Made by a program: the position numbers and the translations under genes
Source: Candidatus Marinarcus aquaticus
Lineage (GTDB): Bacteria; Campylobacterota; Campylobacteria; Campylobacterales; Arcobacteraceae
Reading direction: 5' to 3'
Length of the DNA: 64,000 bases
Assembly: GCF_004116335.1 (NCBI RefSeq)
Contig: NZ_PDKN01000004.1
Span: 124,001-188,000, forward strand
The notes under the pieces: model-generated
The model's database searches: none
What the model was told of the DNA's origin: nothing
Seen by the model: only the letters and a program-made list of their open reading frames with translations
Shown: positions 1-64,000 of the stretch, piece after piece
Numbering within the stretch: the first letter of the stretch is position 1
How the letters are laid out: the number at the start of each line of letters is the position of its first letter

Positions 1-329
1 AAGATAAATCCCCCTTGATGTGTTCCCTCTTTCATCACATCAACCGTAATGGCACTGCCTGCATCTACAATCACACCATCACGTAAGCCTAAACAAGCCA
101 CTTTTCTGTCAATGCCCATGCCCACATATTGCGTTTCAAACTTTACATAATGCTCTAAATTTATGGCATTGGGATAACGGCTTAAAAGTTTTGCGGTAGC
201 TTTATCGTTCACACTGATAAAACAGATGGTTTCATTTAAGCTGGGAAGCTCTTCGTGTAAAAAAAACTTTCGCTCTTTTTCATTGATATAAAAATGGAAT
301 GTGCTGTTTCCAATATCACATAAAATCAT
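1..329 (-). CDS. coaX: Type III pantothenate kinase, 5' part (partial)
   Basis: Only the first 109 codons are inside the window; the gene runs off the left edge. The translation starts MILCDIGNSTFHFYI, the phosphate-binding DxGNT/S motif of type III pantothenate kinase (ASKHA fold), and later carries GMGIDR followed by DGVIVDAGSAITVD, the conserved family region near residue 95. The enzyme phosphorylates pantothenate in the first step of coenzyme A synthesis in the cytosol and, unlike CoaA, is insensitive to CoA feedback. The ATG at 329 is the only sensible start because the catalytic motif lies at residues 5-9. It is divergent from the copper receptor gene, so 330-505 holds both promoters. 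Confidence 0.9.
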   Translation of the reverse strand, partial: MILCDIGNSTFHFYINEKERKFFLHEELPSLNETICFISVNDKATAKLLSRYPNAINLEHYVKFETQYVGMGIDRKVACLGLRDGVIVDAGSAITVDVMKEGTHQGGFI

Positions 330-441
330 TATTGACTGCTTCTTTAGAATAGTTTGGAGATAGTTCAATATCTCTTTTGCTGTTAATTATAACTGATTTG
401 TTTTAATGTTTGCCTTGTATGGTTCATTGTATTTTTTAAAT

Positions 442-462
442 AAATTAACAGAAAATTAACAG
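442..462. promoter_or_regulatory. Tandem 10-bp direct repeat, period 11, before the copper receptor
   Basis: AAATTAACAG occurs twice with one base between the copies (442-451 and 453-462), one helical turn apart, 44 bp before the GTG start of the oprC-like gene. Direct repeats of this period are typical sites for OmpR/PhoB-type response regulators. Binding is inferred; no regulator is known. Confidence 0.35.
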
Positions 463-505
463 CTCTTTTCTAATATCACTTAAATTTTTAAAGAAGGAAG
501 TATTT

Positions 506-2647
506 GTGAAGAAGAAGAGGATTATTTTATGTTTATCTTTATGTGCAAGTTTACTCTTAGCCCAAGAGAAAACTGCTGAAAGTAAAGAGACGACTGTTTT
601 AGAAAAAATACAAGTTGTCTCTATTGTGGAATCTGAAAATCCATTAAAAGTAATAGCGGATCCTAAAAACCCGATTCAACCTATTCCTGCGAGTGATGGG
701 GCGGATTTTTTGAAAAATATACCCGGTTTTTCTGTTAAAAGAAAAGGTGGAACAGATGGTGATCCAATATTAAGAGGAATGTCTGGTTCTAAACTTGGAA
801 TATTTTCTGACGGTCAAGAGATATATGGGGGATGTGGAGGGAGAATGGATCCACCTACAGCATATATTTTCCCTGAGACTTATGACAGTGTCGTTATTAC
901 CAAAGGTCCTCAAACGGTATTGGTAGGTTCTGGGTTTTCTGCTGGGGTAGTTGAATTTAAAAAAAATCCCAAATATTATCCGACTCCCGATTATGATATA
1001 TACTCTTCTTTTAAACAAGGAAGTTTTGGGAGAAGTGATCAATTTATTGATTTTAGTGGCGGAGAACCGTTAGGATATGTTCAATTAATAGGAACACGTT
1101 CACATTCAAATGATTATAAAGATGGTAACGGGGATGTTGTAGATTCAGAATACACAAGATGGAATACAAGCCTTACTTTAGGATATACCCCTTCAGATGA
1201 TACTACATTTGAAATCTCAGGTTCAAAAGGTGACGGTGAAGCCAAATATGCGGATAGAACGATGGATGCATCGAAGTTACTCAGAGAGAATGTTGCACTC
1301 AAATTCATAAAATATAATTTAACAAACAATGTAGAAAAAGTTGAAATGCAAGTTTATAGAAACTATGTTGACCATATCATGGACAATTATACATTAAGAG
1401 ACCCTTCTATCAGTGCGATGACAGGGAAAAAAGCATATACCGCTATGAATCCCGATAGAATCACTGTTGGAGGAAATCTCAAAGTTACGACTGCCATCCC
1501 TTCTCTTTTATTAACCAATATATCAGGTGTTGATTTTAAAAAAGATGAACACAGAGCAAGAAGTGCTATGATGAAAACATCTGCTTCTTTAGCAGACAGT
1601 GCCATGTTTTCTGCATCAAGACAAACTGATTTTGACTTTTCACAAATGGGCTTTTTTAATGAGTCCACCATTGATATCAATGAAGATAATAGAATCATTG
1701 CTGGAATCAGACTGGACAAACATGAAGTAACAGATAAAAGAACAAAATTGGGAATGCTGATTTATAATAATCCCAATTATAATCAAACAGAAAAAGATAC
1801 TTTAACAAGTGGATTTATAAGATATGAAAAAGATATTCCAGAGTATGGATTGAATACCTATATTGGATTTGGACATGCAGAACGATTTGCTGATTATTGG
1901 GAAAGAACAAAATATAACCTTGAAGGCATCACCAATGCAAACAAAACAGATCCAAACGCCATCACTTCACAAGATACGCCTGAACCAGAAAAAACAAATC
2001 AAATTGATATTGGAGCCAGTTGGGCAACGGGTGATTTCACAACATCCATTTCTATGTTTTATAGTAAAGTCAATGACTATATTTTAAACCGATGGTTTGA
2101 TGAAAATGGAAATCAAATGACGGTTCCTTATGGCATGGGCACCACAACATATACAAGTGTATATAATATTGATGCAACCATTTATGGTGGTGAATTAAGT
2201 GCAAGTTATAAAATATCAAATGACTATAAAATCGTAGGATCATTAACCCATGTGGTGGGGAAAAATGACACAGATGATAAACCTTTAGCACAACAACCAC
2301 CACTTGAAGGTAAACTCTCTGTTATGTATGATGATGGAAAATATTCAGCTGGAATTCTCGCAAGATTTATCTCAAAACAAGACAGATATGATGTTGGAGC
2401 GGGGAGCATTGTTATGAACGGTGTTGATAAAGGTGAAACACCCGGTGCTTCAATTTTCTCTATCAATGGTGGCTATAAATATAATAAAAATGTTTCACTC
2501 TCTTTGGGAGTTGATAATTTATTTGACAAAGCATATATGGAACACTTAAGTAATTCAAATGTTTCAAGTGCCACAACTTTTATGGCTCAAGAAAGAATAT
2601 ATGAACCAGGTAGAAATATTTGGTTTGAATTGAAAATGACATTCTAA
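506..2647 (+). CDS. oprC: TonB-dependent copper receptor, OprC/NosA family
   Basis: 713-residue outer-membrane receptor. Residues 1-19 form a signal peptide (MKKKRIILCLSLCASLLLA); the plug domain follows (about 60-160) and a long beta-barrel ends in the terminal aromatic FELKMTF. The plug contains GGCGGRMDPPTAYIFPE, the OprC/NosA signature. The copper-binding CxxxM pair is C110/M114 and the partner HxM motif is H290/M292; both pairs are those described for Pseudomonas OprC. NosA/OprC imports copper, often linked to N2O reductase maturation; no nos gene is in view. The start is GTG at 506 behind GAAGGAAG. An 11-bp-period repeat lies upstream and a hairpin follows the stop. No Fur box was seen in front, so it appears separate from the iron regulon further right. 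Confidence 0.87.
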   Translation: MKKKRIILCLSLCASLLLAQEKTAESKETTVLEKIQVVSIVESENPLKVIADPKNPIQPIPASDGADFLKNIPGFSVKRKGGTDGDPILRGMSGSKLGIFSDGQEIYGGCGGRMDPPTAYIFPETYDSVVITKGPQTVLVGSGFSAGVVEFKKNPKYYPTPDYDIYSSFKQGSFGRSDQFIDFSGGEPLGYVQLIGTRSHSNDYKDGNGDVVDSEYTRWNTSLTLGYTPSDDTTFEISGSKGDGEAKYADRTMDASKLLRENVALKFIKYNLTNNVEKVEMQVYRNYVDHIMDNYTLRDPSISAMTGKKAYTAMNPDRITVGGNLKVTTAIPSLLLTNISGVDFKKDEHRARSAMMKTSASLADSAMFSASRQTDFDFSQMGFFNESTIDINEDNRIIAGIRLDKHEVTDKRTKLGMLIYNNPNYNQTEKDTLTSGFIRYEKDIPEYGLNTYIGFGHAERFADYWERTKYNLEGITNANKTDPNAITSQDTPEPEKTNQIDIGASWATGDFTTSISMFYSKVNDYILNRWFDENGNQMTVPYGMGTTTYTSVYNIDATIYGGELSASYKISNDYKIVGSLTHVVGKNDTDDKPLAQQPPLEGKLSVMYDDGKYSAGILARFISKQDRYDVGAGSIVMNGVDKGETPGASIFSINGGYKYNKNVSLSLGVDNLFDKAYMEHLSNSNVSSATTFMAQERIYEPGRNIWFELKMTF

Positions 2648-2657
2648 AGTATTTGCT

Positions 2658-2683
2658 AGAAAACTAAATATTTTTAGTTTTCT
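2658..2683. terminator. Hairpin between oprC-like gene and nuclease-like gene
   Basis: Perfect 11-bp stem (AGAAAACTAAA with its complement) around a 4-base loop, 11 bases after the oprC stop and 9 before the end of the convergent gene. The flanking T tract is weak, so termination efficiency is uncertain. Confidence 0.5.
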
Positions 2684-2691
2684 GGTTGCTT

Positions 2692-3021
2692 TTAATATTT
2701 CTCGTCCACTTGCCACTGATTTTGCTCTAAAAAGACTTTAGCCTTTGAACAAAGTGGTGAGCCAATCAATAATATTTTTTGTTTAAAATTATGCCCTTGT
2801 AAATGGGCTAATTTCTCGCATAACTCAATTAACTCTTGCGCATTTTTTTTCAAAAATCGACTCTTTGCTTCCACAATAAAGATGGCATAATAGTTTTTAT
2901 CTATGCCTGTGGCAGCATAAATATCAATTTTTTTTCGACTGCCCAATGCTTTGGGTTCAACTTTTTCAAGGGTTTTAAAAAGTATGTTTTTTTGATTAAA
3001 ATAGTGTGTTAATTCTTTCAA
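2692..3021 (-). CDS. Small PD-(D/E)xK nuclease-like protein
   Basis: 109 residues, not assigned to a named family. The core reads KKIDIY, then about 17 residues, then IFIVEAKSR: D33, E51 and K53 fit the D...ExK metal site of restriction-endonuclease-like folds, and the size matches a minimal core of this fold. I chose the TTG start at 3021 because AAGGAAG lies five bases upstream and no in-frame ATG exists near it. It is a single gene, convergent with the copper receptor and divergent from the c-di-GMP protein. Its role (repair, restriction or other) cannot be told from context. Nuclease activity is inferred only from the residue pattern. Confidence 0.6.
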   Translation of the reverse strand: MKELTHYFNQKNILFKTLEKVEPKALGSRKKIDIYAATGIDKNYYAIFIVEAKSRFLKKNAQELIELCEKLAHLQGHNFKQKILLIGSPLCSKAKVFLEQNQWQVDEKY

Positions 3022-3161
3022 GCATCTTCCTTTGAAGTGTATTATAGCAAAAGGCTATACAAAATAACATTACAAAAAAATAATCTTTTATGGCTTTACC
3101 TCACAATTCTCTTTTATAAAAATAATGTTAATATAACACTACAAAAGAAGAAGGGTCCGCG

Positions 3162-5147
3162 TTGAGTAAAAATCTCATTTCAAACCAAAAACTGATATTT
3201 CGTATCATCTCACTGCTTTTAGCTGTTAGTATTATTCTTATCCTTGTTTCAAGTATTTATATCAAACAAACAGCATTGACTCGATTGGCACAAGACGATG
3301 CTAAAAAAACGAGTGAACTTATTTTTGAAATCATGAATACCAAGATGCAAGAAGGCTGGGCTAAAGAGGATTTAAAATCCATTTTAAGTCGTTTGGAACA
3401 TATTCGAGAAGGCTTGACCGTTCACTCCTACAGAAGTGCATTGGTTGAAGAAATTTTAGGGAAGAATGAAGCGGATTCAATTGTTGTAAAAAATGATAAA
3501 GCCATCCAAAAAGCGATGCAAGGTGAAGAACAATTTATTGTAGAAAAAGATGGCTCCATTCGATACATCTATCCCATTCACGTGAACCAAGAGTGTATCA
3601 CCTGTCATTATAATACCAAAGTTGGTGATATCAATGGGGTGTTAGATATTACGTATCCACCAAGTGAAATTAAAATTTCACTCAATGAACTGACCTATTG
3701 GTTCATTGCTTTTTTTATTCTTTTTATTTTAATCTTTTTTTATATTTTCTATTTGGTGGTCAATAAAAAAATCATCAGCCCTATTGTGGGATTTACCCAA
3801 ACCATCAAAGAGCTAACCAAAGAGAAGAATTTAGAGAAAAAAGCCAATGTACAAACCAATATCGAAGAGATTCAAACCTTGCAGACCTCTTTTAATAAAC
3901 TGCTTTCAACCATTAAATACTATTATGAGAAACTTTTAGAGAACCTCTATCATGACTCCTTGACCTCATTGGGCAACATGAATAAACTGCAACAAGACTT
4001 ACCTCAATATCCCAAAGCACCTTTGGCCATTATGAGTATTGACAGCTTCAGAGAGTTTAATAACTTCTACGGTATTAAAGTGGGCGATTTCATCATCAAA
4101 GATTTGGCAAAGTTCTTAAAAAAACAGCAACTGGATGGAGTTCAACTTTACCGACTCTATGGGGATGAATTTGCCTTATTGTTTACAAATAATACCACCG
4201 TTGAAGAGTGTAATGACCTCATTACTAAAATTTCACAGCATGAGTTTAAATACAAAAACATCAATATCTATATTCAAGTGACAATGGGAATTGTATTTAT
4301 TGCCGAAAAACGAAGAATTGAGAAAGCCACCATTGCTCTTAAAAATGCGAAAAAACATAAAAAAAGTTTGCGTCTGTTTAAAGAGTCTATCTTGCTTCAA
4401 GAGGAATATGAACAACACATCAAATGGACACAATACCTCAAAGATGCGATTGAACAAAACAACATTGTGCCCGTCTTTCAACCCATTAAAGCTGTAGGCA
4501 GTGAAAACATTAAAAAATATGAGTGTTTGGCAAGAGTTTTAAAAGATGGGCACTATCATGTTCCTTTTGAGTTTTTAGAAGTGGCTAAAAAAGCGAAACT
4601 TTATCCCAACATCACTCAAATCATGATAGAAAAGACCTTCGAGTATTTCAGTACAAGAAAAGAGTTGGAGTTTTCTATTAACTACTCAATTGATGATATA
4701 CAAAACCCTCAAACCACAGGAAAACTTTTCAGTTTACTCGAACAATATGAACTGGGTGATCGTTTGATCATTGAACTGCTTGAAACTGAAGAGATTAATG
4801 ACTTTATTGTGTTAAACAACTTTATTACACGTGCGAAAAAATACAAGGTGCGTATTGCTATTGATGACTTTGGCAGTGGTTACTCTAATTTCTCATATTT
4901 AATCAATATGAACATCGATTATCTGAAAATTGACAGTTCACTCATTGAAAAAATTGATGTCTCACACGATTCACTTCGAGTGGTTAAAACCATCATTGCA
5001 TTTGCCAAAGAATTACACCTTCAAACCATTGCAGAAAAAGTACACTCAGCACAAATTGAATCGATTTTATTGGATTTAGGTGTGGATTATTTACAAGGAT
5101 ATCATATCGGAAAACCTGAACCTGAAGTGCTTGCAGTTAAAGAATAA
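3162..5147 (+). CDS. Membrane c-di-GMP protein: periplasmic CxxCH sensor, GGDEF-like, EAL-like
   Basis: 661 residues: TM helix (about 13-34), periplasmic sensor of the Tll0287/DUF3365 type with a heme-c site QECITCH (C145, C148, H149), second TM (about 178-200), short linker, GGDEF-like domain (about 255-405) and EAL domain (about 415-655). The GGDEF motif is YGDEF (333-337), which departs from GG(D/E)EF, so cyclase activity is doubtful. The EAL domain has ECLAR at 454 in place of EALxR but keeps NYS, the ELLETE stretch and IDDFGSGYS with D568/D569, so phosphodiesterase activity is plausible. The likely job is to link periplasmic redox or a gaseous ligand to c-di-GMP turnover. The start is TTG at 3162 behind AGAAGAAGGG. 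It is a stand-alone gene ending in a bidirectional hairpin. Confidence 0.82.
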   Translation: MSKNLISNQKLIFRIISLLLAVSIILILVSSIYIKQTALTRLAQDDAKKTSELIFEIMNTKMQEGWAKEDLKSILSRLEHIREGLTVHSYRSALVEEILGKNEADSIVVKNDKAIQKAMQGEEQFIVEKDGSIRYIYPIHVNQECITCHYNTKVGDINGVLDITYPPSEIKISLNELTYWFIAFFILFILIFFYIFYLVVNKKIISPIVGFTQTIKELTKEKNLEKKANVQTNIEEIQTLQTSFNKLLSTIKYYYEKLLENLYHDSLTSLGNMNKLQQDLPQYPKAPLAIMSIDSFREFNNFYGIKVGDFIIKDLAKFLKKQQLDGVQLYRLYGDEFALLFTNNTTVEECNDLITKISQHEFKYKNINIYIQVTMGIVFIAEKRRIEKATIALKNAKKHKKSLRLFKESILLQEEYEQHIKWTQYLKDAIEQNNIVPVFQPIKAVGSENIKKYECLARVLKDGHYHVPFEFLEVAKKAKLYPNITQIMIEKTFEYFSTRKELEFSINYSIDDIQNPQTTGKLFSLLEQYELGDRLIIELLETEEINDFIVLNNFITRAKKYKVRIAIDDFGSGYSNFSYLINMNIDYLKIDSSLIEKIDVSHDSLRVVKTIIAFAKELHLQTIAEKVHSAQIESILLDLGVDYLQGYHIGKPEPEVLAVKE

Positions 5148-5167
5148 GCTTCTTAAAAAAAGAAGCT
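5147..5167. terminator. Bidirectional terminator between EAL gene and nirD
   Basis: AGCTTCTT and its complement form a perfect 8-bp stem around AAAAA, beginning at the last base of the EAL stop codon. Runs of T or A on both sides suit convergent termination of the plus-strand EAL gene and the minus-strand nir operon. Confidence 0.65.
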
Positions 5168-5172
5168 CTTCT

Positions 5173-5481
5173 TTAAAACTGGATATAGACCATTCCCTCT
5201 TCAATTTTTGTTTCATAAGGCTTAACACACCCCGCACCCTCCTCTAAAGCAACACCATTTTCTAAATTGATATCCAAATTATGTAAAGGACACGTAATGA
5301 TATGTTCATGCACCAACCCTTCGCTGAGTTGTCCCTTTTTATGTGGACACTCATTTTTCACAGCAAAGATCAATTCATCTCGTGTTTTAAAGAGTGCAAT
5401 CTCTTCATTTGCAATCACAACTTTTCGCGCACCCATTGAAGGAATGTTTTCAACTTCTATTATTTTAATCCAAGTTCCCAT
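5173..5481 (-). CDS. nirD: Nitrite reductase (NADH) small subunit, Rieske type
   Basis: 102 residues from ATG 5481, chosen because GTAAGGAGAACTGAG precedes it and MGTWIKI matches the family start; a longer frame to 5526 overlaps nirB. It carries an intact Rieske [2Fe-2S] site: CPH (C45, H47) and CPLH (C64, H67). Some NirD proteins lack these ligands, so their presence here is informative. NirD partners NirB in the cytosolic six-electron reduction of nitrite to ammonia with NADH. It begins one base beyond the nirB stop, so the pair is transcribed and probably translated together as the last two genes of the operon. Confidence 0.9.
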   Translation of the reverse strand: MGTWIKIIEVENIPSMGARKVVIANEEIALFKTRDELIFAVKNECPHKKGQLSEGLVHEHIITCPLHNLDINLENGVALEEGAGCVKPYETKIEEGMVYIQF

Positions 5482-5482
5482 C

Positions 5483-7942
5483 TCAGTTCTCCTTACTTTC
5501 ATAATTTGGTAGATCTTTTGTATCAATCACAATGGCATCAAACTCTTTGGTGAAACCTTCATCAATTGATTTTGCCCAAGGGTCTACTTGTGCACTCTTT
5601 TGAGACTCCTCAAATCGTCGTGCATAGTAATCAAGTTTTTCTTTATCAAAGAGTGTGTCTTTAACATATTGTAACCCTACTCGCTCTACCCAATGTGCGG
5701 TTCTCTCTAAATAATACGCGTCCTCTCTGTAAAACTGCATAAAGGCTTTAACATACTCTATGAGCTCTTCATCGGTTTCTACTTTACACAGTAAATCGGT
5801 TACTCGCACCTTGATACCACCATTTCCTGCAACATGTATCTCCCAACCAGAATCCACACCAATGATTCCAAAATCTTTGATGGTTGCTTCAGCACAGTTT
5901 CTTGGACATCCAGATACTGCAATTTTATACTTGTGAGGTGTCCAACTTCCCCAAGTGAGTCTCTCTATATCAATTCCCATTTGCATCGAGTCTTGTGTAC
6001 CAAATCGACACCATTGATTTCCTACACATGTTTTAACAGTTCGTAATCCTTTGGCATAGGCTTGTCCTGAGACAAACCCACAATCATTTAAATCCTTCCA
6101 CATGGGTTCAAGTTGCTCTTTTTTAACGCCCAACATATCAAGACGTTGACCACCTGTGAATTTTACTGTAGGCACATCATATTTGACGGCAATTTGAGCA
6201 ATGTCTTGTAACTCTTTAGGAGAAGTCAAACCTCCCCAAATTCTTGGAACCACAGAATACGTACCATCTTTTTGAATATTTGCAGAGACTCGGTCATTGA
6301 TTAAGGCACTTCGTTTGTCATTGGTGTATTTATCGTCGTTGTATTTAACAAGCAGATAGTAGTTCACAGCTGGTCGACATTTTGCACACCCGTCTTGCGT
6401 TTTCCAATCGAGTTTTTTAAACACTTCATACACATTTTCAAACTCACCTTCAAGGATGCTTTGTTTAATCTCTTTATGTCCTAGAGTCGTACAACCACAA
6501 ATACCTTCAGGTTGACTGTCGTATTCATCTCCTAAAGTATTCACTAAAATCTGCTCAACAAGTCCTAAACAAGAACCACATGAAGCGCCTGCTTTTGTAC
6601 ACGCTTTAACTTCATTGAGCGATTTTAAATCTTTATCTTTAATGGCCTTTACAATGTCGCCTTTACACACTCCATTACATCCGCACACCTCTTCATCATC
6701 ACTCATGGCATTAACGTCATTGCCACCATGACCACTGTCACCCAATGCCGATTTTCCAAATAAAATCTTCGTTCGTAAATCAGAGATATTCGTATGCTCT
6801 TTTAAAAGTTTTAAGTACCATGAGGCATCTGCTGTATCTCCATATAAAACAATTCCGATGATTCTGTTTTCATAGATGACCAACTTCTTATAAATACCCA
6901 CTTTTTCATCCAATAAAATCAACTCTTCAGTGGTTTCATCTCCCAAATAATCCCCTGCACTGAACAAATCCACACCTGAAATTTTAAGTCGTGTTGAGAG
7001 TGTTGAACCACTGTATCCTTCAGTTTTTTTTCCCGCTAAAATCTTTGCTAAGACTTTGGCTTGTTCATACAGTGGTGCCACTAAACCATACGTATTGCCA
7101 TTGTGCTCTACACACTCTCCAATGGCATAAATATTTTCATAACTTGTTTGTAAAAAATCATCCACCACAATACCTTTATTGCAAGCAATATTGGCCTCTT
7201 GTGCTAAAGAAGTATTGGGAATAATCCCCGTTGCAAAAACCACCAGATTGGATTCAACTTTGGAACCATCACTGAAAACAACCTCTTCAACTTCCCTGTG
7301 TCCATTAATTAAGTCTATGGTTGTATCAAGCTTAAACTCAATACCATATTTCTCTAAATTCTTTTGAAGCAGTCGACCACCTGTAGAATCCAGTTGTTGA
7401 GAAAGGATTGAGCCACTTCGGTGCACTAAAATGGTTTTAATATTATGCATGGCAACTCCGTATGCCGCTTCAAGTCCTAAGAGACCACCACCCACAACCA
7501 CAGCTGTTTTACTTGCATCAATCGTATTTAAAATAGCATCCACGTCTGCTTTGGTTCTAAATGCAATCACATTATTTAAACTGCTTCCTTGCGTTTTAGG
7601 AATAAAAGGTTTCGAACCCGTAGCAATCAGAAGCTTGTCATACGAAACCACCTCTCCACTTTCACTGATAACGGTTTTATTATTGGTATTGATATTAACA
7701 ATTTTATCGCCTTTGTGAAGCGTGATGCCATTTTGCTCATACCATTTAGGATGGTTAATAATCGTATCTTCAAAGCTTTTCTCTTTTGATAAAATATAAG
7801 AGAGCATGATACGGTTATAGTTTACATGAGGTTCTTCACCAAAAACTGTGATATCATACTTCGTACTCTCTAACTCCAAAAGGTCTTCAATGGTTCGAAG
7901 ACCGCTCATTCCATTTCCAATAACAACTAGTTTTTCTTTCAT
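5483..7942 (-). CDS. nirB: Nitrite reductase (NADH) large subunit
   Basis: 819 residues. Order of domains: FAD/NADH oxidoreductase (VVIGNGMSG near the start, VVVGGGLLGLEAA mid-domain), two BFD-like [2Fe-2S] segments (CGCNGVCKGD... and ICGCTTLGHK...CAKCRP), then the siroheme nitrite/sulfite reductase half. The [4Fe-4S]-siroheme cysteines are C639 and C645 (CVGNQWC) and C679 and C683 (CPRNC). The reaction is NADH-dependent reduction of nitrite to ammonium in the cytosol. I start at ATG 7942 behind AAGGAAGAAGC; the open frame reaches 8050 but that part overlaps the kinase gene and resembles nothing. It sits between the phosphatase/kinase fusion and nirD on the same strand. No assimilatory nitrate reductase gene is in the window. 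Confidence 0.94.
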   Translation of the reverse strand: MKEKLVVIGNGMSGLRTIEDLLELESTKYDITVFGEEPHVNYNRIMLSYILSKEKSFEDTIINHPKWYEQNGITLHKGDKIVNINTNNKTVISESGEVVSYDKLLIATGSKPFIPKTQGSSLNNVIAFRTKADVDAILNTIDASKTAVVVGGGLLGLEAAYGVAMHNIKTILVHRSGSILSQQLDSTGGRLLQKNLEKYGIEFKLDTTIDLINGHREVEEVVFSDGSKVESNLVVFATGIIPNTSLAQEANIACNKGIVVDDFLQTSYENIYAIGECVEHNGNTYGLVAPLYEQAKVLAKILAGKKTEGYSGSTLSTRLKISGVDLFSAGDYLGDETTEELILLDEKVGIYKKLVIYENRIIGIVLYGDTADASWYLKLLKEHTNISDLRTKILFGKSALGDSGHGGNDVNAMSDDEEVCGCNGVCKGDIVKAIKDKDLKSLNEVKACTKAGASCGSCLGLVEQILVNTLGDEYDSQPEGICGCTTLGHKEIKQSILEGEFENVYEVFKKLDWKTQDGCAKCRPAVNYYLLVKYNDDKYTNDKRSALINDRVSANIQKDGTYSVVPRIWGGLTSPKELQDIAQIAVKYDVPTVKFTGGQRLDMLGVKKEQLEPMWKDLNDCGFVSGQAYAKGLRTVKTCVGNQWCRFGTQDSMQMGIDIERLTWGSWTPHKYKIAVSGCPRNCAEATIKDFGIIGVDSGWEIHVAGNGGIKVRVTDLLCKVETDEELIEYVKAFMQFYREDAYYLERTAHWVERVGLQYVKDTLFDKEKLDYYARRFEESQKSAQVDPWAKSIDEGFTKEFDAIVIDTKDLPNYESKEN

Positions 7943-7980
7943 GCTTCTTCCTTTTATCTTGATTATCAATGTTTTTAATT

Positions 7981-9714
7981 TTATGCAGCGTGATTGAGCC
8001 AATACACAATCAGATGACTTAAGCCCAATAAAATCGCCAGACTTTGCCAAAACAACACAGGGTCTTTTTGCATGATTGCAGGCTTACGATGATGAATCAA
8101 ATTTTTATTGGGTTTTTCCAAATCATGCATAAACTCTGAGAGCAAACCATAACGATTGTGTACATTAATACTTAAGGCCTTTTTTAATGCCTCTTCAAAC
8201 CATTGCGGTACTTTGATGTTTTTATAAATTAAAGGTTGATATTTCAATCTGTTTTGTGCTGATTTGGTTGTTGATTTAGCTACATTGGTGCCATAAGGAA
8301 AATCACCACTCAACATTTGATAAATGATAACAGCCAATGAAAAGATGTCCGATTTGGCCGTTCCCTCCTCTTCTAAAAAGTACTCTGGTGCTGAATACAA
8401 AACTGTTCCTTGCAGATGATGTTGCGTATTAAAACTGTCAATTTCAAGGATCCCTTCTACTTTGGTTGAACCAAAATCAAGGAGAGTAACCACTCCATCT
8501 TTATTGATTAAAATATTTTCAGGTCTCAAATCTTGATGCACCATTTCTAGCGAATGAAATGCTTGTAAACCTTTGGCAATTTGTCTCACAATCCCTCTTA
8601 CTTCTTGCAATGTAGGGTTAGGGTTATCTCGCATCCATTGAGTCAAGGTTTCCCCTTTTATATGGTGTGTTAAAATATAAAGATAGTTTTTAGGTCGATC
8701 AATTTCACACGCTTTGAGAACATGTTTATTATCAATTCGTTTGGCAATCCAATCTTCAAGCAGAAAACTCTCTAAATATGCCATGTCATCTCTTCTGGTA
8801 TGCGCAGGTGTTTTAAGCACCATTTTCTCTGCAGAATGGATCTCTTTAACCAAATAGACATGACTTCGACTGTTGGTGTGTAAAACACTTAAAACTTCAA
8901 AGCCATCAAACAAGTCTCCTTCATTTAAAAATTCAGGTATGGGTTTTTCATAAATCTCATTTTGAATCTCATTGGCCTCTTTCTTGGGCAAATTATCAAC
9001 TCTTAATATTTGCAAAGTAAGGTTATCATCACTGCCATTTTGCATCGCTTTATGAATTATCTCTTTTGCAATGTCATTGAAGTCATCCTGAGAAGCTTGT
9101 AACATATCAATGAGACCATTCAGTTCTATAAACTCATAGACCCCATCGGTCATAAGTAAAAAAACATCTCCTTTTTCCAAAGAAAAAGCTTCATAATCGC
9201 TGTGAATAACCGAATCAATCCCCATGGCTCTGGCCAAATAACTTTTATCTTTGCTGATCCATGTTCGATGGTCTGTGGTTAACTGCTCTAAACTGTTTCC
9301 TCTTAATCTATAAATACGAATATCCCCAACATGAAAAAGGTGTGCAGTGGTTGATTTTAAAACCAAACCAGTGAACGTACATACAAATCCACTGTCTTTT
9401 TCATAATGGTATTGGTTCTCTCTGTTTTTTGCATACAACCATGAATTGGTTGCATGCATCACTTTCATCACAGAATTTTTCACACTCCACGCTTCACTGG
9501 TGCAATAATAATCCTCCAAAAAAGATTGAACACTCACTTGGCTGGCTTCTTGGCTGACAGAGCTGCTGCTGATCCCATCTGCCATACAAAGAGCAATTCC
9601 TTTGGTCGTAAGAAAAGGCTCTTTAGGAATAAAAATATCACAAAAGTCTTGATTGATATTTTTAACCCCTTTGTTGGAATACGCTGCATATGTAATTTGT
9701 AAACTGCTTTGCAT
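7981..9714 (-). CDS. PP2C phosphatase / Ser-Thr protein kinase fusion with C-terminal membrane anchor
   Basis: 577 residues. Residues 1-240 are a PP2C (PPM) phosphatase with metal-binding NQD, MADGIS, LMTDGVYEF and SDDNLTL. Residues about 265-530 are a Hanks-type kinase: VLK lysine, HQDLRPEN with catalytic D395, DFG at D413, and YSAPE. Residues about 553-573 are one hydrophobic helix close to the C-terminus, so both domains face the cytosol. The two opposed activities in one chain suggest a switch on nitrite uptake or reduction; the target is unknown. From general knowledge, such fusions recur in nitrate/nitrite assimilation clusters. It lies between the nirC-like channel and nirB. ATG 9714 has AGAGG upstream. 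Two hairpins in the leader may lower its expression relative to the channel gene. Confidence 0.88.
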   Translation of the reverse strand: MQSSLQITYAAYSNKGVKNINQDFCDIFIPKEPFLTTKGIALCMADGISSSSVSQEASQVSVQSFLEDYYCTSEAWSVKNSVMKVMHATNSWLYAKNRENQYHYEKDSGFVCTFTGLVLKSTTAHLFHVGDIRIYRLRGNSLEQLTTDHRTWISKDKSYLARAMGIDSVIHSDYEAFSLEKGDVFLLMTDGVYEFIELNGLIDMLQASQDDFNDIAKEIIHKAMQNGSDDNLTLQILRVDNLPKKEANEIQNEIYEKPIPEFLNEGDLFDGFEVLSVLHTNSRSHVYLVKEIHSAEKMVLKTPAHTRRDDMAYLESFLLEDWIAKRIDNKHVLKACEIDRPKNYLYILTHHIKGETLTQWMRDNPNPTLQEVRGIVRQIAKGLQAFHSLEMVHQDLRPENILINKDGVVTLLDFGSTKVEGILEIDSFNTQHHLQGTVLYSAPEYFLEEEGTAKSDIFSLAVIIYQMLSGDFPYGTNVAKSTTKSAQNRLKYQPLIYKNIKVPQWFEEALKKALSINVHNRYGLLSEFMHDLEKPNKNLIHHRKPAIMQKDPVLFWQSLAILLGLSHLIVYWLNHAA

Positions 9715-9744
9715 GATTGTTTAATACCTCTGTTTTTTACATGA

Positions 9745-9769
9745 ATAAAACATTCAAATAATGTTTTAT
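9745..9769. other. Second hairpin in the channel-kinase gap
   Basis: ATAAAACATT pairs perfectly with AATGTTTTAT across a 5-base loop. It follows the terminator-like hairpin of the channel gene in the minus-strand direction. It could protect an mRNA end or attenuate read-through into the kinase gene; function is inferred from position only. Confidence 0.4.
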
Positions 9770-9775
9770 CCCTAT

Positions 9776-9805
9776 AAAAAGAGAGCATGGAAATACTCTC
9801 TTTTT
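9776..9805 (-). terminator. Intrinsic terminator after the nirC-like gene
   Basis: Perfect 10-bp stem AAAAAGAGAG / CTCTCTTTTT with a 10-base loop, directly after the nirC stop on the minus strand. Because nirB and nirD need transcripts too, this is probably partial, or the kinase-nirBD part has its own promoter. Confidence 0.65.
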
Positions 9806-9807
9806 AT

Positions 9808-10656
9808 TTATGCTACTTTTTGTGCACCTGAACTCTTAACTGCTTTTTTCAAAACTCTTTTTCCTCCTGTTTTCACATGAGTATAATAAATCATCAAACC
9901 AACAAAAAAGAGACCTCCAACCATATTACCAAGTGCTACAGGCAATTCATTCCATAAAATATAATCTGAGATGGTAAAATCTCCACCCATGATAAGCGAG
10001 AAAGGAAATAAAAACATATTTACAATTGAGTGTTCAAACCCCATAAAAAAGAAGAGCATGATTGGCATCCACATAGCAAGCCATTTCCCAGATACAGAAG
10101 TGGAAATCATTGCACCAACAACTCCCATAGAGACCATCCAGTTACACAACATCCCTCGAATAAACACGGTAATCCATCCATCAACTCCATATGAGGCATA
10201 TCCCAGTGTTCTTGCTTCACCGATACTGGCAACTTTTATAGCAATGGCACCTCCATCGGTATTAAAACCAAAGGTAAAGACATATGCCATCATTACTGCT
10301 ACAGTAAAGGCACCACCAAAATTACCCAATGCGACCAATCCCCAATTTCTTAAGATTTGTCCAAAGGTGACTCCCGGTCTTTTATCAATCCATGCCAAAG
10401 GCACAAGAGTAAACACACCTGTTAAAAGGTCAAATTTCATTAAATACAACATAATAAAACCAACAGGGAACAGACACGCTCCTAAAATAGGTGATCCTGA
10501 CTTCATTGCAACGGTGATTGCAAAAACTGCAGCCAATGCTAAAATTGCACCGGCCATATAAGCTCTGATTAATGTGTCTTTTGTCGACATAAATACCTTT
10601 TGTTCACCAGCATCAACCATTTTCGTGGCAAACTCATTGGGTTCAATATAAGCCAT
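9808..10656 (-). CDS. nirC: Formate/nitrite channel family protein, probably nitrite uptake (NirC)
   Basis: 282 residues with about six membrane helices, as in the FocA/NirC pentameric channels. Family marks include LVPLAWIDKRP, NWGLVALGNFGGA (amphipathic interruption), MLCNWMVSMG and FEHSIVNMFLFP, whose histidine is the conserved central-pore residue. It moves small monovalent anions across the inner membrane. Formate is possible, but the neighbours nirB and nirD make nitrite the better guess. The ATG at 10656 follows AAAAAGGAGCTTTT, a strong site. It is the first gene of the nir operon and is divergent from the sensor kinase gene with only 67 bp between them, which suggests shared control. 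Confidence 0.85.
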   Translation of the reverse strand: MAYIEPNEFATKMVDAGEQKVFMSTKDTLIRAYMAGAILALAAVFAITVAMKSGSPILGACLFPVGFIMLYLMKFDLLTGVFTLVPLAWIDKRPGVTFGQILRNWGLVALGNFGGAFTVAVMMAYVFTFGFNTDGGAIAIKVASIGEARTLGYASYGVDGWITVFIRGMLCNWMVSMGVVGAMISTSVSGKWLAMWMPIMLFFFMGFEHSIVNMFLFPFSLIMGGDFTISDYILWNELPVALGNMVGGLFFVGLMIYYTHVKTGGKRVLKKAVKSSGAQKVA

Positions 10657-10723
10657 AAAAGCTCCTTTTTCTTTTTTATTTCACAGCATTGAAACTGTGT
10701 TTTCATGAATTCATTGTAAAGGA

Positions 10724-12364
10724 TTGAGTAAGGAAAAAGTAAGGAAAAACAAATTTGTTTGTATATTTTTTATACAAAATTTAAAATACGATGCGTTCAG
10801 AACATTTTATAATAGAATCATAGGAGTTCATATCAAAAAATCAATCATCACAATGTTTACCCTCTTTTTATTATTGTTATTCATCTTAATTGGGACAACC
10901 ATTAAAGATTCTTATAAAGTACAAGAGAACTTGTTGTATGAAAACTTAAAGAATAAAGCCGTGACAATTTTTAATCTCATTGTAGACATGCGTCATTGGA
11001 ATGCGCAATATGATGGCGTATATATAAAATCTGAAGAGTTAGAACCCAATCCATACTTAAACCCAAATTTTATCTTATCGCAAAAAGGAGAGAGACTGGT
11101 TTGGGTCAATCCTGCATTTATGACACGCCAAATCTCAGAGATTGCGAGTAAACGAGCTGGTTTTCGATTAAAAATCACCAGTAATAAGCTCATCAATAAA
11201 AACAATGCCCCCGATGAATATGAAAAAAAGATGCTCGACAGATTTGATAAAACCCCTGATGTTCCATACTACTGGACCATTGAAAAAGATGTCTTTAAAT
11301 TTATGGGAGCTTTAAAAACAGAACCTGACTGTTTAAAGTGTCATGCACATCAAGGGTATAAAATAGGCGATGTACGAGGAGCCATCAGCATCTATTTTGA
11401 TACCTCCGATGAGCTTGAACAACTCACTACATTGCAAAAAGACAAAGAACAGACCATTATTTTTCTTATATTGGCCACCATTGGTACCATCATCACTTTT
11501 GTCATTTATCAACGTTTAAAAGCAAAAGATGAACAAGAGATTTCAAACTTAAATCATACCTTAGAACTGAAAGTCAAAGAGTTGGATGATTTTAATAAAA
11601 CCTTACATAATAAAGTTCAAGAAGAGGTGGGCAAACAACGAGAAAAAGAGAAGTTATTGATTCAACAATCCAAGCTTGCGGCTTTGGGTGAGATGATAGG
11701 CAATGTGGCACACCAATGGCGACAACCTATCAGTGCAGTCAGTGCTATTATGATGAATATCAAGTGGACAGCAATGGATCAAGGATTGAATACAACATTT
11801 TTAGAAGAACGTATTCAAGAGGCCAATGAACAACTCAAATATATGTCTCAAACCATTGATGATTTTAGAAACTTTTTTAAACCCAACAAAGAGAAAAGCT
11901 ATTTTGACCTTAAAAAAGAGTGTCGTAATGCAATTAAGATTTTAAATGCCACCTTACAACATCACAACATTAATTTACAGCTGTTCTCTTCTAAAGATAT
12001 GATTGCTTACGGTTATGCCAACGAGTTTTCACAAGTCGTTTTAAATATAATCTCTAACGCAAAAGATGTGTTACTGGAGAGAAAAATCCAAAAACCACGT
12101 ATTGAAATACATATTTATAAAGATGAACACTCTGTTCATTGTGAAATCAATGATAATGCAGGTGGTATTTCACTTGAATACATTGATCGAATCTTTGAAC
12201 CCTATTTTACCACCAAAGAGCTCAATGGAACAGGCATTGGTCTATACATTGCAAAAGAGATTATTCATAAACACATGAAAGGTACACTCAAAGTTAAAAA
12301 CAGTGATAAAGGTGCTGTATTTATTATATCTGTACCAAAAGGAGACTCCTTGTGCAACCATTGA
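10724..12364 (+). CDS. Sensor histidine kinase with periplasmic CxxCH heme-type domain
   Basis: Up to 546 residues. After a TM helix (about 44-62) comes a periplasmic DUF3365/Tll0287-like sensor with CLKCH (C203, C206, H207), a second TM (about 243-262), a coiled coil, and a histidine kinase core: H-box AALGEMIGNVAHQWRQP with H330, N-box NEFSQVVLNIISNAKD, G boxes EINDNAGGI and GTGIGLYIA. The start is uncertain. The frame opens at TTG 10724 with a poor site, AGGAG at 10822-10826 has no normal start codon at the right distance, and ATG 10853 begins at the TM helix. It overlaps the response regulator by 13 bases. Divergent from nirC, it may report nitrite, NO or redox state; that is inference. 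Confidence 0.85.
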   Translation: MSKEKVRKNKFVCIFFIQNLKYDAFRTFYNRIIGVHIKKSIITMFTLFLLLLFILIGTTIKDSYKVQENLLYENLKNKAVTIFNLIVDMRHWNAQYDGVYIKSEELEPNPYLNPNFILSQKGERLVWVNPAFMTRQISEIASKRAGFRLKITSNKLINKNNAPDEYEKKMLDRFDKTPDVPYYWTIEKDVFKFMGALKTEPDCLKCHAHQGYKIGDVRGAISIYFDTSDELEQLTTLQKDKEQTIIFLILATIGTIITFVIYQRLKAKDEQEISNLNHTLELKVKELDDFNKTLHNKVQEEVGKQREKEKLLIQQSKLAALGEMIGNVAHQWRQPISAVSAIMMNIKWTAMDQGLNTTFLEERIQEANEQLKYMSQTIDDFRNFFKPNKEKSYFDLKKECRNAIKILNATLQHHNINLQLFSSKDMIAYGYANEFSQVVLNIISNAKDVLLERKIQKPRIEIHIYKDEHSVHCEINDNAGGISLEYIDRIFEPYFTTKELNGTGIGLYIAKEIIHKHMKGTLKVKNSDKGAVFIISVPKGDSLCNH

Positions 12365-13029
12365 TTTCCTTAAAATCAAAAACCATTTTATTGGTTGAAG
12401 ATGAACACATCATACGCAATAATATTGCTTCCATGTTAAAATTCTTTTTTAAAGATGTCTACACTGCATCCAATGGCTTAGAGGGATTAGAACAGTATGA
12501 AAATCATCTGCCTGATATCATCATCACTGATTTAAAAATGCCCTATATGGATGGATTTGAATTTATTACACAACTGCAAGCACGTTTATGTCAATCCTAT
12601 TTGATTATTGTTTCTGCTCATACGGACACAGATTTATTAATTGATGCCATCCATAAAGGAGTGGATCGATATATCATTAAACCCGTTACAGAAGAGGATT
12701 TATTGGGCAGCTTTAATGCTTTTTTAAAAAAAACGGAACACACCTCAACGCAAATTCAACTGGATGAACATATCTTCATTGATTTTGAAAAGAATTCCGT
12801 AACGGCATATAACAAATCCTTTCATTTAAATAAAAAAGAGTTTGCTTTATTAAAACTGTTGTGTTCCAATATAAATAAAACATTTACTTATGAAGAGATA
12901 GAGTACCAAGTATGGGGAGAGTACTCTATGAGCCTTTCAGCCCTAAGAAGTGTTGTAAGAGATTTAAGAAAAAAACTGGGACAAAACTATATTATCAATA
13001 TTCACAGAACAGGTTATCGATTCAAATAA
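12352..13029 (+). CDS. OmpR-family response regulator
   Basis: 225 residues: receiver domain (about 8-125) with the acidic pair in VEDEH, phospho-acceptor D60 in IITDLKMPYMDG, and the conserved lysine in IIKPVTEEDL, followed by a winged-helix DNA-binding domain (about 135-225) with LRSVVRDLRKKLG and the terminal NIHRTGYRFK. It is the cognate partner of the overlapping kinase gene. The start is GTG 12352 behind AAAAGGAGACTCCTT; no ATG is available near. The likely targets are nearby, the divergent nirC promoter being the obvious one, but no clear direct repeat was found in the 67-bp gap. Confidence 0.9.
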   Translation: MQPLISLKSKTILLVEDEHIIRNNIASMLKFFFKDVYTASNGLEGLEQYENHLPDIIITDLKMPYMDGFEFITQLQARLCQSYLIIVSAHTDTDLLIDAIHKGVDRYIIKPVTEEDLLGSFNAFLKKTEHTSTQIQLDEHIFIDFEKNSVTAYNKSFHLNKKEFALLKLLCSNINKTFTYEEIEYQVWGEYSMSLSALRSVVRDLRKKLGQNYIINIHRTGYRFK

Positions 13030-13120
13030 CCTCATTGTTTTAAACATACTAACTGCTTGTAATCCATTTTAATTGGTACAAACAATTCTTGAAAATTTAT
13101 TGTCTTTTAAGTCACCTTTA

Positions 13121-13144
13121 TATACTATATAGGGGTATACTATA
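13121..13144. promoter_or_regulatory. CsoR/RcnR-type operator before the repressor gene
   Basis: A G-tract flanked by inverted AT arms: TATACTATAT, then AGGGG, then TATACTATA. This is the usual shape of CsoR/RcnR/FrmR operators. It sits 14 bp before the repressor ATG, fitting autoregulation. A near copy stands at 21042. Confidence 0.7.
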
Positions 13145-13157
13145 ATAAGGAACAGAT

Positions 13158-13457
13158 ATGGCATATTGTTGTGAAGTAGAGCGAAAAAAATTGCAAAATC
13201 GTATCAATCGAATTGCAGGACAAGTGAACTCTTTAAAAAGTAAGTTCAATGATGAACAGTTTCATTTAGACAGTGACCCGTATGAAACCATACGACAACT
13301 CACCGCTATAAAAGGAGCCGTCAGTGGTATGATTACTTCATATGTGGAGCACTATGCAAAAGGACACATGATTGATAAAATTAAAAATAGCAACTCTGCT
13401 GATGCAGAAGCACAAATAGATAATTTATTAGAAATTATAAAAGTATTTGGAAAATAA
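13158..13457 (+). CDS. CsoR/RcnR-family metal-responsive repressor
   Basis: 99 residues, all-alpha DUF156 fold: KLQNRINRIAGQV (helix 1) and QLTAIKGAVSGMI (helix 2) are the family core. Proteins of this type hold DNA until metal or another ligand binds. The ligand set differs from the classic ones. The Cys that starts helix 2 in CsoR and RcnR is P41 here, the RcnR His60 position is Y66, while H65, H70 and an N-terminal CC pair (C4, C5) are available. Pairing with a DmeF-like exporter suggests a DmeR-like Co/Ni sensor, but Cu or Zn cannot be excluded because a matching operator also precedes the Cu/Zn permease. ATG 13158 follows AAGGAACAGAT. Confidence 0.8.
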   Translation: MAYCCEVERKKLQNRINRIAGQVNSLKSKFNDEQFHLDSDPYETIRQLTAIKGAVSGMITSYVEHYAKGHMIDKIKNSNSADAEAQIDNLLEIIKVFGK

Positions 13458-13470
13458 AAGGTATGTAAGT

Positions 13471-14406
13471 ATGCAACACTGTAAATTTGGTCTTAATGAC
13501 CACCAACCCTATTTAAAAGAAGATGACCACCACCATCATCACGACCATGAACATGGACACACTCACGACCACAGAGGAACAGACAAAAAGGTTTTAAAAT
13601 GGGCTTTGAGCATTACGCTCATTACCATGTTTTTAGAGTTTTTCTATGGCTTTTTATCCAACTCTTTGGCACTTGTTTCCGATGCAATTCATATGTTTAC
13701 ACACTCATTTGCGTTGATTATTTCACTCATCGCGATTGTCATTGCCAGTAAACAAGCCCCTTTAGAAAAAACCTTTGGATACTACCGTGCGGAAGTATTA
13801 GCAGCATTTATCAACGGAATTACCATTGTGCTTTCCATTGTTTGGATTGTTTATGAAGCAGTGGAGCGTTTCTTAAACCCTTCAGAAATCGATGTGAATA
13901 CAGCAATGATTGTTGCTATCATTGGATTGGTTGTCAATATTATTACGGGTGTGATTTTAATGCAAGGGGACAAACAAAACATTAACTTGCGTTCGGCGTT
14001 TATTCATATGTTAAGTGATGCGCTTTCATCGGTTGCAATTATCATTGGGTATATTGTTATTCATTTCACCTCTTGGTATTTTATCGATGTCATTTTAGCT
14101 GTAATGGTAGCACTTGTCATTGGACGTTGGGCCATTGATGTATTACGACACTCCATCAATACACTTATGGAGAGTTCTCCTATAGATTTAGAAGAGGTCA
14201 AAGCCTTTATTGAACGACACGAAGAGGTCATCGAATTGCACGATGTGCATATTTGGGAGATCACACAAGACATGTACAACATGACTGCCCATGTCAAAAT
14301 CAACGAACACTCTTTAGAAAACTATGAGCACCTCCTGCATAAAATCAATCATGAACTTAAAGAGAAGTACAAAATCGTACACACAACTTTTCAGTTTGAG
14401 TGGTAA
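13471..14406 (+). CDS. dmeF: CDF-family metal efflux transporter, DmeF-like (Co/Ni)
   Basis: 311 residues from ATG 13471 (AAAAGG nine bases upstream); an earlier TTG would overlap the repressor gene. A His/Asp-rich head (about 17-35) precedes six TM helices and a cytosolic ferredoxin-like tail with ELHDVHIWEI. Metal-site residues: TM2 has D71-A-I-H74-M-F-T-H78, that is HxxxH, and TM5 has H179xxxD183. Zn-type CDF proteins have HxxxD or DxxxD in TM2; HxxxH with a DmeR-type repressor upstream is the pattern I associate with DmeF Co/Ni exporters. It pumps metal from cytosol to periplasm against protons. The gene follows the repressor by 13 bp, so the two form one unit. The metal remains inferred. 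Confidence 0.75.
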   Translation: MQHCKFGLNDHQPYLKEDDHHHHHDHEHGHTHDHRGTDKKVLKWALSITLITMFLEFFYGFLSNSLALVSDAIHMFTHSFALIISLIAIVIASKQAPLEKTFGYYRAEVLAAFINGITIVLSIVWIVYEAVERFLNPSEIDVNTAMIVAIIGLVVNIITGVILMQGDKQNINLRSAFIHMLSDALSSVAIIIGYIVIHFTSWYFIDVILAVMVALVIGRWAIDVLRHSINTLMESSPIDLEEVKAFIERHEEVIELHDVHIWEITQDMYNMTAHVKINEHSLENYEHLLHKINHELKEKYKIVHTTFQFEW

Positions 14407-14416
14407 AAAGTTGTGT
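14381..14416. terminator. Inverted repeat over the dmeF stop
   Basis: ACACAACTTTT pairs perfectly with AAAAGTTGTGT across 14 bases that include the end of dmeF. It lies in the 21-bp gap to the convergent mntP gene. There is no clear T tract, so it may act mainly as a shared 3' end structure. Confidence 0.45.
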
Positions 14417-14427
14417 CTCCTTCAATC

Positions 14428-14970
14428 TTAGGTAAACAATAAGAGTTTAAATCCAATCATAATGAGAATGACGCCACCCATGACTTCAGACTTACTCTCT
14501 AATTTTTCACTCCCTTTCGTTCCTAAATAGACACCCAATATGCTGAAAAAGAACGTTACTATTCCTATAATGATAACACTTACAATTGGATTTAAACTAA
14601 AAAGATGTAACGTAAAACCTGCTGCCATTGCATCAATGCTGGTTGCAATAGCGAGCGTAAACAGTACTTTATTGGAAATAAGCAAAATCTCATCTTCTAC
14701 ATTTTCTCCAAAAGATTCGTAAATCATTTTTGCACCAATCAATAAAAGCAGGGTAAATCCAATGATTACATCATATCCGCCAATATATTGTTTTAAACCT
14801 ACTCCTCCCAAATAACCAATAAGAGGCATAATTGCTTGAAAAATACCAAAAAACAGTCCTGCTTTCAAAGCTAAAACTTTGATATCTTTTTTTTGTTTTA
14901 CTCCAAGTCCAATAGATACTGCAAAAGCATCCATGCTCAAAGCAACTGCTAATAATAAAACTTCAATCAT
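14428..14970 (-). CDS. mntP: Manganese efflux pump MntP
   Basis: 180 residues with six TM helices in two repeated halves, each with the family acidic motif: SMDAFAVS (D14) and SIDAMAAG (D113). MntP exports Mn2+ from the cytosol. It is the last gene of a five-gene minus-strand chain; its ATG overlaps the stop of the MFS gene before it (ATGA), so translation is coupled. The operon promoter lies behind a Fur-like box at 20934. This differs from the MntR or Mn-riboswitch control known in enterobacteria, and no leader long enough for such a riboswitch exists here. It would put Mn export under iron control, as a means of holding the Mn:Fe ratio. Confidence 0.9.
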   Translation of the reverse strand: MIEVLLLAVALSMDAFAVSIGLGVKQKKDIKVLALKAGLFFGIFQAIMPLIGYLGGVGLKQYIGGYDVIIGFTLLLLIGAKMIYESFGENVEDEILLISNKVLFTLAIATSIDAMAAGFTLHLFSLNPIVSVIIIGIVTFFFSILGVYLGTKGSEKLESKSEVMGGVILIMIGFKLLLFT

Positions 14971-16133
14971 CTCTCTTTCCCATCATATTTAAATGAAAAT
15001 ATTCCTAGTATAAAAAACAATATACTTACTAATATAAAAGGGGCAATTGGATCAATTTTATACACCACTGTACTCACCAATGGTCCAATAATCATTCCTA
15101 CTCCTTGTGCCGCACTGACTGTACCAGCAGATGCACCTTGCTCTTTTTTATCTACCAAGTTGACTGCTAAAGTTTGATATGCAGGGAAAAGCATCCCCAT
15201 ACCAAAGGCACCGATACAAAATCCAAAAGTTAATATAAGTTGAGAATCCATCATAAACACCACAATATATCCAATCATCCCAACAAATGCTCCATACTTT
15301 AAAAGTTTTGTTGCTTTGATACTACTTTTAGAGACTATTATTTGAGAAACTATAAAAGAGAATCCCACACAAGCCAGTACATACCCTGTCATCTCTGCTG
15401 CTTTTAACGAATCAAGTTCAAACTTATCGATGATATAAAATCCTAAACAAACCTGCGCCGTTACAATAGAAAACATCGTAATAAATGCAGCAAACATGGG
15501 TATCCGTAATCTTTCATCAAACACTTTTAAAACAGGTGTTTTTTCTGTTGTAACGGGTTTTTCATGAGGAAGTATCATATACAGTGCAACCGTTGCCAAT
15601 AATGGCAATATTGCAAAAGTATAAAGTGGAGCACTTAAACCAAAATTTGCAAGATAGCCTCCAATTGGGGGGCCTATAACCATCCCTATTCCACTGCTTG
15701 CAGCAAGTTTTGCAATATAACTGGTGCGTTTCTCTTTTTTAACATGATCAGCAATCAAAGCATTTGATACAGGAGTAATAGCAGAATAAAATGCCCCTAT
15801 TCCACCTCTTGTGAGAATCAATATAAAAAGTGAAACCACCGCTGCAGGAGGAGAGAGTAAAGCATTATCTATAAAAATTGCTAAGACTAAATAGGAGACG
15901 GCCACTCCTGCTACTGCTATTACTAAAATAGGTTTTCTGCCTATCACATCACTTTTTCTTCCCCAATATCTTGACAATACAACCCATAAAACCCCTGCAA
16001 TTGCTACGGTTAATCCAGCATGCCACTCTTGTAGGTGCAACTCTCTTATAATAGGACCAACAACAGCTAAAAAAGCCATCATTGCCGATATACATAAGAC
16101 ATTGACCACCATTAATATTTTTATCTCTTTCAT
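14967..16133 (-). CDS. MFS transporter, DHA1-like (exporter type)
   Basis: 388 residues, 12 predicted TM helices. The loop motif GRKSDVIGRKP after TM2 is the MFS signature A region, and TM5 contains GIGMVIGPPIGGYLA, motif C (G-x8-G-x3-GPxxGG), which marks proton-driven exporters. A second half-copy, GVGMIIGPLVS, occurs later. In an iron operon, a DHA1-type protein might export a siderophore or its desferri form, as EntS does; an unrelated drug exporter role is equally possible. Start ATG 16133 shares a base with the stop of the preceding MFS gene (TAATG), and its own end overlaps mntP, so it is locked in the operon. Confidence 0.75.
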   Translation of the reverse strand: MKEIKILMVVNVLCISAMMAFLAVVGPIIRELHLQEWHAGLTVAIAGVLWVVLSRYWGRKSDVIGRKPILVIAVAGVAVSYLVLAIFIDNALLSPPAAVVSLFILILTRGGIGAFYSAITPVSNALIADHVKKEKRTSYIAKLAASSGIGMVIGPPIGGYLANFGLSAPLYTFAILPLLATVALYMILPHEKPVTTEKTPVLKVFDERLRIPMFAAFITMFSIVTAQVCLGFYIIDKFELDSLKAAEMTGYVLACVGFSFIVSQIIVSKSSIKATKLLKYGAFVGMIGYIVVFMMDSQLILTFGFCIGAFGMGMLFPAYQTLAVNLVDKKEQGASAGTVSAAQGVGMIIGPLVSTVVYKIDPIAPFILVSILFFILGIFSFKYDGKER

Positions 16134-17335
16134 TATTTTACCTTCTCTTTTTCTAACTCTATTTTATATGAAACAAATGCGGCAAAAAGCCCAACAATGG
16201 CACCTATAAAAACAATGTTTCTATACCCCAATACACCTGCAAAAGAAACAGCTGATGTTGCAAAAATAATTCCTGATAGTGAATAGATACTGTGCTGTGC
16301 TGCAAACTGTGCAGCAGGTGTTTTCTTAGAAGCCCTGTCCATCATCAAAGTTGTCATTATGACCATAGAAGGGGTATAAAATGAGAATATTATTCCTACA
16401 ATAATAATGGTTGTTACTGTCTCATTATTATAAAAAAGAATCAATAAAAGCAATATACTCATACATTGCCCCAAAGAGGCTCCTATTAACACATTTCTTT
16501 TCCCATATTTTTTTATAAACCACGATGCACTAAATGAAGCAAGCATTCCAAGGCTATACCCGACAATATGAACCGCATAACCAATCTTATCCAGGCTCCA
16601 TCCAAGGTCAACTAAAATAGGAGTCATAAGACCATAGGCAGAACTTATAGATGCAGGATATAAAAATAGAAGCAACATCCACTGTTTTTTATTTTTCCCT
16701 TTCCAAAATGAAATAAACTGCTTATAATCAAGCTCTGTTGCACTTTGCTCTTTTTTGGGCTTTACTTCTTTATAAAAAATCATTTGAATAAGGGCAACTA
16801 TCATTATGAAAGAGATGATTGTCATTGTGATTTCCCATCCATAATATGTATATAACACAAGTCCCACGCCACCACCTAAAATCATTCCTAAAAGACTGCT
16901 TGCGACTTTTATAGACATTGCAAGCGAACGCTCTCGTTTAAAGATATTGTTATAAACAAATCCATCTAAAGCGATACTTTGAGAAGCGGCTGTAAATGCA
17001 AATGCCACACTTAATAACACAATGGTTTGCAGATTATTTATAAGGCTAAACTGTGCTATGAGAAAAAGAACAAACGCCATGAGCAGTTGAAAAATGATAA
17101 TCCAACCTTTATAGTGCCCTATTTTAAACTTTTTCTTATCTATAAAAGGTGCCCATAAAAACCGAAATACCCAAAACAGTCCCAACATATAAATCAAACC
17201 CAAATTTTCTAAGGGCATATTATTTTGTCGTAAGATTCCGATAAATGCTTCTGCAAAAAAAGCAAAACCAATATATTGACTTGTATAGAGACTTACTAAA
17301 AGAATAAACTCCTTAATCGTTAATTTTTTTTTCAT
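16133..17335 (-). CDS. MFS transporter, AmpG/RhtX/FptX/YbtX-like
   Basis: 400 residues, 12 TM helices, with the AmpG-like opening (GLFWVFRFLWAPFIDKK), ASQSIALDGF in TM4-5 and DLGWSLDKIG after the central loop. This layout is shared by single-protein siderophore importers RhtX and FptX and by YbtX of the yersiniabactin locus. Placement directly after two YbtP/Q-like ABC genes fits a role in bringing an Fe-siderophore or its breakdown product across the inner membrane. ATG 17335 overlaps the ABC stop by four bases. Substrate is unknown. A second protein of the same kind is encoded at 22216-23397. Confidence 0.72.
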   Translation of the reverse strand: MKKKLTIKEFILLVSLYTSQYIGFAFFAEAFIGILRQNNMPLENLGLIYMLGLFWVFRFLWAPFIDKKKFKIGHYKGWIIIFQLLMAFVLFLIAQFSLINNLQTIVLLSVAFAFTAASQSIALDGFVYNNIFKRERSLAMSIKVASSLLGMILGGGVGLVLYTYYGWEITMTIISFIMIVALIQMIFYKEVKPKKEQSATELDYKQFISFWKGKNKKQWMLLLFLYPASISSAYGLMTPILVDLGWSLDKIGYAVHIVGYSLGMLASFSASWFIKKYGKRNVLIGASLGQCMSILLLLILFYNNETVTTIIIVGIIFSFYTPSMVIMTTLMMDRASKKTPAAQFAAQHSIYSLSGIIFATSAVSFAGVLGYRNIVFIGAIVGLFAAFVSYKIELEKEKVK

Positions 17336-19110
17336 TCAATACCACTTTTTACACTCCACTCTTTGACCCTTTGTTGAGATTGGAACATCGCATGATATTT
17401 CCCTTTTATTTCAAATAACTGTTGGTGCGTCCCTTTCTCTTTGAGTTGTCCATTTTCTATGACTACAATGTTATCAGCATGAGCAATCGTAGAGAGTCGA
17501 TGCGCTATTACAATGACGGTTCTGTTTTGAATGAGTTCATCCAAAGCGTTTTGTACGGCTACTTCACTTTGAGTATCAAGTGCCGAAGTGGGTTCATCAA
17601 GGATAACAATAGGAGCATCTTTTAGTATCGCACGTGCAATTGAGATACGTTGACGTTCTCCACCACTTAAACTGCCTCCAATCTCTCCTACTTTTGTTTG
17701 ATACCCATAAGGAAGTCTTGAAACAAACTCATGACAAAAGGCTGCTTTAGAAGCACGTAATACCTCATCATCACTTGCATTTGGTTTTCCCATTCGAATA
17801 TTATTTAAAATAGTGTCATCAAACAAATAGACATCTTGAAATACGACAGAGATATAACTCATCAGTGTTGTTTGAGGTATGCTTCGTATATCAACTCCAC
17901 CCATTTTTACACTGCCTTTTTGGGGGTCGGCGTATCTCATGATAAGTTTTATCAAGGTTGTCTTTCCGCTCCCTGATGGCCCTACAATTGCCGTGAGTGA
18001 TTTGTCTTGAATATGTACGGAGAGATTATTCACAGCTTTTTGATCTGTTCCTTCATAAGAAAAAGCGACATTTTCAAACTCAATGTCAAATTTTTCTGCG
18101 CTTTGTATTGGTTTTTGTATTACAAACTCTTTTATATTTAAAAGAGTTTGAATATGTTTAAAAGAGGCTTCCATAATATCCAATACTCCTGCAATGGCTA
18201 AAAAGTTTGCTAAAGGTTCAGACAATCGTCCTAATATGATAAGCAGCGCAATCAATGCTCCTATTGTAAACTCTCCTTGCGTTATCCATAAACTTCCTAA
18301 AACCAATACCAATAAAAAGACAAATTCTATTAAAGTGTTCATGATAATCATGGGTAAGGTTGAAGCAAAAACACCTTTTTTTTGCACCTCTCTTAGGTGA
18401 ACAATCGATTTTTGAAGGTTTTTTGCATTAACTCCTACTTGGTTCACAGCTCTTAATACCGGTAACCCTTGTATATATTCAACCGTATCTGCTTCAAGTG
18501 TTGCATGTGCTTTTGCACCTTCTGTTTTATCCCATTTTGTCTTTTTTCTGCTCCAGCTATAAATAGGAATGGCTACAGGAAGAGCAATGAGAAGGGCAAA
18601 GGCCATTGAGGGATCGATAAAAAAAGTAGCTATAATTAATACCACAGGTACGATTGCCACTTCAAAAAACATTCCTGCAATGATGCCCATATGCAGTATT
18701 GAATCATCTACATTCTGTGATAAAATAGCATTTAACTCCCCGGTTCTATATTTATAGAGACTTTGAAGAGGCATTGTTTTTATCTTTTCTCCTAACTTCA
18801 TTCGGATATCATGGGTTATTTGAATAATATCTTCAGAGTATTGAAACCCTGACCCCAACCATCTGAATATAAAGGATACGATACTCAGTACCACAATCGT
18901 GCCAAGCCAAAAAAGTGTATTCTCTATATTAAACTCTTTCGCAAACACGCTGTTTAAAAGAGGAAAGAAAAAAGCAAATGCCACCCCTTGAAAAATATAC
19001 GCAAGAATAAAATGTAAAAAACTTCTTTTAACTAAAGAGCTGCTTTCCCCTGCGATTTTAAGTGTAATGCGATATGACTCTTTAAATGAAGATATGTTTT
19101 CATTATTCAT
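17332..19110 (-). CDS. ABC half-transporter (TM-ATPase fusion), YbtP/YbtQ/Irt-like, second of a pair
   Basis: 592 residues: six TM helices (1-320) fused to an ATPase. Walker A is GPSGSGKTT (K383), the signature LSGGERQRIS, Walker B IVILDEPTSALD and switch IAHRLST. The fold is that of type IV ABC exporters, yet the pairs YbtPQ and IrtAB with this fold import Fe-siderophores. The gene overlaps the first half-transporter gene by 8 bases and the next MFS gene by 4, and the whole chain starts behind a Fur-like box. I therefore favour siderophore import as a heterodimer, with export as the alternative. There is no siderophore-interacting (SIP) domain, unlike IrtA. Confidence 0.8.
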   Translation of the reverse strand: MNNENISSFKESYRITLKIAGESSSLVKRSFLHFILAYIFQGVAFAFFFPLLNSVFAKEFNIENTLFWLGTIVVLSIVSFIFRWLGSGFQYSEDIIQITHDIRMKLGEKIKTMPLQSLYKYRTGELNAILSQNVDDSILHMGIIAGMFFEVAIVPVVLIIATFFIDPSMAFALLIALPVAIPIYSWSRKKTKWDKTEGAKAHATLEADTVEYIQGLPVLRAVNQVGVNAKNLQKSIVHLREVQKKGVFASTLPMIIMNTLIEFVFLLVLVLGSLWITQGEFTIGALIALLIILGRLSEPLANFLAIAGVLDIMEASFKHIQTLLNIKEFVIQKPIQSAEKFDIEFENVAFSYEGTDQKAVNNLSVHIQDKSLTAIVGPSGSGKTTLIKLIMRYADPQKGSVKMGGVDIRSIPQTTLMSYISVVFQDVYLFDDTILNNIRMGKPNASDDEVLRASKAAFCHEFVSRLPYGYQTKVGEIGGSLSGGERQRISIARAILKDAPIVILDEPTSALDTQSEVAVQNALDELIQNRTVIVIAHRLSTIAHADNIVVIENGQLKEKGTHQQLFEIKGKYHAMFQSQQRVKEWSVKSGIE

Positions 19111-20890
19111 GGCTTTTTCCTTTTTCTAAATTCCATTGGCTCGCTTTTTCATAATTACTCCACAACTTTTTGTAAATACCTTCATTTTGTAACAAAGTCT
19201 CATGTTGACCTATTTCACTCACTTTTCCTTGGTCAAAAACCACTATTTGATCTGCATTTTTAATGGTTGAAAGCCGATGAGCAATCATAATGACTGTTTT
19301 ATTAATGGTTAAGTTCGCTAAAGCCTTTACTATTTCTTCTTCATTCTCAGGATCAGCAAAAGCGGTTGCTTCATCGAGTACCACAATGGGAGTATCTCTT
19401 AAAAGTGCCCGTGCAATGGTTATACGCTGTTTTTGTCCTCCAGAAAGGTTTGCTCCTCGATCCCCAGCTAAAGTCTCATATCCATTGGGTAAACTCTCTA
19501 TAAAATCATGAATTTGTGCCGCTTTGGTTGCATGTATGACCTCTTCTTTTGTGGCATTGGGATTTGCCATATGGATATTGTTATAAATGGTATCTTGAAA
19601 CAAAAAAGTATCTTGAAAAACAAAAGAGACGGTCTGCATCAACACATCAGGAGCAATCTTTTTTATATTGACGTCTCCTATGAGTATCTCCCCACTGTTT
19701 ACATCCCAAAACCTTGGAATCAATTTTGCGACGGTACTTTTTCCTGCACCGCTTGGTCCCACAAGTGCTGTGATACTGCCTGCTTTGACTTTCAAATTTA
19801 TATCTTTTAAGGCATCATTTTCTACCCCATCATATTTAAAAAATACATTTTTAAACTCTATATCAAACCCTTTGGGAGTCATTGGTTCTTTGGAAATAGG
19901 AAGAGCAGGTACAGATAAAACCTCTTGGATACGTAGTGCCGAAGCTTGGGATTTTTTGATAAAATTTTGAAGCCACATTACTGGCATCATAGCATCGGCC
20001 ATCCCCGTACTTAAAAAGAGTGCTGATATAAAAGCAAAAAGTTCTAAAGAACCACTATTAAGAAGTACTGTTCCTGTAATAAAAACCATTATAAGAGTGG
20101 GAAGAGGACTTAATATTATCATTCCAAGTTTTGCGGGAACGGCACTGATTTGCATCCATTTACTTAAATTCTCTTTATACGCCACAAGTGCATCATTGTA
20201 CCTTTTAAATGAGCTTGTTCCATCATCAAAAGTACGAACTACTGGCATGGCTTGCGCAAATTCTATGACCGCTTTATTAATATCACTTTGGCTTTGATCA
20301 TACTTTTGTCTTAACACTTTTGAATCTCTCATTGCATATGCCATTGTAATCCATCCAAGAATTAAAACAGCAATACTTGCAAGTGCTAGGCGATAATCAA
20401 TAATTAAAAGTGCAATAAGTGTTACAAAAGGTGCGACAATACTTTTTGCTATCATCGGCGTACTGTCTGCAACAAAAGCATGAAGTCCTCGTACATCATT
20501 TTGCATCACTTTTTTTAATGCCCCTGAACCATTAGAGATAATGTATCCCAATGGAACTTCTGCTAAATGTTGTGCTAGATTGGTTCGCAGTATCTGCTCT
20601 AATCTAAAAGCACCCAAATGAGAGACCACAAACCCATAAAACCTTGATACAAAAGCGATAACAGTCATAATGGCTAATACTACAATGGTATTAAAAAAAT
20701 CAAGTTTTACACCCAATATCTCTAAAGGGCTTCCTTGCATAATATGGGTTAATGTAAAAGATAAAAGTATCAAAGCAACGATTAAACTCACAGCTCCAAA
20801 TGCAGCTAAAAACATAGCAATCGTAATCTCAAACATCACTGGTTTTAAAATGGCCCAAAGCCCTTGTTTGTGTTCTGATTGTTGACTCAT
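19103..20890 (-). CDS. ABC half-transporter (TM-ATPase fusion), YbtP/YbtQ/Irt-like, first of a pair
   Basis: 595 residues: six TM helices (about 1-310) then an ATPase with GPSGAGKST (K384), LSGGQKQRIT, and IVVLDEATAFADPENEEE. The ATAFADPENE tail after Walker B is characteristic of the YbtP/YbtQ/IrtB branch rather than of drug exporters. It is the first gene of the ABC-ABC-MFS-MFS-mntP operon, with a Fur-like box 44 bp before its ATG at 20890. It likely pairs with the next gene product to take up an Fe-siderophore delivered by one of the TonB receptors coded further right. Confidence 0.82.
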   Translation of the reverse strand: MSQQSEHKQGLWAILKPVMFEITIAMFLAAFGAVSLIVALILLSFTLTHIMQGSPLEILGVKLDFFNTIVVLAIMTVIAFVSRFYGFVVSHLGAFRLEQILRTNLAQHLAEVPLGYIISNGSGALKKVMQNDVRGLHAFVADSTPMIAKSIVAPFVTLIALLIIDYRLALASIAVLILGWITMAYAMRDSKVLRQKYDQSQSDINKAVIEFAQAMPVVRTFDDGTSSFKRYNDALVAYKENLSKWMQISAVPAKLGMIILSPLPTLIMVFITGTVLLNSGSLELFAFISALFLSTGMADAMMPVMWLQNFIKKSQASALRIQEVLSVPALPISKEPMTPKGFDIEFKNVFFKYDGVENDALKDINLKVKAGSITALVGPSGAGKSTVAKLIPRFWDVNSGEILIGDVNIKKIAPDVLMQTVSFVFQDTFLFQDTIYNNIHMANPNATKEEVIHATKAAQIHDFIESLPNGYETLAGDRGANLSGGQKQRITIARALLRDTPIVVLDEATAFADPENEEEIVKALANLTINKTVIMIAHRLSTIKNADQIVVFDQGKVSEIGQHETLLQNEGIYKKLWSNYEKASQWNLEKGKSHE

Positions 20891-20933
20891 ATATTGTCCT
20901 AAGAAATTTTATAAAGATGGATTATATTCAAAT

Positions 20934-20948
20934 TGATAAGTACTATCA
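20934..20948. promoter_or_regulatory. Fur-like box before the ABC/MFS/mntP operon
   Basis: TGATAAGTACTATCA: the two 5-bp arms TGATA and TATCA are exact, matching the 15-bp Fur consensus TGATAATNATTATCA at the outer positions. It is 44 bp from the ABC start. Confidence 0.7.
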
Positions 20949-21041
20949 ATATCTATATTGTTTTAAAAGGATTCTTTTTTATGTAAAAAGGATTAAATGT
21001 TCTCTTTTTGTTCTCACTTAAGCTAAAACAAGCCATTTTAA

Positions 21042-21064
21042 TATACTATAGGGGGTATACTATT
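21042..21064. promoter_or_regulatory. CsoR/RcnR-type operator before the Cu/Zn permease
   Basis: TATACTATA, then GGGGG, then TATACTATT. It shares GGGGTATACTAT and the left arm with the operator at 13121, and is likewise 12-14 bp from the start codon, so the same repressor probably controls both genes. Confidence 0.7.
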
Positions 21065-21076
21065 TAAGGAGAATAA

Positions 21077-22144
21077 ATGGAAATGCTATCTAACATATTC
21101 AACAACATTATGGTGTTATCCAATGCAATGAGTCTTTATATATTACTGGGACTTTTACTTGCAGGGATAATCAAACAACTCATCCCTGATAACTTTATCA
21201 GTTCCCATTTGGGAGAAAATAAAGTAAGTTCAGTTGTAAAAGCTACGATCTTAGGAATCCCTATGCCAGTTTGCTCTTGCAGCGTCATTCCTTTGGCAAA
21301 ATCTTTACAAAAAGAGGGAGCAAGTAAAGGGGCTGTGCAAAGTTTTTTAATTGCCACTCCTATAACGGGAGCTGATTCTATTTTAGCTACTTACAGCTTT
21401 TTTGGCTGGATATTTACTATCTATCGAGTAATCACTTCTATTTTTATTGCTATTGTAACAGGAATTATTCAAAACTTTGTGGAAAAAAAAGAAAAACCTA
21501 TGAGCTTTAGTGTCCATAAACCTGAACATCATCAGGAGCATACTCATACAAACAAAATACAAAGTGATTGTTGTTCGAGTAGTTCTTGTTGCAGTACTCA
21601 AAAGAATAATAACGGCTTTAGCATAAAAGAGAGTTTTAACTATGCTTTTAACATACTGTTTAAAGATATCTATTTTGGTTTATTTATTGGTTTGCTTCTG
21701 GGTGGACTTTTTACTACTTTTTTACCTAAAGAGCTTTTGGAACCTCTATTTAAATACCCGTTTTTAACCTATCTTGCGGTACTTATTATCAGTTTGCCTT
21801 TATATGTTTGTGCAACTGCTTCTCTTCCTATTGCAGCAGCATTTTTATTAAGCGGTATGAGCAGTGGAGGAGTATTTGTATTTTTAAGTGCAGGCCCTGC
21901 AACAAACTCAGTTACCATGGGTGTCATTGCTTCCATGTTTGGAAAGAAGTCATTATTGATTTACTTAGGAGCAATCTCAATTTTAAGTATCTTTTTTGGA
22001 TGGATTTTTGATAACTTTTTTACGGGATTACAGATAGTGGATATCCATTCTCATGCTGAAGATTCGACACTTTTAGATACGATGAGTACGATTATATTAT
22101 TTGGATTGATGTTGTATTATTTTTTCAAATCAAAGCTAAAATGA
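21077..22144 (+). CDS. SO_0444-type Cu/Zn efflux permease (ArsP/DUF318 fold)
   Basis: 355 residues, about ten TM helices in two halves joined by a cytosolic loop. The first half has the thiol motif GIPMPVCSCSVIPLA, the second LPLYVCATASLPIAAAF and SAGPATNSVTMGV, as in SO_0444-family metal exporters. The central loop is rich in His and Cys (HHQEHTHTN, then CCSSSSCC), suited to loading soft metal. The operator just upstream copies that of the repressor-dmeF pair. ATG 21077 follows AAGGAGAATAA. The gene is inserted between two iron operons and points the opposite way, so it stands under a separate metal signal. Confidence 0.83.
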   Translation: MEMLSNIFNNIMVLSNAMSLYILLGLLLAGIIKQLIPDNFISSHLGENKVSSVVKATILGIPMPVCSCSVIPLAKSLQKEGASKGAVQSFLIATPITGADSILATYSFFGWIFTIYRVITSIFIAIVTGIIQNFVEKKEKPMSFSVHKPEHHQEHTHTNKIQSDCCSSSSCCSTQKNNNGFSIKESFNYAFNILFKDIYFGLFIGLLLGGLFTTFLPKELLEPLFKYPFLTYLAVLIISLPLYVCATASLPIAAAFLLSGMSSGGVFVFLSAGPATNSVTMGVIASMFGKKSLLIYLGAISILSIFFGWIFDNFFTGLQIVDIHSHAEDSTLLDTMSTIILFGLMLYYFFKSKLK

Positions 22145-22150
22145 GATAGA

Positions 22151-22180
22151 AAATAGATATTGAATATTCAATATCTATTT
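22151..22180. terminator. 30-bp perfect palindrome between convergent genes
   Basis: The 15-base half AAATAGATATTGAAT is followed at once by its exact complement. As RNA it folds into a hairpin with AAAT/ATTT ends, serving the permease gene and the convergent MFS gene. Being fully symmetric, it could also be a protein-binding site. Confidence 0.6.
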
Positions 22181-22215
22181 ACAAGTGTGTATTAAAGTTT
22201 AAACCTTTATCCTTT

Positions 22216-23397
22216 TTATTTTATATAAAACCGATAAATAACAAACACTACAAAAAACATAGCTAAGCTCTCAAAAACAAACATACTCGTATATCCTAAG
22301 TTTGAAACAAACACTCCTGCAATAATAGCTGAGAATATTCTCATAAGAGAAAATAGACTTGATTGGATAGCATAATCTATCGCTTTACTTGAGCTTCTAC
22401 TATAGTCCATAATCAGTGAAAATATAATAGCAGAAGAAAAGGCAATAGCAGTTGATGCGATGGTAACTATACTCATTAAAAAGATAAAATTTAACATATC
22501 AAAATACTCTATCATAACTAATATCAAAGCACTTAAAATGTTAAAAACTCCAAAAAGGATGAGGATCGTTTTTTTAGAATATATTTTTCCTACAAAGCTC
22601 GCTACTACTCCACCGATAAAGCCGACTATACTTCCATATACTCCCACATAAAAAGCCACCTCATCAGGTGTAATCCCTTTGCTTATAAGATAGGGTTTCA
22701 TAAAGACCCAAATAGCACTTATAAAAGCAAAATAAAACATCAGTACAAATATCCATATTCCAATATTTTCTTGTTTGAAAAAGGTGATTAGTGTTTTGAG
22801 TGAAACTTTTTGTTCTTCTATCTTTTCATCGCTTTCATGGATAAAATATAATGCCAATAATGAAACCAATACAAATAAAGCGATAATAACAAAAGTATTT
22901 TGCCAACCTAAACGGTTAAAGACAAGTAAAAACACTCCACCACCTAAAAGTCCAGCGGCAAAATAAGCACTCATCTTATAACTTCCTGCACTCATTCGTT
23001 CATCTTTATGAAAGACTTTTATTGCCAGTGCATTTAAAGGAATATCTAAAAAAGTCGCAACTAATGTAGTACAAAAGATCACGCCAAAGACCAAATAGAT
23101 ATTATCTTCTAAAGAGACGAAGCTTACTCCAAAAAGGAAAAGTACGTAAAATATTCCCGTAAAAACTATCCATTTTTTATAATGGTTTGTTTCAAAGACT
23201 ATTTGATCCACAGGAGGTGAAAGTAAAAACTTTATAACCATAGGTAATCCTAAAGCTTGAAAGATACCAATAGTAGAAGGATCAAATCCTTTTACTTGAA
23301 GGATCATAGGCAGTCCCATAAGAAAAAAAACGATTGGGGTATAGAAGCTTGTAACTAATATCCCAAATACTATATTTTTTTTGGCTAATTGATTCAT
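22216..23397 (-). CDS. MFS transporter, RhtX/FptX-like siderophore importer
   Basis: 393 residues, 12 TM helices. The opening (FYTPIVFFLMGLPMILQVKG, then ALGLPMVIKFLLSPPVD) follows the RhtX/FptX pattern, single-protein inner-membrane importers of rhizobactin and pyochelin. The central loop (HESDEKIEEQKVS) is short. It is the third gene of the receptor-methyltransferase-MFS chain and begins one base after the methyltransferase stop, so all three likely share the Fur-like box at 26454. Which siderophore it carries cannot be read from sequence. Confidence 0.78.
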   Translation of the reverse strand: MNQLAKKNIVFGILVTSFYTPIVFFLMGLPMILQVKGFDPSTIGIFQALGLPMVIKFLLSPPVDQIVFETNHYKKWIVFTGIFYVLFLFGVSFVSLEDNIYLVFGVIFCTTLVATFLDIPLNALAIKVFHKDERMSAGSYKMSAYFAAGLLGGGVFLLVFNRLGWQNTFVIIALFVLVSLLALYFIHESDEKIEEQKVSLKTLITFFKQENIGIWIFVLMFYFAFISAIWVFMKPYLISKGITPDEVAFYVGVYGSIVGFIGGVVASFVGKIYSKKTILILFGVFNILSALILVMIEYFDMLNFIFLMSIVTIASTAIAFSSAIIFSLIMDYSRSSSKAIDYAIQSSLFSLMRIFSAIIAGVFVSNLGYTSMFVFESLAMFFVVFVIYRFYIK

Positions 23398-23398
23398 A

Positions 23399-24388
23399 CT
23401 ATTTCTTTGCTATATGGATTTGGGATTTTGTCATAGGCATCTCTACACTTGTATAGGAGTTGATACTTCTAAAACCTGTTTCTTCAAAGATATCACTTAG
23501 TTCAAAAGGTTTTAAGACACCTCTTTCTTGCATATTTAAAAAAAGAAAATAAAAATACTCATCGAGATTTGTTTTATCTGTTTCATCTATCTCTACATGT
23601 ACACTTACTAGGACTCCGTTTGTATTGAGAGCTTTATATATCTTTTCTATCACCTCTTTTTTATCTTTAAAAAAATAAAAGATATTGCTACACCAAATCA
23701 GATCATATCCACTTCCTATATCATCATTTTGGATATCACCACTTAGTGTTGTTACCCTATTTTGTAGCCCATACTCTTTGATATGTTCATCAACTACATC
23801 GGTTACCTCTTTATAGTCATAAAGAACTCCTTGTAAACTTAGATGGCTTTTAATTATCTCTAAACCTACTATTCCAGAAGAGCAACCAAGATCAAGCATT
23901 TTTTTAGCACTAGAAAACTCTTTTAATCTTGTCACCGTATCAAGGGCTACTTTTGAGATAAGATTCTCTTGCTCTTGTCGTAAAAATCTTTTTGCAGCTC
24001 CTGCCCATTTTTTTGGATGCTTAGAATCTTTTAAAGCCCCACATCCCTCTTTTACTAAAGTATCTAACATCTTTTTTCCATGATTTAACATCTCTTTTCG
24101 ATGTAGAAACACATCCCCACAATACCCTTTTGTCTCTTCTATAAAAAACTCTTTTGTTAAAGCTTCATTTTTATAAAACTCCCCTTGTTTGTAAAGAAGA
24201 TCAAGAAGTACAAGAGCATCTAAAAGTACTTTTGTATTGTGAGGATTTAGCTCAAGTTTTACGGCAAGAGAGTTAAACGTGTGATTCTCCTCTTCTAAAG
24301 ATTTGAAAATTTTTAAGTTTAAAGCGACTCCTAAAACTTCTGTTTTTTGCCCCTCCAAGAGCATATTTAAGTATCTATCTATATTCAT
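23399..24388 (-). CDS. SAM-dependent methyltransferase with O-methyltransferase-type dimerisation domain
   Basis: 329 residues. The first 100 residues form a winged-helix-like dimerisation part (LNLKIFKSLEE...LALDALVLLDLLYKQG-type layout) as in plant-COMT and bacterial small-molecule O-methyltransferases. The catalytic Rossmann part starts near 163: MLDLGCSSGIVGLEI (SAM motif I), LYDYKEV (motif II) and YDLIWCSNIFYFF (motif IV). It lies between a TonB receptor gene and a siderophore MFS gene with spacings of 8 and 1 bases. A methyltransferase in an uptake operon without any synthetase is unusual; it could modify an imported siderophore, take part in release of iron, or act on an unknown metallophore. 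The substrate is unknown. Confidence 0.78.
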   Translation of the reverse strand: MNIDRYLNMLLEGQKTEVLGVALNLKIFKSLEEENHTFNSLAVKLELNPHNTKVLLDALVLLDLLYKQGEFYKNEALTKEFFIEETKGYCGDVFLHRKEMLNHGKKMLDTLVKEGCGALKDSKHPKKWAGAAKRFLRQEQENLISKVALDTVTRLKEFSSAKKMLDLGCSSGIVGLEIIKSHLSLQGVLYDYKEVTDVVDEHIKEYGLQNRVTTLSGDIQNDDIGSGYDLIWCSNIFYFFKDKKEVIEKIYKALNTNGVLVSVHVEIDETDKTNLDEYFYFLFLNMQERGVLKPFELSDIFEETGFRSINSYTSVEMPMTKSQIHIAKK

Positions 24389-24396
24389 CTTTTCTC

Positions 24397-26400
24397 CTAA
24401 AACCTATAGGCTAATTGTACGCCTATCTCTCGACCTTCACGATAAGCAGTTGTAGTTCCGTTAAAATAGTTCGTTGCATGGTGTTCTGTATCAAAAAGGT
24501 TATCGGAATACAGATAGATATCGTAGTTGTCTGCTTCGTACCCTACTTTTACATTAACAAGTTCATAGGCTTTTTGAAAATCTTCATTTGCTGAGTCAAA
24601 ATATGTCTTCCCATATCCATTGAAATCAGCTCTTGCATATATTCCCCTCTCATCTCTATATTGGATGCCTAGATTAAAGTTATACTTTGGAGCAAACGGG
24701 TTATAGTTATTACTATAGTCATTTCCATTGTCAGTAAATTGATCAAAGGTTGTTTTATTGTACCCAAGGCTTGAATACAATGTAAGGTTATCGCATAATA
24801 TTGCTTCAATATCTAGCTCGATCCCTTGTGATGTAGCACTTGCTGCATTTACCATATAGACAACTCCAGGGGTTGGCATAGTTTGTACTTGCATATCATC
24901 AATATCCATGTAATAGATTGCTGTATTGAATTTTAATCTATTATCAAAAAACATCGATTTGTATCCTATTTCATAAGAGATCAAGCTCTCTTCATCATAG
25001 GTTTCAAGACTCTTTGTAGTAGCATATGGATTAAATCCACCGCTTCTATAGCCTTTTGAAACTGTTGCATACATCATACTTGAAGTATCTATGTTATACT
25101 GTAAAGAGAGTTTTGGAGAGATATTACTCCAATCATTTTCAAGAGCGATATCTGACTCTTTTACTTTAATATCTTTTTTCTCTTTATCATATCTCACACC
25201 TGTATTTAAGATAAAACTATCATTAAAGAAATAGATCACATTAGTAAAAAAGCTATATGTTTTTGCATTTAATTCTTGAGGATGCGAATTGACACCTGTT
25301 GGATTCATCATCGTTTTTTGCACTAGTGAGAGTTGATTTTCCTCTTTATCTGTATAGATTCCACTGACTACTTTTGTATCGACAAACTCTTTTTCCACTC
25401 TTATCTCTTGGGATAAAGTATCCAACTTATACTTTCTAAAAATATGCATGATATTCATAGCAGAGAGATCATTATCCAAAGCAGCATCCTCTTTATGGGT
25501 ACGCTTTGTAGTAATTGATCTTATCTTTGTAGTCTCATCAATATCATAATCGATATTTAAAGCAAAACTCTTTGTAGTAGGTCTTGAATACCCATCAAGA
25601 TTTGATGATACACTTACACCTTCCAGATCTTGTCCTGCCCTTGCCCAATCAATCGCACCGTCATCACTCTCTTTTTTTGAAGTAACAAAAGAGATATCAA
25701 GATTGTCTGTTGGAGTATATCGAAGATTAAGTTTTCCATAGTCTGTCTCTTTATCATTTACATCTCTTCCTTTTGTTTCATGTTTGATAAAGCCATCTTT
25801 TTCATCATGTTTATAAGAGATTCCTGCATAAAAAGTATCTTCTATAATAGGTCCTGAAACATTCAATCCAAATACTCTTTTGCCATCTGTCCCTAGTTTT
25901 GTAAATACTTTTCTTCTTAACTCATTGTCAGGTTTTTTTGTGATGATATTGATAACCCCTGCTTCAGAGTTTTTGCCATATAAAGTCCCTTGCGGTCCTT
26001 TTAAAACTTCTATCCTTTCTATATCCAATAACCCCTCACTAAATCCAAAGCTACTCATAGTAGGCACTCCATCCACATACATACTCACAGGAGATGAAAA
26101 AGAGAGTAAATTGGCACTTAATCCACGAATGGAGGGTGAAGTGAGTCCTTGAAATCCTACATTAAATAAAAATAGATTTGGCGTATATTTTCCAAGATCC
26201 TCTATGGTATCAATAGAACTATCTGCTAACTTATATTCATCAAATACATCCATACTTATAGGGACTTTTTGCACATCCTCTTCACTCTTTTGAGCTGTTA
26301 CTGTCACTGGTTCTAAACTTTGGCTACCTTTTGCATAACTATTACTCGTTAAAATAATAGTTGTAGCTAAAAATAGAACAATACTTTTTGAATCTACCAT
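24397..26400 (-). CDS. TonB-dependent siderophore receptor, FyuA-like (module 1)
   Basis: 667 residues from ATG 26400 (AAAGGAATTTATA before it); the open frame extends to 26526 but that stretch overlaps the Fur-like box and the AraC gene. Signal peptide about 1-22, TonB-box-like EPVTVTAQ, plug with SIRGLSANL, MYVDGVPT and IEVLKGPQGTLYGKNSEAGVINIITKKP, then a beta-barrel ending LAYRF. This plug wording is that of FyuA and related receptors for phenolate or carboxylate siderophores. It heads the operon with the methyltransferase and MFS genes, divergent from an AraC regulator. Compared with the receptors of modules 2 and 3 it is the more distant one. Confidence 0.85.
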   Translation of the reverse strand: MVDSKSIVLFLATTIILTSNSYAKGSQSLEPVTVTAQKSEEDVQKVPISMDVFDEYKLADSSIDTIEDLGKYTPNLFLFNVGFQGLTSPSIRGLSANLLSFSSPVSMYVDGVPTMSSFGFSEGLLDIERIEVLKGPQGTLYGKNSEAGVINIITKKPDNELRRKVFTKLGTDGKRVFGLNVSGPIIEDTFYAGISYKHDEKDGFIKHETKGRDVNDKETDYGKLNLRYTPTDNLDISFVTSKKESDDGAIDWARAGQDLEGVSVSSNLDGYSRPTTKSFALNIDYDIDETTKIRSITTKRTHKEDAALDNDLSAMNIMHIFRKYKLDTLSQEIRVEKEFVDTKVVSGIYTDKEENQLSLVQKTMMNPTGVNSHPQELNAKTYSFFTNVIYFFNDSFILNTGVRYDKEKKDIKVKESDIALENDWSNISPKLSLQYNIDTSSMMYATVSKGYRSGGFNPYATTKSLETYDEESLISYEIGYKSMFFDNRLKFNTAIYYMDIDDMQVQTMPTPGVVYMVNAASATSQGIELDIEAILCDNLTLYSSLGYNKTTFDQFTDNGNDYSNNYNPFAPKYNFNLGIQYRDERGIYARADFNGYGKTYFDSANEDFQKAYELVNVKVGYEADNYDIYLYSDNLFDTEHHATNYFNGTTTAYREGREIGVQLAYRF

Positions 26401-26453
26401 TATAAATTCCTTTAATGTTTTTTTATACTTGTGTAGTATATACTTCAAAATAT

Positions 26454-26468
26454 TGATAGTCAATATCA
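26454..26468. promoter_or_regulatory. Fur-like box in the module 1 divergent promoter
   Basis: TGATAGTCAATATCA has exact TGATA and TATCA arms, inside a longer inverted repeat TATTGATA-N5-TATCAATA. It lies 54 bp from the receptor ATG and 44 bp from the AraC ATG. Confidence 0.72.
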
Positions 26469-26511
26469 ATAATATTTCAAATGGTTTTATTTCTATTATA
26501 AAAGGAAAAAG

Positions 26512-27456
26512 ATGTGTAAAGTACAACTAAAAGATCTACTTTTACCTACATTTAATTCAAACAAAAACATCATAAAAAACTCTTTTCCTAAAGAGATTGG
26601 AAATGATTATATGGAAAAAATAGATATCCAAGAGGGTTTTATCTTTTTAAAAACAAAGTACAACTTCAAACGCCCCACCCTTATGGAAGCAAAACAAAGT
26701 GAAAGAAAACTCGTTATAACCATATCTTTAAAAGGAAATGTTTTATATAAAAGTATGGATTGTTCGCAAAAACTCAACTTTCAAGAAGGCTTTACAACCA
26801 TATCATTACTCAATAGTGAAATAGAAGGGCTAAGAGAGTTTCAAGATCACAAAATAGATCAAGTGAGAATCATCTTAGATGAGAACTTTTTAAAAAGAAA
26901 CCTCAAAGAGAATATTTTAGAGAAGTATTTTAATGAAGATAGCCTAAGCCTTATCAACTTCCGCCCTACTTCCTTGTACTCTGAACTCTTAGTCAATGAT
27001 ATTTTACACTGTAATTTACAAGGAGATATCCACTCACTCTACACCCAAGCAAAAGCCTTGGAGCTTTTATCGATTGAGCTTGGGAAACTGTATCAAAATA
27101 ATTCAGATACTATGTTGCTAAACCAATATGATAAAGAAGCGATCTATCAAGCAAAAAAGCTACTTTTATCAAACTTCCAAAATCCTCCATCTATCTGTGA
27201 ACTTGCAAAAAAAGTGCATCTTAATGAGTTTAAATTAAAAAAAGGATTTAAACAAATTTTTCATACTACCCCTTATAAACTTTTGGCACAATATAAACTA
27301 AATAAAGCAAAAAGAATGCTTGAATCAGGGGATTATAATATCAATGAAGTAGCACAATACGTGGGCTTTAAATATGCTAATAACTTTAGTAATGCATTTT
27401 TTAAAGAGTTTGGGATCTTACCAAAAGAGGTTATGAAAAATATCAAATACTACTAA
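26512..27456 (+). CDS. AraC-family regulator, PchR/YbtA-like (module 1)
   Basis: 314 residues. The N-terminal half (1-200) is a sensor part without a named domain; the C-terminal 100 residues are an AraC double helix-turn-helix: SICELAKKVHLNEFKLKKGFKQ and INEVAQYVGFKYANNFSNAFFKEFG. PchR and YbtA of this type switch on their siderophore receptor when the Fe-siderophore is present. The divergent partner is the module 1 receptor, so it probably does the same. ATG 26512 follows AAAGGAAAAAG. Its end abuts the gpmA remnant. Confidence 0.85.
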   Translation: MCKVQLKDLLLPTFNSNKNIIKNSFPKEIGNDYMEKIDIQEGFIFLKTKYNFKRPTLMEAKQSERKLVITISLKGNVLYKSMDCSQKLNFQEGFTTISLLNSEIEGLREFQDHKIDQVRIILDENFLKRNLKENILEKYFNEDSLSLINFRPTSLYSELLVNDILHCNLQGDIHSLYTQAKALELLSIELGKLYQNNSDTMLLNQYDKEAIYQAKKLLLSNFQNPPSICELAKKVHLNEFKLKKGFKQIFHTTPYKLLAQYKLNKAKRMLESGDYNINEVAQYVGFKYANNFSNAFFKEFGILPKEVMKNIKYY

Positions 27457-27459
27457 AAT

Positions 27460-27612
27460 TTTTTGATCGTAGCTCATAAAAATAGTTCAAGAGCTCTTGT
27501 AAAACATCTAGATAATATTTCTAATAAAAATATCCTTTTGATATATGAATTTAATAACAATCTCAAGCCTATAACAAGCTATTATCTTAACCTATCTTGC
27601 AAAATGCGATGA
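27460..27612 (+). pseudogene. gpmA: Remnant of gpmA (phosphoglycerate mutase), C-terminal fragment
   Basis: The open stretch reads [20 protein letters not shown], then [20 protein letters not shown] and YYLN before TGA at 27610. It matches the end of 2,3-bisphosphoglycerate-dependent phosphoglycerate mutase, whose usual text is LxVAHGNSLRALVKYLDxxS ... VYExDENLKPI...YYL. The catalytic HGN has become HKN, and the ELNIPTGxP segment between the two blocks is missing. There is no start, no upstream part and no ribosome site; the preceding AraC stop is only three bases away. It is a dead fragment marking an old junction in the island. Confidence 0.82.
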
Positions 27613-27635
27613 GGGAAATCGATCACAAATATATT

Positions 27636-27675
27636 AAAAACATAACTAGAAGTTGATATTTCTAGTTATGTTTTT
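27636..27675. terminator. Bidirectional terminator between gpmA remnant and receptor 2
   Basis: A perfect 16-bp stem, 27636-27651 with 27660-27675, starting AAAAACATAACTAG, with an 8-base loop and A/T tails on both ends. The right arm overlaps the receptor stop codon. Confidence 0.75.
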
Positions 27676-29779
27676 AAAAGCTATACTTAAGTCCTACTCC
27701 AAATGACCTTGGATCATTGAAAGTTGCTCTTGCAAATGAAGAGGAAGCAGTAAATGAAGTCAGATATTCTTCATCTGTTATGTTTCTTCCATAAGCATAA
27801 ATATCAAAATCTGAGAATCTATAACCTAATTTTATATCTACTGTTGTATTACTGCTTTGTTTTAACATCTCTTTATTTTTGTCATTATAAAAATATGTAT
27901 TACCTTGGTTCTTAAGATCGGTTCTTCCATAATAACCTTGTGGATGATAATATGCTACACTTAAACTCGCTGTATGAGAAGGTGTATTCTCTATCTTTTC
28001 GCCATCAAAGTCAAATGTACCACCATCATAGTCATCATATTGTGCTTTTATGAATCCAAAAGCCCCACTGATTTCCCAATTATCATTAGGAAAATAAGTA
28101 AAGTCAAACTCAATTCCTTGAGAGTGTGCTTTATCTGCATTGTCCGTTATATATACACCTGTCCCTGTAGATTTATATACATGTATATCTTCTATATCCA
28201 TTTTAAATATTGAAGCAGTAAAAACAAAATTATCAATTGTCCCTTTTATCCCTGCTTCATAGTTTGTTGATTTTTGTGGATCAAAACTATTATCTTCGAT
28301 ACTTCCAGACATTCCAAAAAAGTTATATCCTCCTGGCATATATCCTTTTGACACAGAGATATATGTTGTAAAGTTTCCATTTATCTTATGAGATAACGCA
28401 ACCTTAGGTAAAAACACATTCCATGATGTTTCATCGTTGAGAGTATAAAAAGGTGTTCCTGTCGTTCCTACAGGCAAATAATAAAGCTTCATATCTATCT
28501 TTTTTTCAATTTTCTGATATCTTCCACCAAGAGTTAATTCAAAATCTTCTGCAAAAGGTATCATCACTTGTCCAAAAATAGCTTGAGTCTTGCTTTTTGT
28601 TTCAGATGGCGCATTCATACGATAATTTCCGATATACGTATAAGGTGGAGTCGATAAATAGTTTGGGAACTCCATCCCATATGGACCCATTTCACTATCT
28701 TCTTTATCAAAATAAACTCCTGAGATCCATCTTATGCCTTCACTATTATTACTCGATAATCGTATTTCCTGTGTATAAGTATCTATTTCATTGTCCATAA
28801 ACTGTTTAAGTCCTGCATACATTGGGTTATTAGAATATTCAGCATCATATTCTCCAATCATTTCCGTATTTTTATGTGTTGTGATAGAATTGATTGTAAA
28901 AGTATCTGCCTCATACTCTAACTTTAAACTTTGTGAATCTATCGTATTCTCTTCATATGTTGGCATATCAAAATTTACATTTTCTGCTTCATCTCTTTTA
29001 AAATCACTTAATCCATCATATGCAGATTTTGCATACCCTTTTATCCAATTTTCTTCTGCTTCTTCTCTTTTTAATACAAGTTTTGCACTCAATCTATCTG
29101 TCGCTTTATAATGAAGTGATGCATTATAACTTTCATATTCTTGTTTATTTGCTTTATCATCTCCATTATTTTGATTGGTGATCCAACCATCATTTCTTCG
29201 TTGTTCAGTATTGAATCCAAAAAACAGTTTATCTTCAATAATAGGTCCGTATATATTAAATAAACCTCTCATATAATTATTACTGCCATACTCCATATGA
29301 ACATCTCCCTCAACGATGTTTGTAGGTTCTTTTGTAATAATATTAATTACTGCACCAATCGCATCTTTCCCATAAAGTGTCCCTTGTGGTCCTCTTAATA
29401 CTTCTATACGCTCAACATTTGCCATAGGGGCATCAAAAGAAAACCTTCCACTTGTAGGGATTCCATCAATATAGATCACTACTGGGTTATTATTCGTAAA
29501 CATTGAAGCATTTAATCCTCTAAAGTTGACAGCTACTCCAGATAAAGGTGTAGCTGTCATATTAGGAATTTCACGTATCACATCTGTAATACTTTTTATC
29601 CCTTTTTCTTCTATTTGTGTGCTGTTGATTACTGTAATACTTTGAGGAACATCTTGTATATTCTCTTCCACTTTATTGGCAGTAACCATCACCGAATCGA
29701 ATTTTATTTCATCAGCATAAAGACTATTTGCTAACATTGTAGATATCAACAATAACGTTTGTAGTTTGATTGGCGTCAT
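27674..29779 (-). CDS. TonB-dependent siderophore receptor, FyuA-like (module 2)
   Basis: 701 residues. Signal peptide about 1-22 (ending SLYA), TonB-box-like DSVMVTANK, plug with FRGLNASMFTNNNPVVIYID and VERIEVLRGPQGTLYGKDAI, 22-strand-type barrel ending LKYSF. It resembles the module 3 receptor along its whole length (FTNxNPxVIYxDGxPTS, GPQGTLYGKDAIGxVINIITK, GYMxGGxNxF), so the two arose by duplication, with divergence mainly in surface loops. The divergent AraC gene at 29887 and a Fur-like box stand in front. Substrate is likely an Fe-siderophore; identity unknown. Confidence 0.86.
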   Translation of the reverse strand: MTPIKLQTLLLISTMLANSLYADEIKFDSVMVTANKVEENIQDVPQSITVINSTQIEEKGIKSITDVIREIPNMTATPLSGVAVNFRGLNASMFTNNNPVVIYIDGIPTSGRFSFDAPMANVERIEVLRGPQGTLYGKDAIGAVINIITKEPTNIVEGDVHMEYGSNNYMRGLFNIYGPIIEDKLFFGFNTEQRRNDGWITNQNNGDDKANKQEYESYNASLHYKATDRLSAKLVLKREEAEENWIKGYAKSAYDGLSDFKRDEAENVNFDMPTYEENTIDSQSLKLEYEADTFTINSITTHKNTEMIGEYDAEYSNNPMYAGLKQFMDNEIDTYTQEIRLSSNNSEGIRWISGVYFDKEDSEMGPYGMEFPNYLSTPPYTYIGNYRMNAPSETKSKTQAIFGQVMIPFAEDFELTLGGRYQKIEKKIDMKLYYLPVGTTGTPFYTLNDETSWNVFLPKVALSHKINGNFTTYISVSKGYMPGGYNFFGMSGSIEDNSFDPQKSTNYEAGIKGTIDNFVFTASIFKMDIEDIHVYKSTGTGVYITDNADKAHSQGIEFDFTYFPNDNWEISGAFGFIKAQYDDYDGGTFDFDGEKIENTPSHTASLSVAYYHPQGYYGRTDLKNQGNTYFYNDKNKEMLKQSSNTTVDIKLGYRFSDFDIYAYGRNITDEEYLTSFTASSSFARATFNDPRSFGVGLKYSF

Positions 29780-29822
29780 TTTCTCTCCATTAATTAAAAA
29801 TTAAGCGAAATTATACTTTAAT

Positions 29823-29837
29823 TGAAAACAATTATCA
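29823..29837. promoter_or_regulatory. Fur-like box in the module 2 divergent promoter
   Basis: TGAAAACAATTATCA: the right arm is exact, the left arm has one mismatch (TGAAA for TGATA). It is 44 bp from the receptor ATG and 50 bp from the AraC ATG. Confidence 0.6.
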
Positions 29838-29886
29838 ATATTATATTTATCTTGGAAAGGATTTTTATTGTCGTTAGGAGTATTTT

Positions 29887-30888
29887 ATGCATAAACACAT
29901 TTCATCCAATGAGTTATGGGATAAAATATGCCATAATCTCTCTTTTCCCAACTCGCCTTTAGGTATGCATGATTTTAAGCACCATGATGAATTTGGGCAA
30001 TTCAAACTGACTCATTACAATACAGGTTATGGTATTAAATACTCTTATTTTGTTGCAGACTTTTATCAAGATACTGTTTTAGAAAATAAAAACTCATTTA
30101 ATACTCACTTTTTATGTTTCAATACCGGCAAACAAATATTTATGGAGGATGCATTAAAATCTAAAAAGGTAAAACTTGATGCCGATATATGCTGGAATGG
30201 AACCATGAATGAGGGGCATCAGTCCAACAGTTTTTATTTTAAAAACCAACAATCCATCACTCATAATATTACATTTGATCATACTTTATTTAAAGAGATT
30301 ACTCTGCGTGATGAGAAATTTAAAAATCTCAAATCTGTATACAGAGGTGACTACATTGATGTTAATTTCAATAATCATGTTAATGTCAAACAAAAAATAT
30401 TATTGAATGAAATCATCAACGTCTCAAATTTGGATACTAAATTACAAATGTTATACTTAGAATCCAAATTATTAGACCTTGTTTATACCACATTTAATGC
30501 CATTGAGACGGATACAAAAAAAGAAGAGTTCTACTTAAATCACAAAGATATTGAGTGTTTACATAAAGCCAAACAAATCTTAATTGAAAACATAAAAAAC
30601 CCTCCCTCTTTAAAAGAGTTGTCCTATAAAGCTGCTATTAATGAATTCAAACTCAAAAAAGGATTTAAACAACTGTTTAATACAACGGTGTATGGTTTCT
30701 TACAAAACTATCGTCTTTGTGAAGCCAAAGAACTCCTAGAACATGGTGAAATTAATATCGGTGAAGCTTCTGCTTTAGTGGGTTACAAAAGTATCAGTCA
30801 TTTCAGTAAAATATTCAAAGAGCAATTTGGAATAACACCCGTACAAATAAAAAAAGAGAGCAAAACTCGATACACAGTAGATTGTTAA
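29887..30888 (+). CDS. AraC-family regulator, PchR/YbtA-like (module 2)
   Basis: 333 residues, with an unassigned N-terminal sensor half and an AraC double helix-turn-helix at the end: SLKELSYKAAINEFKLKKGFKQ and GEASALVGYKSISHFSKIFKEQFGITP. The segment NEFKLKKGFKQ is identical in the module 1 regulator and nearly so in module 3 (NEFKLKYGFKK), so the three regulators are paralogues that duplicated together with their receptors. Expected to activate the divergent receptor gene when its ligand is bound. ATG 29887 follows TTAGGAGTATTTT. Confidence 0.85.
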   Translation: MHKHISSNELWDKICHNLSFPNSPLGMHDFKHHDEFGQFKLTHYNTGYGIKYSYFVADFYQDTVLENKNSFNTHFLCFNTGKQIFMEDALKSKKVKLDADICWNGTMNEGHQSNSFYFKNQQSITHNITFDHTLFKEITLRDEKFKNLKSVYRGDYIDVNFNNHVNVKQKILLNEIINVSNLDTKLQMLYLESKLLDLVYTTFNAIETDTKKEEFYLNHKDIECLHKAKQILIENIKNPPSLKELSYKAAINEFKLKKGFKQLFNTTVYGFLQNYRLCEAKELLEHGEINIGEASALVGYKSISHFSKIFKEQFGITPVQIKKESKTRYTVDC

Positions 30889-30893
30889 GACTC

Positions 30894-30923
30894 ATTCTAA
30901 AAAGAGAAATCTCTCTTTAGAAT
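30894..30923. terminator. Hairpin between convergent AraC 2 and receptor 3
   Basis: ATTCTAAAAAGAGA pairs with TCTCTTTAGAAT (two-base bulge), with a short loop. It starts six bases after the AraC stop and covers the end of the receptor gene. Confidence 0.55.
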
Positions 30924-32986
30924 TTATATCTTACTCCTACTCCTACGCTTCTTTGGTCTGCAAAAGTTGCAAGAGATACCGTTGAGCTTGATTGGTAATA
31001 GGTCATATACTCTTCATCGGTTAAGTTCTTACCATACGCATAGATATCAAAATTTGCATATCTATACCCTATTTTGACATCAAGGGTGGTGTATGATTTA
31101 TTTTTTAGAAACTTTTTTTGTCGATCATCATAAAAATATAATGAGCCTTGATTTTTGATATCCCCTCTGGCATAAAATCCTTTTGGATCATAATATGCCA
31201 TACTTAAATTAGCTGTATGCGAAGGAGTGTTCTCTATTTTATTGCCACTAAAGTCATAATCACCCGCATCATACGAGTCATACTCAGTGTCTACATACCC
31301 CACCGCTCCATTAATAACAATGGTGTCTGTAGGAAAATATGTAAAATCCAGTTCAATCCCTTGTGAGTGTGCTTTCTTTGCATTGTCCGTATAGTAGTTG
31401 CCTACTACTTGTCTGTAGATATGAATATTTTCGATATCCATTCTAAAAATTGCCGCATTTAAAATCAAGTCATCAAAAGTACTTTTTATCCCTATTTCAT
31501 AATTGGTCGATTTTTGCGAATCAAAAGCATTATCATCTTCATTTGAAGAGGATGCAAAACTGTTAAAACCACCGGCCATGTAGCCTTTTGAAACAGAGAA
31601 ATAGGTGGTAAAGTTATCATTGATTTTATAGCTTAATGCCCCTTTAGGAATAAAAGTATTCCATGTTTTATTAGCATCAAAATCAAACGTCGTTGCACCA
31701 TTGTTGACGGTCATATCTATATCTTTTTTAATGCGTTGATATCGGCCACCCAAAGTTAAATCAATCTTTTCATTTAAAGGTATCATCAAGTGAGTAAATA
31801 TGGCACTGGTATCATTATGACTCGTGGAAAGGGCATTGGCATATACCGCTTTTACTCCTGATAGATAAAGTGTTTGACTGTAAGGGTCTTCTTTAATTTT
31901 ATCTGAGTCAAAATAAACACCTGCAATCCATCTAAAAGCATCACTTTTATTGGATACTCTGACTTCATTCGTATAAGTTTCCATGTTTGTATTTCGGGTC
32001 ATAAATGAACCATCTAAAAGATTATTGGCAGTAAAGTCAATATCATAGGTACTCTTAAAATCGGTATCTTTATGAGAGGAGATGGCTTCAAAAAGATAAT
32101 CATCTGTCTCATATTTAAGATTTAAACTTTGCGTATTGATCTCATTGTCTTCAATTGCAGGCATATCAAAATTGGCATTTTCAGATGCCTTTTTGCTGAA
32201 CTCATTCAAACTCACTACATTTTGTGCAACACCATAATTACCCCAATAGTTTTTGGTCTTTTCTCTTTTAAATACCAATTTAGCAGAAAGGTTATCCGTC
32301 ACATTATAGTATAAAGAGGTACCCAGTTTGATGCTTCTCTCTTTTGCAGCTTCATCATCACCGTTATAATCATTTGTAATCCAACCATGATCCGAAAAGA
32401 GTGCCGCATTTAAATTTAAAAAGAGTTTATCTTTAATCAAAGGTGTATTAAGATTAAAACTCTCCTTATGATAATCATTGCTTCCATATTCAAACCCGAT
32501 ACTGCCAGAGGTTTCATTGGTCGGCACTTTTGTAATGATATTAATCACGCCTCCTATGGCATCTTTTCCATACAGAGTTCCTTGTGGTCCTCTTAATACC
32601 TCAATTTTTTCTATATTCTCCATTGAAATATCAAATGCATTTCTGCTGCTTGTAGGAACACCATCGACATAAATAACAATTGGATTAGAGTTTGTAAACA
32701 TGGAGGTGTTTAATCCTCTAAAGTTAATGGCCCCACCATGATTCTCTGAGTTCATATACATATTGGGAATAACATTTATGACATCTGAAACTTTATTCAT
32801 CCCTTTCTCTTCTATGGTTTGAGCATCCAGTATTGTAATACTTTGGGGCACCTCTTGAATATTTTCTTCCATTTTATTTGCACTGACCACCACATTGCCT
32901 AATTGTGTCGGTTGTTCAGCAGCCCATAACATAGAACTCACCATCAATGAGAGCACTGCTACCTTGTATGTAGTCCATTTTTTCAT
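30917..32986 (-). CDS. TonB-dependent siderophore receptor, FyuA-like (module 3)
   Basis: 689 residues: signal peptide ending SSMLWA (about 22), TonB-box-like NVVVSANK, plug with FRGLNTSMFTNSNPIVIYVD and IEKIEVLRGPQGTLYGKDAI, barrel ending VRYKF. Closest relative in the window is the module 2 receptor. Plug and periplasmic faces agree well while extracellular stretches differ, as expected for receptors that diverged in ligand. It is transcribed away from the AraC gene at 33106 behind a Fur-like box. ATG 32986 follows AAGGAAGGTTAAGC. Confidence 0.86.
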   Translation of the reverse strand: MKKWTTYKVAVLSLMVSSMLWAAEQPTQLGNVVVSANKMEENIQEVPQSITILDAQTIEEKGMNKVSDVINVIPNMYMNSENHGGAINFRGLNTSMFTNSNPIVIYVDGVPTSSRNAFDISMENIEKIEVLRGPQGTLYGKDAIGGVINIITKVPTNETSGSIGFEYGSNDYHKESFNLNTPLIKDKLFLNLNAALFSDHGWITNDYNGDDEAAKERSIKLGTSLYYNVTDNLSAKLVFKREKTKNYWGNYGVAQNVVSLNEFSKKASENANFDMPAIEDNEINTQSLNLKYETDDYLFEAISSHKDTDFKSTYDIDFTANNLLDGSFMTRNTNMETYTNEVRVSNKSDAFRWIAGVYFDSDKIKEDPYSQTLYLSGVKAVYANALSTSHNDTSAIFTHLMIPLNEKIDLTLGGRYQRIKKDIDMTVNNGATTFDFDANKTWNTFIPKGALSYKINDNFTTYFSVSKGYMAGGFNSFASSSNEDDNAFDSQKSTNYEIGIKSTFDDLILNAAIFRMDIENIHIYRQVVGNYYTDNAKKAHSQGIELDFTYFPTDTIVINGAVGYVDTEYDSYDAGDYDFSGNKIENTPSHTANLSMAYYDPKGFYARGDIKNQGSLYFYDDRQKKFLKNKSYTTLDVKIGYRYANFDIYAYGKNLTDEEYMTYYQSSSTVSLATFADQRSVGVGVRYKF

Positions 32987-33036
32987 GCTTAACCTTCCTT
33001 TATATTAATAAAATTTTAATCGAATTCGCATTATAA

Positions 33037-33051
33037 TGATATTAATTATCA
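33037..33051. promoter_or_regulatory. Fur-like box in the module 3 divergent promoter
   Basis: TGATATTAATTATCA has exact TGATA and TATCA arms and the best agreement of the set with TGATAATNATTATCA. It is 51 bp from the receptor ATG and 55 bp from the AraC ATG. Confidence 0.75.
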
Positions 33052-33105
33052 AATTCAAGGATTAATTTCCTATTTAAGAATTATTTTTTAATAATAAGGG
33101 ATAAA

Positions 33106-34062
33106 ATGTCTTACAACCTGACACAAGAAGACATGAGTGAGTTTATGCATTCAGCCTCTGCTGAACGTGATTATATAATCAATCTTCCACACGATATTGG
33201 AAGCATTGTATCTGAAAAAAAAATTGTGACTGAAGATATCCTTTTTTTTAAATCAAATGTACAAACACAAAAAAATGTTGTCATGCAATCCCATCAAAAA
33301 ATGAATGGGTTATATATCGGTATTTTACTTGATGGGGAAGTGACATATAAAGACAATCTTTTAGACCACAGTATCACATTACACAAAAATGAAGTGAAAA
33401 TCTCTTATATCAATGAGTTTGATATGACCACAACATTGGGAAAAACCTCTTGTGGTATTGGATTATTTATTAAAAATGATTTCTTGGAAAAAAACTTTAA
33501 AGAGATTTTAGATCTGAGTAATTATGACAATAAACATTTTTCAAGCACCACATTAAAATACAGTGCATCCAACAGTGTCATTTTGGCCAAAGAACTTTTT
33601 CAATCGCCTTTTAAGGGGGGATTGCATAATCTTTATATTCAAAGTAAGATTTTAGATATTATTTACAGTGAATTTAAAGAACTTTCGTGTTACCTAAAAG
33701 ATACACCATCCAACCACATCAAACTCACACAAGAGGATATTGCGGCGTTGCATAAAGCAAAAGAGATTATTCTCAACAGCAAAGAGTTTCCCGATATTCT
33801 GACTCTGTCTAAAAAAGTAGCACTCAATGAATTTAAACTGAAATATGGATTTAAAAAACTCTTTCACACAACACCTGGCAACATGATTTTACATCAAAAA
33901 ATGCTTTATGCAAAAAAACTGCTTCAAAATTCGGAACTCTCAATCAATGAGATTTCAAACTTTGTTGGTTATAAACATCAACAAAGTTTTACCACAGCTT
34001 TTGTTCGTTACTTTAAAGTACGCCCCAAAGATGTGATGAAAGAGCGAAGATACTACTATTAA
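33106..34062 (+). CDS. AraC-family regulator, PchR/YbtA-like (module 3)
   Basis: 318 residues; sensor half followed by an AraC double helix-turn-helix (ILTLSKKVALNEFKLKYGFKK and INEISNFVGYKHQQSFTTAFVRYF). It is paralogous to the regulators of modules 1 and 2 and divergent from the module 3 receptor, which it likely activates. Its stop overlaps the end of the convergent TPR gene by four bases, so no terminator lies between them. ATG 33106 follows AATAAGGGATAAA. Confidence 0.85.
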   Translation: MSYNLTQEDMSEFMHSASAERDYIINLPHDIGSIVSEKKIVTEDILFFKSNVQTQKNVVMQSHQKMNGLYIGILLDGEVTYKDNLLDHSITLHKNEVKISYINEFDMTTTLGKTSCGIGLFIKNDFLEKNFKEILDLSNYDNKHFSSTTLKYSASNSVILAKELFQSPFKGGLHNLYIQSKILDIIYSEFKELSCYLKDTPSNHIKLTQEDIAALHKAKEIILNSKEFPDILTLSKKVALNEFKLKYGFKKLFHTTPGNMILHQKMLYAKKLLQNSELSINEISNFVGYKHQQSFTTAFVRYFKVRPKDVMKERRYYY

Positions 34063-35225
34063 CTGAGTTGTTTTAAAATATTTTGAGCCCGCTGTTTATG
34101 ATGAGGATTGTTGATCACTTTTTTCAAATTTGCAATGCACTCATCCCTTTTTTGTAACTCATAAAAACTGAGTGCTTTTAAAATGTAACGTTCCCCTTCA
34201 ATTTTACTGTTCTTTTTCGTTTTCATATTTTCAAGCACCGCAATACTCTTTTGATAGTTTTGATGTTGATAATATAAGTTGGCCAAAATCATTTGATATT
34301 TACTTTGTTGTGCAAAATTAGAATTCTCCAGTTTTTTGATAGCCAATTCTGTTTGTTTTGAGTGAATATAACTTGAAACCAAAAGTTCAAAAATCTTTTT
34401 ATCCTCTTTAATGTACCCTTTTGCTATCGCTTCATTCAAAAGTTCACTTGCTTTAAAATAGACCTCATTTTGCAATAAAATATTGATAAAATAAAGTACA
34501 TTCTCTTTTTTAGTTAAAAGACTCTTTTTATACGCCAACTCTAAAGTCGAAAGTGATTTCTTCAACTCATTGGTCTCTTGATACAAGGAAGCCAACTGCA
34601 CCCAATAAATCTCGTTTTCACTGAAAAGTTTAACCATTATTTTCATGGTAGTAATGGCATTGGGCAAATCTTTAAGTTCGACATACGACGAATATAAAAT
34701 TTTATACCATGACTCTTTGACCTCTTTTTTCAAAGGAAAATAGAGCTTTGAGTAGTGAACGGCTTGCGTATAATTCTTATTATAATAGTGCGCTAAAATA
34801 AAGCTTTCATAGAGTTCTTTTTTATCGATTTTAGAATCATGTTGAATCGATTTGAGCAGTTTCAAACTTTTCTTATACTTTTCAGTCGATAAATAGACTT
34901 TAGCCAAAGAGAGTTTTACTCGATTCAAACTCTCTTTTTCAAGCGCATTTAATGCCAAAATCTCTTCAAAGATAGACTCCACTTTTTTATAGTTGTTATC
35001 AAATATATAGATACTTGAAAGTGATTGTAAAATATATGAACGCTCATATTTGTTCTCACCTTTTTCTTTGAGCATTTCAGAAAGTATCTTCTTTGATTGA
35101 GCGTATTCATTTTTTGCCATCAACTCTTGTACTTGCATGAGTTGTTTATAGGTCCCTTGCGACATTGTACCTCGTGCAAGTAACAGTGAGCTTCCTAACA
35201 GTAAAATTAAAACCAGTCTTTTCAT
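34059..35225 (-). CDS. TPR-repeat protein of the TonB operon
   Basis: 388 residues. A signal peptide (about 1-19, MKRLVLILLLGSSLLLARG) is followed by about ten helical TPR-like repeats, so the protein is likely periplasmic. It is the last gene of the DUF3450-TtpC-ExbB-ExbD-TonB-TPR chain and overlaps the tonB stop by four bases. TPR proteins at this place are known from Vibrio TonB2 loci, where a TPR partner assists the TonB2 complex. Its exact contact here is not evident. Confidence 0.75.
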   Translation of the reverse strand: MKRLVLILLLGSSLLLARGTMSQGTYKQLMQVQELMAKNEYAQSKKILSEMLKEKGENKYERSYILQSLSSIYIFDNNYKKVESIFEEILALNALEKESLNRVKLSLAKVYLSTEKYKKSLKLLKSIQHDSKIDKKELYESFILAHYYNKNYTQAVHYSKLYFPLKKEVKESWYKILYSSYVELKDLPNAITTMKIMVKLFSENEIYWVQLASLYQETNELKKSLSTLELAYKKSLLTKKENVLYFINILLQNEVYFKASELLNEAIAKGYIKEDKKIFELLVSSYIHSKQTELAIKKLENSNFAQQSKYQMILANLYYQHQNYQKSIAVLENMKTKKNSKIEGERYILKALSFYELQKRDECIANLKKVINNPHHKQRAQNILKQLS

Positions 35226-35863
35226 TGTGCCAACCTAAAATTAAATGTGATTGTTGCCTCTTTGAAGCTACCAGGAGCATCCCCTTTTGTAGGTTTAAAG
35301 CGCCATCGTTTCATGGCACTGACTGCTGAGTCTTCAAATACCCCTTTGGGATCAGATGCTGCGACTTTAATATCTGAAACAAATCCTTGTGCATCGATTT
35401 TAAATATCAGTTGTACAAAACCCTCTTGTTTACGTATCTTAGCCATTCGTGGATAACGTGGATTGGAACGACTCAATGCCGTAAGCATATTGGCATCAAT
35501 AAGAGATGAACCAATATCTAATTGTGCACCTTTTAAAGAGGTGATATTGGATAAATCCAAGTTATTGGCAATGGCCAATGGTTGTACTTTGACATTTTTA
35601 TTCAAGTTTTGATTCAACTCTTTTTTAAAATCAAGTTTCTTTGGCTCCACTTTCTCTATAGGCTTTTTGGGTTGAATACGTGTTTTTTTCTCAATATCGG
35701 TCTCTTTTTTATCCCGTAAATAGTTCAACTCAATGGGAGCTTGCTTTTTTTGCTCTAATTGTGCATCTGAAGAGATCATCTGTTGCATCAACGCAAAAAT
35801 TGCAATCGATATTGCTACTGAACCGCCTAAAGCAATCGCCAAACGTCTGTTTATCATCTTCAA
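35222..35863 (-). CDS. tonB: TonB energy transducer
   Basis: 213 residues: N-terminal TM anchor (about 8-27), a Lys/Pro/Glu-rich periplasmic linker (KKTRIQPKKPIEKVEPKK), and a C-terminal TonB domain with NPRYPRMAKIRKQEGFVQLI and SAMKRWRFKP, including the YP pair that meets receptor TonB boxes. It carries proton-motive energy from ExbB/ExbD to outer-membrane receptors, here most naturally the three siderophore receptors coded to the left. It is short, as in TonB2-type proteins. ATG 35863 overlaps the exbD stop (ATGA). Confidence 0.9.
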   Translation of the reverse strand: MKMINRRLAIALGGSVAISIAIFALMQQMISSDAQLEQKKQAPIELNYLRDKKETDIEKKTRIQPKKPIEKVEPKKLDFKKELNQNLNKNVKVQPLAIANNLDLSNITSLKGAQLDIGSSLIDANMLTALSRSNPRYPRMAKIRKQEGFVQLIFKIDAQGFVSDIKVAASDPKGVFEDSAVSAMKRWRFKPTKGDAPGSFKEATITFNFRLAQ

Positions 35864-36264
35864 TTCTTTAATGTAGAGACTGAAATATTTGTAATACCGG
35901 CCATTCTGATTTGATCCATAACCTTCACCAAAGTTCCTGTACGCGCATCTTTATCCGATTGTACTACCACACTATTGTTCATGTTACTTGCTTTGAGTCG
36001 CTCAATATTTGATCGAACTGCTCGAATATCCACCATACGTTTATCAATCCAAATTTCATCATTGTTTTTGATTGCAATTAAAATATTGGCTTCTGCTTTT
36101 TGCTCACTTGTTTTCGCACTGGGTCTGTTGACACTCACCCCTGCTTCTTTCACAAAAGAGGTTGTAACAATAAAGAAAATCAACATGATAAAAACAACAT
36201 CCAGCATGGGAGTTAAATTGATTTCTGTCTCTTCTTTTGCTTGTTTATGTGAAAATCTTCTCAT
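35860..36264 (-). CDS. exbD: ExbD-type biopolymer transport protein
   Basis: 134 residues: cytosolic head, one TM helix with LTPMLDVVFIMLIFF (its aspartate is the proton-carrying residue), and a periplasmic domain with VVVQSDKDARTGTLVKVMDQ. It forms the TonB motor with ExbB. It starts directly after the exbB stop and overlaps tonB by four bases. Sequence and length are standard for the family. Confidence 0.92.
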   Translation of the reverse strand: MRRFSHKQAKEETEINLTPMLDVVFIMLIFFIVTTSFVKEAGVSVNRPSAKTSEQKAEANILIAIKNNDEIWIDKRMVDIRAVRSNIERLKASNMNNSVVVQSDKDARTGTLVKVMDQIRMAGITNISVSTLKN

Positions 36265-36783
36265 CTATAAAACCTTTGAAATCTCTAAATAGAGCCTGTC
36301 TGTATTGTATTTAATCGATAATTCCAGTTTCTTTTCAAACAGAATACCGCTTAGGGCTACAACCATCCCTGCCATAGTAGGTATTGTTGCCATCGACACC
36401 CCATTGGCCATTGATTTAACATTGCTTGCACCGCTGATTGCCATGACATCAAATACCTCAATCATCCCTGTAACCGTACCTAAAAGGCCTACCAAAGGGC
36501 AGACGATAATCAGTGTCTTAATAAAACTCAATCCCGTTTTAAGTTTAAGGTTTGACTCTTCTATCAAGTATTTTTTAATCTCCTCTTTAAAACGAGCATT
36601 ATAAGAGTTGTTTTGTATCTCATCCATCATATTTTTACGATACTGTTTGTATTCAAAACTGATGTACATGTATCGTTCAATCAGCAATGCCCATAAGCAA
36701 AGTGCGATAAAAAAGACCACGTAGAGCACAGCTCCACCACGATCAAAAAATGAGAAGAAGTTATCTAAATATATATCAATCAT
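36265..36783 (-). CDS. exbB: ExbB-type proton channel protein
   Basis: 172 residues with three TM helices: ERYMYIS after TM1, and the TM2-TM3 core VCPLVGLLGTVTGMIEVFDVM and ATIPTMAGMVVALSGI typical of MotA/TolQ/ExbB proteins. Its short form fits ExbB2 of TonB2 systems. Overlap with the larger TtpC-like gene is 8 bases. It lacks the long N-terminal periplasmic part of the neighbour, so the two ExbB-like proteins have separate jobs. Confidence 0.9.
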   Translation of the reverse strand: MIDIYLDNFFSFFDRGGAVLYVVFFIALCLWALLIERYMYISFEYKQYRKNMMDEIQNNSYNARFKEEIKKYLIEESNLKLKTGLSFIKTLIIVCPLVGLLGTVTGMIEVFDVMAISGASNVKSMANGVSMATIPTMAGMVVALSGILFEKKLELSIKYNTDRLYLEISKVL

Positions 36784-38098
36784 TTTGTTTTAAGTTTTTT
36801 GCGAGCATCCCAATGCTTTGTTCTTCTAAAATAGAGACCATCTCTTCTGATTTTGATGCAATATAGGTATATGCAAACAGCAGTGGAATAGCCGTTACCA
36901 GCCCCAATACTGTTGTAATCAATGCCGTTGAAATACCACCTGCCATAAGTTTGGGATCACCCGTACCAAAAAGTGTAATGGCTTGGAACGTTGCAATCAT
37001 CCCTGTAACTGTCCCTAGTAATCCTAAAAGAGGTGTAACAGCTGCAAGTAACTTGACAAAACTTTGACCCTTTTTAATGTGATTAGTCTCTTTTAAAATG
37101 GCTTCACCAATTTTAATCTCCAAATCTGTAATAGAGTCTTTAAGATTGTTATAAAACACCGATGCAATTTTTCCCAATGGATTATCCACAGAATATTTTG
37201 TAACGTCTTTGAGCTGTTTTTTAATCGCTTTATCTAAGATATTAAGCATCACCATTTTATATCCTGCAAACGCTATTCCTAATCCACCCAGTAAAAGAAT
37301 GATATAACCAATGATTCCACCTTGATTGATTCTGTCCATAATGGTTGGATTATTCCCTAACATTTCAAACAACGTTCCTCGTGTTGGGTCCACTAAAACA
37401 TTTAAGACCTCATCACTGCTTTGCTCAAAATCTTCTGCACCCCCTTGAAACGATGAAGCGGGTTGTGTTGAAAGCTCAACTAAAGCATCAATGTCACTTG
37501 AGTATTGTAAAAAGTTTCCATCACTGAATGCTGCAAACTGTCCTACTCTTGTTACCGTTTGTTCTACTTTCTCTCCTGATTGCATCACCACTTGGGCAGG
37601 GTATTGTGATACCTTACCACTTTGTACAATTTCATCAAGCATGGTGTGCCAAAAGAGTGTCAACTCTTCAATGGTCGGTAATTTTTTAGAGTCAGAGAAC
37701 TTATCAAAAATAGCCTCTTTTTGAGGAAACTGCGACGCAGTAAAGGCTCTTTTATAGTTAGTTAGAAAATCAGAAGATGTTTGTCTTACACTTCCAAACA
37801 TTTCACCTAAGTCGCCCACTTTTACTGCTAATTCCGCCTCTTTTTTTGCCAATATCTTTTCATTTTTTTCAATGACAACTTTTAGTTCTTTGGTGATTTG
37901 ATTTTCTCTTTTAAGTGCCTCTTTGGTTTGAATTAAGAGTTGTTTCTGTTTTTGTTTGTTATCAATAAACTCTTGAAGACGTTTGCTCTCTTGAACAATC
38001 TCTTGTTTGGAACTGGCTTCTACACTGCCTAAAAGGGTCTCTAAATTCAAAGCAAAGAGTGAGTAAACACTCAATAATAATCCTACTACTAACTTCAT
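36776..38098 (-). CDS. TtpC-like large ExbB-family protein
   Basis: 440 residues. Signal-like helix 1-17, a long periplasmic coiled coil (about 30-100), a further periplasmic segment up to about 260, then three TM helices with the ExbB core VTPLLGLLGTVTGMIATFQA and ISTALITTVLGLVTAIPL. This layout is that of TtpC, the third motor protein of the Vibrio TonB2 system, required for TonB2-dependent siderophore uptake. It lies between the DUF3450 gene (one-base overlap) and exbB. The coiled coil likely meets DUF3450 or the cell wall. Confidence 0.85.
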   Translation of the reverse strand: MKLVVGLLLSVYSLFALNLETLLGSVEASSKQEIVQESKRLQEFIDNKQKQKQLLIQTKEALKRENQITKELKVVIEKNEKILAKKEAELAVKVGDLGEMFGSVRQTSSDFLTNYKRAFTASQFPQKEAIFDKFSDSKKLPTIEELTLFWHTMLDEIVQSGKVSQYPAQVVMQSGEKVEQTVTRVGQFAAFSDGNFLQYSSDIDALVELSTQPASSFQGGAEDFEQSSDEVLNVLVDPTRGTLFEMLGNNPTIMDRINQGGIIGYIILLLGGLGIAFAGYKMVMLNILDKAIKKQLKDVTKYSVDNPLGKIASVFYNNLKDSITDLEIKIGEAILKETNHIKKGQSFVKLLAAVTPLLGLLGTVTGMIATFQAITLFGTGDPKLMAGGISTALITTVLGLVTAIPLLFAYTYIASKSEEMVSILEEQSIGMLAKNLKQND

Positions 38099-38838
38099 TA
38101 TTTACTTTCCTTCTTTGCTAAAAAAGGCAGTTCAAGGAAGTCAACGTTTTGCTCTTTTTTTGCAATTTTAATTGCTTTTCTGATATTGGATTTTGCTGTG
38201 CTATCATCTATTTCAACCCACTGTTGTAACTCTTTATTCCAGTATCCATATTGTGTTAAGTCCAAACTTTGGAAATATAAAGCCGTTCTTCCAAGACGTA
38301 AAATCGTATAGGTTTTATCATCAATTTTGTCTTGGTAACTCTCAATTGAGTTGGCATAGTCATACTCAATTTTAAACGCCTCTAAAATGATTCGGTACTT
38401 CTCTGCTGTTTTAATATCGGCTTGTGTTAAAGCATCTTCAAGTCGTTGTACCCGAGCCATTCTCTCTTCAAGTAAAAATGGCATGTCCATCTTCACTAAG
38501 TTTTTCAAACTCTCAACCATTTGCAACATGAGTGGGAAAATATTTTTTTGCGTTTTCTCTATTTGTACGAGTTGTTCATCAATGTTGATCATCTCATCTT
38601 TTTGCGATTGAATGATCCCTCTTAATTGATTGTTGTAAATTCGACTGTTTTTAAGTTCTGCATTGGTGTATTTGTATTCACCTAAAAGTACTTCACGCTC
38701 TTCATCTACGTTATTTATTTGTGCTTGATACTCTTTCAGTTTTTTATTTGTTTGCTCGATTACTTGCATGGATTGGTCTATGGGATTCGCCAAAATCAGA
38801 CTTTGCAAGCAAAGAAACAGTATGAGTACTGCTTTCAT
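38098..38838 (-). CDS. DUF3450 periplasmic coiled-coil protein, first gene of the TonB2-like operon
   Basis: 246 residues: signal peptide about 1-17 (MKAVLILFLCLQSLILA), then long helices with heptad character (about 20-110), and a C-terminal YWNKELQQW segment, as in DUF3450 proteins that open TonB2/TtpC operons in marine bacteria. It has no known catalytic role and probably acts as periplasmic scaffold. A Fur-like box sits 16 bp before its ATG at 38838, so the entire six-gene operon should rise in low iron. Confidence 0.8.
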   Translation of the reverse strand: MKAVLILFLCLQSLILANPIDQSMQVIEQTNKKLKEYQAQINNVDEEREVLLGEYKYTNAELKNSRIYNNQLRGIIQSQKDEMINIDEQLVQIEKTQKNIFPLMLQMVESLKNLVKMDMPFLLEERMARVQRLEDALTQADIKTAEKYRIILEAFKIEYDYANSIESYQDKIDDKTYTILRLGRTALYFQSLDLTQYGYWNKELQQWVEIDDSTAKSNIRKAIKIAKKEQNVDFLELPFLAKKESK

Positions 38839-38853
38839 CTTCTTCCTTTAATA

Positions 38854-38868
38854 TGATAGTAATTCTCA
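38854..38868. promoter_or_regulatory. Fur-like box before the TonB2-like operon
   Basis: TGATAGTAATTCTCA: two positions differ from TGATAATNATTATCA; the left arm is exact and the right arm has one mismatch. It is 16 bp from the DUF3450 ATG, close enough to block transcription or translation start. Confidence 0.55.
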
Positions 38869-38936
38869 AAATTGTTACTAAAAACAACTTAAAGTTTGTT
38901 TATTAAAAGAAGAAACAAGTACAAATTAGTATGATT

Positions 38937-39221
38937 TTAGCTGGTGTAGATACTCAAAGAGACCGATGCAGCCTCCTTTCTTAAAGGTATGAGTTGTTGA
39001 TACACATTTGAAGAATGCCACAATTTTGCAGCTTGCAGCGAAGGAAATTGAAGGATGACAATATGTTCATACTCTGTAGCTTGTTCAAGTGTGGACTCTT
39101 TTGAACCTCTTAAAAGTATACTGGCATCATACCCTTCTAGGCTTTTAGGAACACTGGCTTTATAACGTTCCCACTTTTGTTCATCTTTGATGATGATTTG
39201 TCCCACTACAAAGACCGCCAT
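38937..39221 (-). CDS. DUF1330 family protein
   Basis: 94 residues with the ferredoxin-like dimer fold expected from VVGQIIIKDEQKWERYKASV and the conserved HIVILQFPSLQAAKLWHSS. DUF1330 proteins are small cytosolic proteins of unknown activity related to the Dabb/EthD group. It starts two bases after the DUF815 ATPase gene stop on the same strand, forming the end of a short three-gene chain (membrane protein, ATPase, DUF1330). Confidence 0.8.
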   Translation of the reverse strand: MAVFVVGQIIIKDEQKWERYKASVPKSLEGYDASILLRGSKESTLEQATEYEHIVILQFPSLQAAKLWHSSNVYQQLIPLRKEAASVSLSIYTS

Positions 39222-39223
39222 GT

Positions 39224-39988
39224 TTACTCCTTATTACTGAAATAGTTAAAGAACTGTTTCGCCGTACGTCCACTTTTACTGGCTCGTTGTTGAGCAAATT
39301 GCAGTGCTTCATGATGCAGGTGTTCCATGTCCCCTTTATACTCTTTAAAGTAGCTGTCCACCATATTTAAATACTCTTGTTGTGTACCATGATAAAAAGA
39401 GAGCCACAGACCGAATCGGTCGCTTAATGAAATCTTCTCTTCTACAGAGTCACTGTAGTGTATCTCACCGTTTCGTCCCACTTTTGTACCTTCATTATCT
39501 CGATTATACTCTGTTATGATATGCCGTCTGTTTGATGTGGCATAAATTTTAATGTTCTCTGGACTTTTTTCAATCGAACCTTCTAAGATACGTTTTAAAC
39601 CTTTGTACCCTTTTTCTCCCTCTTCAAATGATAAATCATCGCAAAAGATGATGAACTTATAAGGCTCATGTCGAATCATATCGGCAATTTCAATGAGCTC
39701 ATCTAAGTCCTCTCTGTCTATTTCAATGACTCGAAGCCCTTCATCTTTATATGCATTTAAAAGTGCTTTAATCAATGAAGATTTACCTGTTCCTCGCGCA
39801 CCCCAAAGCAGTACATTATTTGCAGGTAATCCATCAACAAATCGTTTGGTATTTTGTATCAATGCACTCTTTTGTCTCTCTATTCCTATTAAATCATCAA
39901 AACCGATGTCATCAAAATGTTTTACGGGCTTTAAATAATCTTTTTTTGCTCTGTAAATCGCCGCATAAGTATTTTTCCAATCTATCAC
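39224..39988 (-). CDS. DUF815 P-loop ATPase (AAA-like)
   Basis: 254 residues. Walker A is LLWGARGTGKSSL (near residue 65), Walker B FIIFCDDLSFEEG, followed by the sensor-like IYATSNRRHI and LSDRFGLWLSF. DUF815 proteins are single-domain AAA-type ATPases found widely in proteobacteria without a firm function. The gene begins one base after the stop of the membrane protein gene, so the pair may form a membrane-linked unit. Cytosolic; substrate unknown. Confidence 0.85.
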   Translation of the reverse strand: MIDWKNTYAAIYRAKKDYLKPVKHFDDIGFDDLIGIERQKSALIQNTKRFVDGLPANNVLLWGARGTGKSSLIKALLNAYKDEGLRVIEIDREDLDELIEIADMIRHEPYKFIIFCDDLSFEEGEKGYKGLKRILEGSIEKSPENIKIYATSNRRHIITEYNRDNEGTKVGRNGEIHYSDSVEEKISLSDRFGLWLSFYHGTQQEYLNMVDSYFKEYKGDMEHLHHEALQFAQQRASKSGRTAKQFFNYFSNKE

Positions 39989-39989
39989 G

Positions 39990-40817
39990 TTACGCCTTTC
40001 CTATATTAAAAATTGATTTTACTAAATGATACAACACAAATAAAAACAGCAGTGGTAAAAAAATGGTTTGAAAAATAAAAACAATGATTAAATCAATCAC
40101 ATATTCACTCGCATTATTCACGGCATCTTTATACGCATCCACTTTTTTAGAGTAAAAACTCGTATCAAATGTTTGTGCCACTTTATTAAAAAAGGAGCTC
40201 TCCTCTTTTTGAGTAATCGTCTCTTGATTCACGCGACTCACCTCATCGGTTACGCCTTCAATTTTACCATTGAGTTGCTCGATATTATACTCTGGTTTGA
40301 CAAAATTCTCATACGCCACATAGTTGACATAACCAATTAATGGTACGGCAAATCGTAAAAACAGAATCACCACCGTGACTTTAAAAAAGAGTGTTCGAAG
40401 CCTCTCATCTTTTGCAAAACGCACAAAAAGCCAAATATTAAGTATGACTAAACTCACCCCTAAAATCAGATTATACATCGTACTTGTAGCAAACGAAAGC
40501 AGTATTTTTTGAATTCCAAGAGATGCCATACTGGCAAGCATCACTAAAGCAAACTGCTCCACCAAGTCATTGATTGGGTCAAGTACTTCTCCAATGGCCA
40601 CGGTTACAAAAGGCAAGTCAAGTTCTGTTCCTTGCGCCAAAGAGATCACAGCATTCAATGCTTTTGCACTTCCAAAAACAACCACCGCTTGTGTGAAAGA
40701 TTCATCAATGAGTGCTTTGCCTTTAATATCAATGGCAAAAGTAAATGCTAAAATAATTGCCAATGATGAAATGGTCACAATTAAAAGTCTGTTCCAATGC
40801 TGTTTTATAAATTCCAT
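39990..40817 (-). CDS. Integral membrane protein of unknown function
   Basis: 275 residues with an N-terminal TM helix (about 12-30), a central group of TM helices (about 85-180), a periplasmic or cytosolic coiled-coil-like part (about 190-235, QLNGKIEGVTDEVSRVNQET) and a strongly hydrophobic C-terminal helix. I do not recognise the family. It is the first of a three-gene chain with the DUF815 ATPase and DUF1330 genes. It opens with ATG 40817 after a modest GGCGAT site. Confidence 0.7.
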   Translation of the reverse strand: MEFIKQHWNRLLIVTISSLAIILAFTFAIDIKGKALIDESFTQAVVVFGSAKALNAVISLAQGTELDLPFVTVAIGEVLDPINDLVEQFALVMLASMASLGIQKILLSFATSTMYNLILGVSLVILNIWLFVRFAKDERLRTLFFKVTVVILFLRFAVPLIGYVNYVAYENFVKPEYNIEQLNGKIEGVTDEVSRVNQETITQKEESSFFNKVAQTFDTSFYSKKVDAYKDAVNNASEYVIDLIIVFIFQTIFLPLLFLFVLYHLVKSIFNIGKA

Positions 40818-40923
40818 ATCGCCTCATTGCCGTTTTTTTACATTATATCAAAAATTATGTATTAATTCTTGTACTTTAGTATATCACAAGGCAGACAACT
40901 GTAAGGTATAAAAAAGGAGCGAC

Positions 40924-41664
40924 ATGGCAAATACAAATATCTATGAAACATCCCATCTTATCTCTCAATATTGTGAATTTCACTATGGAGAAGATTATTT
41001 CGATGTCTCCAACTACCCTAAAAAAACCATTGATACACTTCTTCCTTTTGTAAAACAAAAAACAAAAGCTTTAGACTTAGGTTGTTCTGTTGGACGAAGC
41101 AGTTTTGAGTTGGCTCAATATTTTCAACATGTTGATGCAGTGGATTACTCTCACAATTTTATTGAAGTTGCACAACAACTGCAAGCGGGAGAACAAGTAG
41201 AATACAATATGACGATTGAGGGTGAAATCTATGAGAAAAAAGAGATTGACTTAACTGCGTTTGATTTTTTTACATCCAAAAACAGAGTCTCGTTTTCACA
41301 AGGAGATGCTTCAAATTTAAACTCCAAATTAACGCACTACGACCTCATCTTTTGCAGTAATTTAATTGACAGATTAAGTGAACCCAAGAAATTTTTAGAT
41401 GACATCCAAAGCAGACTCAATCCCAATGGACTTTTAGTATTGTGTTCTCCTTATACATGGTTACATGACCACACTCACAAAAATGAGTGGTTTGGCGGTT
41501 ATATGAGTGAGGGCAAACCTCAATACACCTTTGATCGCTTAAAACATGAGTTGAGTGATTTTGAACTGCTGCATACTCAAGATATTGAGTTTGTCATACG
41601 AGAAACCAAACGTAAATTTCAACACACTATTTCCGAAATGTCTATTTTTCAAAAAAAGAGTTGA
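40924..41664 (+). CDS. Stand-alone methyltransferase like the C-terminal domain of OvoA
   Basis: 246 residues. The opening NIYETSHLISQYCEFHYGE and the SAM motif ALDLGCSVGRSSFELAQ followed by VDAVDYSHNFIEVAQQL match the putative 4-mercaptohistidine N-methyltransferase part of ovothiol synthase OvoA. Later FCSNLIDRL, LLVLCSPYTWLHDHT and NEWFGGY are also of that kind. In OvoA this domain follows a DinB/FGE-sulfatase-type sulfoxide synthase; here it stands alone, and no such synthase is in the window. It may finish ovothiol made by a distant synthase or act on another imidazole thiol. ATG 40924 follows AAAAAGGAGCGAC. Confidence 0.75.
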   Translation: MANTNIYETSHLISQYCEFHYGEDYFDVSNYPKKTIDTLLPFVKQKTKALDLGCSVGRSSFELAQYFQHVDAVDYSHNFIEVAQQLQAGEQVEYNMTIEGEIYEKKEIDLTAFDFFTSKNRVSFSQGDASNLNSKLTHYDLIFCSNLIDRLSEPKKFLDDIQSRLNPNGLLVLCSPYTWLHDHTHKNEWFGGYMSEGKPQYTFDRLKHELSDFELLHTQDIEFVIRETKRKFQHTISEMSIFQKKS

Positions 41665-41714
41665 GTATCTCATATTGTCATACTTTTATCCCGTAAATTG
41701 GGTAAAATATCCAT

Positions 41715-42500
41715 ATGAAAACAGAGAACCCAAATATCGCTTACGACGAACAGAGTAAAATCACACGTGCCATTATTCGAGCAGCCACTTTGATGCTTGA
41801 ATTTGGTGCAGAGAGTCGATTGGTTGAACAAACTGCACAACGTATGGGAACGGCTCTTGGAGTCCGTTCTGTAGAGATTTCATTGATACCTTCAGCCATT
41901 GTGTTAACCACACTTACAAGCAATCAATCCGTTACAACCACAAGACGAGCGCACCATAAACCCATCAATATGTCTATTGTGTATGATGTACAAAAAATTT
42001 GTATTGATTTAGAGAAAAATCCTTACAGTGTGGAAACGGTGATTCAACAACTCAAAGATATTCAACCCAACTATTATAACCGTTGGTTGATTGTCTTAAT
42101 GGTAGGATTAGCGTGTGCTTCGTTTGCTTATTTAAGAGGAGCTGATTGGGTCGCCTTTGGTATTACACTCTTGGCTTCAAGTGTGGGAATGTTTATTCGA
42201 CAAGAGTTGGCCAAACGTCAGTTTATCTTGATTATCACCTTTGGAATTACCGCCTTTTTTGTCACACTCATTGCCAGTTTGTCCTACATCAATAATATCA
42301 GTGCTACACCAAATATTGCACTCTCCTCCAGTGTCTTACTTTTAGTACCAGGGTTTCCTTTTGTAAACTCTTTTTTAGATGCCATGAAAGGCTATTTAAG
42401 TATGGGTTGGGGACGATGGATGCAAGCATCCCTTTTAACACTTGCAACAAGTATGGGTATTATCTTTGCCATGTCCATTTTAAACATAAAAGGGTGGTAA
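41715..42500 (+). CDS. Threonine/serine exporter, ThrE N-terminal-type subunit
   Basis: 261 residues. The soluble first part (ARLMLEFGAESRLVEQTAQR-like text at about 20-40, then SNQSVTTTRRAHH) and five hydrophobic helices (about 120-260) are the ThrE-N (DUF1212) pattern. In Corynebacterium ThrE is one chain; many bacteria split it as here. The product with its partner exports threonine and serine across the inner membrane. The next gene starts one base after its stop. Confidence 0.85.
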   Translation: MKTENPNIAYDEQSKITRAIIRAATLMLEFGAESRLVEQTAQRMGTALGVRSVEISLIPSAIVLTTLTSNQSVTTTRRAHHKPINMSIVYDVQKICIDLEKNPYSVETVIQQLKDIQPNYYNRWLIVLMVGLACASFAYLRGADWVAFGITLLASSVGMFIRQELAKRQFILIITFGITAFFVTLIASLSYINNISATPNIALSSSVLLLVPGFPFVNSFLDAMKGYLSMGWGRWMQASLLTLATSMGIIFAMSILNIKGW

Positions 42501-42501
42501 G

Positions 42502-42972
42502 ATGAATCCAATTTTAACAAACTTTTTACTCGATGCTGTTTTCTCTGCCATTCCTGCAGTGGGTTTTGCGATGCTCTTTAATGTACCTAAAAGTGCCTTG
42601 AAATTTTGTGCTTTAGGTGGAGCGATTACTTATAGCTTACGAACGCTCTTTTTAGATGCAGGAATTTCTATTGAGATTTCTACTTTTTTAGCCTCATTGA
42701 TTTTAGGAATCATTGGAGTGTATTGGTCCAGAAAGTATATTGTGCCGCGACCTATTTACACCGTTGCATCAATTATTCCGCTTATTCCAGGAACTTTTGC
42801 ATTTAATGCCATGATTTCATTAGTGGACATGAACTCACATGGGGTGACCCCTGAGCTTATTGCAATGTTTATAGAGAATGGTTTGAAATCGATTTCAATT
42901 TTAAGTGCAATCAGTTTTGGACTTGCTCTGCCATCGCTTTATTATATCAGATATAATCGACCCATCATCTAA
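42502..42972 (+). CDS. Threonine/serine exporter, ThrE C-terminal-type subunit (DUF3815)
   Basis: 156 residues, five TM helices, with PKSALKFCALGGAITYSLRT, YIVPRPIYTVASIIPLIPG and FAFNAMISL, standard for the second half of ThrE. It begins two bases after the partner gene stop, so both subunits are made together. Length and order match split ThrE systems of other proteobacteria. Confidence 0.85.
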   Translation: MNPILTNFLLDAVFSAIPAVGFAMLFNVPKSALKFCALGGAITYSLRTLFLDAGISIEISTFLASLILGIIGVYWSRKYIVPRPIYTVASIIPLIPGTFAFNAMISLVDMNSHGVTPELIAMFIENGLKSISILSAISFGLALPSLYYIRYNRPII

Positions 42973-43051
42973 AAAATGGATGATAACAACTCACTTTTTT
43001 TATAAATAGTCGTTAAAAAGAGAGTATGTGTATGATTAAATTTTGAGTTTC

Positions 43052-43109
43052 AACGCCAAGAAAAGTAGGAGAAAACTTGTGCTAAATGCACAAGGAAATT
43101 TCACGCGTT
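43052..43109. other. Structured intergenic element
   Basis: Outer stem AACGC/GCGTT (43052-43056 with 43105-43109) encloses a perfect 7-bp hairpin CTTGTGC-TAAAT-GCACAAG (43076-43094). It lies in the 155-bp gap between thrE genes and the convergent SDR gene. It could be a small RNA or 3' element; I match it to no known RNA family. Confidence 0.3.
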
Positions 43110-43127
43110 AAAAAGATGGCTTTTAAA

Positions 43128-43763
43128 CTACTTTTTAATAATTTCAAGACGCTGCGGTCTGACTGTCAACTCTGTGATGACACCATTAAACTGCAACACA
43201 TCCAAGACTGCTTTGGCAATATCTTCTGCGAGTAAATGTGTGTTCTCTTTCGAACTTGGTTCAAACTGCAACTCATCAAAAAAGTTGGTTTTGGTTAAAT
43301 CAGGATTGATACTGGTTACTTTCACATCGGCACGCCGTAACTCTTCAAAAAGACTCAAAGAGAAGTTTCGAAGCCCGCTTTTAGTTGCAGTATAAAGGGC
43401 TGAAAATTTCGAGTGACGTGTTGCTTCAACCGAAGCAATGTTGATAATATGCCCTTTTGTTTTCTTTAAACTTCGTAAACACAAATTGGACAGTATCAAG
43501 GGAGCGGTTAAATTCACATCAATAAGCTCTTTTATTTTTGCCACACTGATCTCTTCATGCGGAGCAAAAACACCCACACCTGCACAATTAACCAACACAT
43601 CCAAATCATGATCTTTTAAAAGCGTCTTGACTTCTTCTTCGAGATTACAACTTTGCTGTAAACGGCATTGCAGTTTTAATATTTCATACCCATTTTTTTC
43701 CAATGTTTCACAAATGGCTTTACCAATACCCGAAGAGTACCCAGTGACAAGTGCTTTTTTCAT
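43128..43763 (-). CDS. Short-chain dehydrogenase/reductase
   Basis: 211 residues with [11 protein letters not shown] (nucleotide-binding TGxxxGxG), NCAGVG, and a catalytic S-Y-K set: [22 protein letters not shown] (YxxxK). It is shorter than the usual 240-260 residues and lacks most of the substrate loop. The substrate is unknown. Its ATG overlaps the stop of the DedA gene (four bases), so the two are cotranscribed. Confidence 0.82.
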
Positions 43764-44380
43764 CGTTTCTTCTTTATAAAAATAGATTTCTTCATTTTTA
43801 TTCTAATATAAAACAGTATAAAAACAGCCAGAAGAATTAAAATAGAGATGATAATAACTCGTAAATACTCAGAAATAAGCGCTTGATTGTGCCCAATAAA
43901 ATACCCTAAAAGTGCTAGAATCAAGACCCAAATACCTGCACCCAAACTCGTGTAGATGGAAAACTTTAAAAGATTCATCTTGGCTAAGCCTGCTGGAAGT
44001 GAGATGTACTGTCGTACAGCGGGGATTAACCTTCCACTGAACGTTGAAATATGTCCGTGTTTATTAAAAAAGTTCTCCATTTTTTGCATGGTCTCTTCTT
44101 TAACTAAAATATATTTTCCATATCGACTTAAAAAGGCTCGTCCAAACTTCAACGCCAACAAATAGTTAAACACTGCCCCTGCCAGACTGCCTGAAATTCC
44201 TGCAAAAATTGCTAAAAAAAGGTTCATCTCTCCTTGATACGCCAAATACCCTGCTGGTATCATCACCACTTCTGAAGGGAAGGGGAAAAACGAGCTCTCT
44301 AAAAACATCATAATAAAAATTCCCCAGTAACCTAAGTCTCCTACTGTATTTACAATAAAATCAACTATTTCGTGTAACAT
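43760..44380 (-). CDS. DedA-family membrane protein
   Basis: 206 residues. DedA marks: [23 protein letters not shown], the loop [17 protein letters not shown] (as [13 protein letters not shown]) and [16 protein letters not shown]. DedA/SNARE-associated proteins act in lipid carrier recycling (undecaprenyl phosphate or phosphatidylethanolamine translocation) at the inner membrane. First gene of a two-gene unit with the SDR; no specific substrate evidence here. Confidence 0.87.
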
Positions 44381-44647
44381 CTATGCCTTACTTATATTTT
44401 TTATGTGAATTCTATCATAGAGTGTGTAAATTTATCATCTACACTTCTATTTTCATTCAATCTCATCATATTAAACAAAGATATATCAAAAAGCTTGCTA
44501 TTTCTTTTCTATTCAGATACAATGAATCACTTAAGGAAAATTAGAACTTTTTCTTTGTTGGCTTTTTATTAAAACTTACCTCTTAATACATAACTTTCAA
44601 AATCAAAAGAACAATTTACACTTAACAATATAATACAAGGATATTCT

Positions 44648-44866
44648 ATGTCAAATAGATATAATGGAACTGTAAAATGGTTCAACAATGAAAAAGGTTT
44701 TGGATTTATTCAATTAGAAGATAACAGCAAAGATTTATTTGTTCATCATACGGAAATCACAAATTCTAATTATGGAAGAGCTTCATTAAATGATGGTCAA
44801 AGAGTATCATTTAATATTGGTGTTAATCAAAAAGGGGAACATGCAACCAGTGTAGAAGCACTGTAA
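44648..44866 (+). CDS. Cold-shock domain protein
   Basis: 72 residues: NGTVKWFNNEKGFGFIQ (RNP1 region) and DLFVHHTEI (RNP2), the CspA single OB-fold binding single-stranded RNA and DNA. The longer acidic insert NSNYGRASLNDGQ and ending HATSVEAL are typical of the campylobacterial type. ATG 44648 follows AAGGATATTCT. The 267-bp region before it carries no gene and may hold a long leader, as in cspA, but I could not define its fold. Confidence 0.9.
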   Translation: MSNRYNGTVKWFNNEKGFGFIQLEDNSKDLFVHHTEITNSNYGRASLNDGQRVSFNIGVNQKGEHATSVEAL

Positions 44867-45041
44867 TTGCTCCTTCTTTTTTCACTGCCTTTAAAGTGTT
44901 GATGTGAAAAATACTCACACAACACTTTTATAATACCCTTACAGCTTATAAAAAATACTCTATGAGAAATATCTTCTCATAATATCAATACAAAATATGA
45001 ATTTATCATTGCTTGTCACACATAAAATATAAAGGAGAAAC

Positions 45042-45191
45042 ATGTTTATTTTAACAATGGAATACAAATACAAAGTCTTTCAAAGATTACTACATACCAA
45101 TGAAAGTTTTGATACTATTTGTTCAAAATCAGGTTTGAGTATCATTCAAGCAACACAATTTTTAAAAATCAATCATACAACGGACGTTTAA
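45042..45191 (+). CDS. Small ORF, 49 codons
   Basis: ATG 45042 stands behind a strong AAAGGAGAAAC. The product (MFILTMEYKYKVFQRLLHTN...) has an amphipathic helix and a second block SFDTICSKSGLSIIQATQFL that looks like a helix-turn-helix, ending INHTTDV. It lies in the 335-bp gap after the cold-shock gene and ends 10 bases before the convergent radical SAM gene. I do not recognise the family; the ribosome site and protein-like composition are the case for it. The rest of the gap (44867-45041) shows nothing. Confidence 0.5.
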   Translation: MFILTMEYKYKVFQRLLHTNESFDTICSKSGLSIIQATQFLKINHTTDV

Positions 45192-45201
45192 ACACATGAG
45201 T

Positions 45202-46449
45202 TTAAACCGTTGATGTAATCTTCTTCATGTATGCCATTTTCATAAGCTCTTCCATTTGATTATTCGAAAGGTACTCATAACCAAATACCTCTTTCCATAA
45301 TGATTCATCTTCCATACATAAATAAAAATAGACCTCTTTATGCCAAGGAGTAAAGCACTCGTACGCATGTTTAAACATCTCTTTTTTTGTTGCTAATGAA
45401 TAGGACTGTTTTCCGTTGGCATTACTAAAAGGCATTTGCAAAATCTTACTTTTAAAGTTTCGTGTACGTATTTTTTGAATCACAGGTTTTATAAACGTCA
45501 ATGTCCCAAAAGAGACCAACACAACTTTTCGTGCATCAAATCGTTTGATGAGTTCTTTATAAACAGACTCATACTCTTCTAAATAGTGTTCATACTCAAC
45601 AATGGGGTGAAAATGAAAACCGATTAATACCCCTTTTTCACTCAATTTTTGAGCTGCATGTAAACGTTCTTCTAAAGATGCCGTTAAATGCTCTTCATTT
45701 TGAATGATAGTGGGCGTATTTAAAGACCATGTACAGATGATATTTTTGGGTACGTCATTTTCTAGAAAGTAGTTGATGTTATTGGATTTGGTTTTAAACT
45801 CCAAAATCACATTGGGGTATTTTCGTGCAAACGCAAAAAGTGCATCCAAAATCCCCTCTTTGTTCCCCCACATGAGTGAGTCTGAACTCTGCCCTGTTCC
45901 GATATGATAAATCTCGTTGGGATCCAACTCTAAATTTTTGAGATTCTCTTTAAAGTTTTCATCAAAGCCAATTCTATTTTGATTATAAAAAGATTGAATA
46001 GAACAGTACGAACAATCAAATCCACATGACTGCACGGCATCTAAAGTAAGCAGGTTACAACATCGAGTATTAGGGCTTGCTACAGGGCAACTGCCTAAAG
46101 CCGTTTTATGGCTTTTAAACGTTTCAAAACTGAATTTTCGCACATCTTGTTTGTATAAATCAGAGGTAAAATTTTTATAACTGTTCGGTTGTGCCTTTAA
46201 ATCCTCCCAAACAGTTCGTATGTGGTTAAAAGCCTCTTTTTTGCTTCTATATTCAGTTTCAAACAGTTCACTGATATCTTGTTCATGCCAAAGTCGAAAA
46301 TCAATTGCAAAATCAATGAGCTGTTTGAGTTCTTGAAAAGAGAAGTGGTATTCTAACGCTTTGTTTTTTAAAAAGCTTTGTGTTGCTTGAGGCAAGTGCT
46401 TAAAGTTGGTTTTTTCAATATGGTCTAAAAATGTCTCTGAATAACTCAC
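45202..46449 (-). CDS. Spore photoproduct lyase-like radical SAM protein
   Basis: 415 residues. The radical SAM [4Fe-4S] motif is C142-GFD-C146-SY-C149, preceded by SCPVASPNTRCCNLLTLDAVQ. The later HIGTGQSSDSLMW and LIGFHFHPIVEYE are those of SplB-like proteins in non-sporulating bacteria. SplB itself repairs the thymine spore photoproduct; in an organism without spores it may mend other UV lesions or do something different. Its start overlaps the preceding nucleosidase-like gene end by four bases, forming a two-gene unit. Confidence 0.82.
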   Translation of the reverse strand: MSYSETFLDHIEKTNFKHLPQATQSFLKNKALEYHFSFQELKQLIDFAIDFRLWHEQDISELFETEYRSKKEAFNHIRTVWEDLKAQPNSYKNFTSDLYKQDVRKFSFETFKSHKTALGSCPVASPNTRCCNLLTLDAVQSCGFDCSYCSIQSFYNQNRIGFDENFKENLKNLELDPNEIYHIGTGQSSDSLMWGNKEGILDALFAFARKYPNVILEFKTKSNNINYFLENDVPKNIICTWSLNTPTIIQNEEHLTASLEERLHAAQKLSEKGVLIGFHFHPIVEYEHYLEEYESVYKELIKRFDARKVVLVSFGTLTFIKPVIQKIRTRNFKSKILQMPFSNANGKQSYSLATKKEMFKHAYECFTPWHKEVYFYLCMEDESLWKEVFGYEYLSNNQMEELMKMAYMKKITSTV

Positions 46450-46976
46450 TTGATATACCCTTGAATGGTTTGTACATGTTTTTGAATGAGTTCAATGACA
46501 AAACTCTTTTTAGGTATGCTTGTATTGCAATAATCAGAGACCACTTTAAAGACCATGCACTGCTCTTTGGGCAAGTGTTTGCTTGCGACCTTTAAAAAAT
46601 GTTCACACTCCATATCTACCAAGAGTGTTTCCAACGCTTCTTTATTATCCAAGGGCTGTTCAACCGTTGTAATATCTCCTTCATGACTCTTCTTCAAATC
46701 ATGCGTGGTACAAAAAAGAGTGCCTATTTCGTACGATTCATCGCGACATCCTGCAATGCCTACATTAATCGCTCGTTCAAACGTGTAACTTTGAAATATA
46801 TCAGTTAATGCTTCTAGAGTATTTGCTTTCCCCATGCCTGAAATGACTAAAAGCGTTTCATCATTTTCATAGATTTTAGGAAAGAAACTGTTTTGTTGAA
46901 GTTTAAGGGTTTGTATAAGTGGACGCGCTTCACTTGGAAGGGCTGTGTGTATGAGAGTTTTAAGTGGTTTTGACAT
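46446..46976 (-). CDS. Phosphorylase-superfamily nucleosidase-like protein
   Basis: 176 residues from ATG 46976 (MSKPLKTLIHTALPSEARPL); an in-frame TTG at 46985 is the other choice. LLVISGMGKANTLEALTDI and AINVGIAGCRDESYEIGTLF are the nucleoside phosphorylase/MTA-SAH nucleosidase pattern, and VFKVVSDYCN holds the catalytic aspartate region. It is shorter than MTAN (about 230), missing part of the middle. It may hydrolyse a nucleoside by-product of the coupled radical SAM enzyme, such as 5'-deoxyadenosine; that is inference from the operon. Confidence 0.72.
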   Translation of the reverse strand: MSKPLKTLIHTALPSEARPLIQTLKLQQNSFFPKIYENDETLLVISGMGKANTLEALTDIFQSYTFERAINVGIAGCRDESYEIGTLFCTTHDLKKSHEGDITTVEQPLDNKEALETLLVDMECEHFLKVASKHLPKEQCMVFKVVSDYCNTSIPKKSFVIELIQKHVQTIQGYIK

Positions 46977-46988
46977 TGAAGTCAATGC

Positions 46989-47010
46989 TTCAAGGCAAAA
47001 AAGCCTTGAA
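46989..47010 (-). terminator. Hairpin after rplS
   Basis: TTCAAGGC-AAAAAA-GCCTTGAA, an 8-bp perfect stem beginning nine bases after the rplS stop, in the direction of minus-strand transcription. It lies directly before the nucleosidase-like gene. The tail is weak in T. Confidence 0.6.
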
Positions 47011-47019
47011 TTAAAAAAC

Positions 47020-47376
47020 TTATTTTCTAAGCTCTTTAATTTTAGCTTTCTTACCAGTTAATCCTCTTAGGTAGTGAAGTTTCGCTCTTCTTACTCTACC
47101 TCTTCTTAATACTGCAATCTCTTTTAAAGATTCAGAGTATAATGGGAAGATTCTTTCAACACCAACGTTGTTTGCACCGATTTTTCTGATAGTAAAAGTA
47201 GCACCCGTACCTTCACCATGTCGAGCGATAACAACACCTTCGAATCCTTGAACTCTTGTTTTGTTACCTTCTTTAATCTCAACACCAAGTCTTAACGTAT
47301 CACCAGCTTTAAATTCTGGGATTTGTTTTTCTGCAATTTGCGCTGCTTCAAAGCTTGCAATGTATCTGTTTTTCAT
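47020..47376 (-). CDS. rplS: 50S ribosomal protein L19
   Basis: 118 residues from ATG 47376, where [13 protein letters not shown] follows AAAGGTAAACACA; the open frame extends 17 codons further but this part is not conserved. Family text: [51 protein letters not shown] and [19 protein letters not shown]19 sits at the 30S-50S interface. It follows trmD by 56 bases, the usual order. Ends in a hairpin. Confidence 0.97.
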
Positions 47377-47432
47377 TGTGTTTACCTTTGGTGAAAGTGC
47401 CCGCATTTGCAACTTGCGGGGTATCACACTTT

Positions 47433-48125
47433 TTATTTTGTTTTTTTGTTTGTAACTAAACCTGGTCTAAAATATTTTGTCTTGCAAATAGCCAGATTAT
47501 TTTTTAGGTCGGCAATTTTACTATGATTACCCTTTAAGAATTCTTTAACCACACTTAATTCTTGAAAATTTTCAGGTTTTGTAAATGATGGTGCTTCCAA
47601 AAGATTGTTTTCATAACTCTCCATAACCAAAGAGTCGGCATTGCCAAGTACCCCATCCACATTTCGTGAAATGGCATCGGCCATCACCAATGAAGCCAAC
47701 TCTCCTCCTGTTAAAATAAATTCACCTATAGAGAAAACTTCATTGGCATATTTTTCAATCACACGTTCATCAATACCCTCATATCGACCACTGACAAATA
47801 CAATGTTCTTTTTCTTTGCCAATCGTTTGGCGTCATTTTGCTTAAAAGGTTTAGCAGCTGCCAAAGGAAAGATGATATAAGCATTTTCATTTTCTCTTTT
47901 GATTTTATTCAAACAATCAAAGAGTGGCTGGGGTGTCATCAGCATGCCTGCTCCTCCACCAATCATGGGGGCATCCACTTTCAAATGTTTATTTTCACTG
48001 TAGTCTCTGGGATTATAAAATTCATATCCAACAAAACCTGCATCAACGGCACGTTTTAAGATAGAGTCATGAAAATAGAACTCAATTAAATTGGGGAAAA
48101 GTGTCACAAATGTAAATTTCAACAT
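47433..48125 (-). CDS. trmD: tRNA (guanine37-N1)-methyltransferase
   Basis: 230 residues, with the deep-knot SPOUT signs: [29 protein letters not shown] and [22 protein letters not shown]. TrmD methylates G37 of tRNAs for Leu, Pro and Arg, guarding against frameshift. It is at the start of its transcript here: upstream there is 490 bp without a recognised gene, whereas rpsP-rimM genes usually precede it. ATG 48125 with the opening [18 protein letters not shown] is conserved. Confidence 0.96.
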
Positions 48126-48615
48126 GAACCTTACTCGTTTTTTGAAATAGTAACATATTTAATTTTATTTAATATTAAGTTAAGTCATTTTAACTTAAAC
48201 TTGCAGAAATTTAACCAAAGGTTTTCTGTGAAGTCTTTAAATGGATTTAAAAAGCTCTATTTTTCACTTGCTTCCATTCAAGCACACAGTTGTGCACAGA
48301 AACTTCATAATAAAACCATTCTGTTTAAACTTCTGCTGACCAATGTCATGAAAAGTTCAAGCGAAGAAGATACAGAAGATGACCCACCTACACTCACAGA
48401 GATACTTCTTTGTAGTTATATTAATACAACGAAACCATGTCACTGCGACTGCTTATTTAAACGTAAAACACGTTTAGCCATATCTTTGTTTAAATTCATA
48501 CCTCGATGCCCTTTTTACTGCACTTTTTTTGCATTTAGGCGTACAGGGACCCACCCTCCTTTATCCTTTTAATACTCATACTATTTATATAAAATTACAC
48601 AAACAAGGATAAAAC
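48126..48615. other. 490-bp gap between divergent trmD and metE
   Basis: No gene is recognised. A frame of 123 codons (48201-48572, plus strand) has a TTG start without ribosome site and an odd composition (Cys/His-rich end), so I do not call it. The right end must hold the metE promoter; a TATATAAAAT stretch lies about 25 bp before the AAGGATAAAAC ribosome site. No cobalamin-riboswitch B12 box (GCCACTG) or other known leader was found. Confidence 0.4.
48175..48198. promoter_or_regulatory. Dyad upstream of trmD
   Basis: TTAAGTTAA and TTAACTTAA, perfect 9-bp arms six bases apart, about 50 bp before the trmD start. Could be an operator or a hairpin between the divergent transcripts. Confidence 0.3.
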
Positions 48616-50892
48616 ATGTCAAACAAAAGTTATGTTGTTGGTTTTCCGCGAATTGGAGAACAACGAGAATTAAAAAAAGTTTTGGAGAAATATTGGTCAA
48701 AAGAGTGCTCTTTTGAAGAGGTCAATGAGTGTGCAAAAGAGTTGCGTAAGCGACATTGGAACTATCAAAAAAATGCAGAAATAGGCCATATCAGTTGTAA
48801 TGATTTCTCTTTATATGACAATATGCTCGATACTGCCATCATGCTCAATGCTGTACCAAAACGTTTTCAACACTTATCCAACCAAGAGCAATATTTTGCA
48901 ATGGCCAGAGGAAATAAAGAGTATGTGGCAATGCAAATGACCAAATGGTTTAATACCAACTATCACTATATCGTACCTGAATTAAGTCTTGATGATGAAT
49001 ATAGACTCAATGCTTCAAAAATCATCAATGAATACCAAGAAGCAAAGGCATTAGGTATCAACCCAAAAATCAATATCATTGGACCATTGACTTTTCTTGG
49101 ACTCTCCAAAAGAATTGATAATGAAGACAGATTTGAACTCTTTGGAAAGATTCTTGCTGTTTATAAAGAGCTATTGACAACACTTTCCAAACTCGATTCA
49201 AACATCATTGTTCAAATAGATGAACCTTTTTTAGTAAAAGACAACAGTTCTGCTGTTTTGAGTTTAATCAAACCCGCTTATGATGCGTTGTGCAGTGTTG
49301 CATCAAATCTTAAACTCATTGTTACCACCTATTTTGAACACTCAAATGAAGCCACTAAAATTTTAGTCAATACTCCTATTTATGGATTAGGCTTAGACTT
49401 TTTATATGGAGAAAAAAACTTAGATGTTCTGCAAATCATTGCTTTAAGTGGTAAAAAACTGATTGCTGGTGTTATTGACGGTCGCAATATTTGGAAATGT
49501 GATTTAGAGAAGAGTCATGTACTTTTAGAGTGTATTGCTAATAGCGTCCCTAAAGAGAACATTATAGTGTCTACTTCATGCTCACTGCTGCATACACCGT
49601 TTACATTAAAATATGAAAAAACCATGAAGGCAGAAATCAAAAATTGGCTTGCTTATGCCGTTGAAAAGCTTGATGAAGTGGCACTGCTAAATGACTACTT
49701 TCATGAAGGTTACACCCATTTAAGCTCGGAACAAAAAGAGGCATTTCAAAACAACCAAAAAGCAAATGAGTTGAGAAAAAGTTCTCCTTTAATCCATGAT
49801 AAAAATGTTCAAAACCGTTTAACTTCATTTACAAAAACAAAACGAGACGGTGAGTTTAAAGAGCGTATTGTCCTGCAAAAAAAGAGACTTCAATACAACG
49901 ATTTAGCTACCACAACCATTGGTTCATTTCCTCAAACTCCAGAAGTACGTCAAGCTCGACGCGATTTTAAGAACAAATTAATTTCACAAGAGACTTACGA
50001 ACAGAAAATGAAAACCTACATTGATGATTGCGTGGCATTTCAAGAGGAGTGTGGACTTGACGTACTTGTCCATGGAGAACCCGAAAGAAATGACATGGTT
50101 GAATATTTTGGAGAGCAACTCAATGGTTTTGGCTTTTCTCAAAACGGATGGGTTCAAAGTTATGGAAGCAGATGTGTAAAACCTCCCTTTATTTATGGCG
50201 ATGTCAGCCGTCCAAAAGCGATGACCGTTGAATGGATTACGTATGCCCAACAACAAACCAACAAGATTATGAAAGGGATGTTAACAGGTCCAGTAACCAT
50301 TCTCAATTGGTCATTTGTACGAAATGACTTACCTCGTGAACAAGTCTCTCAACAAATTGCTGTTGCTTTAAGTGATGAAGTGGATGATTTACAACAAGCA
50401 GGGATTCAAATCATTCAAGTCGATGAAGCGGCATTTAAAGAGGGTTACCCTTTACGCAAAGCCAATATTAAAACCTATGAACAGTGGGCTGTGCGAGACT
50501 TCAAAATCAGCGTCAGCAGTGCAAAAAAAGAGACTCAGATCCATACACACATGTGTTACAGTCAATTCAATGATATTATCCAAACCATTGAAGCAATGGA
50601 TGCAGATGTGATTTCAATAGAGACTGCACGAAGCGGCAATGAGTTACTGAAAATATTTAAAAAAGTGGGCTATAAACAAGAAGTGGGACCAGGTGTTTAT
50701 GATATTCACTCGCCACGTATTCCAAGCGTCGATGAAATTGTAACTCAAATTGATGCACTGTTAGAAGTTTTACCCAAAGAACAACTGTGGATCAACCCCG
50801 ATTGCGGACTTAAAACTAGAAAATGGGAAGAGGTAAAACCCAGTTTACAAAATATGGTTAAAGCCGTCGAAATCATAAGAAAGAGAGGATAA
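48616..50892 (+). CDS. metE: Cobalamin-independent methionine synthase
   Basis: 758 residues, the normal length, with two related barrels. N-terminal part opens SYVVGFPRIGEQRELKK (folate side). The C-terminal half has TTIGSFPQTPEVRQARRDFK and the zinc ligands H645 and C647 (HTHMCYS) and C730 (NPDCGLKTR). It transfers the methyl of 5-methyltetrahydropteroyl-triglutamate to homocysteine, the last step of methionine synthesis, in the cytosol. Single gene, closed by a strong hairpin. ATG follows AAGGATAAAAC. Confidence 0.96.
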   Translation: MSNKSYVVGFPRIGEQRELKKVLEKYWSKECSFEEVNECAKELRKRHWNYQKNAEIGHISCNDFSLYDNMLDTAIMLNAVPKRFQHLSNQEQYFAMARGNKEYVAMQMTKWFNTNYHYIVPELSLDDEYRLNASKIINEYQEAKALGINPKINIIGPLTFLGLSKRIDNEDRFELFGKILAVYKELLTTLSKLDSNIIVQIDEPFLVKDNSSAVLSLIKPAYDALCSVASNLKLIVTTYFEHSNEATKILVNTPIYGLGLDFLYGEKNLDVLQIIALSGKKLIAGVIDGRNIWKCDLEKSHVLLECIANSVPKENIIVSTSCSLLHTPFTLKYEKTMKAEIKNWLAYAVEKLDEVALLNDYFHEGYTHLSSEQKEAFQNNQKANELRKSSPLIHDKNVQNRLTSFTKTKRDGEFKERIVLQKKRLQYNDLATTTIGSFPQTPEVRQARRDFKNKLISQETYEQKMKTYIDDCVAFQEECGLDVLVHGEPERNDMVEYFGEQLNGFGFSQNGWVQSYGSRCVKPPFIYGDVSRPKAMTVEWITYAQQQTNKIMKGMLTGPVTILNWSFVRNDLPREQVSQQIAVALSDEVDDLQQAGIQIIQVDEAAFKEGYPLRKANIKTYEQWAVRDFKISVSSAKKETQIHTHMCYSQFNDIIQTIEAMDADVISIETARSGNELLKIFKKVGYKQEVGPGVYDIHSPRIPSVDEIVTQIDALLEVLPKEQLWINPDCGLKTRKWEEVKPSLQNMVKAVEIIRKRG

Positions 50893-50898
50893 TTCAAT

Positions 50899-50936
50899 AA
50901 AAATAGTTTTTATTCATCGTGATAAAAACTATTTTT
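50899..50936. terminator. Terminator after metE
   Basis: AAAAATAGTTTTTAT and ATAAAAACTATTTTT, a perfect 15-bp stem with an 8-base loop, starting seven bases after the metE stop and ending in a T run. Confidence 0.75.
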
Positions 50937-50954
50937 AGATAAGATACAAAAAAA

Positions 50955-52175
50955 ATGAAAAAGAACACCATGATCACACTAAACGAAATAAAACAAGCAA
51001 AAACAAGACTTGATGAAGTCATTCAAGCCACTCCATTGACCTTTGCACCCAATTTAAGCAAAGAAGTGGGGGCTCAAATTTTTTTAAAAAAAGAGAATCT
51101 GCAACTTACTGGAAGTTTTAAACTGCGAGGAGCATTTAACAAAGTGGCTTCGTTAACACAAGAGCAAAGAGATGCCGGTGTGGTTGCTGCAAGTGCAGGA
51201 AACCACGCGCAAGGGTTGGCTTTTTCAGCACAATATTTTGGGTGCGAAGCCACTATTTTTATGCCTGAAGCAACCCCTTTAACAAAAGTGCGTGGCGTAC
51301 AGATGTACAATGCCAATGTTGTACTCAAAGGTGAAAACTACGATGAAGCATACGCTGCAGCCATGTCGTACACCAAAGAGAACAATAAAGTTTTTGTTCA
51401 CCCTTTTGCAGACAATGATGTCATAGCAGGTCAAGGCACCATTGCACTTGATATTTTAAATGAAATGAATGACTTTGATGTATTGGTGGTGCCTATTGGT
51501 GGCGGAGGTTTAATCTCTGGAACAGCCATTGCAGCTAAAGCAATGAACCCAAAAATTAAGATTGTAGGAGTGGTTGCAAGTGGCGCTCGAGCTATGAGAG
51601 AGTCGTATGAAGCTAAAAAAGCAATTGACTCAATGGCCGTTAAAACGATTGCAGATGGAATTGCTGTTCGTGATGTAACACCAAAGATGCTCAACTATGT
51701 TTTAGAGTATGTGGATCAAATTGTAGAAGTAGGCGATAATGAGATTGCCAATGCGATTTTATTTCTACTTGAACGTCAAAAGCTGGTCGTAGAAGGAGCT
51801 GGTGCTGTCTCAGTTGCAGCTATTATGCATAAAAAGTTTGATTTTAAAGATAAAAAAGTAGTGGCCATATTAAGTGGAGGGAACATTGATGTTACGATGT
51901 TATCACTTATCATTGAAAAAGGTTTGGTCAAATCAAATCGAAAAATGAACTTGATTGTGACACTCATAGATAAACCCGGATCATTGAAACACTTAACGGA
52001 AATTTTCCAAGCATGTGATGCAAATATTGTTCAAATAGATTATGACCGAAACTCAGTGAAACTCGATTTTGGAGAGGCGAATGTGACCATTGCCCTTGAA
52101 ACCAAGGGAGAAGAGCACCAATGTAACATAAGGGAACAACTCAGCCAAAATGGCTATAAATTCAAAGAAATATAA
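50955..52175 (+). CDS. ilvA: Threonine ammonia-lyase (biosynthetic-like, with ACT domain)
   Basis: 406 residues: PLP fold-type II domain with K56 in GSFKLRGAFNK, SAGNHAQGLAF and the phosphate loop PIGGGGLISG, then an ACT-like tail (about 325-406, NLIVTLIDKPGSLKHLTEI). It deaminates threonine to 2-oxobutanoate, the first step to isoleucine. A single ACT and 400-residue length match the TdcB/IlvA type of Campylobacterota. Two starts are possible, ATG 50955 and ATG 50970; neither has a strong ribosome site, and the terminator of metE sits just upstream. Confidence 0.92.
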   Translation: MKKNTMITLNEIKQAKTRLDEVIQATPLTFAPNLSKEVGAQIFLKKENLQLTGSFKLRGAFNKVASLTQEQRDAGVVAASAGNHAQGLAFSAQYFGCEATIFMPEATPLTKVRGVQMYNANVVLKGENYDEAYAAAMSYTKENNKVFVHPFADNDVIAGQGTIALDILNEMNDFDVLVVPIGGGGLISGTAIAAKAMNPKIKIVGVVASGARAMRESYEAKKAIDSMAVKTIADGIAVRDVTPKMLNYVLEYVDQIVEVGDNEIANAILFLLERQKLVVEGAGAVSVAAIMHKKFDFKDKKVVAILSGGNIDVTMLSLIIEKGLVKSNRKMNLIVTLIDKPGSLKHLTEIFQACDANIVQIDYDRNSVKLDFGEANVTIALETKGEEHQCNIREQLSQNGYKFKEI

Positions 52176-52242
52176 GCAAAGTTATTATACCATTTCGAAC
52201 TGAACACGAAAAAAACTTAGATAAAAAAGTTAAAGGAAGAGA

Positions 52243-52932
52243 ATGGAAGGTAGATTATTTACGTTCTTGGGTGCTATTGGTGGGCACGGACAAGAATGGA
52301 TTATCTTATCGCACTTTATATTAGTCTGTGCGATAATTTTTTTAATTGCACGTGCTGCTACACGAAAAATGCAGTTGGTGCCAACTGGGTCACAAAACGT
52401 AATGGAAGCATTCGTTGGTGGTATTGTAGCTATGGGTGCAGATACAATGGGTGAGCAAAATGCTCGAAGATATTTACCATTAATCGGTACATTGGCATTG
52501 GTAATTTTTGTAAGTAACATGATTGGAGTTATTCCAGGATTTGAAGCACCTACAAGTAACATTAATTTTACTCTGTCATTAGCGTTAATCGTATTTATTT
52601 ACTATAACTATGTGGGTATTAAACTGAATGGTTTTTTCAATTACTTTAAACACTTCATGGGACCTATGCCTGTTTTAGCTCCTTTAATGTTTCCAATTGA
52701 GATTATTTCACACTTATCAAGAATCGTATCTTTATCTTTCCGGCTTTTCGGATCAATTAGAGGGGATGATATGTTCTTAATGGTACTTTTAATGTTAGTA
52801 CCTTGGTTATTACCATTACCTGGTTTCTTCTTATTAACAGCGTTTGGTTTCTTACAAGCGTTTATTTTCTCTATCTTAACATACGTATATATTGCAGGTT
52901 CTGTTATGATGGCTGAAGAGGATCATCACTAA
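52243..52932 (+). CDS. atpB: ATP synthase F0 subunit a
   Basis: 229 residues, five to six TM helices. GRLFTFLGAIGGHGQEWI at the start, and the essential arginine region SLSFRLFGSIRGDDMFLMVL facing the c-ring, with IFSILTYVYIAGSVMMAEE at the end. It forms the proton half-channels of the F0 motor. It stands alone without other atp genes, as usual in Campylobacterota. ATG follows AAAGGAAGAGA; three hairpins follow the stop. Confidence 0.95.
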   Translation: MEGRLFTFLGAIGGHGQEWIILSHFILVCAIIFLIARAATRKMQLVPTGSQNVMEAFVGGIVAMGADTMGEQNARRYLPLIGTLALVIFVSNMIGVIPGFEAPTSNINFTLSLALIVFIYYNYVGIKLNGFFNYFKHFMGPMPVLAPLMFPIEIISHLSRIVSLSFRLFGSIRGDDMFLMVLLMLVPWLLPLPGFFLLTAFGFLQAFIFSILTYVYIAGSVMMAEEDHH

Positions 52933-52948
52933 AGAGACTAACGTCTCT
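52933..52948 (+). terminator. Hairpin 1 after atpB
   Basis: AGAGAC-TAAC-GTCTCT followed by TTTT, beginning right after the stop codon. Likely terminator or mRNA end protector. Confidence 0.6.
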
Positions 52949-52969
52949 TTTGATGAGCCGAATAAGCAC

Positions 52970-53004
52970 CACTAAAAACGTAAATGACTTTACGTTTTTT
53001 AGTG
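52970..53004 (+). terminator. Hairpin 2 after atpB
   Basis: CACTAAAAACGTAAA pairs with TTTACGTTTTTTAGTG (one extra T) around TGAC. No T tract beyond it. Confidence 0.5.
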
Positions 53005-53026
53005 CGAACAGCACTAAGAGACAAAT

Positions 53027-53063
53027 AGGGAGTAGAAGAGTTTCTCTTTTGCTCCCTTTTTTT
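53027..53063 (+). terminator. Hairpin 3 after atpB, intrinsic terminator
   Basis: AGGGAG and GAAGAG on the left pair with CTCTTT and CTCCCT on the right, followed by seven T. It is the best terminator of the three and ends 31 bp before the ThiE-like gene. Confidence 0.75.
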
Positions 53064-53093
53064 ATTTAGAGTTATCCTATGTAGGAGTCAATT

Positions 53094-53657
53094 GTGTCTT
53101 CAAACTTTATTCACTATCTTATCTCTGACCCACAATATTATGGTTCAACTCCTAAAAGTATCTCACAAAAACTCAATGAAGTATTTAAGCAACACCGTGT
53201 TGATTTTGCCTGTTTTCGAGATAAACAAAGTAGTGACTTTGAAATTTTAGCCCAAGCTTTTATAGACACCTGCCATCAAAACAATATTTCAAAAATCATA
53301 CTCAACAATGAACTGGGTGTTGCCATTAAGCTTAAAGCGTATGGAGTACACCTGACCAGCCAACAATTTCATCTGATTCCTAAAGCCAAAAAAGCGGGGC
53401 TTTACACCATCATATCTTGCCACAATGAAAAAGAGATACAAAAAGCCATAGAATTAAACGCTGATACTATTACTTATTCTCCCATCTTTGATACTCCCAA
53501 TAAAGGTGCAGCAAAAGGAGTAACTCACTTAAAGGCTGTTTGTAAAAAGTATGACATTGATGTGATTGCTTTAGGTGGGATAACGAATAAAAACCATGTA
53601 GAAATGATACAACAGAGCTTGGCAAAAGGGTTTGCTTCTATACGTTATTTTGTATAA
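53094..53657 (+). CDS. ThiE/TenI-like thiamine phosphate synthase family protein
   Basis: 187 residues, a short TIM-barrel of the ThiE family: YLISDPQYYG, DFACFRDKQ (phosphate/pyrimidine contact), YGVHLTSQQF, ADTITYSPIFDTPNKGAAKG and VIALGGITNKN. Full ThiE has about 210 residues and the LRxK...L pattern; some parts are changed (FRDK for LREK), so TenI-like function or a second ThiE is possible. Start GTG 53094 behind TAGGAG. Convergent with the helicase gene; stop codons are adjacent, with no terminator visible. Confidence 0.78.
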   Translation: MSSNFIHYLISDPQYYGSTPKSISQKLNEVFKQHRVDFACFRDKQSSDFEILAQAFIDTCHQNNISKIILNNELGVAIKLKAYGVHLTSQQFHLIPKAKKAGLYTIISCHNEKEIQKAIELNADTITYSPIFDTPNKGAAKGVTHLKAVCKKYDIDVIALGGITNKNHVEMIQQSLAKGFASIRYFV

Positions 53658-56393
53658 TTAAACCGCTTTAACTTTGGTATCTGTTTCATTTAAATAAAGA
53701 ATATACCCTTTTATACTGCTGCATTGTGTAATATTTTGAATCGCTTTTTTATACTGTGTTACTTGCTGAACATGTTCATGCAGTTCATCTTTGGTTGTTT
53801 TGTAATCAAAGATGATATATGCTTCTTCTTTTTCAACCAATAAATCAATGATTTTGACCTCATCTTTATAAACAATGGCTTGCTCTTTTGAGAAGTTGCT
53901 CTCTTTGACCATATCCATAAACAAGTCATTTTCTAAAAGCTTTTGAATTCGTTGTTCAATTTGGACAAAGTCCGTGCTGTTTAAATAGTTCCCGTACTGA
54001 CTTTTGGTCACTTGCATGGCGTGAGACAGACTTGTTAAAGAGAACTCATGCATCATCTCTAAACAGTAGTGTGTGGCCAATCCAAAATATTTAGAGTGTA
54101 AAGAGTAGTGTTCACTTTTTTTATTTTGTGCAATCGGTGCTTCTTGTTTTCCTAATTGAAGAGGAATATAATTGACTTTTTGTATTTTTGGTGCTTGGGT
54201 TGCTTTGATCTCTTTAATAACCAAGTTTCCTTTGCTCATAGGTTGCATGTTGAGTAAATCAAACACAGAACTTTTTGGTTTTTTAAAAACAAACAGATTG
54301 TGTTTTGCACGAGTGAGGGCCACATACAAAATGTTGATTTCATCTTCAAAAGAGAGACGTTTCTCTTTTTCTAATGCCTCTTTGTAATGTTCATCATGCT
54401 CTTCTAAAGAGGCAATTTTATAGTAGACATTTTTTAAATTGACTTCATCATATTCAAACAGAAGTGTTGATTTATCACTGTTTTTTCGTTTGACTCTGTC
54501 AAGCAACAGTACCGTGTCAAACTCCAAACCTTTGGATTTAAAAATGGTCAAAATTTGAATTCCTGATTGCTCTTTATTGACCATCGTGGCATCTAAGTGG
54601 TCAATCTCATAAACAAAATCAACAATGTGTTCATAATGACCACAAAGTTCTATTAACTTAATGACATTTTCATCCATCACATCCAGTTGTGTGGCGACGT
54701 ACTTTACAATATGGCGAAGATTATTATGAATCAAGTCAATATTTAAATTCATTGGTTTAAGTGGTGGCAGACCCAAAATCGCATGACAATTCTCTTTATA
54801 TATCTCTTCATTAAAGTAAAGATATTTAATGGCATTAATCACTGCTTTGACATTCTCTTGATTGATGAGTCGAGAGGTCATCTCTGTGGTAATTTTAATT
54901 TCGGTAAACTTTTGTGTTAAGTAGGTATACAGTGCCAATACATCCGAGTTGGTATAGGTTAAAACAGCAATGTCATTGGGATGTACCCCTTGCTTTAAAA
55001 GTTCTGCAATGATTTTTGCAACGTTTTTAAAAGGCTCCTCTTCTTGTAAAGCCTCATCTTCTAACACCTTGACAAAACCTCCCTTTTTAATCGAGTGTTG
55101 TTCATAGTATTCATAGTTTGGCAGTTGTAAAAAGAGTTCATTGACATAGTTGACGATGGTTTCACAACTTCGATAGTTGGTATGCAAAGCTTCAACTTCC
55201 ACTAATGAGTTTTGAGTAGAGACATAATCAAACAGCTCTCGTTTACCCCCACGGAATCTGTAAATAGACTGTTTGGTATCCCCCACATAAAAGAAGGTTT
55301 TAAACTCGCCCACATCCCCCGATACAATCTCTTGAATAATGGGTTCTAAGATTCTGTATTGCAATAAAGAGGTGTCTTGAAACTCATCAATCAAAAGATG
55401 TGAAAACTTACTGTCCAGTCTGAAATATAAGAAGTCTTTGTCAATGGTATGACCTAAGAGTTCATAAACCAAATTAGAGATATCATTAAACTCCAGATAG
55501 TTTTTATTTTTTAAATACCCTTTTCTAAACTCATAAAAACGTTGGTACAACTCTAAAAGATGGTTCAATGAGTACGTCGAACGCAATTTATAGTAGTTTT
55601 TCAACTCTATTTTTAATGCTTGGAAATAACTCTCCAAAGTCTCATTGGCGACTTTCTTAAAGTAAGAGAAGTCATAGACACTCTCTTTGGTCAGCCATGT
55701 TTTCCCTTTTTTTAAAAGTGTTTCAAAGTCATCAAACTCAACACTGTTTTTCCCACTGTTAGAAGCATTGGAATTTACAATAAACTCTTTCATTTTAAAG
55801 GCATATTTAAGCACTTGTTCTTTTTGAACATCAATCAGACCCTGCTCTATTTCAATGGTTTGAAAGGTCTCATTGTGTTCAATGAGGTTTTTAAACATAT
55901 CAAACAAAGAGTTAAACTTCTTATTTTCATATAAAAAAAACTCTACAAAACGATCAAAGCTTTTTAAATCCAGAGATTGTAAAAACTTCAAACTCAATTC
56001 ATCGGTGTTGTCTTCTTTGATGTCAAAGTCATCATTGATGCCCAAATAACCACAAAATTCACGCAAAATTTTATTGATGAATTTATCGATGGTGTAAATG
56101 GCTAATTCAGAATTCAAATAGGTATTTAAAAGTTTGGGTTTAAGTGAGAGAATTTCACTTTTACTTTTTCCTGATTGTTCAATGATGGCATTTAAATAGG
56201 CTTCATCATCCCCTAAACTCAACAATGTGTGATAGATTCGTTCACTCATCTCATTGGCCGCTTTATTGGTAAACGTCAGCGTTAAAATCTCATTGGGTTT
56301 GGCATCAAACAGCAGTAAAGTGATATATCGGACCGTTAGGGCAAAGGTCTTTCCACTCCCTGCACTGGCCTTTAAAGCTAAATAGTTTTTCAT
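53658..56393 (-). CDS. RecB/AddA-like helicase-nuclease
   Basis: 911 residues from ATG 56393 (MKNYLALKASAGSGKTFAL, Walker A K15); the frame continues eight codons upstream, but this start fits campylobacterial AddA proteins. SF1 helicase motifs: LTLTFTNKAANEM (Ia), LLIDEFQDTS (II), YVGDTKQSIYRFRGG (III), LHTNYRSC (IV), ILTIFKSKGLEFDTVLL (V) and ILYVALTRAKHNLFVFKK (VI). The tail has a PD-(D/E)xK nuclease block, VKIIDLLVEKEEAYIIFDYK. It resects double-strand ends for recombination. An addB partner is not adjacent in this window. Confidence 0.9.
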   Translation of the reverse strand: MKNYLALKASAGSGKTFALTVRYITLLLFDAKPNEILTLTFTNKAANEMSERIYHTLLSLGDDEAYLNAIIEQSGKSKSEILSLKPKLLNTYLNSELAIYTIDKFINKILREFCGYLGINDDFDIKEDNTDELSLKFLQSLDLKSFDRFVEFFLYENKKFNSLFDMFKNLIEHNETFQTIEIEQGLIDVQKEQVLKYAFKMKEFIVNSNASNSGKNSVEFDDFETLLKKGKTWLTKESVYDFSYFKKVANETLESYFQALKIELKNYYKLRSTYSLNHLLELYQRFYEFRKGYLKNKNYLEFNDISNLVYELLGHTIDKDFLYFRLDSKFSHLLIDEFQDTSLLQYRILEPIIQEIVSGDVGEFKTFFYVGDTKQSIYRFRGGKRELFDYVSTQNSLVEVEALHTNYRSCETIVNYVNELFLQLPNYEYYEQHSIKKGGFVKVLEDEALQEEEPFKNVAKIIAELLKQGVHPNDIAVLTYTNSDVLALYTYLTQKFTEIKITTEMTSRLINQENVKAVINAIKYLYFNEEIYKENCHAILGLPPLKPMNLNIDLIHNNLRHIVKYVATQLDVMDENVIKLIELCGHYEHIVDFVYEIDHLDATMVNKEQSGIQILTIFKSKGLEFDTVLLLDRVKRKNSDKSTLLFEYDEVNLKNVYYKIASLEEHDEHYKEALEKEKRLSFEDEINILYVALTRAKHNLFVFKKPKSSVFDLLNMQPMSKGNLVIKEIKATQAPKIQKVNYIPLQLGKQEAPIAQNKKSEHYSLHSKYFGLATHYCLEMMHEFSLTSLSHAMQVTKSQYGNYLNSTDFVQIEQRIQKLLENDLFMDMVKESNFSKEQAIVYKDEVKIIDLLVEKEEAYIIFDYKTTKDELHEHVQQVTQYKKAIQNITQCSSIKGYILYLNETDTKVKAV

Positions 56394-56571
56394 GCCTAAA
56401 TTGTACTGAAATATCATTGATAATTGCTTTATAATAAGGCTTTAATTGTATAAAAAATATCATATTCCTTTTAAGCAAAGTTTATAATTGTTACTCCTAT
56501 AATATAAGTTATAAAATTATATTATTTAAAACAACTACTTCTTTTTATTAAGACCTTTTCAAGGAGCTTCA

Positions 56572-58407
56572 TTGGATACCAGTAAAAAAATCTCACTTCT
56601 TCTCATTGCCATCATGTCCTTTCTATTCATTCTTATCATCGCCAATGTTATTTACAACTTCAGAGGATACGGCTTAGCCAGTATCGAAAAAAAAGCACGC
56701 GTTGTTGCTGAAATTGTAAAACATTCACTCACTTCACACATGATTAATGGCGTGATGGATAATCGAAAAATCTTTTTAGAACAGATTGAAGATTTAGAAA
56801 ACATCGATGAAATTTGGTTGGTTCGTTCTCCAACAGTGATTGAACAGTATGGAAAAGGATTTAATGGGGAAACCATGAGAGATACCATTGACCAAAAAGT
56901 ATTAGAAACGGCTAAAGAGCAAAAGGTCATCAATGAACGACTCTTTGGTGGCAGCAGTTTTCGAATCACCATTCCTTATATCAGTTCCTCAGAGGGAGAA
57001 ATAAATTGCGTATCCTGCCACAACTCAAAAGATGGGGATGTATTAGGAGCGATTTCTATTTCCATGTCCATGGATGATATTAAAGAGGTGGGTATCAATA
57101 CCATCACCAACACAGCCATCATTGCTCTTATACTTATGGCCATTATTTTAGTCTTTATCAACCGTGTTATCAATCCATTTTTAATCATCTTTGATGCCAT
57201 TAAACGTGTAATGAAACGTGCTCAAGAGGGTGATTATACTCAAAGAATTGAGTCAACAAATTCTAAAGAAGGGAAAGATGTCTCTAAATGGATCAACAGC
57301 TTCTTGGACAAGTTAGAAAACACACTACAAGATATTCAAAAAGAGATTTCTGTCTTTTTAACCAATAAAAAAGCAGTGGTTGAGGACCCATTGATTAATG
57401 TTAATCATGCTGTCAGTAATCTCTCTTGCGTCTATAAGTTTAGAAAAACGATTGAACATGATGAGAGTTTGGAGCAGATTTATAAACGCATCGGTCATGT
57501 GTTGGAGAATCGTCTGAATATCAAAGAGTTTAACATGTTTGAAGTAAATCAAAACACGGGTGAAGTTAATATCATATTTGAGAACAAACCGATTTATTGT
57601 GACCCACTTGAGTGTTGCAGAGCCAATCGAACCAACACGGTAACCAACTCTTGCCAATTTGATGAGATTTGCAGTAAGTTTAAAAAAGTCAATAAAGAGT
57701 ATATCTGTATTCCATATACTATTTCACATGACATTGAACTTATCATAACATTAACCGCAAACACCAAAGAGGAGATCAATGTTATAAGAGAGCAAATCCC
57801 TATCATTGATGATTATATCAATACAGCCAAACCTGAAATTGTCAGTAAACAGTTGATGCATATCTTAGAAAAATCAGCTCGATCAGATGCTTTAACAGGT
57901 CTTTATAACCGTAAGTTCCTTGAAGAATCAGTTCAAACAATTGTCTCACAAGCAAAACGTTCAGAGATACAATACGGTATTTTAATGATTGATATTGACT
58001 ATTTTAAAATGGTCAATGACACTTATGGTCATGATGTAGGGGATGAAGCAATTAAAGTGATTTCTCAAACGCTCAAAGAGAACATTCGTTCATCGGATGT
58101 TGCTGTACGTTACGGAGGAGAAGAGTTTCTTATCTTGCTTTATAATTGTGACCCAGAGTTTGTGGAAGAAGTTGCACAAAAAATTCGTATTGCATTTGCA
58201 GGAAAAACCATCAGTAAAAATAATGTCAGCTTCAGTAAAACCGTCAGTATTGGAGCTTCGGTCTTCCCGCTTCACACAGAAAACTTCTGGGAGTGTGTTA
58301 AATATGCTGATATTTCTTTATATGAAGCTAAAAATACGGGACGTGATCGCGTCATCATGTTCTCTAAAGAGTTACTTGAAAAAAGTAATATCAACGAAAA
58401 CTATTAA
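56572..58407 (+). CDS. Heme-c sensor diguanylate cyclase with Cys-rich GAF-like domain
   Basis: 611 residues: TM (7-27), periplasmic sensor with CVSCH (C146, C149, H150), TM (about 178-200), HAMP (about 200-255), a GAF-like domain (about 290-430) with five cysteines (C343, C348, C349, C361, C367), then GGDEF. The catalytic motif is YGGEEF (514-519) with inhibitory I-site RSSD five residues before it, so active and product-inhibited cyclase is expected. It joins a periplasmic heme signal with a possible cytosolic metal or thiol signal to c-di-GMP synthesis. Start TTG 56572 behind AAGGAGCTTCA. Closed by a hairpin. Confidence 0.86.
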   Translation: MDTSKKISLLLIAIMSFLFILIIANVIYNFRGYGLASIEKKARVVAEIVKHSLTSHMINGVMDNRKIFLEQIEDLENIDEIWLVRSPTVIEQYGKGFNGETMRDTIDQKVLETAKEQKVINERLFGGSSFRITIPYISSSEGEINCVSCHNSKDGDVLGAISISMSMDDIKEVGINTITNTAIIALILMAIILVFINRVINPFLIIFDAIKRVMKRAQEGDYTQRIESTNSKEGKDVSKWINSFLDKLENTLQDIQKEISVFLTNKKAVVEDPLINVNHAVSNLSCVYKFRKTIEHDESLEQIYKRIGHVLENRLNIKEFNMFEVNQNTGEVNIIFENKPIYCDPLECCRANRTNTVTNSCQFDEICSKFKKVNKEYICIPYTISHDIELIITLTANTKEEINVIREQIPIIDDYINTAKPEIVSKQLMHILEKSARSDALTGLYNRKFLEESVQTIVSQAKRSEIQYGILMIDIDYFKMVNDTYGHDVGDEAIKVISQTLKENIRSSDVAVRYGGEEFLILLYNCDPEFVEEVAQKIRIAFAGKTISKNNVSFSKTVSIGASVFPLHTENFWECVKYADISLYEAKNTGRDRVIMFSKELLEKSNINENY

Positions 58408-58426
58408 AAGGGTCTTTTGCCCTTTT
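58406..58426. terminator. Terminator between cyclase gene and hypothetical gene
   Basis: AAAAGGG-TCTTTTG-CCCTTTT, a 7-bp stem that starts at the cyclase stop codon, in the gap to the convergent gene; both ends carry A/T runs. Confidence 0.65.
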
Positions 58427-58430
58427 GGTT

Positions 58431-58784
58431 CTAGCCGTCACAATGAGTCTGATTTAAATCTGCTTCTTCACTTTTATTGGGTATATACGTGAAAATCACC
58501 ACTGCTTTTTGTTCACTGTTGTGTTCAATTTCAAATTTAAAATGACCCTCAATTTTTGGCAAGAGACCTAATGGTGGTTGATGATTAATCATAACAAGCC
58601 GTTTATTCACATCATCAATCAATCGTAACCCTGCCATGGCATTGACCATGGGTTCTGGAACTGCCGTCATAGAAGAATCAAAATAGTAATAGGTCAATTC
58701 ATCTTCACTGAAAGTATAAAAAGGTACGGTTGCGCCAATCACCTCAATGGGTCTGGCATCATCAGGAAGTCGGTAATCATTCAT
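58431..58784 (-). CDS. Conserved-looking hypothetical protein
   Basis: 117 residues from ATG 58784, six bases after AAAGGA; the frame begins two codons earlier. MNDYRLPDDARPIEVIGATV, YYFDSSMTAVPEPMVNAMAG and INHQPPLGLLPKIEGHF show an ordered soluble protein without signal peptide or TM segment. I do not recognise the family. It is a single gene, convergent with the cyclase and divergent from argB. Confidence 0.65.
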   Translation of the reverse strand: MNDYRLPDDARPIEVIGATVPFYTFSEDELTYYYFDSSMTAVPEPMVNAMAGLRLIDDVNKRLVMINHQPPLGLLPKIEGHFKFEIEHNSEQKAVVIFTYIPNKSEEADLNQTHCDG

Positions 58785-58884
58785 TGTCATCCTTTCTCTG
58801 TGTTATTTTACATAAAAACACTACAAACTTCGTTGACAACTGTCAATCCTATTTTACATTATAAAAGAAAAAGTATTTTTTAAG

Positions 58885-58890
58885 TATAAT
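58885..58890 (+). promoter_or_regulatory. Probable -10 element of argB
   Basis: TATAAT preceded by T-rich TATTTTTTAAG, the form of campylobacterial sigma-70 promoters, 61 bp before argB. The leader holds a GATATTG/CAATATC hairpin (58907-58927). Further up, a 14-bp palindrome TTGACAACTGTCAA lies at 58833-58846. Confidence 0.5.
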
Positions 58891-58950
58891 GCAGCTTTAT
58901 TACGCAGATATTGAGTCACGCAATATCAATATTTTAACAGGTTAATCATC

Positions 58951-59856
58951 ATGCAAAAAAAACACACAACAGTCGAAACACTGCTTGAAGCAATACCCTA
59001 CATTAAAAAATTTTATGGAAAAACCATTGTTATTAAATATGGGGGGTCTGCACAAACCAGTCCCGATTTAAAAGAGAAGTTCGCACAAGACATTGCACTT
59101 CTGTCTTTAGTAGGGATTAAACCCGTCATAGTTCATGGAGGTGGAGCTCGTATTTCTGAACTGCTTGGAAAACTTGAAATCAACTCTGAGTTTGTAGATG
59201 GACACCGAGTTACCAGTGAAGATACCATGCGAGTTGTTGAAATGGTTTTAAGTGGTGAGATTAATAAAAACATCACTTCACTACTGAATCACCACGGTGC
59301 AAAAGCGATTGGTATTTCAGGAAAAGACTCTTCTATCATCAAAGCTAAACCTAAAGATAATGGAAAATTTGGATATACGGGTGTGGTCACTGAAATCAAC
59401 GAAAAGATGATTAATAATCTTATTAAAGAAGGGTTTATCCCTGTTATTGCCCCAATTGCAGACAGTGCGACACCAAATCACCCAGGCTTTAACATCAATG
59501 CAGATGTGGCTGCATCTAAAATTGCCAGTGCCATTGGTGCTCAAAAAGTTCTGTTTTTAACCGATACTGTAGGGGTTTTAGATAAAGAGGGAAAACTTCT
59601 GAACTCTTTAGATAAAAAAGATGTGGCAAAATATAAAGCCGATGGAACGATTGCAGGTGGCATGATTCCTAAAGTAGATTCATGCATCGATGCCATTTAC
59701 AATGGAGTCAACAAGGCACACATCATTGATGGTCGAGTAGAACACTCTATTTTATTGGAGCTGTTTACCAGTGATGGTATTGGTACTCAATTTTTAAGAA
59801 AAGATAATCCAAACAATGGCATTGATATGGACAAACTTTTAAACGATGAGATGTAA
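58951..59856 (+). CDS. argB: Acetylglutamate kinase
   Basis: 301 residues. FYGKTIVIKYGGSAQ (phosphate loop), PVIVHGGGARISELL, and the N-acetylglutamate region GFNINADVAASKIASAIGA, KVLFLTDTVGVLD and GGMIPKVDSCIDAIYNGV are all intact. It makes N-acetylglutamyl phosphate, second step of arginine synthesis. The N-terminal extension (TTVETLLEAIPYIKKF) is that of the arginine-inhibited hexameric type. It precedes thrC by 24 bases on the same strand, so they may share a transcript though the pathways differ. Confidence 0.96.
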   Translation: MQKKHTTVETLLEAIPYIKKFYGKTIVIKYGGSAQTSPDLKEKFAQDIALLSLVGIKPVIVHGGGARISELLGKLEINSEFVDGHRVTSEDTMRVVEMVLSGEINKNITSLLNHHGAKAIGISGKDSSIIKAKPKDNGKFGYTGVVTEINEKMINNLIKEGFIPVIAPIADSATPNHPGFNINADVAASKIASAIGAQKVLFLTDTVGVLDKEGKLLNSLDKKDVAKYKADGTIAGGMIPKVDSCIDAIYNGVNKAHIIDGRVEHSILLELFTSDGIGTQFLRKDNPNNGIDMDKLLNDEM

Positions 59857-59880
59857 GCGTATAGAATAAGGATATATATT

Positions 59881-61356
59881 ATGAATTTTATAGAAACACG
59901 TGGAAACGATACTAAAAACCTTCAAGAGGTCAGTTTTTCTCAAGCCATATTAAACCCAAGTGCCTCTTTTGGTGGTTTGTATGTTCCAAAAGAGTTACCA
60001 CAGTTGGGACTTGAGTTTGTTAAAGCACACCTAAACTCAAGTTACAAAGAGTTGGCTTTTGCCCTTTTAAAAAAATTTGAAATTGATATTGATGATGGTG
60101 AGATTCACAAAGCACTTGATTTGTATGACAACTTTGATAATCCCAAAGACCCATGTCCGGTTGTAAAAGTTAAAGAGGATTTATTTGTACAAGAGCAATA
60201 TCATGGACCAACCAGAGCCTTTAAAGATATGGCTTTACAACCATTTGGTTCACTGCTTTCAAGCTTGGCAAAGAAAAACAATGAGCACTATCTTATTTTA
60301 GCTGCAACTTCGGGAGATACAGGACCAGCTGCACTGAATACGTTTAAAAACAAAGAGGGTATTCAAGTTGCTTGTATGTACCCAAGTGGTGGAACAAGTG
60401 ACGTTCAGCGTCTTCAAATGGTGTGTGAAGATGGTGCAAATCTTAAAGTCATTGGTATCAATGGAAACTTTGATGACGCGCAAGCTGCACTGAAAAACCT
60501 TTTAGCTTCATCGACATTTAAAAATGAGCTGCACAAACACAACATCAAGTTAAGTGCGGCTAATTCCGTGAACTTTGGACGAATTATTTTTCAAATCATC
60601 TATCACATTCACTCATACATTGAATTAGTCAAACAAAATGAAATCAGCTTAGGGGATGCGATTTATTTGATTGTACCAAGTGGGAACTTCGGTAATGCCT
60701 TAGGTGGATATTATGCCATGAAAATGGGCATTCCAATTGAAAAAATTCTCATTGCTTCCAATGAAAATAATATTTTAACGCAATGGATCAATGATGGAGT
60801 ATATGATATTCGAGGCAAAGAGTTGATTTTAACCAAGTCTCCTGCTATGGATATTTTAAAATCATCCAACATTGAAAGAGTGCTGTTTGACCTGTTTGGA
60901 GCTGAGCGCACAAAAGAATTGATGGAAAACCTCCATGAGAAGCAATACTTTACATTAAGTACGTGTGAAAAAGAACAAATTCAAGCGATTTTCTCTGCCA
61001 TTTATTCAGATGATGCATATGGTTCAAGCAAAATCAAAGAGTTTTTAGATGAGGGATATTTGATGGACCCTCATACAGCAACATGTCTTAAAGCCTATGA
61101 AAACCTAAAAGAGAAACCACTTAAAACAGTCATGTACTCAACAGCAGAGTGGACCAAGTTTTCTCCAACGGTTTTAAATGCTCTGAATGAAACCAATATT
61201 TCTTATGCAGATAAGGAAGCGTTAGAAACCATTGCACAAAAAAATAACGCGAAAATTCCAGAGAGTGTGCAAGCACTTTTCTCTGCAAACGTGATTCATG
61301 ACACCATCATTGATAAAGAAGATATAGAAAAAGAAATCATCAATTTTATCCAATAA
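59881..61356 (+). CDS. thrC: Threonine synthase
   Basis: 491 residues. MNFIETRGN opening, the PLP lysine in HGPTRAFKDMALQ, ATSGDTGPAALNTF and IVPSGNFGNALGGYYA are those of the long (gamma-subfamily) threonine synthases. It converts phosphohomoserine to threonine. ATG 59881 follows AAGGATATATATT. It is the last gene before a long hairpin, and is separate from the hom/thrB genes. Confidence 0.95.
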   Translation: MNFIETRGNDTKNLQEVSFSQAILNPSASFGGLYVPKELPQLGLEFVKAHLNSSYKELAFALLKKFEIDIDDGEIHKALDLYDNFDNPKDPCPVVKVKEDLFVQEQYHGPTRAFKDMALQPFGSLLSSLAKKNNEHYLILAATSGDTGPAALNTFKNKEGIQVACMYPSGGTSDVQRLQMVCEDGANLKVIGINGNFDDAQAALKNLLASSTFKNELHKHNIKLSAANSVNFGRIIFQIIYHIHSYIELVKQNEISLGDAIYLIVPSGNFGNALGGYYAMKMGIPIEKILIASNENNILTQWINDGVYDIRGKELILTKSPAMDILKSSNIERVLFDLFGAERTKELMENLHEKQYFTLSTCEKEQIQAIFSAIYSDDAYGSSKIKEFLDEGYLMDPHTATCLKAYENLKEKPLKTVMYSTAEWTKFSPTVLNALNETNISYADKEALETIAQKNNAKIPESVQALFSANVIHDTIIDKEDIEKEIINFIQ

Positions 61357-61367
61357 ACACGATGAAT

Positions 61368-61398
61368 GTTATCAAAAAAAGACACTTTTTTTGATAAC
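61368..61398 (+). terminator. Terminator after thrC
   Basis: GTTATCAAAAAAA-GACAC-TTTTTTTGATAAC, a perfect 13-bp stem eleven bases after the thrC stop. A further outer pair ACACGAT/ATCGTGT flanks it. Confidence 0.75.
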
Positions 61399-61489
61399 TT
61401 ATTCTTATATATCGTGTACATTCTACCCACTGTATAAATAATATACACCTTTCTTGACCTATGTCATAATAATTTAAGTAAAAATGAAA

Positions 61490-61495
61490 TATAAT
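61490..61495 (+). promoter_or_regulatory. Probable -10 element of the petABC operon
   Basis: TATAAT preceded by AAAATGAAA and an upstream T/A-rich TTTAAGTAAAAA run, 35 bp before petA. A TTGACC lies too far up (30 bp) to be its -35. Confidence 0.45.
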
Positions 61496-61529
61496 AGCTA
61501 GATTTTATTTTAAAATAAGGAAGAGATTT

Positions 61530-62036
61530 ATGTCTAACGATACAAATAGACGGGATTTTCTTGGTTACTCATTTGCTGCTGTTGCCGCAGTGGGTGGTGC
61601 TGCTTCTCTTGTTGGTATGAAAAAAGTATGGGATCCGCTTCCAAGCGTACTTGCTGGTGGATTCACAACAATAGACTTAGCTCCATTAAAAGCAGGAGAA
61701 CCAGAAACATTCACATGGAGAGGAAAGCCGATTTTTGTTCTTAAAAAAACGGCTGATATGGAAGGTTCTGAAAGAGATTTAATTATTGGTGATGACAGAT
61801 ATACTGTTGCTATTGGTCTTTGTACACACTTAGGTTGTATCCCTGCGTGGAAAAAAGACAAATGGAAATGTGCATGTCATGGTGGGGAGTTCAATCCAAG
61901 TGCAAAACAAGTTTTTGGTCCACCTCCAAGACCGCTTGATGTACCTCCATTTGAAGTTCAAGGAACGACTATCGTTTTAGGTAATGAAGGTCCTGAATCT
62001 AAAAAAATTGCTGCATTCGTAGCAACACAAGCGTAG
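61530..62036 (+). CDS. petA: Rieske iron-sulfur subunit of cytochrome bc1
   Basis: 168 residues. A Tat signal with the twin arginine at R7-R8 (TNRRDFLGYS) and a hydrophobic anchor precedes the Rieske fold. The [2Fe-2S] ligands are C98 and H100 (CTHLGC) and C114 and H117 (CACHGG), with the disulfide C103-C116. It takes electrons from quinol and gives them to the c-type cytochrome, facing the periplasm. First of three genes; ATG 61530 follows AAGGAAGAGATTT. Confidence 0.96.
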   Translation: MSNDTNRRDFLGYSFAAVAAVGGAASLVGMKKVWDPLPSVLAGGFTTIDLAPLKAGEPETFTWRGKPIFVLKKTADMEGSERDLIIGDDRYTVAIGLCTHLGCIPAWKKDKWKCACHGGEFNPSAKQVFGPPPRPLDVPPFEVQGTTIVLGNEGPESKKIAAFVATQA

Positions 62037-62046
62037 GAGATTGAGT

Positions 62047-63294
62047 ATGGCAAAATTTGAAAAAGCAAACTCAGTAGGTGAGTGGTTAGATCAAAGATTA
62101 AACCTAACAGCTCTTAACAAGGTGATGATGACGGAATATTGGATTCCAAAAAATATCAACTTTTTATGGGCGATGGGTGTTCTTTTAGCAACAACTTTTG
62201 GTATTTTAGTTATTTCTGGTCTGTTCTTAATGATGTACTACAAACCAGATGTAAACTTAGCGTTTGATTCAGTTAACTATACAATTATGCAAGAAGTTGC
62301 ATATGGTTGGTTATTCAGACACATGCACGGGGTTGCAGCGTCAGTTGTATTCTTAATCATCTATATTCACATGTTTACTGGAATCTATTATGGATCTTAT
62401 AAACAAGGGCGAGAGATGATTTGGATTTCAGGTATGTTATTATTTATGACATTCTCTGCTGCTGGATTCTCTGGATATATGTTACCATGGGGACAAATGT
62501 CTTACTGGGCTGCAATGGTTATTACCAACCTTTTTGGTGGTATTCCAGTGATTGGTGATGCATTGGTTGTATGGATCAGAGGTGACTTTAACGTTGCGGA
62601 TGCTACATTAACTCGATTCTTTATGTTACACGTATTCTTATTACCTATCGTTATCATGGGTCTGATTGGATTACACTTCTATACATTAAGAATTCCTCAC
62701 GTTAACAACCAAGATTCTGATGAAGTTGACTTTGATGCTGAAGCTGAAAAATACTTAAGCGGAAATAAAAAAGAGTCTCAAGTTATTCCATTCTGGCCAG
62801 TATTTATCTCTAAAGATTTAGCGGTACTTGGAATCTTCTTAATTTTCTATTTCTATTTGGTATTCTTCCACTATAACTTTGCAATGGATCCAGTTAACTT
62901 TGATCCTGCAGATAACATGGTAACGCCAGCACACATCTACCCAGAGTGGTACTTTTTATGGTCATATGAAGTATTAAGAGGTTTCTTCTTTGATGTTGGT
63001 CCTGTTAAAGCGTTTGATATTGGTTTAGCTGCGTTTGGTTTTGCAAATGCTATTTTCTTACTGTTACCATTCTTGGACAGAGATACTCAAATCCTACCTG
63101 CACACAAAAGACCTAAATTCTTTATTTGGTTCTGGATTTTAATGGTGGATTTAATTGTATTAACTGTTTATGGAAAACTGCCTCCAACAGGTATCAATGC
63201 ATGGGTAGGATTCTTTGCTGCAACTGCGTTTATTATCCTATTCTTAATTTTACCAATCATCACGAAATCTGATGCGAAAAAGAGAGGTGCATAA
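62047..63294 (+). CDS. petB: Cytochrome b subunit of cytochrome bc1
   Basis: 415 residues from ATG 62047 (TAGGAG seven bases upstream); a TTG two codons earlier is less likely. Eight TM helices, with heme-binding GWLFRHMHGVAASVVF and HVFLLPIVIMGLIGLHFY, and the quinol-site motif PEWYFLW (long-type cytochrome b in one chain). It holds two b hemes and the Qo and Qi sites of the Q cycle. It lies 10 bases after petA and overlaps petC by one base. Confidence 0.97.
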   Translation: MAKFEKANSVGEWLDQRLNLTALNKVMMTEYWIPKNINFLWAMGVLLATTFGILVISGLFLMMYYKPDVNLAFDSVNYTIMQEVAYGWLFRHMHGVAASVVFLIIYIHMFTGIYYGSYKQGREMIWISGMLLFMTFSAAGFSGYMLPWGQMSYWAAMVITNLFGGIPVIGDALVVWIRGDFNVADATLTRFFMLHVFLLPIVIMGLIGLHFYTLRIPHVNNQDSDEVDFDAEAEKYLSGNKKESQVIPFWPVFISKDLAVLGIFLIFYFYLVFFHYNFAMDPVNFDPADNMVTPAHIYPEWYFLWSYEVLRGFFFDVGPVKAFDIGLAAFGFANAIFLLLPFLDRDTQILPAHKRPKFFIWFWILMVDLIVLTVYGKLPPTGINAWVGFFAATAFIILFLILPIITKSDAKKRGA

Positions 63295-64000
63295 TGAAAG
63301 AATTAAAAATTTTAGCAGTAGTAGTAGTCCTTACACTTATTACTTACTGGGGAGTTGAGCCATTTGCACACTCACAAATGCACCCACATGTTGAAGAACC
63401 AGAGTATTCATTTAAAGATGTAGATGGATTAAATGGTCTTACGGGTAACGCAGAAGCTGGTGCGGTTTTAGTTCAATCTAACTGTACTGCGTGTCACTCT
63501 ATTGAATCTCAAGGATTCCCTAAATTAATGGATGATGCGAGCAGTGCTGCAGCATACGGTGTTGTTCCACCAGATTTAGGAACAGCAGGTAAACTGTACA
63601 ATGCAGATTTCTTAGCAGCATTTATTAAAGACCCTGCAACAGCCACAAAAACATCACACAAATTTGTGGATGGAAAAATTCACCCAATGCCGGGTTACTC
63701 TTGGATGCAACCTCAAGAGATTGCAGATATGGTTGCATATTTACAATCAATTGCTCCAGAAGAAATGACGAACAAAGAGGTATTTACAAATGCTTGTCAA
63801 CGATGTCACTCTATTAAATATGGTGACATGCAAAACGGTACAATGACTGCATTTACTCCTGTTGAGAACATTAAATCTTATATGGGTAAAATCCCACCTG
63901 ATTTATCTCAATACATCAGAAGTAGAGGTGCAAGTTATTTACATGAATTCATTAATGACCCTCAAAAACATTTAGAAGGTACTGCAATGCCTAGAGTTGG
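63294..64000 (+). CDS. petC: Diheme c-type cytochrome of the bc1 complex (partial, cut by window end)
   Basis: The frame opens at ATG 63294 (TAATG overlap with petB) and continues to the last base, so 235 codons are visible. An N-terminal TM helix (MKELKILAVVVVLTLITYWG) anchors the protein; two heme sites follow, CTACH (near residue 63) and CQRCH (near residue 165), the diheme class-I type that replaces cytochrome c1 in Campylobacterota. It passes electrons from the Rieske cluster to the terminal oxidase path. Its C-terminus is outside the window. Confidence 0.93.
   Translation, partial: MKELKILAVVVVLTLITYWGVEPFAHSQMHPHVEEPEYSFKDVDGLNGLTGNAEAGAVLVQSNCTACHSIESQGFPKLMDDASSAAAYGVVPPDLGTAGKLYNADFLAAFIKDPATATKTSHKFVDGKIHPMPGYSWMQPQEIADMVAYLQSIAPEEMTNKEVFTNACQRCHSIKYGDMQNGTMTAFTPVENIKSYMGKIPPDLSQYIRSRGASYLHEFINDPQKHLEGTAMPRV

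Follow-up and report, generated by a model that had tools for sequence, protein, structure and literature searches.

A membrane-anchored PP2C phosphatase/kinase fusion adjoining nitrate, nitrite or cyanate transporter genes: a candidate phospho-switch of anion uptake in Candidatus Marinarcus aquaticus and other bacteria

Introduction

Opposed phosphorylating and dephosphorylating activities at the bacterial membrane are exemplified by PknB/StkP kinases acting together with Stp/PstP phosphatases, while in plants nitrate transporters are themselves controlled by kinases and PP2C phosphatases (CIPK23-NRT1.1, CEPH-NRT2.1). PP2C-type PphA acts on PII in cyanobacteria and, to our knowledge, PII-type proteins are the main known means by which bacteria control the uptake of nitrate, nitrite and cyanate post-translationally.

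A family carrying PP2C and kinase domains on one chain is already named in RefSeq ("bifunctional protein-serine/threonine kinase/phosphatase"), a name to which no function is attached. Its members share the architecture of the protein analyzed here (26-49% identity over 91-99% of its length, 33 plasmid records), and most of the 12 records inspected show them following FNT, NarK or NasA-type genes. PA1782 of Pseudomonas aeruginosa is presumably a nas-linked relative; in the available part of one paper it is merely counted among Ser/Thr kinases. Our literature search found no functional study of the fusion, a weak negative since subscription journals were mostly uncovered. Among channels, the closest described system is NasH of Paracoccus denitrificans (nasABGHC), a member of the FNT subfamily considered here, encoded beside nirB/nirD-type genes and, according to the available part of the source, implicated by mutants in bidirectional nitrite transport (PMC5217062).

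Materials and Methods

The window is the whole analyzed stretch of 64,000 nucleotides from Candidatus Marinarcus aquaticus (NZ_PDKN01000004.1, positions 124,001 to 188,000, forward strand). Genomic neighborhoods were compared for 179 full-length relatives of the fusion, with cynS allowed between transporter and fusion. Besides the window, one match set contributed 10 close and 7 distant of its 58 matches, and a second 11 of 15 (G377 was already included as L003); 129 matches were taken from a set covering one proteobacterial class, leaving out partial and contig-start-cut sequences and two distant rows, and three further loci (G016, G030, G056) were added. One of 180 loci, L005, was dropped because of a fusion truncated at 474 aa; NarK lies upstream of it.

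Results

The nitrite assimilation locus of the window

An earlier note on this DNA, made from the sequence alone, had placed the fusion between a channel gene and nirB within 5173-10656, and both the order and the coordinates proved correct: the minus strand carries an FNT channel gene, the fusion, nirB and nirD in that order (Table 1). The channel and fusion genes are separated by 93 bases, an ATG start of nirB is read from the sequence at 7942, and the fusion is a single-copy gene in this genome. Compared with its RefSeq relatives, the window member stands out by its location in an FNT-nirBD operon without a cyanase gene.

Table 1. Features of the locus, with positions given in the window
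Feature	Position	Strand	Basis
FNT family channel, NasH-like; first operon gene	9808..10656	-	PF01226, E 8.5e-64
PP2C phosphatase/Hanks-type kinase fusion, predicted bifunctional, 577 aa	7981..9714	-	Pfam domains and C-terminal membrane helix
PP2C domain, residues about 6-241, metal-binding Asp intact	8992..9699	-	PF13672; model matches PstP, tPphA
Protein kinase domain, residues about 272-534	8113..8901	-	PF00069; model matches PknB
Juxtamembrane motif, residues 545-556	8047..8082	-	Consensus PLxERNPxxFW, common to all partner classes
C-terminal transmembrane helix, residues 552-576	7987..8061	-	Hydropathy; AlphaFold2 model
nirB, nitrite reductase large subunit	5483..7942 (about)	-	TIGR02374, 914.6 bits (cut-off 578)
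nirD, nitrite reductase small subunit, start codon uncertain	5173..5526	-	TIGR02378, 87.2 bits (cut-off 74.65)
Histidine kinase, Tll0287-like sensor domain, divergent from FNT	10724..12364	+	PF11845, HATPase_c
Response regulator, OmpR type, partner of the histidine kinase	12352..13029	+	PF00072, PF00486

Of the 13 other Campylobacterota FNT loci, 9 (L054-L062) likewise have a histidine kinase gene divergent from FNT, each time with an OmpR-type response regulator; the divergent histidine kinase is likely a layer of transcriptional control outside the FNT-fusion pair itself.

Domains of the fusion

The Pfam matches cover residues 19-225 (PF13672, E 1.5e-14) and 283-524 (PF00069, E 6.4e-36), and the window protein has the family architecture of PP2C, kinase and C-terminal membrane helix on one chain. 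The full PP2C domain reported in the earlier note is upheld by the presence of the metal-binding aspartates D23, D46, D131, D190 and D230, with D46 kept in 178 and D131 in all 179 relatives. Its membrane anchor is likewise confirmed, by hydropathy in 179/179 relatives and by the AlphaFold2 model of the window protein. Its description of an intact Hanks kinase stands as to D395 and D413, and needs amendment in that the domain is not a textbook one. The catalytic set K301, E320, D395 (HxD), N400 and D413 (DFG) is present, with high conservation among relatives (K301 and N400 179/179, D395 177/179, D413 178/179), while the glycine-rich loop (HTNSRSHVYL) contains no glycine and the HRD position reads HQD, lacking the arginine that defines RD kinases (the middle residue is Q in 117 and R in 47 of the 179 relatives). 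A dead kinase was considered from the missing loop glycines and arginine, and rejected since the lysine, the glutamate, both aspartates and the asparagine are kept. Non-RD kinases do not generally require activation-segment phosphorylation, and the HQD motif suggests such independence here; control of the fusion would therefore come from a ligand, contact with the transporter or the phosphatase.

StkP and PknB are the best PDB sequence matches of the kinase, and PknB and PstP are structural matches of the fusion model. The fusion differs from these systems in being one chain rather than two, in its non-RD motif and glycine-free loop, and in the absence of PASTA domains; it also falls short of the NCBIfam equivalog cut-offs for PknB_PASTA (124.5 of 450 bits) and Stp1 (104.7 of 230 bits). 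A Pfam scan revealed no recognizable sensor domain.

Identity of the FNT channel

The channel had been called NirC-like; it does belong to the FNT family but is not NirC by the curated NCBIfam model (53.9 bits vs. an equivalog cut-off of 293), and the FocA cut-off is likewise missed. It shares 66.2% identity over 98% with an FNT encoded on a Paracoccus denitrificans plasmid in a nas-type cluster (nasA-nirB-nirD-FNT-nasC), and is by sequence nearer to Paracoccus NasH than to NirC. The Paracoccus clusters fetched, unlike the window, contain no fusion. In Moraxella as well as Paracoccus, FNTs 65-70% identical to that of the window adjoin nirBD without a fusion, and the channel therefore does not need it. 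Pairing with the fusion changes 7 times on an FNT tree of 70 rows.

Two conserved Ser/Thr segments of the channel, N-terminal MSTKDT (S24/T25/T28) and C-terminal THVKT, were considered as evidence of a kinase-specific acceptor site and rejected as such, both being found also in unpaired close FNTs; nearly all Ser/Thr positions conserved in paired FNTs are equally conserved in these. A few alignment columns (e.g., 169 and 181) show a difference between paired (52) and unpaired (13) rows, a comparison that left out five distant or truncated unpaired rows and counted related sequences singly, and which is not used as evidence.

Transporter pairing across relatives

What lies beside the fusion is nearly always a transporter gene, for nitrate, nitrite or cyanate, and not the gene of any one enzyme. 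A transporter lies directly upstream on the same strand, as FNT does in the window, in 147/179 relatives (NarK 80, FNT 52, NasA-type MFS 15), so that the pairing spans three transporter families on plasmids and chromosomes. A frame-tolerant search located a transporter within about 3 kb, on either side or strand, in 13 of the other 32, and none near the remaining 19, of which 3 are cut by a contig end. At L242, L244 and L246, the fusion directly precedes nirBD-nasC. Within the sampled proteobacterial class, 124 of 369 genomes contain the fusion. No gene joining transporter and kinase was found among these loci; the longest frame, that of L210 with 934 aa, has the fusion as its sole match among the references, starting at residue 369, and NarK lies upstream of it in a broken frame.

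On the kinase tree, transporter type changes twice, the minimum for three types. Among the 113 rows with enough flank, with labels drawn from related sequences, these 2 changes compare with a shuffled mean of 44.7, as against 26 (36.9) for a nearby nirB and 9 (19.5) for a nearby cyanase gene, cynS. A branch with support 100 sets off the FNT-linked kinases, with no foreign labelled row on their side, and the same holds for the NasA-linked ones. Two fusions are present in 15 genomes, one beside FNT and the other beside NarK or NasA, and each of these genomes yields one NirB match. Over the same 14 loci, fusion distances correlate with FNT distances at a Mantel r of 0.63 vs. 0.38 with NirB.

Discussion

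Given this near-constant neighbor, the fusion probably switches the adjoining transporter on and off. We lean, by a modest measure and from comparison of sequences, towards the fusion being a dedicated membrane-tethered phospho-switch for the upstream anion transporter, here a NasH-like FNT. Adjacency alone is no proof of a kinase-substrate relation; still, the transporter, as client or as sensor, is likelier than NirBD to be what the fusion works with, because of the 2 changes against 26 for nirB, the genomes with two fusions, and the loci where nirB is replaced or absent.

In the proposed mechanism, the target of the kinase domain would be a cytoplasmic Ser/Thr of the transporter, the most plausible candidates lying in the N-terminal MSTKDT segment or the C-terminal THVKT tail, and the phosphate would be removed again by the PP2C domain of that chain. 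With reduced nitrogen in good supply or much nitrite in the cytoplasm, phosphorylation might close the channel, and dephosphorylation might reopen it, the sign being a guess in both directions. We infer the transporter as substrate, as well as the modified residue, the signal and the sign. The plant systems provide a works-like analogy of reversible phosphorylation of anion uptake; the enzymes there are separate eukaryotic proteins, and no homology of the system is claimed.

An unlikely alternative, the best of those considered, reverses the direction of control: the transporter would be the sensor, its transport or occupancy acting on the fusion via the membrane helix, and the fusion would phosphorylate a soluble target. 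The same adjacency data fit this, as do the juxtamembrane PLxERNPxxFW motif and helix kept across all three transporter types and the lack of specificity of the candidate FNT acceptor sites for paired channels; moreover, the fusion has no sensor domain of its own, and its signal must therefore come from elsewhere. However, no constant soluble partner emerged among those sought in the neighborhoods examined. Ranked behind it, and also improbable, is a fusion merely co-expressed with uptake genes and directed at a regulator of nitrogen status, for instance PII, or at some other unlinked protein. The PP2C domain does have tPphA, the Thermosynechococcus relative of PphA, among its structural matches, but one soluble target in common would not require two fusions in one genome, each beside its own transporter type.

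The earlier note had suggested phospho-control of nitrite entry or of NirBD. The first part is retained, as control of anion entry, on the comparative evidence that the fusion follows the transporter, while NirB or NirD as target appears very unlikely. In its favor, nirB comes immediately after the fusion both in the window and in L054-L059, 6 of the 13 other Campylobacterota FNT loci, and it lies within 3.5 kb of 50 of the 113 transporter-paired fusions with enough flank. Against it, besides the many changes of nirB adjacency on the kinase tree, most FNT-linked relatives have no adjacent nirB, and among the 50 genomes with an FNT-linked fusion, 8 show no NirB match at E<=1e-100. Elsewhere, cynS separates FNT from the fusion, and NirA-type reductases take the place of nirB (near the fusion in L061, L064, L065 and L066) or nirB is not nearby; at 15 of 43 FNT loci with enough flank, none of NirB, NirA or CynS is encoded within 3.5 kb. 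Synteny, whose lack the note had named as refuting its reading, is thus conserved with the transporter and not with nirB, and nitrite assimilation is not the only setting of the fusion. A stronger statement, that genomes with the fusion lack any nitrite reductase, was rejected: two NirB-less loci have a NirA-type reductase beside the fusion and further such loci were found, several of the 8 genomes carrying it instead, and the claim is therefore limited to the absence of NirB.

Least likely of all is that the fusion simply travels along with mobile uptake cassettes and does nothing specific at the transporter, as its plasmid records (15 of the 33 typed mobilizable) and the many close FNTs without it might suggest, since both domains retain their catalytic residues in nearly all of the 179 rows and the pairing persists through deep divergence.

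The favored phospho-switch reading, if true, would add a dedicated one-chain kinase and phosphatase as a second, directly testable route of uptake control, and the involvement of unrelated transporter families would offer a natural test of how one kinase recognizes different membrane proteins. More tentatively, and just short of what we would call probable, the family may represent a general bacterial system in which one tethered kinase/phosphatase chain, passed between unrelated folds (MFS NarK, MFS NasA and pentameric FNT), reversibly gates the uptake of small anions (nitrate, nitrite, cyanate). Two outlying members (L257, L255) are located beside amino-acid permease or ethanolamine lyase genes, and may hint at an extension to other nitrogen sources.

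Results

Association of the fusion with transporter genes

The protein family of the phosphatase–kinase fusion is already named in RefSeq, and public annotation shows its members near nitrate genes; what is not ordinary is that its association is with a transporter, across three transporter families, of which we found no description in the literature searched. With the window, 180 loci were compared (neighbourhoods from 12 plasmids, 7 individual genomes, 20 Campylobacterota-like relatives of the window's genome, and 11 and 129 from the classes of a Methylobacterium and a Sulfurimicrobium genome), 179 of them with a fusion 480 aa or longer. Immediately 5' of it, on the same strand, lies NarK at 80 of the 179 loci, a formate/nitrite transporter family (FNT) channel at 52 and a NasA-type MFS transporter at 15. 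Among the 32 loci failing this rule (five at contig ends), a frame-tolerant search placed a transporter within about 3 kb in 13, while neither search found one near the fusion, to about 3 kb, in 19. These 19 include two loci with diverged fusions, one preceding an ethanolamine lyase gene (L255), the other flanked by two amino-acid permease genes (L257). At L242:3056-4810, a NasA-type transporter and the fusion are separated by a reverse-transcriptase gene, which may mark a group II intron that inserted between the two.

Partner type is partitioned on an unrooted FastTree kinase tree (179 rows), changing twice, the minimum: all 52 FNT-linked and all 15 NasA-linked kinases lie on one side of their respective branches (support 100 each) with no foreign labelled row. 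Next to the FNT-linked group stands L146, arranged NarK–fusion–nirB; since the tree is unrooted, the direction of the partner switch cannot be read from it. When only the 113 transporter-paired rows flanked by 3.5 kb or more on each side are counted, changes number 2 for transporter type (shuffled mean 44.7), 26 for nirB nearby (36.9) and 9 for cynS nearby (19.5).

Fifteen genomes (G006, G019, G032, G704, G706, G742, G746, G748, G803, G850, G875, G916, G967, G978 and G1012) carry two fusions, one adjoining FNT and the other NarK or NasA, with a single NirB match in every case. An enzyme dedicated to the transporter would be expected to show just this, a lone NirB alongside two fusions that each have a transporter type of their own. 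Distant fusions (26–30% identity) in relatives lie directly 3' of a NasA-type MFS gene at L067, L068 and L070-L073, most with nitrate-reductase-like genes close by, and G006, G019 and G032 hold both this kind and the FNT-linked kind.

Variable reductase and cyanase genes

Within 3.5 kb, the 43 FNT loci with enough flank show NirB or a NirA-type reductase in 16, cyanase in 22, both in 10 and neither in 15. In nine Campylobacterota relatives (L055-L060, L062, L065, L066) cynS lies between FNT and fusion; the window lacks it, as does L054, the relative closest to it, and no cyanase match was found in the window's genome. Operons of this type can thus be called cyanate-uptake units as readily as nitrite-uptake units. 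The pairing does not require NirB: in 8 of the 50 genomes that carry FNT-linked fusions no NirB match reaches E<=1e-100, and a further three give only matches under the curated cut-off. As a NirA-type reductase lies near the fusion in some of these genomes, NirB absence is not read as absence of nitrite reduction. Mobilizable Acinetobacter and Psychrobacter plasmids (L019, L029) carry FNT, fusion and cyanase genes together, with insertion sequences nearby on the former.

Seen from the channel, among loci from FNT searches, a fusion occurs in the short flank at 26 of the 28 with an FNT reaching 330 bits or more against the window FNT, and at 0 of 40 below (two further loci yielded no FNT). The association is looser on plasmids: of 55 records holding a similar FNT, 24 are also in the fusion list, one of these (Vibrio) having the genes far apart, and Moraxella, Paracoccus and Ciceribacter are among the examined clusters that lack a fusion, with nirB close by. 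Given such clusters and seven changes of pairing on the FNT tree, the fusion is accessory to the channel, which does not require it.

The transporter as possible substrate or sensor

Fusion and FNT distances correlate (Mantel r 0.50, 52 pairs), at 0.63 vs. 0.38 for fusion–NirB in 14 loci with NirB and 0.46 vs. 0.35 for fusion–CynS in 26 with CynS, all values including species history. A comparison of paired with unpaired FNTs gave no convincing phosphorylation site kept only with the fusion: S24, T28 and T259, like most of the Ser/Thr conserved in paired FNTs, are about equally conserved in unpaired ones, and T263 differs mildly (0.96 vs. 0.77). This counts against the transporter being a simple substrate, and keeps alive the alternative that the transporter acts as sensor, controlling a fusion that phosphorylates a soluble target.

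The window operon

Features of the window
Feature	Coordinates	Strand
FNT channel (282 aa), fusion (577 aa), nirB, nirD, in this order	10656-5173	minus
Tll0287-type sensor histidine kinase and OmpR-type response regulator	10724-13029	divergent, upstream of FNT gene
GGDEF-EAL protein	3162-5147	

The gene order was correct as first read. A domain search recovered both PP2C and protein kinase domains in the fusion, present as a single copy in this genome; the residues required by both reactions are there, and the C-terminal membrane helix is real. The AlphaFold2 model of the fusion (mean pLDDT 73.3) has PDB matches among kinases of the PknB type and phosphatases of the PstP/tPphA type. The kinase, described in the earlier note as intact, keeps its needed residues, but its nucleotide loop lacks glycines and HQD replaces HRD, a glutamine found in 117 of 179 relatives.

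The channel, NirC-like in the earlier note, scores far under the NirC and FocA equivalog cut-offs and is similar to the FNT of nas gene clusters, with 66.2% identity to one on a Paracoccus denitrificans plasmid (order nasA-like, nirB, nirD, FNT, nasC-like). Mutants described in PMC5217062 imply a nitrite transport role for NasH of P. denitrificans. For the window FNT, nitrite is the substrate by context only.

The histidine kinase and regulator, which also lie divergently upstream of the FNT gene at 9 of 13 other FNT loci from Campylobacterota, probably form a further level of regulation. The kinase's sensor part contains a recognisable CxxCH haem motif. The GGDEF-EAL protein faces nirD; its N-terminal part has no sensor domain by Pfam and carries a CxxCH motif resembling that of the histidine kinase sensor.
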